Positions 1 to 57,539 of a stretch of DNA of 57,539 nucleotides are shown piece by piece. Below the pieces are notes generated by a model. The model saw only the letters and a list, made by a program, of their open reading frames with translations, did not search any database and was not told the DNA's origin. The stretch comes from Terriglobia bacterium (GTDB taxonomy: Bacteria; Acidobacteriota; Terriglobia; 20CM-2-55-15). The translations under genes were made by a program, and so were the position numbers. The DNA lies in contig DASXLG010000136.1 in the NCBI GenBank assembly GCA_036496425.1, forward strand, positions 1 through 57,539, given 5' to 3'. Within the stretch, counting starts at the first letter, position 1. Every line of letters starts with the position of its first letter.

Positions 1-57
1 GAATCTCGAGGCAAATTACCCTGACAGCGATGACGCAAATTATCGTGGCGCGTTACA
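1..57. mobile_element. Possible terminal end of an IS21-like insertion sequence (partial)
   Basis: The left-most 57 bases interrupt the serine recombinase reading frame exactly at the end of its catalytic domain. Read on the minus strand the segment begins TGTAACGCGCC, and the 8-mer GCAAATTA occurs twice within it (about 11-18 and 35-42). IS21-family elements typically begin with TGT and carry short repeats inside their ends, so an IS21-like end is my inference. No transposase is visible because the element would lie outside the window. It could equally be unrelated DNA joined by a deletion. Confidence 0.3.
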
Positions 58-447
58 ATTATCAAACTCTGCAAAGACGGCAAGGATCATCTCCGTCATT
101 TTGCCCACGGGCGAATCGTCAATAGGCTCGGTAACTGAACAGACTGCGGTGCCATACTTTGCCACTTCAGCTTTGATGGCCAGGTGGTCTCCGACGTTTC
201 TCGCAAGTCGATCCACCTTCCAGACAATCAACATGCCGATATCCTTGCGCTTTCGGCAAAACTCGATGAGCTTGAGAAGCTCCGTACGATCGCGAAATTT
301 GGCCGATTCTCCTTTTTCGATGAAAACTCTCTCGATTGTCGCCTTCTTGCGCTCGGCATATTCACGGCACGCGTTTTCTTGCGACTCCAGGCTCGTGCCC
401 TCTACCTGCCCCGGATCGGATACTCGAACGTAAATTACTGTTTTCAT
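40..447 (-). pseudogene. Serine recombinase (resolvase/invertase), N-terminal catalytic domain only, truncated
   Basis: This is the catalytic domain of a large-type serine site-specific recombinase, an enzyme that cuts and rejoins DNA through a serine-phosphate intermediate. The protein starts MKTVIYVRVSDPGQ with the nucleophile at Ser10. It continues through the conserved VWKVDRLARN segment and the TEMILAVFAEFDN helix. Family members then continue for hundreds of residues into recombinase and zinc-ribbon domains. Here the frame runs six more unrelated residues (CNAPR-like tail) and stops. I chose the start at 447 because the longer frame adds 25 residues that do not resemble the family. The gene probably drove integration of the adjacent element but is now inactive. 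Confidence 0.8.
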
Positions 448-631
448 GTAGTGCTTCGCTGCCTGCATATGGATCAGAGATCTTTTTGCCGCAGCGTTTT
501 TGCTGAATAAAGTAATCAACAAGAATGTGGGCCACCATCGTCAGGTCGGCATCCAACCGGGTGATCTGTTCTTCGGTCGGCATCGGGTAGTCTTCCTGAA
601 GCGCTTCGATGAGAATGTCCCGGTCTTCCAT
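362..631 (-). CDS. Small hypothetical protein upstream of the recombinase
   Basis: This is an 89-residue acidic-to-basic protein starting MEDRDILIEALQEDYPMPTEEQ. It overlaps the start of the truncated recombinase by 86 bases in another frame, which would be an unusually long overlap. The first 50 residues have the composition of a real helical protein (LDADLTMVAHILVDYFIQQ). The last 35 residues, lying over the recombinase gene, look like read-through. Small helical proteins sit just upstream of recombinase genes in several mobile elements, so it may be a genuine partner whose true end has been lost. I recognise no family. Confidence 0.4.
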   Translation of the reverse strand: MEDRDILIEALQEDYPMPTEEQITRLDADLTMVAHILVDYFIQQKRCGKKISDPYAGSEALHENSNLRSSIRSGAGRGHEPGVARKRVP

Positions 632-705
632 CCGACAACTGTACTGCCGGTGGGGACAACCACAGCAGACGTGGAAATTCCACAAAGAGTGGAAAATGTA
701 GCAGG

Positions 706-990
706 TTATCGTGCCCGCTTTATTTGAAAGGCATCATCGAATCGGACAGATACCCGGCGGCCGTCTCGTGACCGTTTCCATCTGGACAATGCCAGACAGA
801 TTTTTACGGCCGATGAGCAAACGATTCTTTCAACCGTCGTATGACTCACAAGTCGGGAGATGCGTTCCTTGGCGAGTCCTGTTGCCTGAGCCAGATCTTG
901 CTGACTGCGCCCGCGCTCTTTGAGGAGCGTCGGCAATCTTGAGATTACGTGATACTTCCTTTTCTGAAAAGTGATCGTGGGGGATAACAT
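706..990 (-). CDS. Xre/Cro-type helix-turn-helix regulator
   Basis: This is a 94-residue DNA-binding protein. Residues about 15-48 (RLPTLLKERGRSQQDLAQAT then GLAKERISRLV) form a typical Cro/C1 helix-turn-helix. The rest (AVKICLALSRWKR) starts as the usual helical continuation, but the C-terminal 35 residues are basic and unlike the family, so the gene end may be altered. A perfect 22-bp palindrome lies only 10 bases upstream of the ATG and is its likely operator, implying autoregulation. It is divergent from the second Xre gene and the operon on the + strand, so it may control when the element is active. Confidence 0.75.
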   Translation of the reverse strand: MLSPTITFQKRKYHVISRLPTLLKERGRSQQDLAQATGLAKERISRLVSHTTVERIVCSSAVKICLALSRWKRSRDGRRVSVRFDDAFQIKRAR

Positions 991-1000
991 GTGGATATGT

Positions 1001-1022
1001 GAGTTGTCTCTAGAGACAACTC
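1001..1022. promoter_or_regulatory. Perfect 22-bp palindromic operator between divergent Xre genes
   Basis: GAGTTGTCTCTAGAGACAAC followed by TC reads identically on both strands. It sits 10 bases upstream of the minus-strand Xre ATG and about 250 bases upstream of the + strand Xre gene. Perfect dyads of this size at an Xre start are the usual form of repressor operators. That this Xre protein binds it is inferred from position. Confidence 0.65.
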
Positions 1023-1025
1023 GTC

Positions 1026-1169
1026 TTAATCTGATAATGCGGCAGAGGCAGCGGGTTCGATTCCTGCTTCATGAAGCAGCGCGATTAATTGCGGCCTTGT
1101 TGAGCCGTACATTCTCACGTCGGCTTCGGAAATAGACTCTCTGCCTCGGGCTATCCTAAGCATTTCCAT
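1026..1169 (-). CDS. Possible 47-residue small protein
   Basis: A short frame begins MEMLRIARGRESISEADVRM and ends in an Ala-rich tail. It lies just upstream of the palindrome in the direction of the minus-strand Xre gene, and would be transcribed through the operator. Composition is protein-like with predicted helices, but no family is recognised and the frame may be chance. A longer version reaches back to 1298 but its first part has no coding character. Confidence 0.2.
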   Translation of the reverse strand: MEMLRIARGRESISEADVRMYGSTRPQLIALLHEAGIEPAASAALSD

Positions 1170-1278
1170 TCTCTTGTCAATCCGCCCAACATTGATGGCT
1201 CTCCTTTTCCACCTGTAGTGGAATTTCCACGTCTGCACGTTGTTAGCAAGCTTCGGTACCGTGGAGCATATGCACACA

Positions 1279-1653
1279 ATGACTCGTGGCACGTTCAAAA
1301 ACTATCTCCGTACCTGTCGGAAGAAGTTGGATCTCAGTCAAGCCGAGATTGCGGCTATTTTGGGCCTGGAATCCCCGGAGATGGTGTCCCGCTGGGAGCG
1401 AGGTCTCGCAATTCCGACTCTTGAGGAGTCGATTGCGTTGCGGGTTCTTTTCAAAAAACGATTTGAAGATCTCTGGCCATATGTGAATTACGAATTTGAA
1501 GCGCGGGCCGATAACAATATCCGGCGCTTCATGCGGTCATTCGAAAAAGACCTCGTTACGTCAGGGCGCCTGGAGAAGAGAGCCAAACTTCTGTACCAGA
1601 AGCTGTCCGTCATTGTTAACGGTGATAGCGACGGCACTGATCCAATCACATGA
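1279..1653 (+). CDS. Xre/Cro-type helix-turn-helix regulator, first gene of the element operon
   Basis: This is a 124-residue protein beginning MTRGTFKNYLRTCRKK. A clear HTH_3-type domain follows (KLDLSQAEIAAILGLESPEM, then VSRWERGLAIPTLE). A helical C-terminal half (FKKRFEDLWPYV then RRFMRSFEKDL) probably serves in dimerisation. An alternative ATG lies at 1270, and the GTGGAG motif at 1261-1266 could serve either start. The stop codon overlaps the next ATG in an ATGA junction, so the gene is translationally coupled to the RuvC-like gene. It looks like a regulator of the mobile element or of the genes downstream. Confidence 0.75.
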   Translation: MTRGTFKNYLRTCRKKLDLSQAEIAAILGLESPEMVSRWERGLAIPTLEESIALRVLFKKRFEDLWPYVNYEFEARADNNIRRFMRSFEKDLVTSGRLEKRAKLLYQKLSVIVNGDSDGTDPIT

Positions 1654-2144
1654 ATACCATTCTCGCGATACAACCCGAATCCCGCCAAATCGGCTACGCC
1701 GTTTTCGAAGGGAGAGCCCTTATCGATTGGGGGTCAAAAGACCTCACATCGAAACCGATCGGGGAACGGAATGAAATATTCGCCGCTCCGCTGTTCGAAC
1801 GTCTTATCCATCGATTTGAACCGGATGTTCTGGTCGTGCCAAAACCGACGAGAACATCCGGTTCGGTTCGAAACCTGATGTTGCGTATGGTTCATCGTGC
1901 AGTCAATACGTACGCGTTCGGGGTAGTGAGCTACAGTTTGACAGACATTGTGAGCGCTTTTAAGGATCGCATCGGAGATGCACGTCCGAATAAGGACAAC
2001 ATCAGAGCAGTAATTGTTCGGGAGTTCCCGGAATTAGGCGGACTTCAGCCACGACCGCGCGGGCGTTCAGACCCGGAGGACTTCCGAGTTCCGATGTTCG
2101 ATGCCATCGCATTAGCCATAACGTTTCTTACTCAACAAGAATGA
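1650..2144 (+). CDS. RuvC-like RNase H-fold protein lacking most catalytic residues
   Basis: The 164-residue protein has the RuvC layout: an opening strand ILAIQPESRQIGYAVFEG, a central strand PDVLVVPKPTR, and a closing helix MFDAIALAITFL. RuvC resolves Holliday junctions with four acidic residues (Asp7, Glu66, Asp138 and Asp141 in E. coli). By eye the first is Gln8 here, the second is Pro64/Lys65, the third is Pro148, and only Asp151 remains. The fold therefore seems kept while catalysis seems lost. It is coupled to the upstream Xre gene by an ATGA overlap and lies 2 bases before the DUF5659-like frame. A binding or scaffold role in the element is an inference; database matches may simply say hypothetical protein. 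Confidence 0.6.
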   Translation: MNTILAIQPESRQIGYAVFEGRALIDWGSKDLTSKPIGERNEIFAAPLFERLIHRFEPDVLVVPKPTRTSGSVRNLMLRMVHRAVNTYAFGVVSYSLTDIVSAFKDRIGDARPNKDNIRAVIVREFPELGGLQPRPRGRSDPEDFRVPMFDAIALAITFLTQQE

Positions 2145-2146
2145 CC

Positions 2147-2409
2147 ATGCATACCAACAACTATTGGAGAACTGACGATTTATATTTGGCTGCTTCCTCT
2201 TTGCGAAAGGAGTAATTCTCACAGGAATTGATGCTACCAAGTGCCGGGTAGATTTTGCTTTCGCGGACTCGTTTCAACGAGAGCTGTGGCATGAAGAATA
2301 CGACTGTGAAAAACCGATGATCAGTGTCCATATGTTCGTCGCCGCTTTGGAGACGTTGCGGCAGAAACGTCTCGACGCTCGAATGCAATTCGATGGAACA
2401 AAATCATGA
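2147..2409 (+). pseudogene. DUF5659-like small protein gene broken by a frameshift
   Basis: The frame opens MHTNNYWRTDDLYLAASS and stops at 2213-2215. In another frame the sequence resumes as GVILTGIDATKCRVDFAFAD, then ends ALETLRQKRLDARMQFDG and stops at 2407-2409. Joined, these give one protein of about 86 residues that matches my memory of DUF5659 proteins (RTDDLYLAAYLLA... start, ALxxLKxRLxAAR end). The shift lies around 2195-2216. It may be a true mutation or a sequencing error. The end overlaps the ATPase start by 17 bases, consistent with the coupled layout of the operon. The function of DUF5659 is unknown. Confidence 0.6.
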
Positions 2410-3691
2410 AAAACCGAAAATTAGTAAAATCCCGTATATCGGCGGCGAGCCGGTGCCGGGCACGTGCCTTGAGACGGTGTACAAGCGTGCTCGTGCCGAA
2501 ACGCTATTCGCGATGTTTCGGAACGGCACAGTGCAGTATGTGCCATCGTTTGCATCCCGTGATACCGAAGTGCTTACGCCATACCCACCCACCAACAATC
2601 TGATACGGAATCGGGTCATTCTCTTTCCGTCGGCCGCAGACGAATACGATACGAAGGAAGCCCTCGTTGCTGAAATCCGTTCATACCTGCACCGGTACGT
2701 CACCATCTCACCCGTCTTTGAAAACATTGCCGCGTATTACATTTTGCTGACTTGGATATATGACGGCTTTGCCACCTTGCCGTACCTCCGTGCGAGAGGT
2801 GATTTCGGCAGCGGAAAAACTCGCTTTCTTACCGTTGTCGGCTCCTTGTGTTTTAGAGCTATCTTTGCCGGAGCGACGACGGCTTCGCCCTTGTTTCGCA
2901 TGCTCGATAGCTTTCGAGGAACGCTCGTTATCGACGAAGGAGATTTCCGTTACTCGGATGAGCAAAGCGACATAGCCAAGATTCTCAATAATGGAAACAG
3001 CAAAGGCTTCCCGGTGCTGCGGAGTGAACAGGCCGGAAACGGCAAGGTGTTTAATCCTGTCGCATATACCGTGTTCGGGCCGAAGGTCATTGCAACGCGG
3101 GGATTCTATGATGACCCTGCGCTAGAGAGCCGATTCATCTCGGAGGACATGGGACGGAATCGACCACGGGCCGACATGCCGCTCCATTTGCCGGAAAGCT
3201 TTCAAGAGGAGGCAGAGAAGCTTCGCAACAAGTTGCTCATGTTCCGGTTCCGAAACCTTCATCAGTATTCCGTTACCGAGAATATCGAGGGCTTGTTGGA
3301 GCCACGGATCAGCCAAATCTTTGCACCGTTATTGAGTGTGGTCGGCGACGACGAACGCGATGAGATTCTCGGCCTTATCCGAGAATACAGCGCGGAGTTG
3401 TCGCTCGACCGGAGCGGGAACATAGAACAGTATGTCGTGGAAGCCATCAAAGAACTATGGACTGGTGAGGCACTCCCGCTTAAGGCGATCACAATGAAGT
3501 TGAATGAAAAATACCGAGATGACTTTCAGGAACTCGCTTCAAGTAGACGTGTGGGTTTTGTGGTCCGCCGCCAATTGAATATCCGAACTCGAAGGCGCGG
3601 CGGTGTCTTCGAAATTCTGCCAAGCGAGGACGGCCGCATCCAAGCGCTTTTCGGGCGATTCGGGGTGATGACGGAAGAACAGGCTGGGTGA
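2393..3691 (+). CDS. P-loop ATPase, helicase/primase-like protein of a mobile element
   Basis: A 432-residue protein starts MEQNHEKPKISKIPYIGGEP. An upstream ATG at 2324 in the same frame is rejected because that stretch belongs to the DUF5659-like gene. Walker A is GDFGSGKT at residues 136-143 and Walker B is GTLVIDEGD at 176-184. It is followed by SDIAKILNNGN and KVIATRGFYDDPALESRF, with a sensor/arginine-finger-like arrangement. This layout resembles the DUF927/DUF3631-type ATPases of phage and plasmid replication proteins that sense DNA strand ends or unwind origins. The helical C-terminus ends in a winged-helix-like segment (LASSRRVGFVVRRQLNIRTR). It is the last gene of the operon and probably the element's replication ATPase; the precise substrate is unknown. 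Confidence 0.65.
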   Translation: MEQNHEKPKISKIPYIGGEPVPGTCLETVYKRARAETLFAMFRNGTVQYVPSFASRDTEVLTPYPPTNNLIRNRVILFPSAADEYDTKEALVAEIRSYLHRYVTISPVFENIAAYYILLTWIYDGFATLPYLRARGDFGSGKTRFLTVVGSLCFRAIFAGATTASPLFRMLDSFRGTLVIDEGDFRYSDEQSDIAKILNNGNSKGFPVLRSEQAGNGKVFNPVAYTVFGPKVIATRGFYDDPALESRFISEDMGRNRPRADMPLHLPESFQEEAEKLRNKLLMFRFRNLHQYSVTENIEGLLEPRISQIFAPLLSVVGDDERDEILGLIREYSAELSLDRSGNIEQYVVEAIKELWTGEALPLKAITMKLNEKYRDDFQELASSRRVGFVVRRQLNIRTRRRGGVFEILPSEDGRIQALFGRFGVMTEEQAG

Positions 3692-3802
3692 CATTAGGAC
3701 TTCAGGATTTCAATTGGTCTGCATAAAGGGAAGGATGCTCGCGGTATTTCCCAATGGAAACCGCCTCGCCTGACGCAATGTAAAGTCCTGAAGTCCTAAT
3801 GT
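3691..3802. repeat. Pair of 17-bp perfect inverted repeats
   Basis: ACATTAGGACTTCAGGA at 3691-3707 is exactly complementary to TCCTGAAGTCCTAATGT at 3786-3802. The pair begins at the last base of the ATPase gene and encloses 78 bases. The right arm contains the stop codon of an eroded minus-strand gene remnant. It could be the ends of a small non-autonomous element or an oversized transcription terminator between convergent genes. Confidence 0.7.
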
Positions 3803-4070
3803 CCTGGCACAGCCACGAACGTTCGCCCCGAACTGCACGCATCCTTGATGAACGGATGCGTAACCTCCCCTGTGACGATATCCAGCTTGATGATATTTGC
3901 TGTTTCGTTGGTAAAAAAGAGCGGCACATCCAACCCGATGAAGACCCGACTATATAGAATTGGTGATGTGTGGACATTCTGTGCGGTTGATCGTCAGACG
4001 AAGGCTGTTCCCTGTTTCAAGGTCGGCAAGCGTGATAGGGCTACGGCGCATGCATTCGCTGGGTTTCCAA
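3796..4070 (-). pseudogene. 3' remnant of an unidentified gene with a frameshift
   Basis: No single long frame exists here, but two protein-like stretches run head to tail on the minus strand. The first is SPITLADLETGNSLRLTINR. After a shift near 3975 the second reads ILYSRVFIGLDVPLFFTNE, then NIIKLDIVTGEVTHPFI and finally GRTFVAVPGH before a stop at 3796-3798. Together they look like the end of a beta-rich protein. The 5' part is missing because the giant Ig-like gene ends immediately upstream at 4074. I do not recognise the family. Confidence 0.45.
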
Positions 4071-4073
4071 GTT

Positions 4074-7000
4074 TCATTGGCTTGTTATTTGTCCGCGCAC
4101 TTTCTTGACCAACTCCGCTTCACTAATCACGAATATAAGATCATTCGTAGACGAATTTCCAGCCGAGTCTGACAAGACAATGGTTACCGGGTAGGTACCG
4201 GCTTTTGAGGGAGTACCGGAGAATCTCAATGCGCATCCGGGTAGGGAGCAGTTTGCAGGAGGTCCAGCATTAATTCCCGGTGGAAGTCCGCCGTTAGTTG
4301 CCCATTGGTAGCCATTTTGCGAGCCGCCGGAACCCCCGATAAAAAATGCTTGATATTGGATTCCCAGTGTTCCGGAAGGAGCAACCGGTGGTGAATTACC
4401 AAAGGAGTTATCAACTATCTTCAGCGGCAGTTGTGAAATGAGTAGGGGGATACTAAGTGCACTTTTCAACGCTATCGAGTCAGTCACTGAGATAACGACC
4501 GAATAGTTACCTTTTGCGGTTGGGGTGCCACCAAGTTGGCCAGATGTACTTAACGTAATGCCTGCCGGCAAACCGGTAGTCGACCACTGATATGGCGTCG
4601 TTCCCCCTGAGGCGTTAAAGCTGTAATCCGAAGTATTTGGAATGAGCGTGCCCACAACCAACGTGGTCAACCCTGAGTTCGGTGGAAGGATGACAATGCC
4701 TGGTTTCCAGGTGATGGCAACAGTCTGCGACACCGATCGATTCAGTGAGTCTTCGACACTGACTGTGATTGATTGCGTAGCGGTCGAACCTATGGAGCCA
4801 ACAGTGCCACCGATAACGCCGGTCAAAGGGTTCAGAATTAGGCCCGCCGGAAGAGAGCCGTTCTTGATAGTCCAAATCAACCCCACTCCTCCGGTTGCCT
4901 GAAGAGCAGTATTGTAAGCCTGCCCCCCATAAGCATCCGGCAAACTCGATGACGTTGTAATTTTCAACGGGGTGGAAACCAGCATCGCTACCGGCACGAC
5001 GAGGGGCGAGTTGGGTGATTGCGGCCCGGTCAGGGTGATCGATCCATTATAGGTTGCAGGTGCGAGCCCTGATGGGTCAAAGCTTAGCGTAAGGGTTTGA
5101 GGAGTAGTCCAATTAACCGAGAGTTGACTGTTAACTTTTAGCCAATTTCCGCCAGATTGAGTGCTGGCCACGGCTGTACCGGTTATACCGTCCGGTGAAG
5201 GTGCAATATACAGGGAGGCGGTGGAACCGGAATCACCCTGCGTGAATTTTGGATTGAAACTCGCTGGTATGGGCACGATAGCGAAGTTGGAAACAATGTC
5301 AAACGTGGCAGTAGCAGTGGCGGAGCTGCCGTCGGGCTGATTTGGATTGGTCACCTGAATTGTATAAATTCCTGGCGTTGTCACATAAAAGCTACTGGTC
5401 GTAACCTGGGTCCACGGAGCGACGGTTGAAGTCGTGTCCAAGTAATCTATATATTGTGAATTGCCAATGACTTGAAATTGAGTTTCGCTGGTAAAGCCGG
5501 TACCCGTAAGGACGAGCTGACAGTTTAGATTGGGTATGCACAGCCGCGTAGAGTTATAAAGGTGGTTCTGAACGCTTGTGATGGTAGGTTTCGGCAGATA
5601 GATCCCGAACGGCAATGTGTTGCTCCGGTAGGTATACGGCGACAAGACATTGATTGGCCAGTTATTATAGGCTTGTAGCTGAGCCCCGTTAGGCATTTGG
5701 AATTCGTCATACTTAGCAGGCAGTAGTGAGAACTGAAGGACGGTCGGCGATACATAGGTCGTTGGTTGCGCAGTGTTGCTGAACTGAATTTGTGAACCTG
5801 GCAGAAAGTTCTGCCCTTGCAAGGTAATCGTTACACTTGAGCCATTAGGCACAGCACCTGACGGCGAAAGGGCTCGGATCTCTGGTTGCGAGTAGTAAGC
5901 GGGCAGACAGGATTGAATCACGTCGGTTTGCCCCACAGCGTCAGTAACCTGGACAAAAAATACTCTGGAGGGAGCATATTGAGGCGGCAAGTAAATCCCA
6001 GGACCGGTTTGGCAGTCGTTCGGAACATTGGGATTAGCGGTAAGCACTCCGCCCGTAGACAAGGCAACAGTGGAATCCGATATGGGGCCATTGATTGTCC
6101 AGGTAAGAGGGCCTGTTCCACCTGTCGCCGCAAAAGCGAACTGGTAGCTTTGACCGATTGTTGATAACGGAAGTGTCGCGGCCGTAATCTTGGGTGCGTT
6201 TCCAGGGTTGTTGATAACGAGAACAACGAAAGCACTCAGCGTATTTGCTGCCGAATCGGTTACCTGAACAGTAAGGGGATAAACGCCCGCAGTAGTCGGA
6301 GTGCCTGACACTATCAGGCTGCATTGGTTACACCCGCCGCCTTGAGTTGCGGTCATACCTGAGGGGAGAGTTCCTGAAACCGTCCACTGATATGCGTTTT
6401 GAGTCCCCCCTGACGCATAAAAGTAGGCTTGGGAATAGGCGGTTCCGGCGACGCCTGATGTCATTGATGGCGATGTTCCACCCGTCGGTGGTCCGTAAAT
6501 CTGCAACGGTATTTGAATAACTTTGATCGGAATGGTGAGACTACCGGTCAGGCCTATAGAATCAGCGGCAGTAAAGGTAACCGACAGATTTGCGGCAGAA
6601 GTTGGCGCCCCAGTCAGTGCCCCCGACGGACTTAATACCACACCGGCGGGCAAACCTGTTGCGGACCATTGATAAGGCTCCCTTCCACCTGAGGCGGCAA
6701 GCGAAAACGCGAAATTTTGGACGGGAGTGCCCACCACCCAGGTCGTGGGGCCCGTTGTGCCGACCGTGATTCCCTGACGCCAGTTGATTGTGAAGGCCTG
6801 CCAAACGTACCGGCCAGCCGAGTCCCGAACGCTAATATTCAGCGACTCAGGAGAAGTCCCATAAATTGCCCCCGTCGTTCCGCTAATAACACCCGTGGAT
6901 GAATTCAAACTCAACCCTGATGGAAGCGTTCCGTCCTCGATCTTCCAAGTAAGGCCAATGCCACCGCTCGCCTGAAGAGTCACACTATATGGCTGTCCAG

Positions 7001-9851
7001 CAAATGCGTCCGGCAGATTAGGCGACGTTGTAATAACTAGCGGCGCCGAAATTGTCATGACCACAGGAACGATAAGAGGTGAGTTTGATGCCTGAGGAGA
7101 GCTTAGGATGAGTGACCCATTGTAAACTCCTGGCGCCAATCCGGTAGGGATGAACGTCACTGTCAGAGTGGCTGGGGAAGTCCATCCAATCTGACCATTC
7201 AATGAAAGCCAATTGCCTCCTGACTGAGTACTGGCCGTGACGCTGCCCAACATTGGTTTGCCGGAATCATCGTTGATCGGCAAGCCGATAGAAGAAGGTG
7301 ACTGGCCCTGCGTGAAGGCCGGCGCGAATCCGCCGCCGTTGATTCCGAGCACAATGTTCCCAGCGGGCTGCAAATAGCAGACGTTCGCCGGAATATTCAC
7401 AGAAACGGCATTTGATAGAGTCGTTCCCTGCGCATTGCTTGCGATCACGTAATAACTGTAGCTCGCGCCAGCGCTCAAGTTTGCGGGATCAGTCCAGGAA
7501 AGCACATTGGATTGGATGGTTGCGACTGGGTAAGAATTTCGGTAAATGTCATACGAATTCGCTTGGGCCGAAGCTGTCCAACCTATGCCGACAATCGGAA
7601 GGATTGACGGTGGATTGCAAGTGGGTGGGCTTGCGGTCAATTGGAAGGTTCCAGGCTTTTGGGGTGCGGCAGTGACCTGGAAAGGGAACGTGTTTGAGGA
7701 TTGATTAGTTGATGTTGAAGCCACCACCGACCACGGTCCCGACACATTCAACGGTGTGGATACTGAGATAGATGTAGCAGATTGGTTCAGGAACTGGTTG
7801 CTGAGGTAAATCTGTATTGCTCCTGTGGGGACATTGAACGTTACACTAGCCGCACTGGAGAGATTCATGCCAGTTAAAGTTATGGTCTGAGAATTTGAAG
7901 CTGCCACCAGATTTGTGGGTGACACACCTGTAATGGTGGGACTAACGGCTCCATTAGTAATTTCAAAATAGATCGGAGGCAGAGCGAAGGCTGTCCCAAC
8001 AGAATTTGTGGCGGACATATTCCAGCGATACGCCACCCCCACTTGCAAATGTCCGGATGGAATTTGGAAGTTGGTAAGGCCGGAACTGATATTGGGGCTG
8101 GTGTAGACCAAGTGAGCGTCGCCATATGGTGGCTCTGAGACGTAAACATTGTAGTAGGCAGCATTGGAAGATTCGGTCCATGAAAACACTGGTGTCGCGC
8201 TTGAAATCAGTTGGCCCGGCGCACTAGCGGCACCAGGGCCAATTAATCCTGGAGCCGCGGGGGCGCTGACTGTGAGAACCCCTGCGCCATTAAGAGTCAC
8301 GTTCCTTGTGGGCCCAGCATTTGTGGCATCGTTTCCAATCGCGAGTGTCGCAGCATAAGTCGTAGGGGCGTTCGGAGCAAACTTAATGGTAATGAGCAGT
8401 GACGAACCTGGAAAGACCACTGCAGGAGTCGACGGCGGAGAAACAAGTAAAAATGCACCGGTGCCATTAAGTTGGACTGAATTGACATGAAACGATGCGC
8501 TTCCATTATTCTGAATAGTAACCGTCTTAATAGATGTCATGTTCGTCCCAACATTTCCAAATGAAAGGACCGAGTCTGGGTTTGTTGAAAGGCTCCCATT
8601 CGAAGTGAAGGCTATAGTGAACGATATCTGACAGCTATTGCCATTCGAACATAGAATCTGTTGAGCGCTAGGCAAGACCGTGACACTCGACGAGTTTGGA
8701 CCACCAGTTTTGTACGTCAACGTATACGCACCGGGCAAAACGGGCGTCGGCTGCCCATCAACGAAAGAGTTGGGTAATGACGTTCCGGTCAAATGCGTTA
8801 AACCATCGAGAGAATCGATAGTAAAATTGGCGAGTATTGGGCCGACGATAGGGCTCCCGTCCAGGGTCGCCTGCACTGAAATGCGGTTGGGCTCGTACGA
8901 TGCCAGGAGAGAAAAGCCCAGCGTCTTGCTTCCAAGTGTTGCGGTGTTGTTATCGTAGCCATAGATTCCAATCCCGTAAACACCCGCACTAGGATTGCTA
9001 ATTTGGCACGTTTCATTTCCTGTGGTGGATTTGCTTGCGCATGCATAAGAAGAAAGCGTCGGAAAGTCGTTCTTTTCAATGTACAAATCGATGTTGTCAG
9101 ATCCATTTGTTGTTACTCTCAGGAATGACTTGCCCGCAGGAACGTTAATAGCGAAGTATGACCAAAATTTTGACTTTACCGTCGTGCTAAATCCCGCGTC
9201 AGTGGAAATCGCCGTGGAAGGATAAGTAGTTTGCGATGAGAAGTACTGATCCGTCGGGTATAAGAAGTCCCCTCCTTCTTCCGCCGGAGTTGGATCTAGC
9301 CCGGCAGATTCATAAGCTCGCTCCGCGAGCCCAACACAGTCGAATACATTATAGTCATCGAAAGCATCGTAACAGGAAGAAACTCCAAAGGACACCGAAA
9401 GAAGGCCGCATGGTGGTTCGTAGCCGTAGCCTGCAGGATCCAGATCATAATCTGTAATTCTGGCCGCCTTCGTCTGTGCGTAAGCTACGATTTGGCTTCG
9501 CTGCGCACTAGTTGGCGTGATAAGTGTTGTTTTTGAGCCTCTAAAGCCAACCGGATATGTTCCTCGACTTTCAAACTCAGATAGTGTGGTCGTAGTTACT
9601 GCATGTAACGGATTTAGCAAGCTGTAACCAGCCTCTATTACGCTGCCATCACCGATGTAGATGCCAACATGACAAGGATCGGAGCCGAAAAAAGTTATCA
9701 CGTGGCATGGTATTGAACCACTCTCCGAATAGACGAGATCGCCGGGGCTAAGTGGTTCTACGACTTGAAACCTGGAGTCATCCTGTGCATACGCTTTAAC
9801 AGCCGTAAGCATCCAGAGCAGAATAATTAAAGAGCAGCGTAATGCTCGCAT
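4074..9851 (-). CDS. Giant exported protein: permuted NlpC/P60-type hydrolase head with Ig/IPT/BACON stalk
   Basis: A 1925-residue secreted protein with an N-terminal signal peptide (LIILLWMLTAVKAYAQ). Residues about 30-190 form a circularly permuted papain-like (NlpC/P60, YiiX-type) domain: LSPGDLVYS, then His61 in CHVGIYIGDG, and the likely nucleophile Cys172 in FDCVGLAERAYESAG. Next come a bacterial pre-peptidase C-terminal-like domain (DNIDLYIEKNDFP) and an ASH/choice-of-anchor D domain (LSFGNVGTNMTS). Then follow Fn3-like and IPT/TIG domains and many BACON and putative Ig (He_PIG) modules. A block of about 370 residues (near 844-1212) recurs at about 1532-1913, evidence of internal duplication. 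It could act on peptidoglycan or amide bonds at the surface. It ends 14 bases or so before an eroded gene remnant and follows a HEAT-repeat gene by 23 bases. Confidence 0.8.
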   Translation of the reverse strand: MRALRCSLIILLWMLTAVKAYAQDDSRFQVVEPLSPGDLVYSESGSIPCHVITFFGSDPCHVGIYIGDGSVIEAGYSLLNPLHAVTTTTLSEFESRGTYPVGFRGSKTTLITPTSAQRSQIVAYAQTKAARITDYDLDPAGYGYEPPCGLLSVSFGVSSCYDAFDDYNVFDCVGLAERAYESAGLDPTPAEEGGDFLYPTDQYFSSQTTYPSTAISTDAGFSTTVKSKFWSYFAINVPAGKSFLRVTTNGSDNIDLYIEKNDFPTLSSYACASKSTTGNETCQISNPSAGVYGIGIYGYDNNTATLGSKTLGFSLLASYEPNRISVQATLDGSPIVGPILANFTIDSLDGLTHLTGTSLPNSFVDGQPTPVLPGAYTLTYKTGGPNSSSVTVLPSAQQILCSNGNSCQISFTIAFTSNGSLSTNPDSVLSFGNVGTNMTSIKTVTIQNNGSASFHVNSVQLNGTGAFLLVSPPSTPAVVFPGSSLLITIKFAPNAPTTYAATLAIGNDATNAGPTRNVTLNGAGVLTVSAPAAPGLIGPGAASAPGQLISSATPVFSWTESSNAAYYNVYVSEPPYGDAHLVYTSPNISSGLTNFQIPSGHLQVGVAYRWNMSATNSVGTAFALPPIYFEITNGAVSPTITGVSPTNLVAASNSQTITLTGMNLSSAASVTFNVPTGAIQIYLSNQFLNQSATSISVSTPLNVSGPWSVVASTSTNQSSNTFPFQVTAAPQKPGTFQLTASPPTCNPPSILPIVGIGWTASAQANSYDIYRNSYPVATIQSNVLSWTDPANLSAGASYSYYVIASNAQGTTLSNAVSVNIPANVCYLQPAGNIVLGINGGGFAPAFTQGQSPSSIGLPINDDSGKPMLGSVTASTQSGGNWLSLNGQIGWTSPATLTVTFIPTGLAPGVYNGSLILSSPQASNSPLIVPVVMTISAPLVITTSPNLPDAFAGQPYSVTLQASGGIGLTWKIEDGTLPSGLSLNSSTGVISGTTGAIYGTSPESLNISVRDSAGRYVWQAFTINWRQGITVGTTGPTTWVVGTPVQNFAFSLAASGGREPYQWSATGLPAGVVLSPSGALTGAPTSAANLSVTFTAADSIGLTGSLTIPIKVIQIPLQIYGPPTGGTSPSMTSGVAGTAYSQAYFYASGGTQNAYQWTVSGTLPSGMTATQGGGCNQCSLIVSGTPTTAGVYPLTVQVTDSAANTLSAFVVLVINNPGNAPKITAATLPLSTIGQSYQFAFAATGGTGPLTWTINGPISDSTVALSTGGVLTANPNVPNDCQTGPGIYLPPQYAPSRVFFVQVTDAVGQTDVIQSCLPAYYSQPEIRALSPSGAVPNGSSVTITLQGQNFLPGSQIQFSNTAQPTTYVSPTVLQFSLLPAKYDEFQMPNGAQLQAYNNWPINVLSPYTYRSNTLPFGIYLPKPTITSVQNHLYNSTRLCIPNLNCQLVLTGTGFTSETQFQVIGNSQYIDYLDTTSTVAPWTQVTTSSFYVTTPGIYTIQVTNPNQPDGSSATATATFDIVSNFAIVPIPASFNPKFTQGDSGSTASLYIAPSPDGITGTAVASTQSGGNWLKVNSQLSVNWTTPQTLTLSFDPSGLAPATYNGSITLTGPQSPNSPLVVPVAMLVSTPLKITTSSSLPDAYGGQAYNTALQATGGVGLIWTIKNGSLPAGLILNPLTGVIGGTVGSIGSTATQSITVSVEDSLNRSVSQTVAITWKPGIVILPPNSGLTTLVVGTLIPNTSDYSFNASGGTTPYQWSTTGLPAGITLSTSGQLGGTPTAKGNYSVVISVTDSIALKSALSIPLLISQLPLKIVDNSFGNSPPVAPSGTLGIQYQAFFIGGSGGSQNGYQWATNGGLPPGINAGPPANCSLPGCALRFSGTPSKAGTYPVTIVLSDSAGNSSTNDLIFVISEAELVKKVRGQITSQ

Positions 9852-9874
9852 TATTAGCTATGGTAGCCGGACCG

Positions 9875-10978
9875 TTAGCGTGTATCGCCGACGATAAGCC
9901 TATCCATTATTGAACGGACAAACGCATCTTTACTTCTCATTTTTAACTCTAAAGCTGCTGCCTTGCCCCCTGGCGCGCCGGTAATTACCAAAGCTCGGAC
10001 AGCGTGCATAGCGATAAACTCACCTTCCTCGCGTGATATGCGGAACAATTCTTGAGTGCCCGCATCGGTACCAAGAGATCGAATCGACCCAATAGCGCGA
10101 ATTCGAATAAAGTTTGGTTGGTTGGGATCGCGCAGAAGCCGAATCAGACCCTCTTCGGCGTCGGAGCCTCCTAGGGTTCCTAATGAGGCTGCGGCATTAA
10201 ATCGAACTGTATCTGAAGGATCGTTGAGTAGCTTCACAATCGGCCGTACTGCTCGTTTGTCTCCGATTGCGCCGAGAGCTGCGATCGCTGCGCTGCGGGT
10301 ATGCTCTTGCTCAATTGCATTAGTGGCTATCAATATCAAATCTCCTACAGCGCGAATTGATTTGATGTTACCTAAGCCTACAATTGCAGCCTGACGCTCT
10401 CCAGCGCTTGCTTCCGCACGAATGGCCTCAGCTTTCATTACCGGTTCGAGCTCAGGCACCTTTAATTTAGCTAGGGCGAGTATTGTCTGGATACGCACAG
10501 ATGGGTCGGGGTCATTCACCGTCGATAGTAGAACTGAAGTCGCACCTTTGTCGCCCAAGTCTCCTAACGCGGCGGCAGCCGTAGCCCTCACCAAGGCACT
10601 CGGACTCGCAATCTTCCGTGAAACCTTAGATAATGTCCCGGAGTCGCCAATGCGCCCAAGAGCTACTAACGCGGCGGCCTGAATTTGAATATCCGGAGAA
10701 TCGAGAAGCAAGAGGGCATCTGGTACCGCCCCCTTACCCCTTCTGATCAAATCCTGAGCTATCTTAGTTTGTCGAGTTGCCTCGCCTTTAACAAATGCGG
10801 AAGGAGCACTGTCTACTCGTTGTGCCTGCGAGAACGAAAGGAATCCCATTGCTGGCAAAAGAATGTATATGCTGGCAAGAATTAATGGCGTCGTCCACAC
10901 TTTTGGCCTTGTTTTCAGAATGAGCGTTCCTTTAGTGCAATGCACATTGAGTTTCCGATGGATACCTCCAACGTTCAT
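9875..10978 (-). CDS. Exported or membrane-anchored HEAT-repeat protein
   Basis: This is a 367-residue protein. A hydrophobic segment at about residues 30-52 (LILASIYILLPAMGFLSFS) is an uncleaved anchor or late signal peptide. From about residue 80 onward PBS-lyase HEAT-like repeats recur (ALVALGRIGDSGTL, AAAALGDLGDKGATSV, AIAALGAIGDKRAVRPIV, AASLGTLGGSDAEEGLI). HEAT arrays are protein-binding scaffolds. An AGGAGG ribosome site (tcaggaggt context) sits just before the ATG. It lies 23 bases upstream of the giant NlpC/Ig gene, so the two are probably one transcription unit, with this protein assisting export, folding or activity of its partner. That role is inference. Confidence 0.75.
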   Translation of the reverse strand: MNVGGIHRKLNVHCTKGTLILKTRPKVWTTPLILASIYILLPAMGFLSFSQAQRVDSAPSAFVKGEATRQTKIAQDLIRRGKGAVPDALLLLDSPDIQIQAAALVALGRIGDSGTLSKVSRKIASPSALVRATAAAALGDLGDKGATSVLLSTVNDPDPSVRIQTILALAKLKVPELEPVMKAEAIRAEASAGERQAAIVGLGNIKSIRAVGDLILIATNAIEQEHTRSAAIAALGAIGDKRAVRPIVKLLNDPSDTVRFNAAASLGTLGGSDAEEGLIRLLRDPNQPNFIRIRAIGSIRSLGTDAGTQELFRISREEGEFIAMHAVRALVITGAPGGKAAALELKMRSKDAFVRSIMDRLIVGDTR

Positions 10979-11102
10979 TCAGACCTCCTGATAACCGTGC
11001 CATGAACTAAGTATGAACAAATTGCATGGAAATCAATGCCACTGAGCACGCACATCGGCTGCATTTAATCTGCGGAATTATTACGAGCTTTGACCGTAAA
11101 GT

Positions 11103-11486
11103 CTAGGGGAATAATGCAGGTAGTGGCAGCAATATCGGGATCGAAATAAGAGCAAATACGAGGAGCCCCAGAATGAAGCTTTGATAGTTCTTTTTTTTTA
11201 AAGCTTGGATTGCAACAATCAGCGCAACTATCCACATCATTAGTTGCACAATGATTGCTGTCAGTCCCAAAACGAGTTGTGGTATACCACCGAGCACGTG
11301 ACTGAGCGGGGGCGAATACCCACCAGCCAACAGATTGGCCGCGATATGCAAAAGAAACGTTAATATTCCTGCAACTATAAAAGCTTTTTGATTTGTTTGA
11401 AATCGTCGTTCATAAAACCGTGTAGATGCTGGGCTGTTTATAGCTATCAAAACAATGACAAAAACTATCAGTATCGTAGGGAGCAT
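11103..11486 (-). CDS. Small integral membrane protein, unknown function
   Basis: A 127-residue protein with four predicted membrane helices: ILIVFVIVLIAI at the N-terminus, FIVAGILTFLLHIAANLL, LVLGLTAIIVQLMMWIVALI, and FILGLLVFALISIPILLPL. No catalytic motif or known family is recognised. The gene stands alone between the HEAT-repeat gene and a recombinase remnant. Base composition is more AT-rich than in the biosynthetic half of the window, consistent with accessory DNA. Confidence 0.6.
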   Translation of the reverse strand: MLPTILIVFVIVLIAINSPASTRFYERRFQTNQKAFIVAGILTFLLHIAANLLAGGYSPPLSHVLGGIPQLVLGLTAIIVQLMMWIVALIVAIQALKKKNYQSFILGLLVFALISIPILLPLPALFP

Positions 11487-11630
11487 ATGTAAAACGAGTT
11501 AGGTTAACGGAACGCTTTAAATATAGCAGTTCACGTAAAGGCCGCAACGCGAGTTATCCACAGATATTCCGATTTTCTGTTGTCGGCTTGCCGGTCGCTG
11601 TCGGTTCCCCTTTACAAAGCGGCCCCGATT

Positions 11631-11975
11631 TCACTTCAGGCGCATTTCTCCGCGTTGGTATAAATCTCGGCGCGGCAAGACATCAAGAACCTGCCGAGCA
11701 ATCCATGGCCGCCCATTCCGGCGTGTATATCCGTTCACGCTGATTGCCGTCGCTGTTGTCCCTTCCGCGGACATTTCAAATATCCTTCGGACAAGTTTTG
11801 ATTCTTCCGTATCAGCCGTCCACTGTTTGCCGTGCCGTTTATACCCGTATGGCACATTGCCACCTGTCGCCTTCCCCTTGCGGACACGCGTTCCTGCGGG
11901 CCCTTTAAAAGACGTTCAATAATCTCCTTGCGGTGTCTTCGGCAATGGCTTCCTGACTTCATAGACGCCCTTCTC
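11631..11975 (-). pseudogene. Serine recombinase remnant (recombinase domain)
   Basis: Pieces of a large serine recombinase appear in successive frames on the minus strand: a helix HRKEIIERLLKGPQERV, then KGKATGGNVPYGYKRHGKQW, LVRRIFEMSAEGTTATAIS and GYTRRNGRPWIARQVLDVL. These match the segment linking the catalytic domain to the recombinase domain (PF07508). At least one frameshift separates the HRKEII and PYGYKR parts, and the catalytic N-terminus and the C-terminal end are missing. It is a dead copy. With the other truncated recombinase at 40-447 it brackets the first 12 kb of the window. Confidence 0.7.
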
Positions 11976-12155
11976 GAAACCTGCTTTACCGCCCTTATCC
12001 ACAAAGCCTCCGCCACCGCTGTACACAGCAGCAACCAAACCCGCTTCCACCGCGGCTACCGCCACTCAAACCCCCACATTCCACTCAAATTCCTGACATT
12101 CAGATTTGACGTAACAAAAAAGTGGAGTGCCAGTTCACCTATAGAACGCTTCGCT

Positions 12156-13094
12156 TTATCGCCTCGATTTGGACCTACCCATCAGTGTAAAGCTTAGTGC
12201 TGCCAACCCAGCCCCGAGCAGCGATAGGGCTCTGGGTTCAGGTGTGACAATATTGCATCCACCGCCAGTTGTACCGATGCAACTCACCGGGCCGTTCGGG
12301 CCATCGGCAAAGACTTCGAACGGCGACCCTGACGTTGCGGTCGTATAAAAGAAGTTGCTGTCGGAACCATGGACCAGGGGGTTAGCGCTCGACGCACCGT
12401 TGTCGAAATATGCAAATGTCGACTCGGGACCTGTTCCATAATTGATCGAAGTTATATCTGCACCCCAGTTGGTCCGTGTTGTACTGTCGGACAGGGCATT
12501 GGAGTTACCAACATCGAACCCGGTAACCGCGTAATTGTGTGTATTGTTCACGAAATCGAAACAGCCGGTATCGCCAGCGGGGAGGTTCGGGCAATTGGCG
12601 CTGCCGGTATATTCAAACAGCTGGAAGTCCGGTAAGGTTACCGGCGTGGCGTTACCCGAGATGGTGTACCAAAAACCACCGAACAACCCGTGACCGTTGT
12701 TGTCGGCAAGGGTGCCTGACATCGTTCCGTCCGGAGCAATCATACCTTCGAAGTATGCGGAGCAACATCCACTATCGCTACTGTTAACGAAACTGATTTG
12801 TGATCCTTGGACAAGACCCCCTGAAATACTCCCTCCCGGTACTGTGGTCGCGGTAAATGTGCCAGTAAGGGAATTCATGGACGTAATATCCATCGGTAAA
12901 CCGTAATTACCATTGTCCACTTCATATCCGAATAGATAGTTTCCTACAAGGTTCCACGTCACAACATCTGCGTAAGCAGGACTGCCAATCGTCAACATAA
13001 TCGCCAAGGCGACTACGACTGTTCGCACAACATGTGATAGGTACTGATTCTCAGAATAGCCGGTTTGAGGGGGTTTGCGGGTTTTGTCTGGCAT
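12156..13094 (-). CDS. PEP-CTERM sorting-signal exported protein
   Basis: A 312-residue exported protein. The signal peptide includes VVVALAIMLTIGSPAYA. The body is rich in Gly, Asn, Ser and Thr with paired cysteines (GCCSAYF, CPNLPAGDTGCFDF). The C-terminus has the tripartite PEP-CTERM signal: VTPEPRALSL, a hydrophobic helix LLGAGLAALSFTL, and the basic tail GRSKSRR. Such proteins are handled by an exosortase and released to the outside or exopolymer matrix. No exosortase is visible in the window. An AGGAGG ribosome site precedes the ATG. Confidence 0.85.
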   Translation of the reverse strand: MPDKTRKPPQTGYSENQYLSHVVRTVVVALAIMLTIGSPAYADVVTWNLVGNYLFGYEVDNGNYGLPMDITSMNSLTGTFTATTVPGGSISGGLVQGSQISFVNSSDSGCCSAYFEGMIAPDGTMSGTLADNNGHGLFGGFWYTISGNATPVTLPDFQLFEYTGSANCPNLPAGDTGCFDFVNNTHNYAVTGFDVGNSNALSDSTTRTNWGADITSINYGTGPESTFAYFDNGASSANPLVHGSDSNFFYTTATSGSPFEVFADGPNGPVSCIGTTGGGCNIVTPEPRALSLLGAGLAALSFTLMGRSKSRR

Positions 13095-13356
13095 TAATTC
13101 CTCCTTGTGAGCTGTTTGACGGCAGTTGCTCTCAGCGTCAGCACTTTGCGACCGCCGAAAGTGAAATTGGATAAACTTAGCGGGAACTGGCGCGGAAATG
13201 TACCTGTGGATCGTCTTTTCGTCAACACATAATTTATGATGCGGACTGAAGGTGATAGGTCAGAGGCAACATGTGGAATCACTATGGCCGTGCAATACCA
13301 GCAATCCCACCGACCATTTCGTGACATCGACTACCTGGTGTCATGGGGAAGCTCGG

Positions 13357-13500
13357 TCACACTCTCCAAAACCAATCGCGGAATTTCACTCGGCACCGCT
13401 GACAGCGCCGCGGAGAATGAAGAAGTAAAATCCACAGCAGATCCTCCCAATCCATACTGGCCTTACCGATACCTCCGAATCCGCACCCCGGACACGTCAT
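13357..13500 (-). CDS. 47-residue zinc-ribbon protein
   Basis: This very short gene encodes MTCPGCGFGGIGKASMDWED and, further on, CQRCRVKFRDWFW before a stop. Two Cys-x2-Cys pairs (CPGC near residues 3-6 and CQRC near 33-36) are spaced as in a small zinc ribbon, with a hydrophobic segment LLWILLLHSP between them. Similar two-pair mini-proteins with a Trp-rich end are known to me from soil bacteria but have no assigned role. There is no strong ribosome site. It lies between the PEP-CTERM gene and the nuclease-like gene, both on the same strand. Confidence 0.5.
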   Translation of the reverse strand: MTCPGCGFGGIGKASMDWEDLLWILLLHSPRRCQRCRVKFRDWFWRV

Positions 13501-13672
13501 CGTTCAATGGTATGCGAAAAAATAACTCAGCGATCTGCGCGAGGTTCAGGATGAGCACGAATTGCGAAGAAAAGACCAAGTTGCTTGTCGCCTACCAGCC
13601 AAGCCAATGTCGTCTGAGAGGGCGAAACCAATGTCCTGATATTGCAAACCAGCGCGGACGTCATAAACCTTG

Positions 13673-15088
13673 TCAAAAGGTCCGGAACAGATTCGGGTAT
13701 CGGGAATCTGACAACATCTTTATTAGTTCGTCAACCCTTATCCAATGTCTATCAAGAAGTGAAATCAGATTCTCAATTCTTGATTTTCCGATGAGAGCAA
13801 TGTGGCTTTCTTCGGCCTGGGTAACTTCTGGCGGAAGTGGCTCGCATTGCAAAAAGACGATCGGAATGACATCAACTTCCTTCCCCAGGCGTGCCGAGAG
13901 TTCCACCGAACGCGCACTGATTGCGGTCAGTTTGTCGAGTGGTTTGTCTGTGGTGCATTCAACAAGTATGACGTGTCTATGTCCTTGGTTGTCTTGAACT
14001 ATCGCGCAGCCGTCGGGACGTTGATCTAAGGAACCGCCCCCGCCGTACCAAACAGCCGGTACGCCGAAGAGCCCGAAAAGACGCATTACGCCAATCTCAA
14101 AAAGCTCTTGTCGGCTCTTTCCTCTGTTTTGCTCGCTTCCCGACAGAAACTCCTTGAGGTACTTGTGGCCGGGATCGAAATAACTGTTCAGTGCAAGACG
14201 TGCCGTCGCGGCATCGTCCCATCGGCCTACCTCATTGGAATCCACCATTTGGTTCGCGAAATAAAGAGATGCCTTTACGATCTCCGCTCCGTCAGGCCAA
14301 TCGAACACATACTCAGCGCACGTCATTCCATCCTGCTCAGGGGACGTGTTTTCTGGAAGCTTTGCTCTTTGGGCGCGTCCGTTTGGCTTGAATGTGAGTT
14401 TCAAGTCGAGACCGTTCGCGAAGGCCTTGGCCGGAGCTCGGATACTGATTCGCCCTGGCGAAGCGCTTGCAAGGTCGAAGGGCAGGAGCGCTAATATCTC
14501 CGCATTCTTTGAATCTGAGGATGCCGTCCATCCAGGAATAAGCGTGCGGCCCAGGTCGTCAAGGTTTTCAAACTCCGTTTCTTGACCGATGCGCCAGTTA
14601 ATCCGTTGTGCGACATCTGCCGGGAGGATCTCATACATCCGGTCTAACGTGGCGGAGGTTCGAATGAAGGTCCGATCAATCTTGTAGTACTGCTTGGATT
14701 GGAGACGTTCGGACCGGAACGGAGCATCCCAATGGAGCGGGGCAACCGAAGCAACGGGCCCTTCAGGCGTCTTTGAAAGAAAAATCGGTTCCGGAATTAC
14801 GGCCGTGGGTTGCAGGATGATGGGAACGTGTCCGTCTACGACTAGACTCCGCACGATATTTCCCATCTCCGAAAATGGCAGCTCAATATCGAATGCTAGG
14901 AATTCTTCGATCTCTCTTATCACGTGTACCACCCCTCGCGGGTTGCCTTCACCGAGGGTGACGCGGAGACCAATGGAAACCCAACGTTCGTTTCGCCGGG
15001 CTGCCAACGCCGCAACCCGCACTGATCGCCAGAGGTTTCGGAACGGCTTGATAGCATCTCCGAATTTATTCAGTGCCTCTTCACTCAT
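13673..15088 (-). CDS. PD-(D/E)xK-like nuclease, candidate defence effector
   Basis: A 471-residue cytoplasmic protein. The first 320 residues are unrecognised and mixed alpha/beta. The last 150 have the signature of a restriction-endonuclease fold: a helix QELFEIGVMRLFGLFG (about 327-342), RPDGCAIV with Asp359, and the strand VILVECTTDK with Glu377. They are followed by a helix (AISARSVELSARLG) and a core strand VDVIPIVFLQC. The usual Lys of ExK is replaced by Thr379, with Lys382 nearby, a variant I associate with DNA-targeting proteins of uncertain class. An Xre regulator lies 94 bases upstream on the same strand, as with controlled restriction genes. No methylase is present, so it may be a stand-alone abortive-infection or modification-dependent system. 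Confidence 0.55.
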   Translation of the reverse strand: MSEEALNKFGDAIKPFRNLWRSVRVAALAARRNERWVSIGLRVTLGEGNPRGVVHVIREIEEFLAFDIELPFSEMGNIVRSLVVDGHVPIILQPTAVIPEPIFLSKTPEGPVASVAPLHWDAPFRSERLQSKQYYKIDRTFIRTSATLDRMYEILPADVAQRINWRIGQETEFENLDDLGRTLIPGWTASSDSKNAEILALLPFDLASASPGRISIRAPAKAFANGLDLKLTFKPNGRAQRAKLPENTSPEQDGMTCAEYVFDWPDGAEIVKASLYFANQMVDSNEVGRWDDAATARLALNSYFDPGHKYLKEFLSGSEQNRGKSRQELFEIGVMRLFGLFGVPAVWYGGGGSLDQRPDGCAIVQDNQGHRHVILVECTTDKPLDKLTAISARSVELSARLGKEVDVIPIVFLQCEPLPPEVTQAEESHIALIGKSRIENLISLLDRHWIRVDELIKMLSDSRYPNLFRTF

Positions 15089-15182
15089 ACGAGAGACATT
15101 CTAATCTCAATGCGATGCTGTTGCCGATCGCATCACCCGCGCGTTTGATTTGCGAACATTTTTGTTATGGAAGGATCGATCC

Positions 15183-15524
15183 TTATCGCTGAACGTGATC
15201 CTTACGCCAGTCCTGAATAGCTCGAACAAGGGCAAGCATAAGGTGTCGCGTCTTTTCGTCCGCGCTCTCGATGGTGGCCAATAGCTCGTCTGCACTCGGG
15301 TCCGGTTTTTCTCCGACACGAAGAAATAGCTTATACACCGGTGTCTTGAGGGCCCGTGCCACTCTCTCGATGTTCTCAATGCCCGGATTCATCTCACCGC
15401 GCTCGACAGCGCCGATGTAATTCGGATGCAGGCCGGCACGTTCCGCCAATATTTCCCTCGAAAGCTTCTGGGCCTCGCGGGTGGCCCGAATGGTCGCTCC
15501 GACAGTCTTGACGACATTTCGCAC
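15183..15524 (-). CDS. Xre-family regulator next to the nuclease-like gene
   Basis: A protein of about 113 residues with a classic HTH: ATIRATREAQKLSREILAER, AGLHPNYIGAVERGEMNPG and IENIERVARALKTPVYKLF. This is very like controller proteins of restriction-modification loci and prophage repressors. A helical C-terminal part (ELLATIESADEKTRHLMLAL) follows. I place the start at a GTG at 15524; a second GTG at 15560 would add 12 residues. It is transcribed toward the nuclease-like gene and ends 94 bases before it, so it probably regulates that gene. Confidence 0.75.
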   Translation of the reverse strand: MRNVVKTVGATIRATREAQKLSREILAERAGLHPNYIGAVERGEMNPGIENIERVARALKTPVYKLFLRVGEKPDPSADELLATIESADEKTRHLMLALVRAIQDWRKDHVQR

Positions 15525-15687
15525 ATACCACGTATACGCAACAGGAAGACCGCACAACACATCGGATTCGCGGTTATATCGCTTGCCGTAACCGCGTATT
15601 AATGGTATTTACTGGTTTGCCTAACACCCATTCAGTGTCTTGAGTACTTGCACGGATGGCAGCCAAGACAAATCCAAGGGACCGAAT

Positions 15688-15861
15688 ATGAGCAACAAAG
15701 ATTACAACCGCGGCCGTCGCGACGGCCGGGAATACACGTATAACCCACCGGTAAAAGAACGCATCTTCACGAGCTATCCGAAGGGCGATAAAGACCGGCT
15801 CGACGAGTACAAACAGGGATACCGTCACGGCCGGAATGACCGCGATAGAAAGAGAAAGTAG
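15688..15861 (+). CDS. 57-residue hydrophilic protein with Gly-Arg repeats
   Basis: A short, strongly charged protein starting MSNKDYNRGRRDGREYTYNP and ending YKQGYRHGRNDRDRKRK. Two similar motifs (YNRGRRDGREY and YKQGYRHGRNDRD) suggest an internal repeat. An AAGGGA ribosome site lies 6 bases before the ATG. It ends 8 bases before the next gene, an exported protein, so the two are probably co-transcribed. No function is known; an RNA- or nucleic-acid-binding role fits the charge but is not shown. Confidence 0.55.
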   Translation: MSNKDYNRGRRDGREYTYNPPVKERIFTSYPKGDKDRLDEYKQGYRHGRNDRDRKRK

Positions 15862-15869
15862 GCAGGAAT

Positions 15870-16667
15870 ATGAAAACGAAATACCTCGCCTGTGTACTCT
15901 TTCTCCTGGTGCACTGTCCGTCTCAGCTGTTCGGACAGGGCTTTACCGTCGTCTTTCCGCAATTTGCTGACGGAACATTCTCGGACGGCAGCTTCTACCG
16001 CTCGACCGTTATCGTTCAGAGCAGCGACTCGATCTTTACGCAACACTGCGCGATATGGACGTACGGTGTGCCGACGCCGAAATTCACGAATGCAACCGGA
16101 CAGGTCTTCACGCTCAGCACGACGAATGAACTGCCGTTTACGCTCAATAGTCTCCGCTCGCAGGTATTCAAATCTGCGGGTACCAATCCAATCAGCACCG
16201 GCTTTATCGGCGTTGGCTGCGATGGCGTGGACTGGACGTCCTACCTTCTCTTTAGCTTCTACAGTCCGACGGGTGTGAAGTACTCGGAAGCGGCGGTATT
16301 TCCTTCGGTCCTCGACTCGAATGCGCCTGCAGCCCAACTGGTCGTTGATCAGCGAGAAGGTGCGCAACTTGGCATGGCGATCGCAAATCCCGACACGAGG
16401 GCTGGCGTTTTCATTCTGACGATTCGTGATAGTGCCGGAAATTTTGTCAATAAGGCGTCGGTCACCCTGCCGGCATTTGGGCAGACAGCGACATTTCTCA
16501 ACCAGTTGGTGACGTTACCGGCAAATTTCGTCGGCACCGTCTCTATTCTGCCGCTCCATCAGTACGCGGGACCGACACCCTATGTTATCGGCCTGCGGTT
16601 CACCGGTACGGCTTCCACAACAGTTCCGGTAACGCTCTGTTATAGCGGCGACTTTTGCGCAAATTGA
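15870..16667 (+). CDS. Exported hypothetical protein
   Basis: A 265-residue secreted protein with signal peptide MKTKYLACVLFLLVHCPSQL ending near FGQ. The mature part is beta-rich: FPQFADGTFSDGSFYRSTVI, LGMAIANPDTRAGVF, TLPAFGQTATFLNQL. The 'A-xANP ... LPA-GQ-A-FLN' pattern recurs in secreted proteins of Acidobacteriota that I have seen annotated only as hypothetical. Four cysteines (QHCAIW, GCDG, LCYSGDFC) could form disulphides. A ribosome site (AGGAAT) precedes the ATG. The following exported gene begins 11 bases after its stop. Confidence 0.7.
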   Translation: MKTKYLACVLFLLVHCPSQLFGQGFTVVFPQFADGTFSDGSFYRSTVIVQSSDSIFTQHCAIWTYGVPTPKFTNATGQVFTLSTTNELPFTLNSLRSQVFKSAGTNPISTGFIGVGCDGVDWTSYLLFSFYSPTGVKYSEAAVFPSVLDSNAPAAQLVVDQREGAQLGMAIANPDTRAGVFILTIRDSAGNFVNKASVTLPAFGQTATFLNQLVTLPANFVGTVSILPLHQYAGPTPYVIGLRFTGTASTTVPVTLCYSGDFCAN

Positions 16668-16678
16668 AAGGAAACCCG

Positions 16679-17134
16679 ATGAGAATTGGATACGTACTCA
16701 TTGCGTGCCTGCTGGTGCTGTTCTCCATCTCCGCCCTTCCGCAAAACAGAAAGGATAAGAAGGAGGCCCAGCTTGCCGAATCGGCCAAACCGAAAAATGT
16801 GGCCGGCGGCGTGAAATTCCAGGTGCAGAAATCGTATGCGGAATCGTACGACGTCCTGCTCAACTGGGTTAAGCGCGCCGATTACACGATCGAATCTGCT
16901 GACAAAGAGAATGGCCTCATCAGTACGGCCATGACAATTACCGGCGGATATAGCCAGACCGGAACGCGGCTCATGTTGACGCTCATCAAAGATACCGACA
17001 CAGCCACGACGGTGAGAGTCGTCGTCACCGATCAAAAACGGAAGAAACTGTTAACGACGGAGCCGTGGAGCGATCCGAAAGTAAATCAGCCAGAAACACA
17101 GAGGGTCGCGGATAACCTGAAATCCACGTTCTAG
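16679..17134 (+). CDS. Small exported protein of unknown function
   Basis: A 151-residue protein with signal peptide MRIGYVLIACLLVLFSISAL and a charged mature start (QNRKDKKEAQLAESAK). The body (YAESYDVLLNWVKRADYTI, LISTAMTITGGYS, LMLTLIKDTDTATTVRVVV) has the alternating strand/helix pattern of small periplasmic domains such as those in lipoproteins of outer-membrane assembly. I started at 16679, where GAAAGGAAAC precedes the ATG, rather than at 16655 inside the preceding gene. It is followed by a terminator-like hairpin. Confidence 0.65.
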   Translation: MRIGYVLIACLLVLFSISALPQNRKDKKEAQLAESAKPKNVAGGVKFQVQKSYAESYDVLLNWVKRADYTIESADKENGLISTAMTITGGYSQTGTRLMLTLIKDTDTATTVRVVVTDQKRKKLLTTEPWSDPKVNQPETQRVADNLKSTF

Positions 17135-17141
17135 GCAACCT

Positions 17142-17176
17142 GCAGTCGGGTAAATCTTCAGGATCTACCCGACTGC
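17142..17176 (+). terminator. Terminator-like hairpin after the exported-protein pair
   Basis: GCAGTCGGGTA (17142-17152) pairs perfectly with TACCCGACTGC (17166-17176) across a 13-base loop, starting 8 bases after a stop codon. There is no T-run, so it may terminate weakly or protect the 3' end. Confidence 0.55.
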
Positions 17177-17204
17177 GTCGCTGCACGATAATGCGGGACT
17201 GTGG

Positions 17205-17447
17205 ATGGAACATTCAACGGCTTGCCACTGCGAAATATCTCATCGATTTCAACACAGAAGGAGACATCGGGAGTTACCCGCCCACTCGTTTCGAGTTTTG
17301 ACTACAACCCAACCAAAGCTCGAAGAACTCCTCCGGCTGCATGCACCGGCGCTTCTCATTCTGTCGAATAAAGAAATTGAAGGCACGATTGTCCATTACG
17401 TGGCCGACGTGCATCATGGATACGAGATCACGATTGAATCGAAGTGA
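17205..17447 (+). CDS. Doubtful 80-residue protein
   Basis: The frame starts [17 protein letters not shown] and continues [18 protein letters not shown], then [20 protein letters not shown]-like text to its stop. Only the second half has convincing protein character. The first half is basic and low-quality, so the true gene may have started in another frame and been damaged. It lies just after a terminator-like hairpin. No family is recognised. Confidence 0.25.
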
Positions 17448-17971
17448 AGTGATGTATGCCGAGCCGCACCCTCTCTGTTCAAGCGCTTCGAAAGGAACTC
17501 GCTTGGGTTCGGCGACCACCTATAATAGTGGCCTGCCTGCCGGGAACATAGCTGGTGCGTTCAAACATCGGATTACATATGTGGATCTTAAATTTATTTT
17601 CGATGTCGTGGACAGCAGTGCGCCATTCTTCTGGATCTCTTTTACAGCGACCCTTACATGTGCGCCTGGCGGCTTGTGCTATGTAAGCGACGGGTTGCTG
17701 GTGTTTTAGCGTTTACATGGCGTTCACAAAAAAATATCTTGCGCGATAGCTTACATGTAATGTACAGTCCGCCGCGAATAACAATAATGGATCTGCTATC
17801 ACTCCGTGGCGAAGATTGAAAAAGACTTTCAAATAGCCACTTTTTAGCCTGATTAGGAATGGCTCGTTAGGTAGCGAATAGCTCTGCGGAGAGCTGGGCG
17901 AGAAGTGTTGTCTTGTATTGCCCTAACCACTTCCTTGCCGTGTGCTCTTTTAAGAACTGAGGAGGATTCCT
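17448..17971 (+). other. Gene-poor leader upstream of the Fn3/RHS gene set
   Basis: No convincing gene is seen in these 524 bases. They contain a perfect TATAAT at 17521-17526 and the palindrome TTACATGTAA at 17751-17760. They also contain a weak promoter-like pair, TTGCGC at 17739-17744 with TACAGT 18 bases on. A stem AGCTCT/AGAGCT lies around 17880-17895. The last bases hold a strong ribosome site (GAGGAGGATTCCT) for the Fn3-domain gene. The structured 5' region could be regulatory, but it matches no riboswitch class I can recognise. Confidence 0.35.
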
Positions 17972-19270
17972 ATGTCTCGGCGCTTGTGTTGGGTTGTGCT
18001 CTTCATGTCTGTCGCCGCATCGATTTCGGCGCAAACGATCTACTGGAAGAAAGATCACATCTATAACGGCCCTGGCGGCAAAGAGATAGCCGTGGTGATG
18101 CCACAACCGACGGATCAAACGGCTCCTACCGCACCGACGAATCTCGCGCTGTCAACCACATGTAATTCATTACTGGCGAGTGTGACGCCAACGACAGTGC
18201 AGTTGAGTTGGACCGGATCGACCGACAACGTTGGCGTTGCTGGCTATAAAGTCTATCGGCAGCAGGGTAGCGGTGCGAGCCTGCCTGTGGGTACCGTCAC
18301 AGGCACCTGCTTTGTCGATCAGCCGCTGACGCCCTCTGCGAGCTACACCTGGACGATCGTCGCATATGACAATGCGGAAAACCACTCCGCGCCTAGCACT
18401 AGCGTCAGCACTACAACCTTAGCGGCTCCGGCCGACACGACAGCACCAAGCACGCCGACAGCTTTTCAAGCACAGTCTTTAACGTGGTCCAGCGTGCAAT
18501 TGAGTTGGAACCCTTCGGTGGATACCGGCGGCTCAGGATTAGCCAACTATCGCGTATATCGAAATGGGACGCTCATCGGTAGCCCTACTGCAACCTTACT
18601 GACCGATACCGGATTGTCAGCGGCAACAACCTACAACTACGCAGTGTCGGCGGTCGACGTCGCCGGAAACGTCTCCGGTTCCGCAATGATTTCATTCACG
18701 ACGCCGCGTGTGTTGGTGTTCAGTGACAACTTCAACCGGTCAGATGCGTCCGGAACGCTGAACAATTCGAACTGGTCTGGAAACGGCGGTCCCTATTGGG
18801 GGATTTCCGGTGGAAGAGCCGATCTTCCAACATCCTACGCCATCACTCACGGGGCTGGCTGGGCCTTCGCCGTTGCAGCCGTATCGCAGACTCACGTGAG
18901 CGCAACGGCGCTCCTCTATGCGCCTAGTTATTACAACTATGTGGGATTGACTTTCTGGATGTCGGGCTATGCCGGCTACCGGGTATATCTAAATCCCCCC
19001 TCTCAGATTCGTCTGAGTTACTTCGATAGTTCCAACACTGAGTCCTATATCGCCGCTGCCGCCCTAACCGGATCTGGACCGTGGGTAGTCAACGTCCAAG
19101 CCAATGACTCCAGCCGCTTAATCACGGTAAGCGTTAATGGGGTTCAACAGATCAGTTTCACCGAAACGAACATGGCACGTGGGAACAGTGGATACGTGGG
19201 AATTGCCGCATATATGTCCACGAGCCCTGGAACCGATGACATGGTCGATAACTTCACTCTGGAGCAATAG
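17972..19270 (+). CDS. Exported protein with two Fn3 domains and a LamG-like C-terminus
   Basis: A 432-residue secreted protein with signal peptide MSRRLCWVVLFMSVAASISA. Two fibronectin type III domains follow at about 45-150 (VQLSWTGSTDNVGVAGYKVY) and 150-245 (VQLSWNPSVDTGGSGLANYR). A beta-sandwich resembling the concanavalin/LamG fold spans about 250-432 (DNFNRSDASGTLNNSNW, VGLTFWMSGYAGYRVY, ITVSVNGVQQISF). Such proteins usually bind carbohydrate or other surface polymers. It heads a set of four closely spaced + strand genes. Only 3 bases separate it from the next gene. Confidence 0.75.
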   Translation: MSRRLCWVVLFMSVAASISAQTIYWKKDHIYNGPGGKEIAVVMPQPTDQTAPTAPTNLALSTTCNSLLASVTPTTVQLSWTGSTDNVGVAGYKVYRQQGSGASLPVGTVTGTCFVDQPLTPSASYTWTIVAYDNAENHSAPSTSVSTTTLAAPADTTAPSTPTAFQAQSLTWSSVQLSWNPSVDTGGSGLANYRVYRNGTLIGSPTATLLTDTGLSAATTYNYAVSAVDVAGNVSGSAMISFTTPRVLVFSDNFNRSDASGTLNNSNWSGNGGPYWGISGGRADLPTSYAITHGAGWAFAVAAVSQTHVSATALLYAPSYYNYVGLTFWMSGYAGYRVYLNPPSQIRLSYFDSSNTESYIAAAALTGSGPWVVNVQANDSSRLITVSVNGVQQISFTETNMARGNSGYVGIAAYMSTSPGTDDMVDNFTLEQ

Positions 19271-19273
19271 AGT

Positions 19274-20020
19274 ATGCGATCACTGATACTGACCTTGACG
19301 CTGTTGTCATTCTCTGATTCGCTGTTCGCGCAAACCGTAAACACTTCGACTTCGCTCTCTGGAGTCATCGCGGCGCATGGCGGAGCCGCTGCCGCCGCTG
19401 TTGGGACGATTCAGATCTTGGCGCACCATACGGTCAGGGGCGCGACGGAGTCGGTCAAGATATCGGCAAATGTAACGGACGGCGAATTCCGGGTTGATTA
19501 CGGCCAGCCCGTCACACGGTCCGAAGTTGTTCCAGGTGTGAAATCTGGAGTCGCACCCTATGAGCTCTCCAACGGCAATCGCCGTAACAAGCAGGGGTTC
19601 GTCGGTCTGTTTGCTCAGTTGGATATGCTTTCTGTTTTGGGCATTCAACCGTTTACGGGCGTCGAAGCACAGGTCGCAAATGTCGGTAGTGCGACCCTGA
19701 ACGGGCGACCGGTCACTCGGCTGCAGGTGGTAAGCGGCCGAAAGCAAACGTATTACTCTCGCGTTCTTCCAGATCAAGCGGAAATCCAGATCGACGCAGC
19801 AACCGGGCTCGTCGTCGGCATTTCCCGCGTATTGTCGGCCGAACAGAATCTCGACCACACGTTTCAGCGCACATACGTCTTTTCGGACTTCCGCACCGTG
19901 AACGGGCTGGTCTTCCCATTCCAGATTGAGCGCCACGCGGATGGAGCGCTACAGGACACGCTCATCGTCGATACCGTGCAACTGAACCCTGTTTTTACAA
20001 CCGATTTGTTTCGCAATTAG
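19274..20020 (+). CDS. LolA-like exported carrier protein
   Basis: A 248-residue protein with signal peptide MRSLILTLTLLSFSDSLFAQ. The mature part reads as antiparallel strands: HTVRGATESVKISANVTDGE, ATLNGRPVTRLQVVSGR, EIQIDAATGLVVGISRVL, RTVNGLVFPFQIERHADG. This is the half-barrel pattern of the LolA/LolB and outer-membrane lipoprotein-sorting family, which carries lipoproteins or lipids across the periplasm. It lies 3 bases after the Fn3 gene and 8 bases before the RHS gene, suggesting a role in exporting or anchoring that very large protein. This role is inferred from position. Confidence 0.6.
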   Translation: MRSLILTLTLLSFSDSLFAQTVNTSTSLSGVIAAHGGAAAAAVGTIQILAHHTVRGATESVKISANVTDGEFRVDYGQPVTRSEVVPGVKSGVAPYELSNGNRRNKQGFVGLFAQLDMLSVLGIQPFTGVEAQVANVGSATLNGRPVTRLQVVSGRKQTYYSRVLPDQAEIQIDAATGLVVGISRVLSAEQNLDHTFQRTYVFSDFRTVNGLVFPFQIERHADGALQDTLIVDTVQLNPVFTTDLFRN

Positions 20021-20028
20021 GAGTCTCC

Positions 20029-23000
20029 ATGCGCTCTTCTGCGTCGACCTTAGGTCTAATTCTATTTTTGATGATCTGCCTCATGATGGCGGCGGCACCG
20101 TTGTCCTTTGGACAAGCTCAGTACGACACCGCGCCTCAAGCGCAAACGGGCGAACAGGTCTACGGCTCCTATTTCAAAAGCGAACTGGACAGCATCGGCA
20201 TTTTCAATGGGAACCTCAGTATGTCGATTTCTCTTTTTAGCCTGCCGGGGCGGGAAATCCCCATGAAGGTCGGCTTTACATACAACTCTCAAAAATGGGA
20301 AGCCCAGAGCTGTGACGATGGGGCTGGCCCTTACGATTGTGGTTACTATACTGGAGGATGGCAGCTGGACCTATCCCCCTACGGCCAAATGCCAACGCTT
20401 TATAACGGAAGCATCTATTGGATCGACGGTTCAGGAACGAAGAGGCGGTACTATTCTAACGGCACCATCTCCGATAATCAGAGCATTCCGAGCGCGGATT
20501 CCGATGGCACTGTGTTTTTCACAGGCACCTATTGGAGTACGGGCGATGGGAGCAGCGCATACATTTCGTTTCCTGATGGTAGTCGGCGCTATATGTCTGT
20601 GTTGCCGGCTTTCGCGACAGCAAATGGAAACACCATCTCCCCGCAAGTGAATGGTTGCAGTCAGATGTTTACCTGCGGTCTGCCGACTGAAGACACGCTG
20701 GGTCGGACAATTCAGACATCGAACGGCTCCAATTCGGTCCTCTACAAGATCACCGACTCGACCGGAACATTGCAAACCTATACTGTTGGGTATACTTTCC
20801 AAAACGATTGCGATCCGTTCTATGAGTACGTGTGGTGGTGGCCCACTTGGCAGGGTTGTTGGCACTATGTGTCGCACCAGAAGATTTCCTCGATCACACT
20901 GCCGAACGGTAAATCGTATCTGTTCGAATACGACAGTTCACACAACAATGGCCTAGGCTTCATGACCAAAGTCACGCTGCCGTCAGGTGCCTATATGCGG
21001 TACATCTATGCAGCGCCGCCGAGTGGCACGTGGCCCGCCTATTATGACGAAGTCGTGCAGCGTTTCGTCAGTCTTGACGGCACCCTGAACGGTGAAAAGA
21101 CGTGGTCGTACAGTGGGTATGCAGGTGCTGGTGGCGGCCCAACAGCTCGAACAGTTACAGTCACGAGTCCCGTAGGCGACAAGGTCGTTCATCAACTGAA
21201 CGCGCAAGGTCTGGAAACGCAAACCCAGTGGCAAACCTCGACGGGAACGACACTGAAGACGGTAACTTCTTCGTGGACCCAAGCTTCGGTTTTGTCCAAC
21301 GGGCAGCCGCAAAATCCGCAGGTCAACACAATTACGACGATTCTCGACGGAGGCGAGGCATCGCAGCAGACTCTGACGTACGACGCGAATATGAATGTCA
21401 CGCAAGAGAAAGTGACCGACTGGCAATGGGCTGCGACAGGTCCTGCAACCATCGCGGAAAAGGATGTCACCTATACGACAATTGCTGTTCCAAATGTAAC
21501 GAATGTCACTCGGAAGTCCTCGGAAATCTTAACGGCTATCGATCCGGCGACGGGAAATTTCGTGCAGCAAGGCCGGACGGATTACGCCTATGACGAGTAC
21601 TCTTTTATGTATACGCGTTCTGGTGTACCAAGCAGTACTCCTCCTTCAAGCTCATCAAATCTGGGCAATCTCACCACCACTAAACGGTACAAAGACGCAT
21701 CGAACTTCGTATCGGAGCACAGGCACTACGACAATCTCGGTAACGTTGTCCAAAAAACCGATGCGCTCAACAATACGGTCAATATCGATTTCACCGACAA
21801 TTTCTGTACCCTCAACGGGGCCGGCATGTGCACAAACACCAGTGGTCACTCTACATACGCTTTTCCGACCCAGATCGCAAATCCTCTAGGGCAATCGGCC
21901 TCGACCAAGTTCGACTACAACACAGGCTTGCCAGCGGTCGCTATCGATGCGCGTTTGAACTCGACCCAAACGAAATACGATCTGATGAACCGTGTCACTT
22001 CGGTCACTGAACCCAATAGCAAAGTCACCAGTTACAGCTATGACGATACGAACCGAATCACAACGAAAACGGTGACAGTCGATTCCAGCCCGAATCCCGG
22101 TGTGGTTCAGACTTACTTCGATCAATTCTATCGAGTCACAGAAACGCGTACCAACGACCCGGAAGGTCAAATCGCAGTTGATACCGTCTACGATGATAAG
22201 GGGCGGAAGACCCAGGTCAGTAACCCGTACCGCTTTGGCAGCGAGACACCGACGTGGACAACAACGATGTACGACGAACTCGATCGCCCTAAACAAATCC
22301 AAGCGCCTGACAGCTCAAGTAAAGGATACGTATACACAAATGCTCAGACGACCGTGACTGATGAAGCTGGTAATCAAAGGCGATACACCCACAACGCATT
22401 CGGTAAGTTGACCATGGTCGAGGAGCCAAACCCATTGCTCGCTACGCCCCTAATAACGACATACTCATACTACGTGTCTGGGGAGCTTTACCAGTCCGCC
22501 CAGTCTGGCCAAACTCGGACGTTTGTTAGTAATTGGCTGGGTCAGATCACGAGCCAAACATTCCCAGAGTCGGGAACGACAACCTTTGTCTATGATGCTG
22601 ACGGTAATATGAGTTCAAAGACCGATGCGCGACCGATGTCCGTGATTTACTGTTATGATTCCCTCAGGCGATTGACAGCTAAAATGTACTCGGGTTCGTG
22701 TGGCAGCCCTGGTGCGGGACTGGTGACAATCGGGTATGACGCCGGTATTTATGCCGGCTTGAAGACATCGATGACCGATAGTATCGGCACTCTGAATTAC
22801 GACTACGACTCCATGAGTCGTCTTACCCTGGAAACTCGCACGATCACCGGCGTTAGCGGGACATTTACGACAGGCTATGGCTACAATCTTAAGGGCGACA
22901 TCACCTCGATGACGTACCCGAGTGGTCGCGTTGTTAATTTCACTTACGCCACGGGCAACGGATGTTGCAACTCGCGTTTGGCATCGGTCGTGGATCAGAC

Positions 23001-24675
23001 AAGCAGCACGACGGTCAATAGCACGATGAATTACGATGCCGGCGGCGACCCGCTGAACAGCACGCTTGGTAATGGTATCGTGCTAAGCTATGTATACAAT
23101 AATCGTCGGCAGGAAATGTCCATCCGTGCTGCGCTGAGCGGAATGTCCTTGATGGATTTCAGCTACAACTACGGTTCGAGCAGTACGGACACCGGGAGGG
23201 TGCTCTCGCGCACCGATGCTATTCAGCCTGAACACACCGCCAGCTATTCCTACGATTCGGTCTACCGTTTAGCGGCCGTTGCATCTGGTGATTCGACAAC
23301 GAGTTGGGGCATCGCTTGGACCTTCGATGTGTGGGGCAACCGGGTGGCACAGACACCACTGGGGATTGTCGCTTCCAACATCGGTAGCCAGACCATGGGC
23401 TACACCAACAATCGGAATAATTCCAATACTTACGATTCGGCGGGCAATCAGACCAATGACGGGCTGCACAATTACACGTTTAATGCCGAGAATCAGATTG
23501 TTTCGATGGATGCGGGCGCAGCGACTTATGCGTATGATGGAGACGGCAATCGCATGAAGAAAGTGACATCTTCGGAGACGACCTACACGTTTTACGGACG
23601 AGGTGGGATCATATCCGAATTCACAACCTCCAACACAATTGCCACCAAAACGCAGGCGTCCACAACGGGAACGGATGTGTATTTTTATCACACCGCAGAC
23701 AGGCTCGAATCGGCAGTGTTGGTGACGACCGCAAATGGGACGATAATCGAAAACAATCGCACTCTACCGTTTGGTGAAGCATGGTCGTCAACGGACAATG
23801 GGCAGCCTTCGACCAACGATAAGAAGTTCACAACTTACACGAGAGACGAAGAATCTGGACTCGACTATGCCGGCAACCGTTACATGGCAAATAACTACGG
23901 GCGCTTCCAGAGCCCCGACCAGGGTAAACCGCACTTTTACATGCCTTCGTCCTTAAACCGATACATATATACCGCTGACGATCCAATTAATTTTAGGGAT
24001 CGGACCGGGAAAGACATTTGTGACGATTCGTGGGACTTCGACCTATGCGATGATGACGGCGGGAACGGAGATGACCCCTATGCCACCGCGACTCTAGGGT
24101 TCACTGGCGCCCCGGACCCAGGAGATCCCTGCTTTCGTAACCTTTTTAATTCCAGCTACTTGTTTATCTGCGTGGCCGGGGAAACTGGTTCGTTCGCAAT
24201 TGCAGCACTACTAATTGATAATAGTGTAGGGCCTTGTCCGCTAGAGAGGCCTGCAGGACATTTTACAGTTAATCCGAACAGTGCGACACCGATACATGCG
24301 ATCTTCGCCCCCTTGATGGCGGCAGTCTTGTCGCAGGTATTCGAATATTTGAATAACGAAGGAATTGTCCCGATGATAACCGCCGGATATAGAGACCCAG
24401 TCCTTAACGCGCGGGAAGGTGGCTCAAATAATCCGTTGCACCCATCGTGGCACCTTGCCGGCATGGCGATTGATGTCAATCAAAAGGATCCTAACTTTGC
24501 GGAGATCAAGAGAGTGATGCAACTAGCGGGATTGGTCTGGGGAGGGGCCTATTCGAAGATAGAGGATCATCACTTCCAGCTACCCAATTGGGGTACGGGG
24601 CCGTCTCAATACCAGATTCAGGCTTGCGCAGACCAGAACTCCAACGCTGCAGATGACAGGGGCAAAACATTTTGA
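20029..24675 (+). CDS. RHS/YD-repeat protein with C-terminal M15-type peptidase domain
   Basis: A 1548-residue exported protein with a signal peptide (LILFLMICLMMAAAPLSFGQ). YD/RHS repeats fill most of its length (YDLMNRVTSVTEPNSKVTSY, YDSMSRLTLETRTITG, YDGDGNRMKKVTSSETTY) and build a hollow shell. The RHS core ends near residue 1330 (YAGNRYMANNYGRFQSPD then DPINFRDRTGKD). The variable tip, about 1330-1548, carries Ser1473-Trp-His1475-Leu-Ala-Gly1478-x-Ala1480-x-Asp1482. It then has Glu1512-Asp-His1514-His1515-Phe-Gln. This is the zinc-binding pattern of M15 D-Ala-D-Ala/L-Ala-D-Glu peptidases. The tip would cut peptidoglycan, as in polymorphic toxins. No VgrG or secretion genes are near. Confidence 0.8.
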   Translation: MRSSASTLGLILFLMICLMMAAAPLSFGQAQYDTAPQAQTGEQVYGSYFKSELDSIGIFNGNLSMSISLFSLPGREIPMKVGFTYNSQKWEAQSCDDGAGPYDCGYYTGGWQLDLSPYGQMPTLYNGSIYWIDGSGTKRRYYSNGTISDNQSIPSADSDGTVFFTGTYWSTGDGSSAYISFPDGSRRYMSVLPAFATANGNTISPQVNGCSQMFTCGLPTEDTLGRTIQTSNGSNSVLYKITDSTGTLQTYTVGYTFQNDCDPFYEYVWWWPTWQGCWHYVSHQKISSITLPNGKSYLFEYDSSHNNGLGFMTKVTLPSGAYMRYIYAAPPSGTWPAYYDEVVQRFVSLDGTLNGEKTWSYSGYAGAGGGPTARTVTVTSPVGDKVVHQLNAQGLETQTQWQTSTGTTLKTVTSSWTQASVLSNGQPQNPQVNTITTILDGGEASQQTLTYDANMNVTQEKVTDWQWAATGPATIAEKDVTYTTIAVPNVTNVTRKSSEILTAIDPATGNFVQQGRTDYAYDEYSFMYTRSGVPSSTPPSSSSNLGNLTTTKRYKDASNFVSEHRHYDNLGNVVQKTDALNNTVNIDFTDNFCTLNGAGMCTNTSGHSTYAFPTQIANPLGQSASTKFDYNTGLPAVAIDARLNSTQTKYDLMNRVTSVTEPNSKVTSYSYDDTNRITTKTVTVDSSPNPGVVQTYFDQFYRVTETRTNDPEGQIAVDTVYDDKGRKTQVSNPYRFGSETPTWTTTMYDELDRPKQIQAPDSSSKGYVYTNAQTTVTDEAGNQRRYTHNAFGKLTMVEEPNPLLATPLITTYSYYVSGELYQSAQSGQTRTFVSNWLGQITSQTFPESGTTTFVYDADGNMSSKTDARPMSVIYCYDSLRRLTAKMYSGSCGSPGAGLVTIGYDAGIYAGLKTSMTDSIGTLNYDYDSMSRLTLETRTITGVSGTFTTGYGYNLKGDITSMTYPSGRVVNFTYATGNGCCNSRLASVVDQTSSTTVNSTMNYDAGGDPLNSTLGNGIVLSYVYNNRRQEMSIRAALSGMSLMDFSYNYGSSSTDTGRVLSRTDAIQPEHTASYSYDSVYRLAAVASGDSTTSWGIAWTFDVWGNRVAQTPLGIVASNIGSQTMGYTNNRNNSNTYDSAGNQTNDGLHNYTFNAENQIVSMDAGAATYAYDGDGNRMKKVTSSETTYTFYGRGGIISEFTTSNTIATKTQASTTGTDVYFYHTADRLESAVLVTTANGTIIENNRTLPFGEAWSSTDNGQPSTNDKKFTTYTRDEESGLDYAGNRYMANNYGRFQSPDQGKPHFYMPSSLNRYIYTADDPINFRDRTGKDICDDSWDFDLCDDDGGNGDDPYATATLGFTGAPDPGDPCFRNLFNSSYLFICVAGETGSFAIAALLIDNSVGPCPLERPAGHFTVNPNSATPIHAIFAPLMAAVLSQVFEYLNNEGIVPMITAGYRDPVLNAREGGSNNPLHPSWHLAGMAIDVNQKDPNFAEIKRVMQLAGLVWGGAYSKIEDHHFQLPNWGTGPSQYQIQACADQNSNAADDRGKTF

Positions 24676-24712
24676 GACAGTGTGCGTGTGACCACGGCCT
24701 GAAAGAGCTTTT

Positions 24713-25279
24713 ATGAACGTGATCTTCTCAATGTTGTTCTTAACCGTCATGCTTCAGGCGCGCGCCCCGGTGTTCGAAATCGATCTTTGGCCAGGTGAAG
24801 GCGTCCCGAGATTTGAAGCCGTATCGAAGGAATTGATGCTGCACGAACTTCCATTAACTTCCTCCAGAATAGTAAGCACCGTGGCGGTGCTACCCGGTCA
24901 AAATGTGGACTTCGACGATACGTTGTATCGTACAGTTGAGGCCGGGCGCATTGAGGTTCTGCAACCTTCGGAAATAGATGGTCGCGTAATCGGGAAGGTA
25001 AATCGATTGACGAGAAGCGACTACAATTCGAACAAGTTCAAGACCTTTAAGCGCGAACTTCAGCCCAAGATGATCATCGAATACATACAGGATCGCGCCG
25101 AAGGGACTTGTTTTCTTGGCATAGATGGTGAAGTACTGGACACGTTATGTCCAACGGATCATGACCCGAAGCTCCACGTCCTAACTGAACCGAAAACGGA
25201 GTGGTGGATTCACGTTGTGTTGGGGGTCTCGGCCGGCTGGATACAGGTCAGTGATTCAACTGTGAGAGACGTTAGGTGA
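24713..25279 (+). CDS. Exported SH3-like protein following the RHS gene
   Basis: A 188-residue protein with signal peptide MNVIFSMLFLTVMLQARA. The mature part has two small beta-barrel-like halves: RIVSTVAVLPGQNVDFDDTL through RTVEAGRIEVL, and MIIEYIQDRAEGTCFLGI with CPTDHD. The motif EYxQxRAEGTCF is one I have met in exported Acidobacteriota proteins of unknown role with SH3-like folds. It starts 37 bases after the RHS stop on the same strand. That is the usual place of an immunity gene, and a periplasmic protein would be in the right compartment to block a peptidoglycan peptidase. The family's wide occurrence argues for caution. Confidence 0.55.
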   Translation: MNVIFSMLFLTVMLQARAPVFEIDLWPGEGVPRFEAVSKELMLHELPLTSSRIVSTVAVLPGQNVDFDDTLYRTVEAGRIEVLQPSEIDGRVIGKVNRLTRSDYNSNKFKTFKRELQPKMIIEYIQDRAEGTCFLGIDGEVLDTLCPTDHDPKLHVLTEPKTEWWIHVVLGVSAGWIQVSDSTVRDVR

Positions 25280-25485
25280 GAAGCCGTGAAGAAATTAGCT
25301 TCATATCCGCGTCTTCAGGTTCCAGTTGTAGCGACGTCCAGCCGATTTCGCAACAGCGGGCAATACCGGGCAATGCTGCATGGCAACGGTGGCATTGAAG
25401 GCATTGACGGGAACGTACAATCTGCAAGTTGCGGATGACAAAAAAGCAGCGACAGGTCGAATCCCCCCCTCTCCGCTTCCCATTG

Positions 25486-25596
25486 GAGAATTGAAAATTG
25501 ATTAGTGACCAGTGACCATTGTTCCCGGAAAGTCGGCAAATCGGCCGATTTTGACAACGACAACTCTCAGTACTCATTAATAAATTTTCAATTCTC
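25486..25596. repeat. 14-bp inverted repeats flanking short direct repeats
   Basis: GAGAATTGAAAATT at 25486-25499 is exactly complementary to AATTTTCAATTCTC at 25583-25596. Between them the heptamer GTGACCA/GTGACC occurs twice (about 25505-25518). The right arm contains the stop codon of the four-helix-bundle gene. Strings of this kind are common in intergenic repeats of many bacteria. Here the arms could be the ends of a small mobile cassette or a two-way terminator. Confidence 0.6.
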
Positions 25597-26001
25597 AACC
25601 GGCCCGTCCTTTGCCTTTGGTCTCATCGGGTTTGCCGAGCTGTTTCTTCTCGCCGTCTTAACCGACGCGACGAGAATCCTGCACAACTCCGTATTCTCCG
25701 CGACTAATCGCCTCACAAAATCCGAATTAACCGCGACACTTGCTTGAAGGATTTTCAGCCAGATCGCCGTTTCGTTCAGCTCTTTGATGCAAATTTTGAG
25801 TTTGTGAATAAAATCCGCCCGGCTTTCTGCCGCCCGAGCTTCCCCATAATTGGTCGCGGCCGCCGTCCCTGACCGCAGAATCTGATTTCCTATATGCTTA
25901 GCCTTTGCGTTTTGCGGCAACTGCCCAGTGAGTCTCACGATATCCACCGCGAACCGAACAAGACGATCTTTCAACGTGTTGGCTGTGAGGTTCGACGCCA
26001 T
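25588..26001 (-). CDS. Four-helix-bundle protein (S23/bAvd type)
   Basis: A 137-residue all-helical protein starting MASNLTANTLKDRLVRFAVD. It has the family landmarks IGNQILRSGTAAATNYGEAR, RADFIHKLKICIKELNETA and WLKILQ. The family (TIGR02436, 23S rRNA intervening-sequence or four helix bundle protein) forms pentameric barrels related to Avd, the accessory protein of diversity-generating retroelements. The free-standing members have no agreed role. A longer open frame reaches 26301, but its first 100 residues are low-quality and run into the repeat array. No reverse transcriptase is visible nearby. The hairpin array begins roughly 190 bases upstream of its start. Confidence 0.8.
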   Translation of the reverse strand: MASNLTANTLKDRLVRFAVDIVRLTGQLPQNAKAKHIGNQILRSGTAAATNYGEARAAESRADFIHKLKICIKELNETAIWLKILQASVAVNSDFVRRLVAENTELCRILVASVKTARRNSSANPMRPKAKDGPVEN

Positions 26002-26189
26002 GAGCTGCGGAGAGCACTTGTGGTGCCAGCCGAAACGGTCGGATGCTCTTTCGTGGACAAAATGATGATTCAGTACTGGTTTATCTGGCTTGTTGAGGTT
26101 TGCGCACACGGAACTGAGCGGATCCAACCTCGAAGCGATTTCGGTAAGCTCCTCATTGGAAGCCGGGACCGTCTCTGGCCCAGGTCGAA

Positions 26190-26921
26190 GCCTGCAAACA
26201 GGACAACGCCAACGCCCCAGATGACCGAGGCAAAAGACTCTAAGAAACCGCTCATCAGAGGTTTCTGGAATCCGGCAACGGATGCGGCGCATGGGCGTCA
26301 CGAATCTGCAATTGTTCGAACTATAAGACGCATCGGTCGGCCGAGCAGCATTTTGGAGGGCCGATGGGATGCACGGCCGCCATGAAGGTCAGATGGTTTC
26401 ACAGATAAGGCAGATCGGGCAAAAGATTGCGACTTCCGGGCGCCGATAAACCGCATGGCCGAAACGAATCCGAGATGGTTGAAACGATGGAGCACATCGT
26501 TTCAACCATCCAGGTTTCGGCGGCCCGATCAGGCAAATCATCCGGCCGAAACCCGGATTGTTCGAAGGATGAAGCCGATGGTTCGGCGGAACAGGATTTC
26601 GGCGCCCGGGGACGGCATATCGGGGCGCCGAAACTTTGATCGTGGAACGATGGGGCGGATCGTTCGGCCGGACCGGATTTCGTGGCGGACATGGGACGCA
26701 TCGGCGCGCCGAAACCGGGATTGGGCGAACAGTGAGCCGCATAGTTTGAACAAACCAGATTTTGGGACCCGGATCGAGCGCATCGCGGCTACGAAACCCG
26801 GATGATTCGAACGATGGGACGCATCCTTCGGCCGAACCGGATTTCGTTGTTTCGATATGCGCAGCATGGCGTCGAAACCGGAATCGGGGCGCCGATCCGT
26901 CTGATCGACGCCCCGATATGT
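26190..26921. repeat. Degenerate ~41-bp tandem array, each unit a hairpin with changing arms
   Basis: About 16-18 units of 36-47 bases, mostly 40 or 41, run head to tail. The unit is roughly GAAACCGGATT, a variable arm, GATGGGACGCATC, then the complementary arm ending GGCC. Examples: a perfect 16-bp stem with 5-base loop at 26474-26510, GAACGAT/ATCGTTC at 26645-26665, and CGAACGATG/CATCCTTCG at 26808-26830. Other units use GGCGCCC/GGGCGCC or GGGGCG/CGCCCC arms. Arms differ between units yet keep pairing, while the spacer stays similar. A 41-base unit is not a multiple of three and open frames do not persist, so this is unlikely to encode protein. It lies between the four-helix-bundle gene and the next Fn3-domain gene. 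No cas genes and no constant-repeat/unique-spacer pattern are present, so it is not CRISPR. Confidence 0.75.
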
Positions 26922-26935
26922 CGCTTTCCGTGTTT

Positions 26936-26976
26936 TGTCTATACTCGAGTAGACACTTGTCTACGGCTTGTAGACA
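26936..26976. promoter_or_regulatory. Cluster of alternating TGTCTAC/GTAGACA half-sites
   Basis: Four half-sites alternate in direction: TGTCTA at 26936, GTAGACA at 26949, TGTCTAC at 26958 and GTAGACA at 26970. They form two overlapping perfect dyads. This looks like an operator for a dimeric repressor upstream of the Fn3-domain gene at 27119. The half-site loosely resembles BlaI/CopY-type boxes, but the cognate protein is not identifiable here. Confidence 0.5.
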
Positions 26977-27118
26977 AAATCCAACTCCTCCCTCGTCGTC
27001 CGTTTCCTAACCTGTTGAAATATTGTGTTCGGTTCTGTTCGGATCTTTTGGCAGCGAAACTGCCACTATATGTGCGGCTCGCGAATGCGGGCTAAATTCA
27101 ACATTCAAAGGAGAACGT

Positions 27119-27757
27119 ATGACAGAGAAAATGAAGAAGATCAAACCTGCCGAGGACTATGGCTCCATGAAAGACGCGGATGTCCAGACGCTCGGCGAAA
27201 CGGTGGCGGCGAATTTGACGAACAACTCGAGTTTGCCCGCTCCGACCGTCGATCCGAAAGTGCTCAAGGCTGACGCCGATAACTTCGGCGCGGCTATTGT
27301 TGCGGCCCAGGACGGCGGGAAGAAGGCCGTTGCTCAGAAGAATAAGGCCCGAAAGGTCGTCGTGAAAGACCTGCGGCTGATCGGGCGCTATGTCGAGGAG
27401 ATCGCTGATGGCGACATGGCGATCTTTTCGTCCAGCGGCCTGACTCCGACTTCGGGCGTCCGAACGCTCCAAGTCGTCTTGTCCTCGAATTTCCGCAGTG
27501 TCGATCACGGCAAGCTTAGCGGACAAATCGTAATTCGGCTGAAAGCCATTTCAGGCGCGCTGAGTTATGAACTCCGTTTCGCCCCGGAGACAAACGGAGC
27601 GCCGGGGACATGGACTAGCCAGATCGTGACGGGCGTGAAAACGCCGGTGACGTTATCCAGTCTGACGCCAGGCACGGTTTACGCGTTTCAGGCGCGTGCC
27701 ATGGACAAGGCCGGATATTCCGACTGGAGCAACTCCGTCACAATGATGTGCACGTAG
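27119..27757 (+). CDS. Fn3-domain protein of a conserved ~210-residue family
   Basis: A 212-residue protein starting MTEKMKKIKPAEDYGSMKDA after a good ribosome site (AAAGGAGAACGT). Residues 1-120 are helical (VQTLGETVAANLTNN, DNFGAAIVAAQDGGKKAVAQ, RKVVVKDLRLIGRYVEEIAD). Residues about 130-212 are a fibronectin type III domain (VIRLKAISGALSYELRF, PVTLSSLTPGTVYAFQARAM, DKAGYSDWSNSV). No signal peptide is evident. I know similar helical-plus-Fn3 proteins from Acidobacteriota and Bacteroidota, all of unknown function. A rho-independent terminator follows directly, so it is a single-gene unit, possibly controlled by the half-site cluster upstream. Confidence 0.7.
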   Translation: MTEKMKKIKPAEDYGSMKDADVQTLGETVAANLTNNSSLPAPTVDPKVLKADADNFGAAIVAAQDGGKKAVAQKNKARKVVVKDLRLIGRYVEEIADGDMAIFSSSGLTPTSGVRTLQVVLSSNFRSVDHGKLSGQIVIRLKAISGALSYELRFAPETNGAPGTWTSQIVTGVKTPVTLSSLTPGTVYAFQARAMDKAGYSDWSNSVTMMCT

Positions 27758-27769
27758 TTTGACCATCGA

Positions 27770-27805
27770 GCCGGAAGCCCTCCCTCGGGCTTTCGGCATT
27801 TTTTT
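27770..27805 (+). terminator. Rho-independent terminator of the Fn3-domain gene
   Basis: GCCGGAAGCCC (27770-27780) pairs with GGGCTTTCGGC (27787-27797) apart from one G-T wobble, across a 6-base loop. A run of seven T follows at 27799-27805. It begins 12 bases after the stop codon. Confidence 0.9.
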
Positions 27806-27850
27806 GCGCCCGGCGGCTTCGACCGTTATGTCGTCGTTCAAAATCCGGCC

Positions 27851-28510
27851 TCATGCATTCACGAAGGCGTAGCCGTGTTCCTGGGCGCGGTTGACTGCGA
27901 CGATGCCGGCCGGAACGAGGTGCGAGTTCGGCACCAGATTCCGGGATAACTCATTGAAGACGGCGTCTTCATCCGTTCCGGCATCCTGGGCCATAGAACC
28001 GGCCATTTCACGGGTGGCCATCTGGCAGACAGCGAGATGAAGTCCGCGGCCGACTAATCCGTCCAGAGAGCCGCCGGTTCCCATGTAGACGTTCCGGACG
28101 GGAGCCTGTTTCGTTTTTGGATCCATGAAGTTAGACAGGCGGAAGAGCGTTGCGCTGTATTTGGACCACATTGCGTCGTTAAACGAGAACGGCGTGGCGT
28201 GGTGACGGGCAATGATGACTACGGCGAGATCGGAATCCTGAAGGCCGTAACCATCCCGGTTCGCAAGGTAATAATTACCCGCATACATCAGGGCCGAACC
28301 GAACGCGTCCGGAGTGGTGCTGTCGAACATCATCCGATGCTTGCCGGGTACCTTGTCCAACCACTCGTCTTTTGCTTCGTGGGCCGGTTCCCAGCCGGCT
28401 GCCGCCAAAGGCTGCGCCTCTAAGGTGCTTCCGTGGCCCGCCAATGCGACTGCGCCGCCGATCCCGGCGATGAATGACCGGCGCCGAAGGACGGATTCAA
28501 TCCATTTCAT
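27851..28510 (-). CDS. Tat-exported DsrE-like protein
   Basis: A 219-residue protein starting MKWIESVLRRRSFIAGIGGA. The RRRSFIAG motif, hydrophobic stretch and Ala-rich cleavage region are a twin-arginine signal. The mature part reads WLDKVPGKHRMMFDSTTPD, DSDLAVVIIARHHATPFSFN, RNVYMGTGGSLDGLVGRGLH and LAVCQMATREMAG. These fit the DsrE/DsrF-like fold, small proteins that bind sulfur species or act as peroxiredoxin-like carriers. A single Cys sits in VCQMAT. A ribosome site (AAAGGAGCAC) precedes the ATG at 28510. The larger frame upstream is rejected. It is divergent from the TetR-led efflux operon. Confidence 0.65.
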   Translation of the reverse strand: MKWIESVLRRRSFIAGIGGAVALAGHGSTLEAQPLAAAGWEPAHEAKDEWLDKVPGKHRMMFDSTTPDAFGSALMYAGNYYLANRDGYGLQDSDLAVVIIARHHATPFSFNDAMWSKYSATLFRLSNFMDPKTKQAPVRNVYMGTGGSLDGLVGRGLHLAVCQMATREMAGSMAQDAGTDEDAVFNELSRNLVPNSHLVPAGIVAVNRAQEHGYAFVNA

Positions 28511-28663
28511 ATAGATGTGCTCCTTTCCGCGACGTTGATGAGTGGCAAAACTGCCAAGATCAGTATGACGGATGAGCGTCCGGAGGGGCAGCATTCCGAC
28601 TCGCCAGGTTGCGCCGCCCCATTTTCCCCAAAACTCCGTGCGCATAGCCCGTCAGAATAGTAC

Positions 28664-28681
28664 ACTGACTGAGTAGTCAGT
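28664..28681. promoter_or_regulatory. Inverted repeat upstream of tetR, likely TetR operator
   Basis: ACTGACT at 28664-28670 and AGTCAGT at 28675-28681 are perfectly complementary across GAGT. The dyad ends 10 bases before the TetR ATG and abuts the ribosome site (TTTGGAGGA). TGACTGNNNNGTCA-like dyads are typical TetR-family operators. Autoregulation of the pump operon is inferred. Confidence 0.65.
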
Positions 28682-28691
28682 TTGGAGGACT

Positions 28692-29306
28692 ATGGGTACT
28701 ATCACCAAAACCAAGAAAGACGTGGTCACCGAATTCCGGACGGCCGGAATCCTCGAAGCCGCGCGCAGCGTGTTCGCGATGAAGGGATTCAGCGAGGCGA
28801 CGGTTGATGACATCGCCAATGCCGCGGGCGTCGCCAAGGGCACCGTCTACCTTTATTACCGTTCCAAGCGGGACATCTACTTCGCCGCGTTGAAGTTCGG
28901 CGTCGGGCAGATGTATGCAGCCCTCGACGAGCAGCTGAAGGCGGAATCCACTCCACAGGGCAAGCTGCGGGCGCTGATCGCCGTCAAGCTGGGCTACTTC
29001 GACGAGAACCGCGATTTCTTCAAGATCTATTACTCCGAACTGGGCAACCTCTGCATCCATCCCGGGGCGATCGATCCTGAATTCACGACGCTTTATCTCG
29101 ATCAGGCGAAGGTCATCGAATCCATCCTGAAGGAAGGGACGCGCCGGAAGGTTCTTCGCGGTCTGCGCGCGGAGCAGGCGGCCTTCGCCATTTCCGACGT
29201 GATCCGCGGTGTGGTGACGCAGCGTGTCATGGGCTGGTCGAAATCCAAACTCAGCCAGGATGTCGACTTCATTTTTGATCTGATCTGGAAAGGAATTGCC
29301 GCTTAA
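28692..29306 (+). CDS. TetR-family transcriptional repressor of the efflux operon
   Basis: This is a 204-residue regulator. The N-terminal HTH is canonical: GILEAARSVFAMKGFSEATV, DDIANAAGVAKGTVYLYYRS then KRDIYFAAL. The helical C-terminal part (residues about 70-204) would hold a ligand pocket and the dimer interface. Its TAA stop overlaps the ATG of the TolC-type gene, so repressor and pump are translated from one message. Ligand identity cannot be read from the sequence, but pump substrates or toxic amphipathic compounds are usual for this arrangement. Confidence 0.9.
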   Translation: MGTITKTKKDVVTEFRTAGILEAARSVFAMKGFSEATVDDIANAAGVAKGTVYLYYRSKRDIYFAALKFGVGQMYAALDEQLKAESTPQGKLRALIAVKLGYFDENRDFFKIYYSELGNLCIHPGAIDPEFTTLYLDQAKVIESILKEGTRRKVLRGLRAEQAAFAISDVIRGVVTQRVMGWSKSKLSQDVDFIFDLIWKGIAA

Positions 29307-30712
29307 TGAGAGTTTTCGTCCGATCTGCAGTTCTGCTGTGCACTCTCTTGCTTTCTCCATTCGCGCAGGCCCAGGTTAACAAGGAGACACGCGACACCTC
29401 GGTCCCCCAGAACGTGCGCGGCAGCGTGACTCAGGGCAATCCCACTCCGGAAACGATTCCGCTCTCGATCTCGGACGCCATCGACCGGGCGCTGAAATTC
29501 AACCTCGGCGCGCTGATTGCTCAACAGGAAACGCGGGAAGCGACAGCTGACCGGCTGCGTGCTCTCTCGGACTTGCTGCCGAAAATCAGTGTGACGGCCG
29601 GCGACACCGTAGAACAGATCGACTTGGCGGCTTTCGGCTTCACCGGCTTTCCCGGTATCAACACGATTGTCGGGCCATTTAACGTATTCGATGCGCGCGC
29701 GCATTACTCGCAGCCGGCGCTCGATCTGCGTTTGAAGCACGACCTGCATTCGCAGTCCGAAAAAGTCACGGCCGCCGGCCTTGCCCAGCAGGATGTGCGG
29801 GAGTTGGTCGTCCTGGTCGCCACCGATTTGTATCTGGAGGCCGTAGGCAGCGCCAGCCGTGTCGAGGCGGTACAGGCGCAATTAAAGACTGCGCAGGCCG
29901 TCTATGACAGAGCCGTGAACCTGAAGGACAGCGGCGTGATTCCCGCCATCGATCTGCTCCGGGCCCAGGTCCAGCTGCGCGAGCAGCAACAGCGTCTGCT
30001 GGCCGCACAGAACGATCTGGCGAAGGAAAAACTCAACCTGGCCCGCGCGATCGGTTTACCGCAGGGGCAATCCTTTACGCAGAGCGACACCTTTTTAACG
30101 ACGACAGCCGCGATTCCTCCACTGGATCAGGCCCTGAGTTCGGCACTGGATTCGAGGCCGGACTACCGGCGTGCCGCCGCGCTCGTCCGTGCTGCCGACG
30201 AAACGCTCAAATCCGCGAACGCACGGAAGCTTCCGTCGGTGGGCTTCTATGCGGATTACGGAGACATCGGCGAGCGTCCTACGGCATCCCACGGCACAAT
30301 GACCGTTCAAGGAACGCTTTTCGTGCCGATCTATACCGGAGGCCGCACTCAGGCCGAGATCCTGGACTCGCGGGCGAAGCTCGACGAACGGAAGGCCGAA
30401 GAAGGGAACCTTCGGGGACGCATCGAATACGAATTGCGCACTGCGGACCTCGATATCCGGACCGCCGCCGCCCAGGTTCAAGTGGCCGGGCAGGCCCGCG
30501 ACCTCGCGCAGCAGCAACTTGCGCAGGCGCAGGATCGTTTCTCTGCGGGCGTCGCCAACGGGCTCGAGGTGACACAGGCGCAGGAATCCGTCGCCACCGC
30601 CGACGAGAACTACATATCGAGTCTTTTTAACCTGAATGTGGCCGAAGCTTCGCTCGCTCGCGCGATGGGAACGGCCGAAAAGTCCATCAAATCGTTTTTT
30701 GGAGGCAAGTAA
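29306..30712 (+). CDS. TolC-family outer-membrane efflux protein
   Basis: This is a 468-residue outer-membrane channel with signal peptide VRSAVLLCTLLLSPFAQAQ. It has the two OEP halves typical of TolC: a first repeat around ISDAIDRALKFNLGALIAQQ through LAAAQNDLAKEKLNLARAIG, and a second around DQALSSALDSRPDYRRAAAL through ANGLEVTQAQESVATADENY. Long heptad-rich helices would form the periplasmic tunnel. Three subunits form a pore that docks with the HlyD-type adaptor encoded next. Both the preceding tetR and following adaptor overlap it at the start/stop codons. Confidence 0.9.
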   Translation: MRVFVRSAVLLCTLLLSPFAQAQVNKETRDTSVPQNVRGSVTQGNPTPETIPLSISDAIDRALKFNLGALIAQQETREATADRLRALSDLLPKISVTAGDTVEQIDLAAFGFTGFPGINTIVGPFNVFDARAHYSQPALDLRLKHDLHSQSEKVTAAGLAQQDVRELVVLVATDLYLEAVGSASRVEAVQAQLKTAQAVYDRAVNLKDSGVIPAIDLLRAQVQLREQQQRLLAAQNDLAKEKLNLARAIGLPQGQSFTQSDTFLTTTAAIPPLDQALSSALDSRPDYRRAAALVRAADETLKSANARKLPSVGFYADYGDIGERPTASHGTMTVQGTLFVPIYTGGRTQAEILDSRAKLDERKAEEGNLRGRIEYELRTADLDIRTAAAQVQVAGQARDLAQQQLAQAQDRFSAGVANGLEVTQAQESVATADENYISSLFNLNVAEASLARAMGTAEKSIKSFFGGK

Positions 30713-31920
30713 TGGCGAAGCTTTTGCGCGCCAAGTGGCTGCTCATCCCTGTTCTTTTTGTGTTGGTTGCCGGAGGCTATGCGGCCTGGAAGTACTTCTC
30801 TCAATGGGAAACCACCGACGACGCGCAGGTGGATGGGGATATCTATCCGGTGAACGCGCGGGTTGGCGGCACCGTTCTTTCCGTCGGCGTGGTGGACAAC
30901 CAGCCGGTCGAAGCCGGGGCCGTACTGGCACAAATCGATCCGCGTGATTACGAAATTGCCGTCGAGCGGGCCGAAGCGGAACTGGCACAGTTGCAGGCCG
31001 CGGCTGCCGGCGCGAGGGCCGATATTCCGGTCGCCACCAGCAACGCCGGTACGCAGATCACTTCATCCGAAGCGATAACCGAGCGCGCGAAAGGCGGAGT
31101 CGAGGTTGCGGGCAAAGACCTGGCCGCCGCCCGCGCCGGGTTGGGTTCCGCTCAGGCGCGTGTACGCGAAGCTCAGGCGAACGCCACGAAAGCGGCGAAG
31201 GATCTGGAGCGCATGAAACAGCTGGTCGCCAAGGACGAGATCTCGCAGCAACAGTATGACGCCGCAGTCACCGCCGCCGAAGCGGCGAACGCTGCGGTCG
31301 ACTCCGCTCAGGCCGGAGTAAATCAGGTTCAGCAGGAAGTCGCCGCTGCGCAGGCGAAAACGTCCCAGGCCCAGGCGGACCTTGCCAAGGCGCAGGCGGA
31401 GGCGCGAGGCGCCAAGACGGCTCCCCAGCAGATCGTCATCACACGCGCTCAGGCGGAATCGGCCGATGCTCGCGTCAAGTTGGCCAAAACGGCGCTCGAC
31501 CAGGCGCGCCTGAATCTCCAGTACGCCACCATCAAGGCGCCGGTCTCGGGAATCGTGAGCAAGAAGAGCGTCGAGCCGGGGCAGGTGGTTCAATCGGGTC
31601 AGCCGCTCATGGCCGTCATTCCACGAAATGACATCTGGGTGACGGCCAACTTCAAAGAAACCCAGTTGGCGAACATGCATCCCGGCCAATCCGTTACCGT
31701 TTCGGTCGATGCCCTCGGCGGTCAGAATTTCAAAGGCCGGCTCGATAGCATCGCCTCGGCGACCGGCGCGCGCTTCAGCCTGTTGCCGCCCGAGAATGCC
31801 ACGGGCAACTATGTCAAGGTCGTCCAGCGGATTCCTGTAAAAATCGTTTTCGATCAGGACGAACAGATCGAAAGGCTGCGGCCGGGACTTTCCGTAACTG
31901 TGGACGTCCGGGTGAAGTAA
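30712..31920 (+). CDS. emrA: EmrA/HlyD-type membrane fusion protein
   Basis: This is a 402-residue periplasmic adaptor. One membrane helix (LLIPVLFVLVAGGYAAW) is followed by a biotinyl-lipoyl half (VNARVGGTVLSVGVVDNQPV). A very Ala/Gln-rich coiled coil spans about residues 75-250 (LQAAAAGARA, AQAKTSQAQADLAKAQAEAR). The second lipoyl half and beta-barrel follow (IKAPVSGIVSKKSVEPGQVV, DIWVTANFKETQLANMHPGQ). It bridges the inner-membrane pump and the TolC channel. Its ATG overlaps the preceding stop, and the following gene begins at its stop codon. Confidence 0.9.
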   Translation: MAKLLRAKWLLIPVLFVLVAGGYAAWKYFSQWETTDDAQVDGDIYPVNARVGGTVLSVGVVDNQPVEAGAVLAQIDPRDYEIAVERAEAELAQLQAAAAGARADIPVATSNAGTQITSSEAITERAKGGVEVAGKDLAAARAGLGSAQARVREAQANATKAAKDLERMKQLVAKDEISQQQYDAAVTAAEAANAAVDSAQAGVNQVQQEVAAAQAKTSQAQADLAKAQAEARGAKTAPQQIVITRAQAESADARVKLAKTALDQARLNLQYATIKAPVSGIVSKKSVEPGQVVQSGQPLMAVIPRNDIWVTANFKETQLANMHPGQSVTVSVDALGGQNFKGRLDSIASATGARFSLLPPENATGNYVKVVQRIPVKIVFDQDEQIERLRPGLSVTVDVRVK

Positions 31921-33482
31921 TGTCCGAGCAAGTCCCATCGGTCCCATATGTCAATCCGTGGATGATCGCGGTTGCCGTCATGTTCGGCACATTCATGGAA
32001 GTGCTGGACACCACGGTTGTGAACGTTTCGCTGCCGCACATCGCGGGCAGTCTTTCCGTCACGCCCGAAGAAGCCACGTGGGCGCTGACTTCGTACCTCG
32101 TTGCCAATGCCATCGTTCTTCCGATTACCGGCTGGCTGGCGAATTACTTTGGACGGAAGCGGCTCTTGATGGCGGCTGTCGTCGGGTTCACGGCATCCTC
32201 TTTCATGTGCGGTTTTGCGCCGAATCTGGCGTGGCTTATCGTGTTCCGGGTCACGCAGGGTTTGACGGGAGGCGTGCTGCAGCCTGTATCGCAGGCCGTG
32301 ATGCTCGAGGCATTCCCGCCTGAGCAGCGGGGTAAGGCGATGGGCTTCTGGGGGCTCGGCATCGTCGTTGCGCCGATGCTCGGGCCGGTGCTTGGAGGCT
32401 GGCTGACGGACAATTACTCCTGGCGCTGGGTGTTTTACATCAATATTCCGGTCGGCATCGCCTCGATCATCATGACGAGATTTTTCATTTTTGATCCGCC
32501 ATATATCCGCCGGACCAGCACGAAGGTCGACACGTGGGGCATCGGCATGCTGGCCGTCGGAATCGCGGCGCTCCAGATCGTGCTCGACAAAGGGCAGCAG
32601 GAAGACTGGTTTTCTTCGCACTGGATATTGTCGTTGACCGTTGTTGCCGCGATTATGCTGGTCGGTTTCATCATTCATGAATTGTGGACCGGTGAGCCGG
32701 TGCTGCATCTGCGCGTCTTCAAAGAACGCACCTACGCCACGGGCGTATTCCTCATGACGACGCTCGGCTTCGTCCTTTATGGGAGTCTCGTGCTCCTGCC
32801 GCTTTTCCTGCAGACTGTACTCGGATATCCAGCCATCCAGGCAGGCATTGCGATGGCGCCGCGCGGGCTGGGCTCATTTATTGCGATGCCGATTGTCGGA
32901 TTCCTCACCGCCAAAATCGATGCCCGCAAGCTTCTGGTTGTCGGGCTGCTGGGCGGCGCGGTGACGCTTTACATGCTGGGTTCACTGAATCTGCAGATCG
33001 GCTATTGGGATATTTTCTGGCCTCAGTTCTTTCAAGGTCTCTCAATGGGACTGATCTTCGTTCCGTTGACGACGGTGACAATGAGCCTCATCCCGCGCGA
33101 AGAAATGGGGAATGCGACAAGCATCTTCAATCTCATGAGGAATATGGGAGGAGGTATCGGGATCGCCGCGACAGCGACCATGCTCAGCCGCAACACCCAG
33201 ACGCAATATAACATCCTGGGGGCACACGTCAGCGGCTTCGACCTGCGGGTTCGGACCATGCTGGAACAGATCCGCGCGGGGTTCATGTCGCACGGGATGG
33301 ATTTTTCCACCGCGACGCAGGCGGCCTATAACGCGCTTTCCGGCATGGTTAGTCAGCAGGCCGTGATGGTGGCGTTCGTTCAGGTTTTCCGCATCCTGGC
33401 GCTGGTGTTTGCGATTGTCGTGCCGCTGGTCTTCATCATGCGCCGCCCGAAAGGAGGCCAGCCTGTTGCGTCCGCGCATTGA
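31920..33482 (+). CDS. emrB: EmrB/QacA-type (DHA2) drug:proton antiporter
   Basis: A 520-residue inner-membrane transporter of the 14-helix DHA2 branch of the major facilitator superfamily. Helix 1 carries MEVLDTTVVNVSLPHIAGSL. Loop 2-3 has NYFGRKRLL (motif A). Helix 5 has the antiporter motif C, GIVVAPMLGPVLGGWL. Later helices include LYGSLVLLPLFLQTVLGY and GLSMGLIFVPLTTVTMSLIP. Proton-driven, it would pass hydrophobic drugs or toxic acids to the adaptor and TolC channel for direct export. It ends the tetR operon. Confidence 0.92.
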   Translation: MSEQVPSVPYVNPWMIAVAVMFGTFMEVLDTTVVNVSLPHIAGSLSVTPEEATWALTSYLVANAIVLPITGWLANYFGRKRLLMAAVVGFTASSFMCGFAPNLAWLIVFRVTQGLTGGVLQPVSQAVMLEAFPPEQRGKAMGFWGLGIVVAPMLGPVLGGWLTDNYSWRWVFYINIPVGIASIIMTRFFIFDPPYIRRTSTKVDTWGIGMLAVGIAALQIVLDKGQQEDWFSSHWILSLTVVAAIMLVGFIIHELWTGEPVLHLRVFKERTYATGVFLMTTLGFVLYGSLVLLPLFLQTVLGYPAIQAGIAMAPRGLGSFIAMPIVGFLTAKIDARKLLVVGLLGGAVTLYMLGSLNLQIGYWDIFWPQFFQGLSMGLIFVPLTTVTMSLIPREEMGNATSIFNLMRNMGGGIGIAATATMLSRNTQTQYNILGAHVSGFDLRVRTMLEQIRAGFMSHGMDFSTATQAAYNALSGMVSQQAVMVAFVQVFRILALVFAIVVPLVFIMRRPKGGQPVASAH

Positions 33483-33514
33483 TACCCGTTCGCCTTTATG
33501 TTTATATAGGCGCA

Positions 33515-33949
33515 ATGGAAGTTCGCATACTCGTATTTCTCTTCTTCACTTGCGCTACCGTGGTAACGAACACGTGTTTGATTTTGTTCGCTTGCAAGGC
33601 GTTTTCCGGCCTGACCTCCAAGGTCGATGCCACCGTATCGGCATTCGAGAAGAATAGCGAGATGCGGGAGTGGCTCGACTCCATGCAAACCGCTTCCGCG
33701 CAAGCCATCGTCGTGACCCAGGCCACAAAAGATCGGATGGCTGAGCTTGAACCCGCTCTTGCAAGGGCTGAGGAGAGTTTCAATCGGTCTCTTGCGCAGG
33801 TGGATTCGAAACTGGAAGAAGTTGCAGATCAGATCACCACGAATGCGGAGAGGGTGCAGGAGACCGTCGTGAAGCCTGCAATTTCCGCGGCCGCATTTGC
33901 GGCCGGGCTGACGAAGGCTTTCGAAGCTATGCAGTCCCGCGACGAGTAA
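33515..33949 (+). CDS. Small membrane-anchored coiled-coil protein
   Basis: This is a 144-residue protein starting MEVRILVFLFFTCATVVTNT, one N-terminal membrane helix with a cytoplasmic or periplasmic coiled coil behind it. The rest is helical and charged (VSAFEKNSEMREWLDSMQTA, ELEPALARAEESFNRSLAQV, DSKLEEVADQITTNAERV). It resembles DUF948-type or methyl-accepting-like stalks but has no recognisable signalling module. It follows the efflux operon by 32 bases and its end overlaps the end of galE on the other strand by 23 bases, so transcription converges here. Confidence 0.65.
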   Translation: MEVRILVFLFFTCATVVTNTCLILFACKAFSGLTSKVDATVSAFEKNSEMREWLDSMQTASAQAIVVTQATKDRMAELEPALARAEESFNRSLAQVDSKLEEVADQITTNAERVQETVVKPAISAAAFAAGLTKAFEAMQSRDE

Positions 33950-34904
33950 GCCACTTCCACGCGGTTTCGACGATGTGTTCCAGGCCGCTTTCCGCAGCCG
34001 TCCATTCCAGCCGTTTCCGCGCCCGGTCCACCGCCGCCACCAACTCCGGCGGATCGCCCGGCCGGCGTTCCGTTTCAATTACCCGAAAGTCCTTCCTCGT
34101 AACCCGCCGGGCCGCCTCGATGACTTCGCGAACGGAATACCCGTGCCCGGTGCCGAGATTGAAAGCCTGCGACTGAACGTCACCTTCCATCAATTTCCGT
34201 AGACCCATCACATGCGCCCGGGCCAGATCCGAGACGTGAATGTAATCGCGGAGGCATGTACCGTCGGGGGTCGGATAATCCGCGCCGAAAATCCGGACAT
34301 CGTTACGCAAACCCGCGGCGGCGCCCAGCACGAGCGGGATCAGGTGCGTCTCGGGTACGTGGTTTTCGCCGAAGGTTCCATTGACGTCGGCTCCCGCCGC
34401 GTTGAAGTAGCGCAGGGAGAGATATTCGAGTCCATGCGCTTCATGAAACCATTGCAACGCGCGCTCGAATGCGAGTTTGGTATCGCCGTAGGGATTGATC
34501 GGCTTTTGCGGATGCTCTTCGTCGATGGGGACGCGCTGCGGCACCCCGTAAGTGGCGCACGTGGATGAGAAGATCAGATACTTCACTCCAGCCGTCCGCA
34601 TCGCATTCAGGAGATTCAAGCCGCCGAGAACATTTGTCTCGTAATAGATCTCCGGATGTTCGACGGATTCGCCCACAAGAGCTCTGCCCGCAAAATGCAG
34701 CACGCCGTCGATACGATGCTGACGGAATGCGTGCTCGAGGTCTTCCGGCCGGCAGATGTCGCCTTCAAATAGCGGCGTGTCTTTTACAAAAAAACGATGA
34801 CCGGTGGAAAAATTGTCGAAGATCAAAGGCTGGAATCCGGCGGACTTCAACGCCAGGACTGTATGGCTTCCGATGTATCCGGCGCCGCCGGTGACCAGTA
34901 TCAT
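33927..34904 (-). CDS. galE: UDP-glucose 4-epimerase
   Basis: This 325-residue short-chain dehydrogenase-type enzyme interconverts UDP-glucose and UDP-galactose with bound NAD. It has the nucleotide site VTGGAGYIGSHTVLALK and the acceptor region SSTCATYGVPQRVPIDE. The catalytic Tyr-x3-Lys is in NPYGDTKLAFERALQW, and the substrate loop reads SLRYFNAAGAD. It supplies sugar nucleotides for polysaccharide or lipopolysaccharide. The start overlaps the ugd stop by 4 bases (ATGA), so both sugar-nucleotide genes are coupled at the far end of the supercluster. Confidence 0.95.
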   Translation of the reverse strand: MILVTGGAGYIGSHTVLALKSAGFQPLIFDNFSTGHRFFVKDTPLFEGDICRPEDLEHAFRQHRIDGVLHFAGRALVGESVEHPEIYYETNVLGGLNLLNAMRTAGVKYLIFSSTCATYGVPQRVPIDEEHPQKPINPYGDTKLAFERALQWFHEAHGLEYLSLRYFNAAGADVNGTFGENHVPETHLIPLVLGAAAGLRNDVRIFGADYPTPDGTCLRDYIHVSDLARAHVMGLRKLMEGDVQSQAFNLGTGHGYSVREVIEAARRVTRKDFRVIETERRPGDPPELVAAVDRARKRLEWTAAESGLEHIVETAWKWLTRRGTA

Positions 34905-36202
34905 GCTCGTCCGACGCTGTAGTAAGTGAAGCCGAGTTGGCGCAGGTGCGCGGGCTCGTAGATGTTCCGGCCATCAAAGATCACCGGTTGGCGCATCATG
35001 GTCTTCAACCGTTCGAAATTGGGATTCCGGAATGCCTGCCACTCGGTAATGAGGAGAAGGGCATCCGCACCCTCGACGCAGCCGTAATTGTTGGACGAGA
35101 GTTGAATGCGTCCGCCGAAAATCCGTCTGGCTTCGTCCATCGCTTCCGGATCGTACGCGGAGACCGCTGCGCCTTCCGCCAGAAGACTTTCGATGATTTT
35201 AATCGAGGGGGCATCCCGCATGTCGTTCGTGCGCGGCTTGAAGGACAGGCCCCACACGGCAAGCCGCTTGTCCCGGAGATTTCCCTGAAAATGCTCCCGG
35301 ATTTTTTCGACGAAGCGCAGCGCCTGATTCACGTTCACCGCATCGACAGCCTCCAGGATAGCCATCTCGTAATCGTGCTGCCGTCCGGTTTCGATCAGAG
35401 CCTTGATGTCTTTGGGAAAACAGCTTCCGCCGAATCCGACACCGGGGAAAAGGAACGCGGGTCCGATCCGTGAATCCGAGGCAAGCGCCTTACGCACCAT
35501 ATCGACGTTGGCGCCGACTTTCTCGCAGAGATTCGCGATCTCATTCATGAATGAAATGCGGGCCGCGAGAAACGCGTTGGCGGCATATTTGAGAAGTTCG
35601 GCCGTTCGGACGTCCACCAGCAGCACCGGACTGCCGGTCCGGACAAATGGTGCATATAGATCGCGGAGAATTTCAGCCGCGCGGACGTCATCCGCGCCCA
35701 CAACCACTCGGTCGGGTTTCATAAAATCTTCGACCGCCGCGCCTTGTTTGAGGAATTCCGGATTCGAAAGCAGGTCGAAAGGATGGGTGGTCTGTTTCTT
35801 GATGACCTCGCGGATCTTTTCGCTCGTGCCGACCGGTACGGTCGACTTGACGACGATGACTTTGTAACGGTCCATCGCCCGGCCGATGGATTCCGCGACT
35901 TGAAACACGGAGGTGAGATCGGCGGCTCCGCTCGGCGTGGTCGGCGTGCCGACCGCGACAAAAATGACGAACGACTTCCGGACGGCGCCTTCCATGTCGG
36001 TGGTGAACGTAAGCCGTTCTTCCCGGAGGTTGCGGTCGACGATTTCCGGCAATCCCGGCTCGTAAATCGGAATATTGCCCCGTTTAAGGCTGTCGATCTT
36101 TGCCGCGTCGCTGTCCACGCAGGTGACATCGTTTCCGCTCTCCGCAAGACAGGCGCCTGCGACCAGCCCGACATAACCCGTTCCGATAACGCCTATATTC
36201 AT
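34901..36202 (-). CDS. ugd: UDP-glucose 6-dehydrogenase
   Basis: A 433-residue enzyme that oxidises UDP-glucose twice to UDP-glucuronate using NAD. It has the Rossmann motif GVIGTGYVGLVAGACLAESG and the substrate segment EFLKQGAAVEDFMKPDRVVV. The nucleophile Cys is in GVGFGGSCFPKDIKAL, and the third domain includes WGLSFKPRTNDMRDAPS. It is the length of ordinary bacterial enzymes. UDP-glucuronate feeds exopolysaccharide. It overlaps the preceding small gene and the following galE at start/stop codons. Confidence 0.95.
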   Translation of the reverse strand: MNIGVIGTGYVGLVAGACLAESGNDVTCVDSDAAKIDSLKRGNIPIYEPGLPEIVDRNLREERLTFTTDMEGAVRKSFVIFVAVGTPTTPSGAADLTSVFQVAESIGRAMDRYKVIVVKSTVPVGTSEKIREVIKKQTTHPFDLLSNPEFLKQGAAVEDFMKPDRVVVGADDVRAAEILRDLYAPFVRTGSPVLLVDVRTAELLKYAANAFLAARISFMNEIANLCEKVGANVDMVRKALASDSRIGPAFLFPGVGFGGSCFPKDIKALIETGRQHDYEMAILEAVDAVNVNQALRFVEKIREHFQGNLRDKRLAVWGLSFKPRTNDMRDAPSIKIIESLLAEGAAVSAYDPEAMDEARRIFGGRIQLSSNNYGCVEGADALLLITEWQAFRNPNFERLKTMMRQPVIFDGRNIYEPAHLRQLGFTYYSVGRA

Positions 36203-36504
36203 TCGGACTCCAGATACTCCGAAACCGCCGAACCGATTTTTGTCAGGAAAGTGTCGGAAAGCGATGGGATCGCGCCGATGCCTTCGTCCAGAATAATCTT
36301 CTCGATGCGATGGATGGGATAGAACACCGTCGTCGGCTGCACGCCGGCTTCTTCCCGATGTGAAATATGATTCATCCAGTCGCTGAATGCATTCAGATCA
36401 ATTCCCCGTACCGTGATACCGTGCGGCGCAATATCAAGCAGCCGCCCGAAGAACCGCTCATGCGGCCCCTGAAGATTCACAATCACGATCGAATTCAGTT
36501 TCAT
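36199..36504 (-). CDS. Conserved small protein of unknown function
   Basis: A 101-residue soluble protein starting MKLNSIVIVNLQGPHERFFG. The first half is a small beta-barrel-like stretch (GRLLDIAPHGITVRGIDLN) and the second half is helical (LSDTFLTKIGSAVSEYLES). The middle HRIEKIILDEGIGAIP links them. The pattern suggests an Sm/PilZ-like regulatory fold, not proven. A GTG at 36513 could add three residues. It sits between scoB and ugd, overlapping ugd by 4 bases. Confidence 0.65.
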   Translation of the reverse strand: MKLNSIVIVNLQGPHERFFGRLLDIAPHGITVRGIDLNAFSDWMNHISHREEAGVQPTTVFYPIHRIEKIILDEGIGAIPSLSDTFLTKIGSAVSEYLESE

Positions 36505-36528
36505 TTGCGCCACCCGCGTGATCCGCGG

Positions 36529-37194
36529 TCAGGCCAACTCCATCCATTTCGGCTCGCCTTCCAGGATCAGTTTCGGCTGCGTCAGCTTCTGAACGTCGTC
36601 AATCTTCACACCTGGACGCACCTCGCGCAATACCAGTCCTTTGTCTGTGACGTCGATCAGGCAAAGTTCGGTGACGATCGTGTTCACCACTTCGACGCCG
36701 GTCAGCGGAAGAAAGCATTTGTTCAGGATCTTCGGCTTGCCTTCGCGCGTTGCATGTTCCATCGCGACGATCACGCGTCTGGCCCCGGCCACCAGATCCA
36801 TGGCTCCGCCCATCCCCTTGACCATTTTCCCCGGAATCGTCCAATTCGCCAGGCTTCCGCGTTCGTCGACTTCCATCGCTCCGAGTACGGCGAGATCGAT
36901 ATGTCCACCTCGGATCATTGCAAAGGAATCGGAACTGGAGAAGTAAGATGCGCCGGGCAGGGCGGTGACGGTCTCTTTCCCCGCGTTGATCAGATCAGGA
37001 TCTTCCTCGCCTTCGAACGGGTACGGGCCGATACCCAGCAAGCCATTTTCAGAGTGCAGCAAGACTTCAACTCCGGCGGGAATGTAGTTGGCGCAGAGAG
37101 TCGGAATGCCGATTCCGAGGTTCACAGCGAATCCGTCCTTCAATTCGCGCGCAATGCGCCGGGCAATGACTTCGCGTTTCGGAACGCCGCTCAT
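36529..37194 (-). CDS. scoB: 3-oxoacid CoA-transferase subunit B
   Basis: A 221-residue beta subunit. It has the catalytic glutamate motif [20 protein letters not shown]. It also has [20 protein letters not shown] and the domain [20 protein letters not shown]. With subunit A it moves CoA from succinyl-CoA (or acetyl-CoA) to acetoacetate or a related acid, allowing ketone or short-chain acid use. Which donor is used cannot be decided from sequence alone. Its ATG overlaps the scoA stop (ATGA). Confidence 0.9.
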
Positions 37195-37895
37195 CGTGTG
37201 TCTCTCTTTCGGACGGTGCGTTTCTCGATCCGCTTTTCGTAGTGCGGTCCCTGGAATATCCGCTGCACATAGATGGCCGGCGTGTGTACCATATCGGGAT
37301 CCAGTTCGCCGACGTCCACCAGTTGCTCCACCTCAGCGATGGTGACGCGAGCGGCCGTCGCCATTACCGGATTGAAATTTCGCGCCGTCTTGCGATAGAC
37401 GAGATTGCCCCACTTGTCGCCTTTCCAGGCTTTGACGAATGCAAAGTCTGCGGTGAGCCCCCGCTCGAGCACATGCATCCTGCCATTGAATTCGCGCGTC
37501 TCTTTACCTTCGGCCACCACCGTTCCATAACCAGTCGGAGTGAAGAAAGCCGCGACACCCGCGCCTCCGGCGCGCATACGCTCGGAAAAGGTGCCTTGAG
37601 GAACAAGTTCAACCTCGATTTGTCTGGACAACGCCAGTTCCTCGAACAATTTGTTCTCGCCGACATATGTCGCGATTACTTTTTTGATTTGCCGGGCTTC
37701 CAGAAGGAGACCTGCGCCACGACCGTCGACGCCGGCATTGTTGCTGATAATTGTGAGATGTTTGGTTCCTTTGTCACGGAGCGCGGTGATCAGATTTTCC
37801 GGAATGCCGCAGAGCCCGAAGCCGCCCAGCATCACGGTGGCTCCATCCTTCATGTCGGCGACGGCTTCGCGGGCGCCGGCCACCACCTTATTCAT
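37191..37895 (-). CDS. scoA: 3-oxoacid CoA-transferase subunit A
   Basis: A 234-residue alpha subunit. The glycine-rich CoA site is [19 protein letters not shown]. Further landmarks are [40 protein letters not shown] and [20 protein letters not shown], all typical of the family I transferases. It partners scoB, 4 bases overlapped. Its start overlaps the tyrA stop by 4 bases, so a ketone/acid metabolism pair is inserted in an amino-acid operon. Confidence 0.9.
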
Positions 37896-38665
37896 TCCGG
37901 GCCTGCGCTTTTGAACAAGCGTTCGACTTCATCGAAATTTCCAGCCTCAATAGAATCCGATATCCCTTGCAGACGTTCGATAAAAGACTGAAGTTCCTTC
38001 GGTAGATACCCTGAAGTTTTAAAGATATCACGCCAGACCTGAAACGGACTTGCGGCGAGGCGTGTCATCGATCGCAGGCCCGGCCCTGCCAGGTCTTTGT
38101 GCTCCGCGGTCTGGGCGGCAAGCAGGCTGGAGATGATCTGCGGGAGATGGCTGATCTGCGCGACCAGACGATCGTGATCCGGCGGCTCGATGACGTGCGG
38201 CACCGCGCCAATGGCCTTTACAATGTCCTGCATCCGCGCGAGCGCTCCGTCGGGCGTCGATTTCACCGGGCAGAGAAAGTAAGGCGCATTCTGGAAGAGA
38301 TCGACGTTTGCCGATTCGGGTCCTGAGTGTTCGAGGCCCGCCATCGGATGTCCGCCGACGAACAGCACGCCCATGCGTTCAGCCTTATGGCAAATGGCCG
38401 TTTTGGTGCTGCCGACATCCGTAACCAGCGCGTGTCCGGTAACGAACTGATCCAAAAGTTTGAGAATGTCTCCGACAGGCGTTGCCAGGACGGCGAGGTC
38501 CGAGGGCTGCGATCCGGCACGGTCGATGATCTTGAGCTGCTTCGCCCGTTCGAGGACGTCCGGTTTATCCACTCCGGAAATCTGAATTCCGGGGTACGCG
38601 CGTTTGAGCGCGAGGGCCATCGAACCGCCGATCAGGCCCGTTCCGATAATGGTTACGCGTTCCAT
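37892..38665 (-). CDS. tyrA: Prephenate dehydrogenase (tyrosine biosynthesis)
   Basis: This is a 257-residue enzyme starting [20 protein letters not shown], a Rossmann NAD(P) site. It also has [20 protein letters not shown] and [20 protein letters not shown], where the His of GGHPMAG binds and activates prephenate. It oxidatively decarboxylates prephenate toward tyrosine. The longer frame to 38806 overlaps aroQ and is rejected. It lies 101 bases after aroQ, the widest gap but one in the cluster. Confidence 0.9.
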
Positions 38666-38766
38666 TCGTGAGACATCAGTACGCGGAACTGCGCCGGATA
38701 AAGGGACTGCGCGCCGTCGCACAATGTCGCCCCTTCTTGCATCACCACTACCATTAATCTTTATCC

Positions 38767-39039
38767 TTAATCCTTTTCGCGCTCGAGCCGCTCGATCCGC
38801 CGGCACTCGTCGATCACACGCTCGAAAAGGCGCTGCAGGCCCTCATTGTCGAGTGGTCCGGGATTGGATTCTTTGATCCGGCGGAGAATCTCGCGCTCCC
38901 GCGCCGGATCGTAGACTCTCAGATTGAGGTCGTGCTTGATCTTCCCGATCTCAATTGCGCAGCGCGAACGTTCATTCAGCAACTCCACAAGCTTCTTGTC
39001 GATCTCATCGATTTTAAGACGCCAATCATCGATGCTCAT
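38767..39039 (-). CDS. aroQ: Chorismate mutase, AroQ type
   Basis: This is a 90-residue all-helical enzyme. Helix 1 carries IDEIDKKLVELLNERSRCAI, with the active-site Arg of NERSRCA. The next segment is EIGKIKHDLNLRVYDPARER and the last is NEGLQRLFERVIDECRRIE. It converts chorismate to prephenate, feeding tyrA directly downstream. Its ATG overlaps the trpA stop by 4 bases. No regulatory or dehydratase domain is fused. Confidence 0.9.
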   Translation of the reverse strand: MSIDDWRLKIDEIDKKLVELLNERSRCAIEIGKIKHDLNLRVYDPAREREILRRIKESNPGPLDNEGLQRLFERVIDECRRIERLEREKD

Positions 39040-39819
39040 TGCGAATCAGAGCCTTTCAACCATGCGGCGAACGCGGCCACCCGTTGTACCAGATCCGGTT
39101 TGCCGATGTGTTGTTCGACCTCTTTGACGATCGAACTGCCGACAACCGCTCCATCGGCCTCCTGCCACACCGCCCGGACATGTTCCGGACGCGAAATGCC
39201 AAAACCCACCGCGATCGGTGAATCGGTGTGTGACCGCAGCGTCTGCAAGAACGTCTTCAGATCCGCCGCCAATTCCTGTTGTTCGCCCGTCACGCCCGTT
39301 CGCGACACAGCATACAGAAAGCCGTTCGATGTCTCGGCAATCTTTTTCATGCGCTCCGGCGAGCTCGTCGGAGCGACCAGAAACACCGTATTTAATCCAG
39401 AGTCACGCATTGCGCGAGTGAAAGATTCGGATTCTTCGACCGTCAGGTCACTCGCCAGGACGCCATCGAAGCCCGCTTCTGCGGCGGCGTTAGCCAGCTT
39501 TCCAAGGCCATAGCTGTATAGCGGATTGAAGTAACTGAACAGGACAACCGGGATCTCGGACTTTTCCCGGATTTTTGCGCCTAGCCTCAGGATTGCCGGA
39601 AGGTGGACGCCGTTGCGCAGAGCCCGTTCGGTCGCGCGCTGAATGACGGGCCCATCGGCGATAGGATCGGAAAAGGGAACTCCCAGCTCGATGATGTCCG
39701 CACCGGCTTTGTCCAGTGCCAGCACGAGATCGAGAGTTACGTCGAGGCTCGGATCCCCTGCGGTGATGTAAGGAATGAACGCCTTGCGCCGGGAGGACTT
39801 CAGCTTTGCGAATGTGTTT

Positions 39820-39833
<14 letters not shown>
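39036..39833 (-). CDS. trpA: Tryptophan synthase alpha chain
   Basis: A 265-residue TIM barrel. Active-site Glu lies in [20 protein letters not shown] and the Asp follows in the same motif. It also has [35 protein letters not shown] and [20 protein letters not shown]. It splits indole-3-glycerol phosphate to indole and glyceraldehyde-3-phosphate; indole passes to TrpB through a tunnel. The gene overlaps trpB by 14 bases. Confidence 0.95.
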
Positions 39834-40991
<1,158 letters not shown>

Positions 40992-40995
<4 letters not shown>

Positions 40996-41633
40996 AAAGC
41001 ACCCATCAACGCGACGTCGGCCCGCTGGACCGCTTCAATAAACCGCCGCATTTTTTCGTAATCCTTCCTGCCTGGTCTGGATTCCACGCCACTCGCCACA
41101 TCGACGCCGAAAGGATGCAGGGAAGTGACGACCTGAGACACATTTTCGGGATTCAAACCGCCCCCGATCACAATCGAACCGAACGCATTTGCTCCGAATG
41201 CAAGCTCCCAATCGAAAGATTTTCCGGTTCCGCCATACTGATCAGGCGCGCATCCGTCCAGCAGAAAGGTTCCACTGCCATAGCTGCGCAGCGTATCGAC
41301 GCGGAAATTCGAATCGACGCGAAACGCTTTGATCACCTTGACGCGCTGAATCATCGAACAATAATCCGGAGTCTCGTTGCCATGGAGCTGAACCGCGTGC
41401 AGGCCGATCGATAGCGCGAAATCCTCGAGGTTCTGCGGGTGCGGATGATTTACGAAGATGCCGACCACCGTCACAAACGGAGGCAGTTTCTCGATGATTT
41501 CCGCGGCTCGCGAAGCTTCGATGTATCTGGGGCTGCTTGGATAGAAGTTCAACCCGATGGCGTGCGCGCCGAGCAGCACTGCGTCGCGGGCATCTTCGTA
41601 CTCCCGGATGCCGCAAATCTTCACTCGGGTCAC
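40992..41633 (-). CDS. trpF: Phosphoribosylanthranilate isomerase
   Basis: A 213-residue barrel with the catalytic Cys in [39 protein letters not shown], and [20 protein letters not shown] with the general-acid Asp in [17 protein letters not shown]. The start is a GTG overlapping the trpC TGA (GTGA), a sign of translational coupling. Monofunctional, not fused to trpC as in enteric bacteria. Confidence 0.93.
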
Positions 41634-42421
41634 GACAACCTCCGTAGCGCCGCGGCGGGATTGGCGGATGTGAGCAGGTGTTCCCCGATGAGGAATGCGT
41701 CCGCTCCGGAATTCAAGAGAAGATCGATGTCGGCCTTGCTGTTGACCCCGCTTTCGACAACGAAATACCGGTCGTCCGGAATGATCTTTGCCAGCCGAAC
41801 GGAGGTCTGAATGTCCACATTGAACGTTTTCAGATCGCGATTGTTGACGCCGATGAGAGCAGCGCCTGCGTTCAGCGCCTCGCCGAGTTCGCTTTCGTCA
41901 TGAACTTCAACGAGAGCATCGAGCTTCAGATCGCGAGCGAGACCGATCAGATCCTTGAGGCGTCCGGGTTCCAGCATGGCGACAATGAGAAGAATGGCGC
42001 TCGCCCCCGCCGCCCGCGTTTCATAAACCTGAAACGGCTCGTAGACGAAGTCCTTTCGAAGAACCGGCAGACTCGACGCTTCGCGTATGGTTCCGACCCA
42101 GCCGAGGTCGCCCTGGAAAAAGTCCTCTTCCGTAACGACAGAGATTGCGCATGCTCCGGCATCCCGGTACGCGCGCGCCTGGGCCGCCGGATCGAGATCG
42201 GCTTTGAGGACACCTTTCGAGGGCGACGCCTTCTTTACTTCAGCAATGATGCGCACCGGGCCCCCTCCGTCGAGCGCCTCGCGGAACAACGCAACCGGTT
42301 TCGCCGTCTCGGCCATGCGCCTGACGATCGGTTCAGGCACGCGCAATTTGGAGACCTCAAGCCGTTTGCGCTTGGCTTCCACAATGCGCGCAAGGATGTG
42401 TGTTCTATCCAGTTCTTTCAA
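41630..42421 (-). CDS. trpC: Indole-3-glycerol-phosphate synthase
   Basis: This is a 263-residue barrel enzyme that closes the indole ring. It has RIIAEVKKASPSKGVLKADL with the catalytic lysine, ISVVTEEDFFQGDLGWVGTI, VLRKDFVYEPFQVYETRAAG, GVNNRDLKTFNVDIQTSVRL and VVESGVNSKADIDLLLNSGA. The only plausible start is a TTG that overlaps the trpD stop (TTGA), so translation is probably coupled to trpD. Confidence 0.93.
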   Translation of the reverse strand: MKELDRTHILARIVEAKRKRLEVSKLRVPEPIVRRMAETAKPVALFREALDGGGPVRIIAEVKKASPSKGVLKADLDPAAQARAYRDAGACAISVVTEEDFFQGDLGWVGTIREASSLPVLRKDFVYEPFQVYETRAAGASAILLIVAMLEPGRLKDLIGLARDLKLDALVEVHDESELGEALNAGAALIGVNNRDLKTFNVDIQTSVRLAKIIPDDRYFVVESGVNSKADIDLLLNSGADAFLIGEHLLTSANPAAALRRLS

Positions 42422-43425
42422 GAAAGCTGCCTCAGTTCGTCGAGTTTTTTAAGTGCGGCGCCCGAATCGATCGATTCGCCTGCCAGGCGGACCCCTTCTT
42501 TCCAGGTTTTCGCCGCGCCGCCGGCTACCAGGGCCGGAGCCGCATTCAGCAACACGACGTCGCGGCGCGCGCCGCGTTCTCCGCGGAAAATACTTTCGAT
42601 AATTTTTGCGTTCTCCGCGGCATCGCCGCCGAGGATGGCGTCAACCTTCGCAGGCGTCATGCCGAAGTCCTCGGGCGTCATCAGGAATTGCCGAAGCTCG
42701 CCGTCGCGCAACTCGACCACGTAGGTGCGGCTCGCAATGGAAACTTCATCAAGCCCGTTCGCGCCATGCACTACAAATGCATGGCGCAGGCCCAGGCCGC
42801 AAAGCGCATTCCCCATCAGTTCCATGATCTCCGGTGATGACACCCCGACGACCTGAAAACATGCCGCCGCCGGATTCGCGAGTGGCCCCAGAATATTGAA
42901 AACGGTCCGGACCTTCAGCTGTGTACGCGCCGGCATGACGTGCTTCATCGAGGTGTGGAATCGCTGCGCGAACAGGAAACCGATGCCGACATCTTTGATT
43001 GCCGAGCGAAGACGGTCCATAGGCATCTGGATATCGACGCCGAGTGCTTCCATCACGTCCGCGCTGCCGCACTTGCTCGATGCGGAGCGGTTCCCGTGTT
43101 TCGCCACGCGGACGCCGGCCGCCGCCGCGACGAACGCCGCCGCGGTTGAAATGTTGAATGTGCCCGAGCGGTCGCCGCCCGTGCCTGCAGTGTCGAGAAC
43201 CGCCAGGGTTTCTCCTTGCCACAGCGGCTCCGCTTTCTCACGCATCACCCGCGCAAAGCCGATCAATTCCGGTGCGGTCTCCCCTTTCATCCGTAGTGCA
43301 ATCAGGAAAGCCCCGATCTGCGCTTCCGTCGCGCGGCCTGCCATGATTTCTTCCATGGCGCTCCGCGCTTCCTGCTCGGTCAGATCGATGCGGTCGATCA
43401 TCTTCTGGATCAATTCGCCGATCAT
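42418..43425 (-). CDS. trpD: Anthranilate phosphoribosyltransferase
   Basis: A 335-residue enzyme. The PRPP-binding loop is DTAGTGGDRSGTFNISTAAA. Other conserved parts are VAKHGNRSASSKCGSADVME and FLFAQRFHTSMKHVMPARTQ. The segment RTVFNILGPLANPAAACF is also conserved. It transfers ribose phosphate to anthranilate. It is separate from trpG, unlike enteric fusions. It overlaps the neighbours on both sides by 4 bases. Confidence 0.95.
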   Translation of the reverse strand: MIGELIQKMIDRIDLTEQEARSAMEEIMAGRATEAQIGAFLIALRMKGETAPELIGFARVMREKAEPLWQGETLAVLDTAGTGGDRSGTFNISTAAAFVAAAAGVRVAKHGNRSASSKCGSADVMEALGVDIQMPMDRLRSAIKDVGIGFLFAQRFHTSMKHVMPARTQLKVRTVFNILGPLANPAAACFQVVGVSSPEIMELMGNALCGLGLRHAFVVHGANGLDEVSIASRTYVVELRDGELRQFLMTPEDFGMTPAKVDAILGGDAAENAKIIESIFRGERGARRDVVLLNAAPALVAGGAAKTWKEGVRLAGESIDSGAALKKLDELRQLS

Positions 43426-43979
43426 GATTTGAGGAAGTTCTTCAGCAGGTTCTTGCCTACGACGGTCATAATCGATTCGCAGTGAAACTGAATGCCTTCG
43501 GTCGGATAATCCCGGTGCCGTAATCCCATCACCACGCCATCCTTGGTTTCGGCGCTGATTTCGAGCGACGTCGGCACCTGAGTGACCATTAAGGAGTGAT
43601 AGCGTGTCGCCGGGAATCCCTGAGGCAAACCTGCGAAAAGGCCCTTGCTGTCATGAAAAATCTCGCTGACCTTGCCGTGCATCAGCGTCGGCGCCCGCAC
43701 GATTTTGCCGCCGAATACCTCTCCGATCGCCTGGTGTCCGAGGCAAACACCGAGAATCGGCGTCGATTTGTGGAAGTAGCGGACGAGATCTTCCGTGATT
43801 CCCGCCTCCGCCGGCGTGCCCGGTCCCGGAGAAATCACGATCCGCGTGGGTTTCATGCGTTCGATTTCTTCAAGCGAGATTTTGTCGTTACGGAAAACGC
43901 GCAGCTCCTCACCCAGCTCGCCGAGATACTGCACGAGGTTGTAGGTGAAGGAATCGTAATTATCGATAACCAGAATCAT
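43422..43979 (-). CDS. trpG: Anthranilate synthase glutamine amidotransferase component
   Basis: This is a 185-residue class I glutaminase. It has VIDNYDSFTYNLVQYLGELG, ISPGPGTPAEAGI and the nucleophile Cys in ILGVCLGHQAIGEVFGGKI. The His/Glu pair is in IQFHCESIMTVVGK. It gives ammonia to TrpE and may also serve p-aminobenzoate synthesis (pabA role), since no other copy is visible. It overlaps trpE by 4 bases. Confidence 0.94.
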   Translation of the reverse strand: MILVIDNYDSFTYNLVQYLGELGEELRVFRNDKISLEEIERMKPTRIVISPGPGTPAEAGITEDLVRYFHKSTPILGVCLGHQAIGEVFGGKIVRAPTLMHGKVSEIFHDSKGLFAGLPQGFPATRYHSLMVTQVPTSLEISAETKDGVVMGLRHRDYPTEGIQFHCESIMTVVGKNLLKNFLKS

Positions 43980-45418
43980 AGTTCGAACCCGCGCTGCGCA
44001 AGATTGATCGCGCGAATCAGGGCACGCGACTTGTTCACGGTCTCCATGTATTCATTTTCAGGAACAGAATCGGCGACGATGCCGCCCCCCGCCTGGATGT
44101 ATCCTTTATCGCCTCGCACCACCAGCGTTCGAATGGCAATGCACGAATCGAGGTTATTGCTGAAATCCGCGTACATCACGGCGCCCGCGTAAACTCCCCG
44201 TTTTGTCGGTTCCAGTTCGTCGATGATTTCCATGGCGCGGACTTTGGGTGCTCCCGAAACCGTGCCGGCCGGAAAACAGGCCATCAGGGTGTCCCAGCGA
44301 TCGACGCCGTCGCGCAGCTTCCCACGCAGCGATGAAACGAGATGCATGACATGCGAATAACGTTCGATGAACATCAGATCTTCGACGCGCACAGTACCGT
44401 ACTGTGAAACCCGGCCGAGATCATTGCGGCCGAGATCGACCAGCATGATGTGTTCCGCCCGTTCCTTCTCGTCATGACGCAGTCTTTCGGCATTCGCTTC
44501 GTCCTCGGCCTCGTTTCCACCCCGAGGAAGCGTTCCGGCGATCGGCCGGTATTCGATTTCCTGTTCGCGAACCCGTACCAGCATTTCGGGAGACGAACCG
44601 ACGATCGAGGTTTCCGGCATCTTGAGGAAGTACATGTACGGCGAGGGATTCACAATCCGGAGGGCGCGGTAAATTTCGAAAGCGGAAGTCGGGAGATCCA
44701 CTTCGAAGCGCTGCGCGAGAACGACCTGGAATATGTCGCCGGCCGCGATATATTCCTTGGCCTTTGCGACGCCGGCGAGATAGTCCTGCTTATCGAAGTT
44801 CGATCTCACCGTAACGTCTGTTGCGTTTTGTGTCACAGGGGGAATCTGCAGCGGCGCGCGCAGCAGTGTTTCGATATGCTCGATTTCCTCAATCGCCTTC
44901 CTGTACTGTTCTTCGACAGACTCACCCGAATCTTCGACAATCACATTGGAGATGATGTGGATTTGATGCCGCAGATGGTCGAAGGCCAGCACGGTCTTGT
45001 AGAACATTAAAACAGCATCATCGACGCCGAGATCATCCACGCTGGACTGCGGAATGTCCTCAATCGTCCGGACCATGTCATACCCGAAATAGCCGACCGC
45101 GCCCCCGGTGAAGGGAGGCAGGTTGGGCAACTTGACCGACTTGAACCGGTTCATCGTGGCGCGCAGATCGTCCATGAAGTTCGCGGGCTGGCCGTCCCGG
45201 TATCGCTTGATCAGGAACGGATCTCCACCGAGGAAGGAATAGCGTGCGATTCTTTCTCCGCCTTCGATACTTTCAAGCAGGAACGCATGCGAGCGGTCCT
45301 TCTCGAGTTTCAGAAACGCAGACACCGGCGTCAGAAAATCGGCGATGACCGACTTATAGACAGGGATTACATTCCCCTGCGTTTGAAGTTTTTTGACGTC
45401 TTCGAGACCTGGCTGCAT
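43976..45418 (-). CDS. trpE: Anthranilate synthase component I
   Basis: A 480-residue chorismate-using enzyme. The N-terminal part has the tryptophan feedback motif LLES in SHAFLLESIEGGERIARYSF. The catalytic part includes GDIFQVVLAQRFEVDLPTSA, SPYMYFLKMPETSIVGSSPE, PIAGTLPRGGNEAEDEANAE, VDLGRNDLGRVSQYG and CFPAGTVSGAPKVRAMEIID. The presence of LLES predicts inhibition by tryptophan. It starts 2 bases after the hisIE stop, joining the his and trp blocks. I see no Trp-rich leader peptide upstream, so classical attenuation is unlikely. Confidence 0.95.
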   Translation of the reverse strand: MQPGLEDVKKLQTQGNVIPVYKSVIADFLTPVSAFLKLEKDRSHAFLLESIEGGERIARYSFLGGDPFLIKRYRDGQPANFMDDLRATMNRFKSVKLPNLPPFTGGAVGYFGYDMVRTIEDIPQSSVDDLGVDDAVLMFYKTVLAFDHLRHQIHIISNVIVEDSGESVEEQYRKAIEEIEHIETLLRAPLQIPPVTQNATDVTVRSNFDKQDYLAGVAKAKEYIAAGDIFQVVLAQRFEVDLPTSAFEIYRALRIVNPSPYMYFLKMPETSIVGSSPEMLVRVREQEIEYRPIAGTLPRGGNEAEDEANAERLRHDEKERAEHIMLVDLGRNDLGRVSQYGTVRVEDLMFIERYSHVMHLVSSLRGKLRDGVDRWDTLMACFPAGTVSGAPKVRAMEIIDELEPTKRGVYAGAVMYADFSNNLDSCIAIRTLVVRGDKGYIQAGGGIVADSVPENEYMETVNKSRALIRAINLAQRGFEL

Positions 45419-45420
45419 AC

Positions 45421-46043
45421 CTATGTCTTTTTTGGGCCTTGTGTGGCCGATCTTCTTTCTTTTAATTCACGACTGATCTCGTCCAGCGATATACCCCGCT
45501 CGACCAGCAAGACGAGCAGGTGATACATCAAATCGCCGGTTTCCGAAACCAGCCTCCCGGCATCGGGGTTCTTGGCGGCAATAATCGTTTCCGCGCTTTC
45601 CTCTCCGACCTTCTTCAGAATTTTGTCCAGCCCGCTATTAAACAAGTAGGTCGTATAGCTTCCCTCGGGACGCTGCTCTTTGCGCTCTTCAATGACGGCG
45701 TACAGTTCCTGCAGCACACCTTCGATCTCCGGTTCGCTGCCAAAACATGAATACGCACCGGTGTGACACGCCGGTCCCAGCGGCTCGACTTCGACCAGGA
45801 CAGCATCATTGTCGCAATCCAGACTGACTTTCGTAACCTTCTGCGAGTTGCCCGATGTTTCGCCCTTGTGCCACAGCTGCTGGCGGCTGCGGCTCCACAA
45901 CCAGGTTTCCTTTTTTTCGAGGGTGAGCTGCAGAGCTTCCTTATTCATGTAGGCAACCGTGAGCACTTCGCGGGTTCTCGCATCCTGCATCACTGCGGGA
46001 ATGAGCCCGTCTGCGCCGAATCTGGCATTCTTGAGGATATCGT

Positions 46044-46047
<4 letters not shown>
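45421..46047 (-). CDS. hisIE: Bifunctional phosphoribosyl-AMP cyclohydrolase/phosphoribosyl-ATP pyrophosphatase
   Basis: This 208-residue fusion carries steps 2 and 3 of histidine synthesis. The HisI part has [20 protein letters not shown] and the metal-binding [20 protein letters not shown] then HTGAYSCF. The HisE part starts near residue 112 with [20 protein letters not shown] and has [19 protein letters not shown] and [20 protein letters not shown]. It overlaps hisF by 4 bases and abuts trpE. Confidence 0.95.
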
Positions 46048-46788
<741 letters not shown>

Positions 46789-46799
<11 letters not shown>

Positions 46800-47511
46800 T
46801 TGCCATGGCCTCCTCGATTTCGAAGCGGCCTTCGTAGAGCGCCTTGCCGATGATCACGCCGTCAAGTCTCTTGTGATCGAGACGCGCAAGCTGCCGAACA
46901 TCGGCGATCGACGAAACACCGCCCGAGGCAATGACGGACAGCTCCGTGTGGTCCAGCATTTCCTTCATCGCTTCGATATTGGGTCCTTCGAGAACGCCAT
47001 CGCGCGCAATGTCGGTGTAGATCACCAGCCGGGCGCCGAGATTCTGAAGCCGGCGGGCGAGATCGATGGCTGCGATGTGCGAGTCTTCCGTCCAGCCGGC
47101 GATCTGCACGTTTCCGTCGCGCGCGTCGATGCCAACGGCAACGTTATGCGGCTGGGCCGTCAAAGCGGCCTTCACGAATTCCTGGTCCTGAACCGCCGCG
47201 GTCCCCAGCACCACCCGCTGAATGCCGGCATCCAGTAATGTATCAATGACCGCCATGCTTCTGATTCCGCCGCCGAGCTGGATCTTTGCATTGGGAACCG
47301 CAGCCGCCATTTCGCGCAAGACCGCGAGGTTCTTCGGCACGCCTTCAAACGCCCCATCGAGATCGACGACATGCAGCCAGTCTGCGCCTTTGCCGACCCA
47401 CTTATTCGCCATCTCCAACGGATCGCCGTAAACAGTCGCGTCACTTTTCCGGCCTTGTTTCAGCCGGACAGCCTTTCCACCAAGAATGTCGATTGCGGGA
47501 TAAACCTTCAT
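46789..47511 (-). CDS. hisA: ProFAR isomerase (HisA)
   Basis: A 240-residue barrel with half-barrel symmetry to HisF. It has [80 protein letters not shown] and [19 protein letters not shown]. It opens the ribose ring of ProFAR. In organisms without trpF this enzyme can do both jobs, but a separate trpF is present here. It lies 4 bases after hisH. Confidence 0.95.
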
Positions 47512-47515
47512 ACTT

Positions 47516-48112
47516 TTAAAACCGCGCGAAATTCTCCAGCAGCCGTTCTCCTATCCGTTGACTCTTCTCCGGATGAAATTGTGTCGCCCAAATATTTCCT
47601 TGGTGGACGATCGCCGGGAATTCCAATTCATAGTCTGTCGTCGCCAGCGTGATGTCGGATGCAGGCTTCGCATAATACGAGTGGACGAAATAAACGAAGC
47701 TGCACTCGGTAACGCCCGCAGTCAAGCCATTCGTCCGCTTCAGGTGCAGCTGATTCCAGCCCATATGCGGCACTCGGAGGTGCGCCGGCAGTTTCACGAT
47801 CGAACCGTGAAGGATATCCAAGCCCTGATGCTTGCCGAATTCCTCGCTCTCACTGAAGAGCAGGTGCATCCCCAGGCAGATCCCGAGAGTGGGGGTTCCC
47901 GCTTCCGCCTTCTCAATGAAGGGCGCAGCCAGGCCCAGCTCTTTCAGATTACGCATACCGTCGCCGAAGGCGCCTACACCAGGAAGGATGAGCTTGGTGG
48001 CCGCCCGGATGTCATCCGGATTCGATGTGACGCAAACATTGTGTCCCAGCCGCCGCAGCGTGTTCTCCAGGCTCCGTAGGTTATTCAGCTTGTAATCAAC
48101 AATGGTGATCAC
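47516..48112 (-). CDS. hisH: Imidazole glycerol phosphate synthase glutaminase subunit
   Basis: A 198-residue class I glutaminase. It has KLILPGVGAFGDGMRNLKEL and the nucleophile Cys in TPTLGICLGMHLLFSESEEF. The oxyanion region is VPHMGWNQLHLKRTNG, and His/Glu lie in IWATQFHPEKSQRIGERLLE. The start codon appears to be GTG (48112). It is the first gene after the hisB-hisH gap that carries the long hairpin, so its translation may depend on read-through or re-initiation. Confidence 0.94.
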   Translation of the reverse strand: MITIVDYKLNNLRSLENTLRRLGHNVCVTSNPDDIRAATKLILPGVGAFGDGMRNLKELGLAAPFIEKAEAGTPTLGICLGMHLLFSESEEFGKHQGLDILHGSIVKLPAHLRVPHMGWNQLHLKRTNGLTAGVTECSFVYFVHSYYAKPASDITLATTDYELEFPAIVHQGNIWATQFHPEKSQRIGERLLENFARF

Positions 48113-48139
48113 AATTTACCGCTCCGTCTCAACATGGTG

Positions 48140-48190
48140 TGTGAGCGACCCCCTGCCGGCCGCTTCGCGGCCGGCAGGGGGTCGCTCACA
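48140..48190. repeat. Perfect 24-bp-stem hairpin between hisB and hisH
   Basis: TGTGAGCGACCCCCTGCCGG followed by CCGC (48140-48163) pairs without mismatch to its complement at 48167-48190 across the loop TTC. It fills half of the 100-base gap between hisB and hisH. There is no T-run on either strand, so it is not a standard intrinsic terminator. A GC-rich mobile palindrome (REP/RAYT-type) or an mRNA-processing stem are the main options. Confidence 0.85.
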
Positions 48191-48212
48191 AGCACTGTTC
48201 GTGCAAAGCGCA

Positions 48213-48797
48213 TCACAGCACGCCTTTCGTCGACGGAATCTGCGTGTGTCCGACGCGCGTTGCGGTGTGGAGCGCCCTCGCGGTGGCTTTGAAAATGGTT
48301 TCCGCAATGTGATGCTGATTCCTGCCGTACAGGTTTTCGACGTGCAGGTTGAAGCGTCCTTCCTGGACGAACGCCTTGAGGAATTCTTCAATCAGTTCGG
48401 TCTGCAGATCGCCGAGCTTCGTCGCCTTGAAATCGGCCTTGTAGACGAGGTACGGCCTTCCGGAAAGATCCACGACAACGCGTGTCAGAGCCTCATCGAG
48501 AGGCACGTAGGCGTGACCAAACCGTGTGATACCCCGGCGCTCGCCGAGAGCCTCGCGCAGCGCCTGTCCCAGAACCCACCCCACATCTTCCACGGTGTGA
48601 TGACCGTCGATTTCGAGATCGCCCTTGGCATGGATTTCCAGATCGAAGTGTCCGTGCCGCGCCAGCTGGGCGAGCATATGGTCAAAAAACGGAATGCCCG
48701 TCGCCAGCTGGTGTTCCCCGGTGCCGTCGAGATTGAGATTGACGCGAATATCGGTCTCGTTCGTTTTTCGCGACTTCATCGATGTTCGTGCATCCAT
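48213..48797 (-). CDS. hisB: Imidazoleglycerol-phosphate dehydratase
   Basis: A 194-residue monofunctional enzyme. It has the manganese-binding His-rich motifs FFDHMLAQLARHGHFDLEIH and IDGHHTVEDVGWVLGQAL in the first half. In the second half it has QHHIAETIFKATARALHTAT. It converts imidazole glycerol phosphate to imidazole acetol phosphate. It is not fused to a histidinol-phosphate phosphatase, and no such phosphatase is visible in the window. The 3' end is followed by the hairpin. Confidence 0.95.
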   Translation of the reverse strand: MDARTSMKSRKTNETDIRVNLNLDGTGEHQLATGIPFFDHMLAQLARHGHFDLEIHAKGDLEIDGHHTVEDVGWVLGQALREALGERRGITRFGHAYVPLDEALTRVVVDLSGRPYLVYKADFKATKLGDLQTELIEEFLKAFVQEGRFNLHVENLYGRNQHHIAETIFKATARALHTATRVGHTQIPSTKGVL

Positions 48798-49874
48798 TTA
48801 TTTGTTCTCCAGGACCTGGTCCAGCGCAGCCAGACACCGGTTGTTTTCTTCCGGAGTTCCGATCGAAATCCGCAGACAGCGCTCGAGCAAGGGATAAGCG
48901 CTCACATCGCGGATCAGTACGCCGTGACTGTATAGAGCGTCAAAGAGCTCGCGCGCCGACTTCGCGGTCCGTATCAAAATGAAATTCGCCTGCGACGGAA
49001 AAGCGCGGATTTCCGGCCGTTTCTGCAGTTCCGAGAAGACGCGCTCGCGTTCCCGTATCAATGCCGTTATGCCGGCGTTGAGCACGTCATGTTTTTCGAT
49101 GATCACTTCCGCGGCCGCCAGCGTGAAAATGTTCACGTTGTACGGCAGCTTGGATTTGTTCACTTCGCGGGCGATTTCGGGGTGCGCCATCATGTAGCCG
49201 AAGCGGAGGCCGGCCATAGCCATCGCTTTGGAGAATGTTCTGAGCACGATAAGGTTCCGGTGCCCGGCTAGCAGCGGGACGGCGGTTTGTCCGCTGAATT
49301 CGTGATACGCCTCGTCCACGATCACGATGCCTTTCGCACTCTTCAGCACGGCCGTTAACGCATCGCGGTCGAGCACGGTGCCTGTCGGATTGTTCGGCGT
49401 GCAGATCACAATGACGTCCGCGGTTCGAGAGGCCGCAATCAGCTTGTCCGCGTCGAACGCCATGTTTTCGGAGTCGAGCAATACCTGTTCGATGTCCGCC
49501 TGCAGCGTTGTCGCCATCAGCTTGTAGAGTGTGAACGTCGGTTGCGGCACGGCCAGCCGCCGGCCGGGACCCAGCGCGACACTCAGCGAAGCCTGGATCA
49601 ATTCATTGGATCCGTTGCCGACCAGAATTCCGTCCTCGATCCAGCCGGCGAATGTCGCGAGCGCTTTGATGACACCTGCCGGCACGAATGCCGGATAACG
49701 TCCCCATGGCCGCCGTAGGACGCGCTCCGCGATTTCCCGCTTGAGGTCCGCCGGCAATTCGTACGGATTCTCGTTCTGATCGAGTTTGACGTCGGCTTCA
49801 AAGTGCTTGAGTGTGTACGCGGCGAGGCCGCGGACCTCAGGCTTTATGACGCCGGATGGTGATAGATCTCGCAT
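48798..49874 (-). CDS. hisC: Histidinol-phosphate aminotransferase
   Basis: A 358-residue fold-type I PLP enzyme. It has KLDQNENPYELPADLKREIA, ILVGNGSNELIQASLSVALG, VIVICTPNNPTGTVLDRDAL, and the PLP lysine in LRTFSKAMAMAGLRFGYMMA. The last segment ISIGTPEENNRCLAALDQVL holds the substrate Arg region. Its first 38 bases overlap the end of hisD, a long overlap with no better internal start. It ends at the base before the hisB start codon. Confidence 0.95.
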   Translation of the reverse strand: MRDLSPSGVIKPEVRGLAAYTLKHFEADVKLDQNENPYELPADLKREIAERVLRRPWGRYPAFVPAGVIKALATFAGWIEDGILVGNGSNELIQASLSVALGPGRRLAVPQPTFTLYKLMATTLQADIEQVLLDSENMAFDADKLIAASRTADVIVICTPNNPTGTVLDRDALTAVLKSAKGIVIVDEAYHEFSGQTAVPLLAGHRNLIVLRTFSKAMAMAGLRFGYMMAHPEIAREVNKSKLPYNVNIFTLAAAEVIIEKHDVLNAGITALIRERERVFSELQKRPEIRAFPSQANFILIRTAKSARELFDALYSHGVLIRDVSAYPLLERCLRISIGTPEENNRCLAALDQVLENK

Positions 49875-51126
49875 GTGCGGTCAGTCCTTCAGCAATGGCG
49901 AATTTTTCGATCATTTCGCCGAATCGTTCGATGGCACGTCCTGAGTAGCGGATGATGCTCGTCCGTTTCAGGAAATCCGGAACACCAAGCGGAGAAAAGA
50001 AACGCGCCGTCCGATTTGTCGGCAGCACGTGGCTTGGCCCGGCAAAATAGTCCCCCACAACCGTCGGCGCGTACCGTCCGATAAAAACGGCGCCCGCGTT
50101 TTGAATATTATCGGAGACGTGCTCCGGCTCGGCCATCAGCACTTCGACGTGCTCCGGCGCGATGTGATTCACGAGACGGATGGCGTCGCGTTCATCCGCG
50201 ACGACGAACGCGATTCCTTTGTTCTTAATGGCCGTGCTCGCAATCGATTTGCGGTCGAGCGACTTGAGCTGCGTCTGAACCTCATCGAATACGGCAACGG
50301 CGAGCTCCCGGGACCAGGTGATCAACCATACGCCGGCCATTTCATCATGTTCGGCCTGAGCAAGAAGATCGGCTGCGATCCACGACGGTTCGCATGTCTC
50401 GTCGGCGACAATAGCGACTTCACTGGGGCCCGCCACCATGTCGATGTCAACTGCGCCGTAAACCTGCCGCTTGGCCGACTGGACATACTGATTGCCCGGG
50501 CCGACAATTTTCTGAACCCGTGGAATTGTTTTCGTCCCGTATGCGAGCGCGCCGATCGATTGTGCTCCGCCGATCCGATAGACCTCCGTCAGATTGAGCA
50601 TCTTCAGAGCGGCGGCAACCAGCGGATTTTCCTCCAGCGAGCGCGGAGGAGTCACCACCGCGATGCGCTCGACGCCTGCAACCTGCGCCGGTATTGCATT
50701 CATGAGCACGGATGAGGGATATGCCGCCTTTCCGCCGGGAATGTAGAGCCCTGCGCTGGCAAGCGGGGTACGCCGCAATCCCAGGCGGACGCCGTCGCCC
50801 GCGTAATATTCCCAGGACTCTTCTATCTGCTGTTCGTGGAAATCCCTGACGTTGCCGGCCGCCTTACGCATGATTTCGACGAGTTCGTCATCGGCGCCTT
50901 CCGCGTAGCTTCGGAGCTGATCTTCCGGCACACGCATCAATTCCGGAGTCAGATTGAATTCGTCGAACCGCTTCGTGTACTCACAGACCGCGGCATCGCC
51001 GCGCCGCCGGACGTCCTGCAGAATGCCGGCAACAGACTGTTCGACATTCTGTTCCACATCGCCGGGCGCCAGGAGCGCATCGATTTCGTCGAGGTTCATC
51101 TCCGTAGTGAGATCGATGACTCTCAT
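49837..51126 (-). CDS. hisD: Histidinol dehydrogenase
   Basis: A 429-residue zinc enzyme that oxidises histidinol to histidine. It has SAGLYIPGGKAAYPSSVLMN, RIGGAQSIGALAYGTKTIPR, VDIDMVAGPSEVAIVADETC and the zinc-binding LLAQAEHDEMAGVWLITWSR. The base His lies in LVNHIAPEHVEVLMAEPEHV, and the C-terminal segment is GDYFAGPSHVLPTNRTARFF. It overlaps hisG by 4 bases. Confidence 0.96.
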   Translation of the reverse strand: MRVIDLTTEMNLDEIDALLAPGDVEQNVEQSVAGILQDVRRRGDAAVCEYTKRFDEFNLTPELMRVPEDQLRSYAEGADDELVEIMRKAAGNVRDFHEQQIEESWEYYAGDGVRLGLRRTPLASAGLYIPGGKAAYPSSVLMNAIPAQVAGVERIAVVTPPRSLEENPLVAAALKMLNLTEVYRIGGAQSIGALAYGTKTIPRVQKIVGPGNQYVQSAKRQVYGAVDIDMVAGPSEVAIVADETCEPSWIAADLLAQAEHDEMAGVWLITWSRELAVAVFDEVQTQLKSLDRKSIASTAIKNKGIAFVVADERDAIRLVNHIAPEHVEVLMAEPEHVSDNIQNAGAVFIGRYAPTVVGDYFAGPSHVLPTNRTARFFSPLGVPDFLKRTSIIRYSGRAIERFGEMIEKFAIAEGLTAHARSITIRRHKA

Positions 51127-51767
51127 CGGCGTGCACTCTCCAGTGCTTGAATGAATGTCAGAACTTCCTGCCGTTTGGTCTGATAGCCCGCGCGATTGAT
51201 CAGAAGTTTTGCAGAACTTTCCGCGATGACTTCCAGGATCTCGAGACCGTTCTCCTTTAACGTGCGGCCTGTTTCCACCAGATCCACAATGCGGTCGGCC
51301 AGGCCGATGAGCGGCGCCAGTTCGATCGATCCCGAAAGAGGAATGATTTCAACCGGAATTCCACGACTGTTGAAATGATCCATCGTGATTCGCGGGTATT
51401 TCGTTGCCACGCGAACCGTCGGACTGTCGAACCGCCCGATGTAGTCGCGAGTTTCAGCCTGCGCCTGCGCCGGGCCGGCTATAGCAATCCTGCAATAACC
51501 GAAATTGAGATCCAGGGGCTGCAGCACATCCGCATGCGATTCAAGAAGCACGTCCAGGCCGGCGATTCCGATGTCCGCCGCGCCATATTCGACATAGGTC
51601 GGCACATCCGTGGGCTTGACGAGCACCGCGTGAAACCTTTTATCGGTCGATTCGAAAATCAACTTTCGCGACGACGAGACGTCATCGGTAAATTGAACGC
51701 CGGCCCGCCCCAGCAGTTCGAGCGACGGCTCCAGAAAACGTCCCTTGCAGAGCGCAATCACAAGCAC
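51123..51767 (-). CDS. hisG: ATP phosphoribosyltransferase, short form
   Basis: A 214-residue catalytic subunit, lacking the C-terminal regulatory domain of the long form. It has VIALCKGRFLEPSLELLGRA, VPTYVEYGAADIGIAGLDVL and VRVATKYPRITMDHFNSRGI. It continues with IIPLSGSIELAPLIGLADRI and VETGRTLKENGLEILEVIAE. It joins ATP and PRPP in the committed step. The short form needs HisZ, encoded immediately upstream with a 10-base overlap. The start codon is GTG. Confidence 0.94.
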   Translation of the reverse strand: MLVIALCKGRFLEPSLELLGRAGVQFTDDVSSSRKLIFESTDKRFHAVLVKPTDVPTYVEYGAADIGIAGLDVLLESHADVLQPLDLNFGYCRIAIAGPAQAQAETRDYIGRFDSPTVRVATKYPRITMDHFNSRGIPVEIIPLSGSIELAPLIGLADRIVDLVETGRTLKENGLEILEVIAESSAKLLINRAGYQTKRQEVLTFIQALESARR

Positions 51768-52840
51768 AGCTTCACCGCCTTGCCGGCCTGCCGGAGCTGC
51801 AGCGCTTTGGCAAAACCCTGCTGTACATCGATCGCCGTCGGGTTTCCATTCCCCATGTCCAGGTTTGGAGTCGCGATCTGTTCGAGACGATCGAGAATGA
51901 AGGTGAAACCCACCGCCGGCATATCCTCGCCGAAGGCGGCAGGCAGTCCGTCGTAGCGGCCTCCACTGGCGACTTCGAAACCAAGATCGCGCACATAGGC
52001 GCGGAACAGGATTCCGGTGTAATAATCGAACCCGCGAATCTCGCCGAGGTCGATCGTCAGATGTTGTGCAAGATCCAGTTTCTCGAAAATCGAATAAATT
52101 TCCTCAAGGTGGTCGAGCGCCTCTACGGACCTTGCATTCTTTACGAGCGCCCGAGCTTCCGTGATCACGGATTTTCCTCCGGTAAGGTGGGGCACGGCTC
52201 GCAGGGTCTTCTTTCGCCGGTCGTCGAGCGGCAACTTTTGAAGCAGAACTTCGAGGCCGGACTGGTCTTTGATGTTGAGAACATCTTTGATGGCCGCGAT
52301 CTGATCATCGGGCAATTCCATGCGATCGACGATTCCGCCGAAGAAGTCGACGCTTCCGAGGTTGATCTGGAAACCTTGAACGCCCAGGCGTTGAAATGTT
52401 TCGACGGCGATCAGCAGGATCTCCACGTCGGCCGTCTTATGAGTGCCGCCGTAATGCTCGACGCCGATCTGGGCGAATTCCCGCTGGCGGCCTCCTTTCG
52501 GCTTTTCGAAACGCAACACCTCGCCTGAATAAAACAGCCGGATCGGTTTCGGCGCCGAGGCAAGCCGGGTTGCCACCGTCTTCGCGACGAGCGAGGTGAA
52601 CTCGGGCCGGAGCGCGAGGATATTGCCTTCGCGATCGATGAACCGGTAGATGTGTTCTTCCTGGCCGGTACCCATGCCTTTCGCAAAGACATCGTAATAG
52701 TCGAAGATCGGCGGGATGATTTCTTCATACGACCAGCCTTCGAAGACCGAACAGATCGCCCGCTCGAGCAGACGGCGGCGGTGCGCCGCGCCGCCGATGA
52801 GGATCTGCGTCCCCGGAGGAATCTGTGTATAGGATTTCAT
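51758..52840 (-). CDS. hisZ: ATP phosphoribosyltransferase regulatory subunit (HisZ)
   Basis: A 360-residue class II aminoacyl-tRNA synthetase-like protein. It has PPIFDYYDVFAKGMGTGQEE, FIDREGNILALRPEFTSLVA, IRLFYSGEVLRFEKPKGGRQ, FAQIGVEHYGGTHKTADVEI and LGEIRGFDYYTGILFRAYVR. It is shorter than true histidyl-tRNA synthetase and has no anticodon domain. Adjacent short hisG makes the HisZ call firm. The complex senses histidine. Confidence 0.9.
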   Translation of the reverse strand: MKSYTQIPPGTQILIGGAAHRRRLLERAICSVFEGWSYEEIIPPIFDYYDVFAKGMGTGQEEHIYRFIDREGNILALRPEFTSLVAKTVATRLASAPKPIRLFYSGEVLRFEKPKGGRQREFAQIGVEHYGGTHKTADVEILLIAVETFQRLGVQGFQINLGSVDFFGGIVDRMELPDDQIAAIKDVLNIKDQSGLEVLLQKLPLDDRRKKTLRAVPHLTGGKSVITEARALVKNARSVEALDHLEEIYSIFEKLDLAQHLTIDLGEIRGFDYYTGILFRAYVRDLGFEVASGGRYDGLPAAFGEDMPAVGFTFILDRLEQIATPNLDMGNGNPTAIDVQQGFAKALQLRQAGKAVKLCL

Positions 52841-52844
52841 CCCG

Positions 52845-53900
52845 TTAACCTAAAAGGCCTTTCCGATACATCAACTCCGCATTCAGAATTGCGGCGCCTG
52901 CCGCTCCGCGAATCGTGTTGTGACTGAGGACGCGGAACTTGTAATCCAGGACAGCGCATGGGCTGATCGGGCCGACCACGACGGCCATGCCATTGCCGCG
53001 ATCGCGATCCAGCCGGGGCTGGGGCCGCTGGACGTGAGTTTCCAGAATCACTGCCGGCCGGGGAGCCGACGGAAGCTGCAACTCGTCGATCGGAGAACTG
53101 AAGTTCCGTATCGCCGCTTCGACTTCCTCCCGGGACGCTTTTGTCGCGAGCTTCACCGATACCGCTTCGAGATGCCCGTCGCGCACATGCACTCGGTGCG
53201 TCATGGCGCTGATCCGCGCCGTGGAGTCCACAAACTTCCCATCGCGCCATTTGCCGAGAATTTTCAACGGCTCGGTCTCGATTTTGTGGTCTTCGCCTCC
53301 CATGTCGATGGCAGGAAGAACATTGTCGATAATGTCCAGCGATGCGACACCGGGGTAACCCGCGCCGGACAGCGCCTGCATGGTCACGACGTGCACTGCT
53401 TCCAGCTTGAACTTGCGCTCGAGCGCGGCGAGCGGAAACACCAGGCCGATCGTCGAGCAGTTGGGATTTGTCACGATGAATCCGCGGCTGCCGGTCCGCT
53501 GCTTCTGCATCGTCAGGGCATCGAGGTGATCGGGATTGATTTCGGGAATCAGGAGCGGCACGTCGGCCTTCATCCGGTGACTCGATGCATTGCTCAGGAC
53601 GGGCATTCCCGCCTTCGCCAGCTGCAATTCCGTATCTTCCGCGACGGATGACGGCAGGCCCGACAGAACGAAATCACAATCCAGCCCCGGCTGGCAGGAC
53701 TGCACGGTCATGCGCGCAACGGCCGCGGGAATCGCGGTCTCGAGCATCCAGCGCGTGGTCTGGGCATAGTTTTTTCCCGCGGAATTGTCCGATGCAGCGA
53801 CAGCAGAAACTTCGAACCAGGGATGTTGTTCCAGCAATTGAATCATCCGCTGGCCCACAGTCCCCGTCGCACCGAGTATTCCAACCTTAAGCTTTGCCAT
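52845..53900 (-). CDS. asd: Aspartate-semialdehyde dehydrogenase, archaeal/fungal type
   Basis: A 351-residue enzyme. It has GILGATGTVGQRMIQLLEQH (NADP loop), SNASSHRMKADVPLLIPEIN, and the nucleophile Cys in IVTNPNCSTIGLVFPLAAL. It also has QALSGAGYPGVASLDIIDNV and RVHVRDGHLEAVSVKLATKA. This branch, common in archaea and fungi, differs from the enteric type. It reduces aspartyl phosphate on the way to threonine, methionine and lysine. It shares the A of TAATG with thrB. Confidence 0.93.
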   Translation of the reverse strand: MAKLKVGILGATGTVGQRMIQLLEQHPWFEVSAVAASDNSAGKNYAQTTRWMLETAIPAAVARMTVQSCQPGLDCDFVLSGLPSSVAEDTELQLAKAGMPVLSNASSHRMKADVPLLIPEINPDHLDALTMQKQRTGSRGFIVTNPNCSTIGLVFPLAALERKFKLEAVHVVTMQALSGAGYPGVASLDIIDNVLPAIDMGGEDHKIETEPLKILGKWRDGKFVDSTARISAMTHRVHVRDGHLEAVSVKLATKASREEVEAAIRNFSSPIDELQLPSAPRPAVILETHVQRPQPRLDRDRGNGMAVVVGPISPCAVLDYKFRVLSHNTIRGAAGAAILNAELMYRKGLLG

Positions 53901-54811
53901 TACGAACCTTCTCCTATGACCCTTCCTTCAGTATCGATATTCACGACGTGAGGCAGCGCCTTCACGCCGTACTTCTGAAATGCGGCGGTTATGTCCCAGC
54001 CAACGCCGTCGGCCTTCGAAGGCTCCGCCAGAGCGAATATCGTCGGGCCCGCGCCGCTCAATGCCACTCCGTACATGCCGGGTGTGCGCAGCGCCAGGAT
54101 GTCTTCAAATCCCGGTATCAGAGATGCGCGATACGGCTGGTGAATACGGTCGTTCATCGCTTCGCGGAGCAACGTCCAATTACCGGTTGTCAGCGCGCCG
54201 ATGATCAGCGCCGAGCGCTGGAGATTGTAGACCGCGTCTTTGCGTGAATACGTCTGTGGTAGAACGGCCCGCGCCTTTTCCGTCGAGATCTCGAATTCGG
54301 GAATCACAATCACCGATTTGACGCCGGGAGCCACCTTCAAATTCGCAATGAACACTTCGCTGTCGGCGCCCTGGCATGCCGCAATCAGTCCGCCACGAAG
54401 CGCCGGCGAAAGATTGTCGGGGTGCGTCTCGAACTCGAAAGCGTACTTGAAGATTTCGGGCTCCGTCAGCCTGTCCTGAGTCACCAGTTCGTAGCAGGTG
54501 ATGCCGGCGATAATCGCCGCCGCGCTCGAGCCGAGGCCGCGCGCCAGCGGGATTTCATTGGCGATCGTCATGCGGAACGGCGGCAGTTCGCGGTTCCGGC
54601 GCTCGGCCACACGGCGTGCCACCCGCAGAATAAGATTGTCGGAGGTCGTCGGAATTTCGCCGGCGTCCACTCCGAGCGCCACGATTTCCATTTTCGGCAC
54701 CATTTCGATGCGTACGCGCAGGTAGATTTCGAGCGCCAGGCCCAGTGCATCGAAACCGGCTCCTAAATTGGAGGTGCCGGCCGGAACTCGAAATGAATAG
54801 TTTCGGCTCAT
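53900..54811 (-). CDS. thrB: Homoserine kinase
   Basis: A 303-residue GHMP kinase. It has VPAGTSNLGAGFDALGLALE, the ATP-binding LARGLGSSAAAIIAGITCYE, FEFETHPDNLSPALRGGLIA and GVALSGAGPTIFALAEPSKA. It phosphorylates homoserine for threonine synthase. Neither threonine synthase nor homoserine dehydrogenase is in the window. It starts 6 bases after the aroDE stop. Confidence 0.93.
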   Translation of the reverse strand: MSRNYSFRVPAGTSNLGAGFDALGLALEIYLRVRIEMVPKMEIVALGVDAGEIPTTSDNLILRVARRVAERRNRELPPFRMTIANEIPLARGLGSSAAAIIAGITCYELVTQDRLTEPEIFKYAFEFETHPDNLSPALRGGLIAACQGADSEVFIANLKVAPGVKSVIVIPEFEISTEKARAVLPQTYSRKDAVYNLQRSALIIGALTTGNWTLLREAMNDRIHQPYRASLIPGFEDILALRTPGMYGVALSGAGPTIFALAEPSKADGVGWDITAAFQKYGVKALPHVVNIDTEGRVIGEGS

Positions 54812-54817
54812 GTCAGG

Positions 54818-56188
54818 TCACTTCTCTTCAAAGATTTCTGAGGGAGGGCGATGCCCCGTCCAGATTTCAAATTGGCGGGCCGCCTGTGCCAGAAACATCG
54901 TCGTGCCTTGGATGACCGTCTTTCCCTGGTCCCGAGCGGATCTCAACAGGCGCGTTATTGGTGGATTATAGACCATATCCATAACGACATCCGCCGGAAT
55001 CGGCCCCTGGAAAGGAGCGGCATCCACCATCGGAAACATGCCGACGGGGGTTGCATTGATCAATAAATCGCAAGGATGTTGGCTGGCTTCAGGCACTTCA
55101 CGGCGTCCCAACGTAGTGATCCTCTTCGCTCCCTTGACGGCGGCAACCGCCGCCTTGGAAGCTCCGCCGGTTCCCAGAATCACGACGACCTTGTCTTTGG
55201 GATCGAAACCGGCGGAGTCGAGCGAGGCGCGCACGCCGTCGACGTCGGTGTTATCACCGGTCCAGATGCCGTCGCGCAGCGAAACGGTATTGACGGCCCC
55301 GATCTCAGCCGCTTCAGCCGTCAACTTTCCGAGCAAGGGAATCACCGCGGTCTTGTGCGGAATCGTCACCGAAAGTCCTTCGATTCCCAGGGCCCGGACG
55401 TTTTCAAAAAAGTCCTTCACATCGGCCACCGGGAATTTCACAAAAACGAAATCGAGTCCCGTTGCCGCGAAGGCTTTGTTGTGGATGACCGGCGAAAACG
55501 AATGTCCGAGCGGGTTGCCGATAATGCCGATCAGCCGGGTGGATGCCTTCAGGCTGCGGAAACGGTACACATCATTCATCTCGCGCAGCGAAAGCTGCCC
55601 CGGAGCCGCCGCATTTGGAGTCAAACCGGCATAGGTCAGGAACGAGCCGCGCGACGGGCCGAGAACGCGCGTGATCTGGGCCATATCGCCCATTCCGATA
55701 ACGATCATGGGTTTCGGCGCCTTGCTCGATAGCAGCTCAAACAGCCTGCGATTGTCGTCCCAGGAGTTCACCATCGTGGCAATTTTTCCGATCCGGCCTG
55801 GGCTCGCGCCTATTTCGTTCACCAGTGCAGTCAGATCGCGGGGCGTTTTTTCGAAATCATGAAATGACGCAATGACGTCGGTTCCGGCGATCGGCTCGGC
55901 AATGCGGTAGTCCAGATCGACGAAGCGGGCGCCGTTTTCGGCGGCCTGTTGGAGCAGCCGGATTTCCTCCGCGGCCGAGCCCTCGAACTTCCCGCCGCGT
56001 TCTTTTCCCCGGCAGGTTGCAATAACTGGTATGGGCAGGCGGTCCCACCGCGCGGTCAGCGAATCGCGAGGGTTGCTCAGATAGTCGAAGCGAACTTCGG
56101 CGCAGTCGGCTCCCGCTAAGTCCGAGGAAAAGACTTCGTCCAAACTCCGTGGAGTAAGAGAAACGCACAGCGCGCCTGGCTTGACCAT
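54818..56188 (-). CDS. aroDE: Bifunctional 3-dehydroquinate dehydratase (type I)/shikimate dehydrogenase
   Basis: A 456-residue fusion covering two consecutive shikimate steps, the arrangement also known from plants and some bacteria. The AroD half (about 1-205) has CAEVRFDYLSNPRDSLTARW, VIASFHDFEKTPRDLTALVN and the Schiff-base lysine in RIGKIATMVNSWDDNRRLF. The AroE half (about 215-456) has IGIIGNPLGHSFSPVIHNKA, SVTIPHKTAVIPLLG and VVVILGTGGASKAAVAAVKG. A longer frame reaches 56509 but overlaps cysK. The ATG at 56188 follows the cysK stop by one base. Confidence 0.93.
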   Translation of the reverse strand: MVKPGALCVSLTPRSLDEVFSSDLAGADCAEVRFDYLSNPRDSLTARWDRLPIPVIATCRGKERGGKFEGSAAEEIRLLQQAAENGARFVDLDYRIAEPIAGTDVIASFHDFEKTPRDLTALVNEIGASPGRIGKIATMVNSWDDNRRLFELLSSKAPKPMIVIGMGDMAQITRVLGPSRGSFLTYAGLTPNAAAPGQLSLREMNDVYRFRSLKASTRLIGIIGNPLGHSFSPVIHNKAFAATGLDFVFVKFPVADVKDFFENVRALGIEGLSVTIPHKTAVIPLLGKLTAEAAEIGAVNTVSLRDGIWTGDNTDVDGVRASLDSAGFDPKDKVVVILGTGGASKAAVAAVKGAKRITTLGRREVPEASQHPCDLLINATPVGMFPMVDAAPFQGPIPADVVMDMVYNPPITRLLRSARDQGKTVIQGTTMFLAQAARQFEIWTGHRPPSEIFEEK

Positions 56189-56189
56189 T

Positions 56190-57113
56190 TCAAGACCAAA
56201 GCTCCGTGCTGAGATACCGCTCGCCGGTATCCGGAAGGATCGACAGTGTGCGTTTTCCGCGGCCGAGCTCCGAGGCAACAATGCAGCTGGCGTGAAGAAT
56301 CGCTCCCGAAGAAATTCCGCAGAGAATTCCTTCCTGCTCCGCCAGACGGCGAGCGCCGTTGCGCGCGTCATCGTACGAAACCGGGATAAAGCGATCGACG
56401 GCTTTCCGGTTGAAGATTTCAGGAATGAAACCTGCACCGATCCCCTGGATTTTGTGTGCCCCGGCTTTGCCGCCGGAGAAAACAGGAGAGTCTGCCGGTT
56501 CCACGGCAAAGACCTGGATCGATTTGATCTTCTGTTTGAGGATCTCGGCGGTACCGGTCGCCGTGCCGCCGGTTCCGACCCCGACCACCAACGCGTCCAG
56601 CTGATCGCCGCACGCGGCGAGGATTTCCGCGGCTGTCGTTTTGCGGTGAATCTCGGGATTCGCCGGATTTCGGAATTGCTGCGGCATGAAGTAGCCGGGA
56701 TTCTGCCGGACCAGCTCCTCCGCCTTGTCGATGGCGCCCTGCATCGCCTGATCGCGCGGAGTCAGCACCACCTGCGCGCCATAAGCCCGCAATAAAGTGA
56801 CGCGTTCAACGCTGTATTCTTCCGGCATCGTCAGAATGACCTTATATCCCTTTGCTGCTGCAACCATGGCGAGGCCGATCCCGGTGTTTCCGCTGGTCGG
56901 CTCGACAATTGTCCCGCCCGGCTTGAGTTTTCCTTCGCGTTCCGCCGCCTCGATCATGCTGAGGCCGATCCGGTCCTTCACGCTGCCACCCGGGTTGAAG
57001 GACTCCAGCTTGACCAGCATCTCCGCCCAGTTGTTCTGCGGTATCCTGTTCAGTCGCACGACCGGCGTCTTTCCAATGAGTTGGCAAATGTTGTCATAAA
57101 TCCCGTCGTGCAT
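56190..57113 (-). CDS. cysK: Cysteine synthase A (O-acetylserine sulfhydrylase)
   Basis: A 307-residue PLP enzyme starting MHDGIYDNICQLIGKTPVVR. The PLP lysine lies in ESFNPGGSVKDRIGLSMIEA. The substrate loop is EPTSGNTGIGLAMVAAAKGY. It also has VVGVGTGGTATGTAEILKQK and ISSGAILHASCIVASELG. It makes cysteine from O-acetylserine and sulfide. An upstream ATG at 57134 is also possible. It appears to be the first gene of the supercluster, reading away from the LysM gene. Confidence 0.95.
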   Translation of the reverse strand: MHDGIYDNICQLIGKTPVVRLNRIPQNNWAEMLVKLESFNPGGSVKDRIGLSMIEAAEREGKLKPGGTIVEPTSGNTGIGLAMVAAAKGYKVILTMPEEYSVERVTLLRAYGAQVVLTPRDQAMQGAIDKAEELVRQNPGYFMPQQFRNPANPEIHRKTTAAEILAACGDQLDALVVGVGTGGTATGTAEILKQKIKSIQVFAVEPADSPVFSGGKAGAHKIQGIGAGFIPEIFNRKAVDRFIPVSYDDARNGARRLAEQEGILCGISSGAILHASCIVASELGRGKRTLSILPDTGERYLSTELWS

Positions 57114-57204
57114 GGAAATAAACGAGGATACCATATCTTGCCTCTAACTACTTCCCCCACATTTAGTTGACGCTCAAATGCGCATCTGCTAGTAATAGCG
57201 GACT

Positions 57205-57539
57205 ATGCGGACTTTCTTTGCCATATTGATCGTTGCATCGACCGTCTGGGCCCAAACTCCAACCAAACCGGTTCCGGAACAGGGCGCACCGCCCAAAGAT
57301 CTGACGGTTCACGCGGATGGGCGCGTCAGCGCGAACGGTGATCCCAAGGATGCCGATAAGTTCGAGGTGCATGTTGTCAAGCAGGGTGAGACGCTATCGC
57401 AAATTGCCGCTGAGGCTCTGAAGAATCCGAGGCTCTGGCCTCAGCTCTGGGAGCAGAACGAACACATCATCAATCCGCACTGGATTTATCCGGATGACAA
57501 AATTCTGATCCGGCCGGTTACTCCTCTGGTCGAAGCCAA
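57205..57539 (+). CDS. Exported LysM-domain protein, truncated by window end
   Basis: The gene starts ATG at 57205 with MRTFFAILIVASTVWAQ as signal peptide. Residues about 50-105 are a LysM domain (KFEVHVVKQGETLSQIAAEA, NPRLWPQLWEQNEHIINPHW, IYPDDKILIRPV), which binds peptidoglycan glycans. No stop codon appears before the window end at 57539. It is divergent from cysK with 91 bases between start codons. Acidobacteriota proteins with this N-terminus often have an outer-membrane or secretin-related continuation, but that part is not visible. Confidence 0.9.
   Translation, partial: MRTFFAILIVASTVWAQTPTKPVPEQGAPPKDLTVHADGRVSANGDPKDADKFEVHVVKQGETLSQIAAEALKNPRLWPQLWEQNEHIINPHWIYPDDKILIRPVTPLVEA

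Follow-up and report, generated by a model that had tools for sequence, protein, structure and literature searches.

The window analysed here is a stretch of 57,539 nucleotides from a Terriglobia bacterium in which a tandem array of short palindromes lies between two genes. One of them, called here the fn3 gene after the fibronectin type III domain predicted in its product, follows the array, while the other is predicted to encode a four-helix bundle. The features of the locus are as follows.

25588-26301 (open reading frame; probable start 26001): four-helix-bundle gene (PF05635, TIGR02436; 23S rRNA-intervening-sequence / Avd-like), on the other side of the array from the fn3 gene
26261-26920, no strand assigned: tandem array, 8 units of 81-82 bp, equal to about 16 imperfect half-units of ~41 bp
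26474-26510, no strand assigned: most perfect palindrome of the array, with a 16-bp stem (26474-26489/26495-26510) and a 5-base centre
26883-26917, no strand assigned: a further strong palindrome, at the array end nearer the fn3 gene, ATCGGGGCGCCGATC/GATCGACGCCCCGAT
27049-27063, + strand: sigma54-like -24/-12 site TGGCAGCGAAACTGC, a consensus match only (8 of 10 positions), 70 bp before the ATG
27119-27757, + strand: fn3 gene, for a protein of 212 aa with a helical bundle predicted at its N-terminus and a fibronectin type III domain at its C-terminus

The eight units of the array align with a mean column identity of 67%, and each is made of two halves of ~41 bp whose types are related but distinct. 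The identity at lag 82 reaches 0.575 over 200 bp, the top value for lags 12-139 across the whole 57.5-kb window. The best lags of the array (82, 245, 164, 41, 123, 205, 61, 102, 143, 184 and 21) and the spacing of its dyad centres, one per ~20.5 bp and per ~10.2 bp (range 10-10.5), fit a common step of about 20.4 bp. Tandem Repeats Finder did not detect the window array because its copies are too diverged. A first-pass annotation of the sequence had placed 16-18 hairpin units at 26190-26921: the tandem array and its perfect 16-bp stem are indeed present, and the unit count is about right for 26261-26920, but no recognisable unit occurs in 26190-26260. The same annotation held that the array does not encode a repeat protein, and no long open frame keeps step with its period. 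Two other features of the window may be recorded: a long Rhs/YD-repeat-type open reading frame at 20029-24675, left of the array, and a perfect GC-rich hairpin with a 24-bp stem at 48140-48190 (centre 48165, TGTGAGCGACCCCCTGCCGGCCGCTTCGCGGCCGGCAGGGGGTCGCTCACA).

The fn3 gene is one of many and belongs to a large family of soil Acidobacteria. It has 53 tblastn matches in its own genome, that is, about 50 copies; the structure matches listed for its protein are fn3 domains, and the modelled protein is helical plus fn3. Within the sampled phylum, the family was found in genomes of the same genus and in one distant genome (G380), plus one weak match to the fn3 domain only. A scan of contigs with five fn3 paralogs returned congeners only, and no relative of the family was found in viral and plasmid collections. 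The distant genome has five members, four of them with arrays; since the family is absent from those of its congeners that were sampled, and its assembly is 5% contaminated, the family may have come there by transfer or may be a contaminant. A conserved leader-like element, GGAGAAGGTCCGGCCGCCCTTCTC ... CACGCGGCCGG, is found 150 bp before the fn3 ATG at several loci (C379, C203, C346, C261, G004:C71, G004:C29 and others); it has no Rfam match at the gathering threshold, and its consensus fold, from a quick alignment, is weak.

How often do arrays accompany these genes? With one fixed array definition applied to 80 fn3 genes from five congeneric genomes and the distant one, an array lies within 1 kb upstream of 48 genes and within 1 kb downstream of a single one. 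The genome of the window itself contributes 25 upstream arrays for 46 fn3 genes, and arrays with a period of 40-42 precede many fn3 copies both there and in congeners. The earlier suspicion that the position beside the fn3 gene matters was well founded. Searched by blastn, the window array has no convincing copy elsewhere; a covariance model of its units, a search that the first-pass annotation had suggested, finds arrays in the same genome at C362, C20, C308 and C15, and those at C362 and C20 are directly upstream of paralogs of the window gene. Away from intact fn3 genes, arrays occur at about 6 per Mb in a 995-kb (about 1.0-Mb) background sample of the genome, where some precede other genes and three sit at or near contig ends. 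A highly homogeneous family of 41-bp arrays, of the GGCTTACCGCGGGAGGTAAGGCAGAGA type, is found in this genome at or near three contig ends (C250:1-390, C143:121-600 and C265:18932-19131; loci L161, L271 and L274) and probably breaks the assembly. In the part of the literature that was covered, no description of such arrays was found.

The sequences of the arrays are mostly unrelated between loci, and what recurs is their geometry. When lags 12-139 were scanned without a period chosen beforehand, the high-identity lags upstream of fn3 genes fell at 20-21, 40-42, 60-63, 80-84, 100-105 and 120-126, with single ones at 127, 128 and 129; almost all of the strong ones are multiples of 20-21 bp, and the sole high-identity lag downstream is 18. 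As 20-21 bp corresponds to two turns of B-DNA, the constraint looks like one on DNA, not on RNA. The unit consensuses are also symmetric: circular dyad symmetry is significant (p < 0.05) in 37 of 55 arrays, and palindromy is not significant in the remaining 18. Of the 55, all but four stand immediately before an fn3 gene. Curved DNA was considered as well and rejected: A/T correlation around 10 bp is not positive in the arrays, which are therefore not simply curved.

Another point concerns the arms of the hairpins, which had been reported to change together from unit to unit. When ten arm positions were compared with their own partner and with the arms of other units, the arms of the window array matched their own partner at 5.1 of 10 positions, against 4.2 for all other units (p = 0.02), and against 4.6 when the other units were restricted to the same parity (p = 0.12); leaving out the hairpins at 26492 and 26900 raised the p value of the test to 0.66. 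Counted column by column in the 82-bp alignment, which mixes the two unit types, two-sided changes numbered 20 against 12.3 in shuffled alignments (0 of 500 as high), and RNAalifold found no structure in the 41-bp units. The signal inside the array is that of two good hairpins and two unit types, and co-variation of the arms within it is weak and not established. At a larger scale the idea survives in a different form, as other loci differ in array sequence and are again palindromic at the frequency given above. Of the two outcomes that the first-pass annotation had named as refuting, a lack of significant covariation among units holds for this array once unit type is allowed for, and a lack of homologous arrays in related genomes does not hold, since comparable arrays occur at dozens of loci, congeners included.

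The arrays have a history in common with the genes that they precede. Where two genes have similar arrays, their proteins are also more alike (219 v 123 bits, a value not reached in any of 5000 permutations), and the arrays follow the descent of the adjacent protein, a case of co-inheritance. At one pair of orthologous loci in two congeners (G004:C489 and G003:C185), the array and its flanks are kept, with the flanks 88% identical, and the array carries species-specific changes spread across its units. Because these changes are common to the units, the array at this locus evolves in concert. The substitutions between the two loci are few and mixed, and they form no clear compensatory pattern. 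The module at C68 has a truncated copy at C74, where the array stands without an fn3 gene.

Promoter-like sites lie between the array and the fn3 gene. Sites with at least 8 of the 10 sigma54 consensus positions precede 14 of 79 fn3 genes, against 2.5 expected from shuffles. In Fisher tests, which treat related loci as independent and involve small counts, arrays are associated with these sites (13 of the 14 genes, the window gene being among the 14; p = 0.006) and with a nearby enhancer-binding protein (9 of 10 loci; p = 0.04), and they are absent where a phage-type RNA polymerase is nearby (0 of 5 loci; p = 0.008). Still, 35 of the 48 array-bearing fn3 genes have no recognisable sigma54 box.

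Genes for transcription factors are enriched near the fn3 modules. The recurrent neighbours are FHA-AAA+ sigma54 activators, ECF sigma factors and phage-type RNA polymerases; one of each type was checked by Pfam, and the FHA-AAA+ protein has a sigma54 interaction domain. The 267 kb of fn3 loci in the genome of the window hold six matches to enhancer-binding proteins, five to ECF sigma factors and five to phage-type RNA polymerases, against four, four and none in the 995 kb of background, and enhancer-binding-protein genes lie near about ten modules, those at C307, C288 and C304 among them. In the window, no relative of any of these three queries was found. The phage-type single-subunit RNA polymerase genes are chromosomal (C138, C203 and C277, with fragments at C216 and C231; loci L130, L142 and L135). 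The fn3 genes that adjoin such genes have no arrays, and one of the polymerases was confirmed by Pfam (PF00940). A fragment of a group II intron is found near an fn3 locus (L119:1858-1972, - strand).

What, then, could the arrays be for? There is perhaps an even chance that they form a DNA-level control region, an enhancer or operator, of the adjacent fn3 gene, and that they do not act as RNA. Upstream of the promoter, each array would offer a row of palindromic candidate binding sites in helical register, with a dyad at every second turn (20-21 bp). These would be occupied, on a single face of the helix, by a dimeric or oligomeric regulator that either switches the promoter on or holds it off; at many loci it would probably be a sigma54 enhancer-binding protein. 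The genome would then contain dozens of modules in which array, promoter and fn3 gene were copied together and have since diverged, some of them with their own transcription factor alongside. Inside each module, unequal exchange or slippage would homogenise the array: the sequence would drift as a whole, without loss of period or symmetry. We infer the binding of a protein, its identity and its effect on the promoter from position, geometry and association, for which this is the simplest account. Against it, the promoter of the window matches the consensus at only 8 of 10 positions and no relative of the factor genes is found in the window. The many array-bearing genes with no sigma54 box, the 18 arrays without significant palindromy and the arrays away from intact fn3 genes speak against it as well. 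Moreover, the array sequences are so diverse that a single regulator could not read them all by sequence: many cognate regulators, or recognition of shape, would be needed.

The main rival is a non-adaptive one, somewhat improbable yet ahead of the other alternatives. Palindromes in long intergenic regions would expand by slippage and unequal exchange, become homogenised and ride along with the duplicated fn3 module, so that period and symmetry would stem from the mechanism of expansion and not from a function. Much of the history just described suits this explanation: the concerted evolution between orthologous loci, the similarity of arrays that follows the descent of the genes, the high divergence of the window array, and the arrays away from fn3 genes, including the truncated copy at C74. 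It accounts less well for a 40-42-bp period common to arrays of unrelated sequence, for a placement upstream but not downstream of the genes (48 v 1 of 80), or for an array presence that tracks the type of promoter, and we know of no reason why slippage should favour two helical turns.

It is unlikely that the arrays are dispersed mobile repeats of the REP/BIME or another type that gathered near fn3 genes by chance. Palindromic, intergenic and present at many loci, they resemble such elements; the GGCTTACCGCGGGAGGTAAGGCAGAGA-type family recurs at three contig ends, and one array has a Y1 transposase gene at a distance of about 2.2 kb. That gene, however, is the only one of its type in the genome and is not near the window, array sequences mostly differ by locus, and their location upstream of one gene family is fixed.

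Distinctly unlikely, too, is the structured RNA raised by the first-pass annotation, taken here as a chain of ~41-nt hairpins that binds or regulates the fn3 protein in the manner of the repeat RNA of a type III antitoxin. The layout of repeat array followed by gene would suit it, as would the strong hairpin that separates array from gene both in the window and at the two orthologous loci (G004:C489 and G003:C185). The window array also folds better than its shuffles, although it does so on both strands (z = -6.0 and -7.1), as expected of any palindromic DNA. The quantum of 20-21 bp fits B-DNA and not RNA; among palindrome mismatches, the excess of G-U over A-C is not significant (209 v 172, p = 0.065; 18 v 13 arrays); promoter-like sites separate array and gene; and the model of the fn3 protein shows a helical bundle and an fn3 domain, not an endoribonuclease fold. 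The Rfam search gave nothing above threshold except an unrelated tRNA and a group II intron.

Least probable of these alternatives is a chromosome-architecture or centromere-like role, with a partition or nucleoid protein bound and the fn3 association secondary: the tandem ~41-bp palindromes resemble known centromere repeats and a few arrays do lie away from fn3 genes, but there are dozens of loci with differing sequences, an upstream placement and a link to promoter type. A CRISPR array is rejected, as the units are contiguous, about 67% identical and without spacers; here, as for REP elements and retrons, the first-pass annotation had already seen no match.

The control-region reading can be taken one step further, tentatively and with less than even confidence. 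The genus may possess a set of dozens of self-contained switches, each an fn3 gene with a fast-evolving array of phased palindromes and several with their own transcription initiator (enhancer-binding protein, ECF sigma factor or phage-type RNA polymerase), in which selection would keep geometry and not sequence. If this is right, these arrays are a class of control element set by geometry instead of sequence and present dozens of times in one genome. Such natural replicates would let the rules of helical phasing, and the co-evolution of regulator and site, be read. An uncharacterised, lineage-restricted fn3 family would also be tied to several transcription systems, chromosomal phage-type RNA polymerases among them.

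The RNA, REP, CRISPR and Avd/DGR readings are all disfavoured. As for Avd-like (PF05635) proteins, one such gene flanks the window array, and the first-pass annotation saw a possible link in it; however, the genome has only two, the second is without an array, and the recurrent module does not include them. REP/BIME elements, which go with RAYT transposases, are intergenic palindromes of high copy number (PMC8266576, PMC3116915). The arrays share these traits but are tandem in register, unrelated between loci, fixed upstream of fn3 genes and accompanied by one Y1 gene in the genome.

In type III toxin-antitoxin systems (ToxIN), tandem repeats of about 36-42 nt precede a gene. Repeats precede a gene here too, but the product is helical plus fn3, promoter-like sites intervene, and the spacing is that of DNA turns. 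The plasmid centromere sopC of F consists of 12 copies of a 43-bp unit with inverted repeats, and iterons are 20-22 bp long; the arrays are alike in that their tandem units are palindromes about four helical turns long, or direct repeats that span about two. They differ in occupying dozens of chromosomal loci, with differing sequences, upstream of one gene family, and no Par or Rep gene was seen among the recurrent neighbours.

The last comparison is with the upstream activating sequences (UAS) of sigma54 promoters: dyad-symmetric, helically phased sites that lie upstream of -24/-12 promoters and are bound by NtrC-type enhancer-binding proteins. These usually number one to a few, whereas the arrays have 4-15 tandem copies, a sequence renewed at each locus and, at most loci, no recognised sigma54 box. 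The likeness lies in the sites themselves, which here too are dyad-symmetric and helically phased; enhancer-binding-protein genes are found near about ten of the modules, with no relative in the window.
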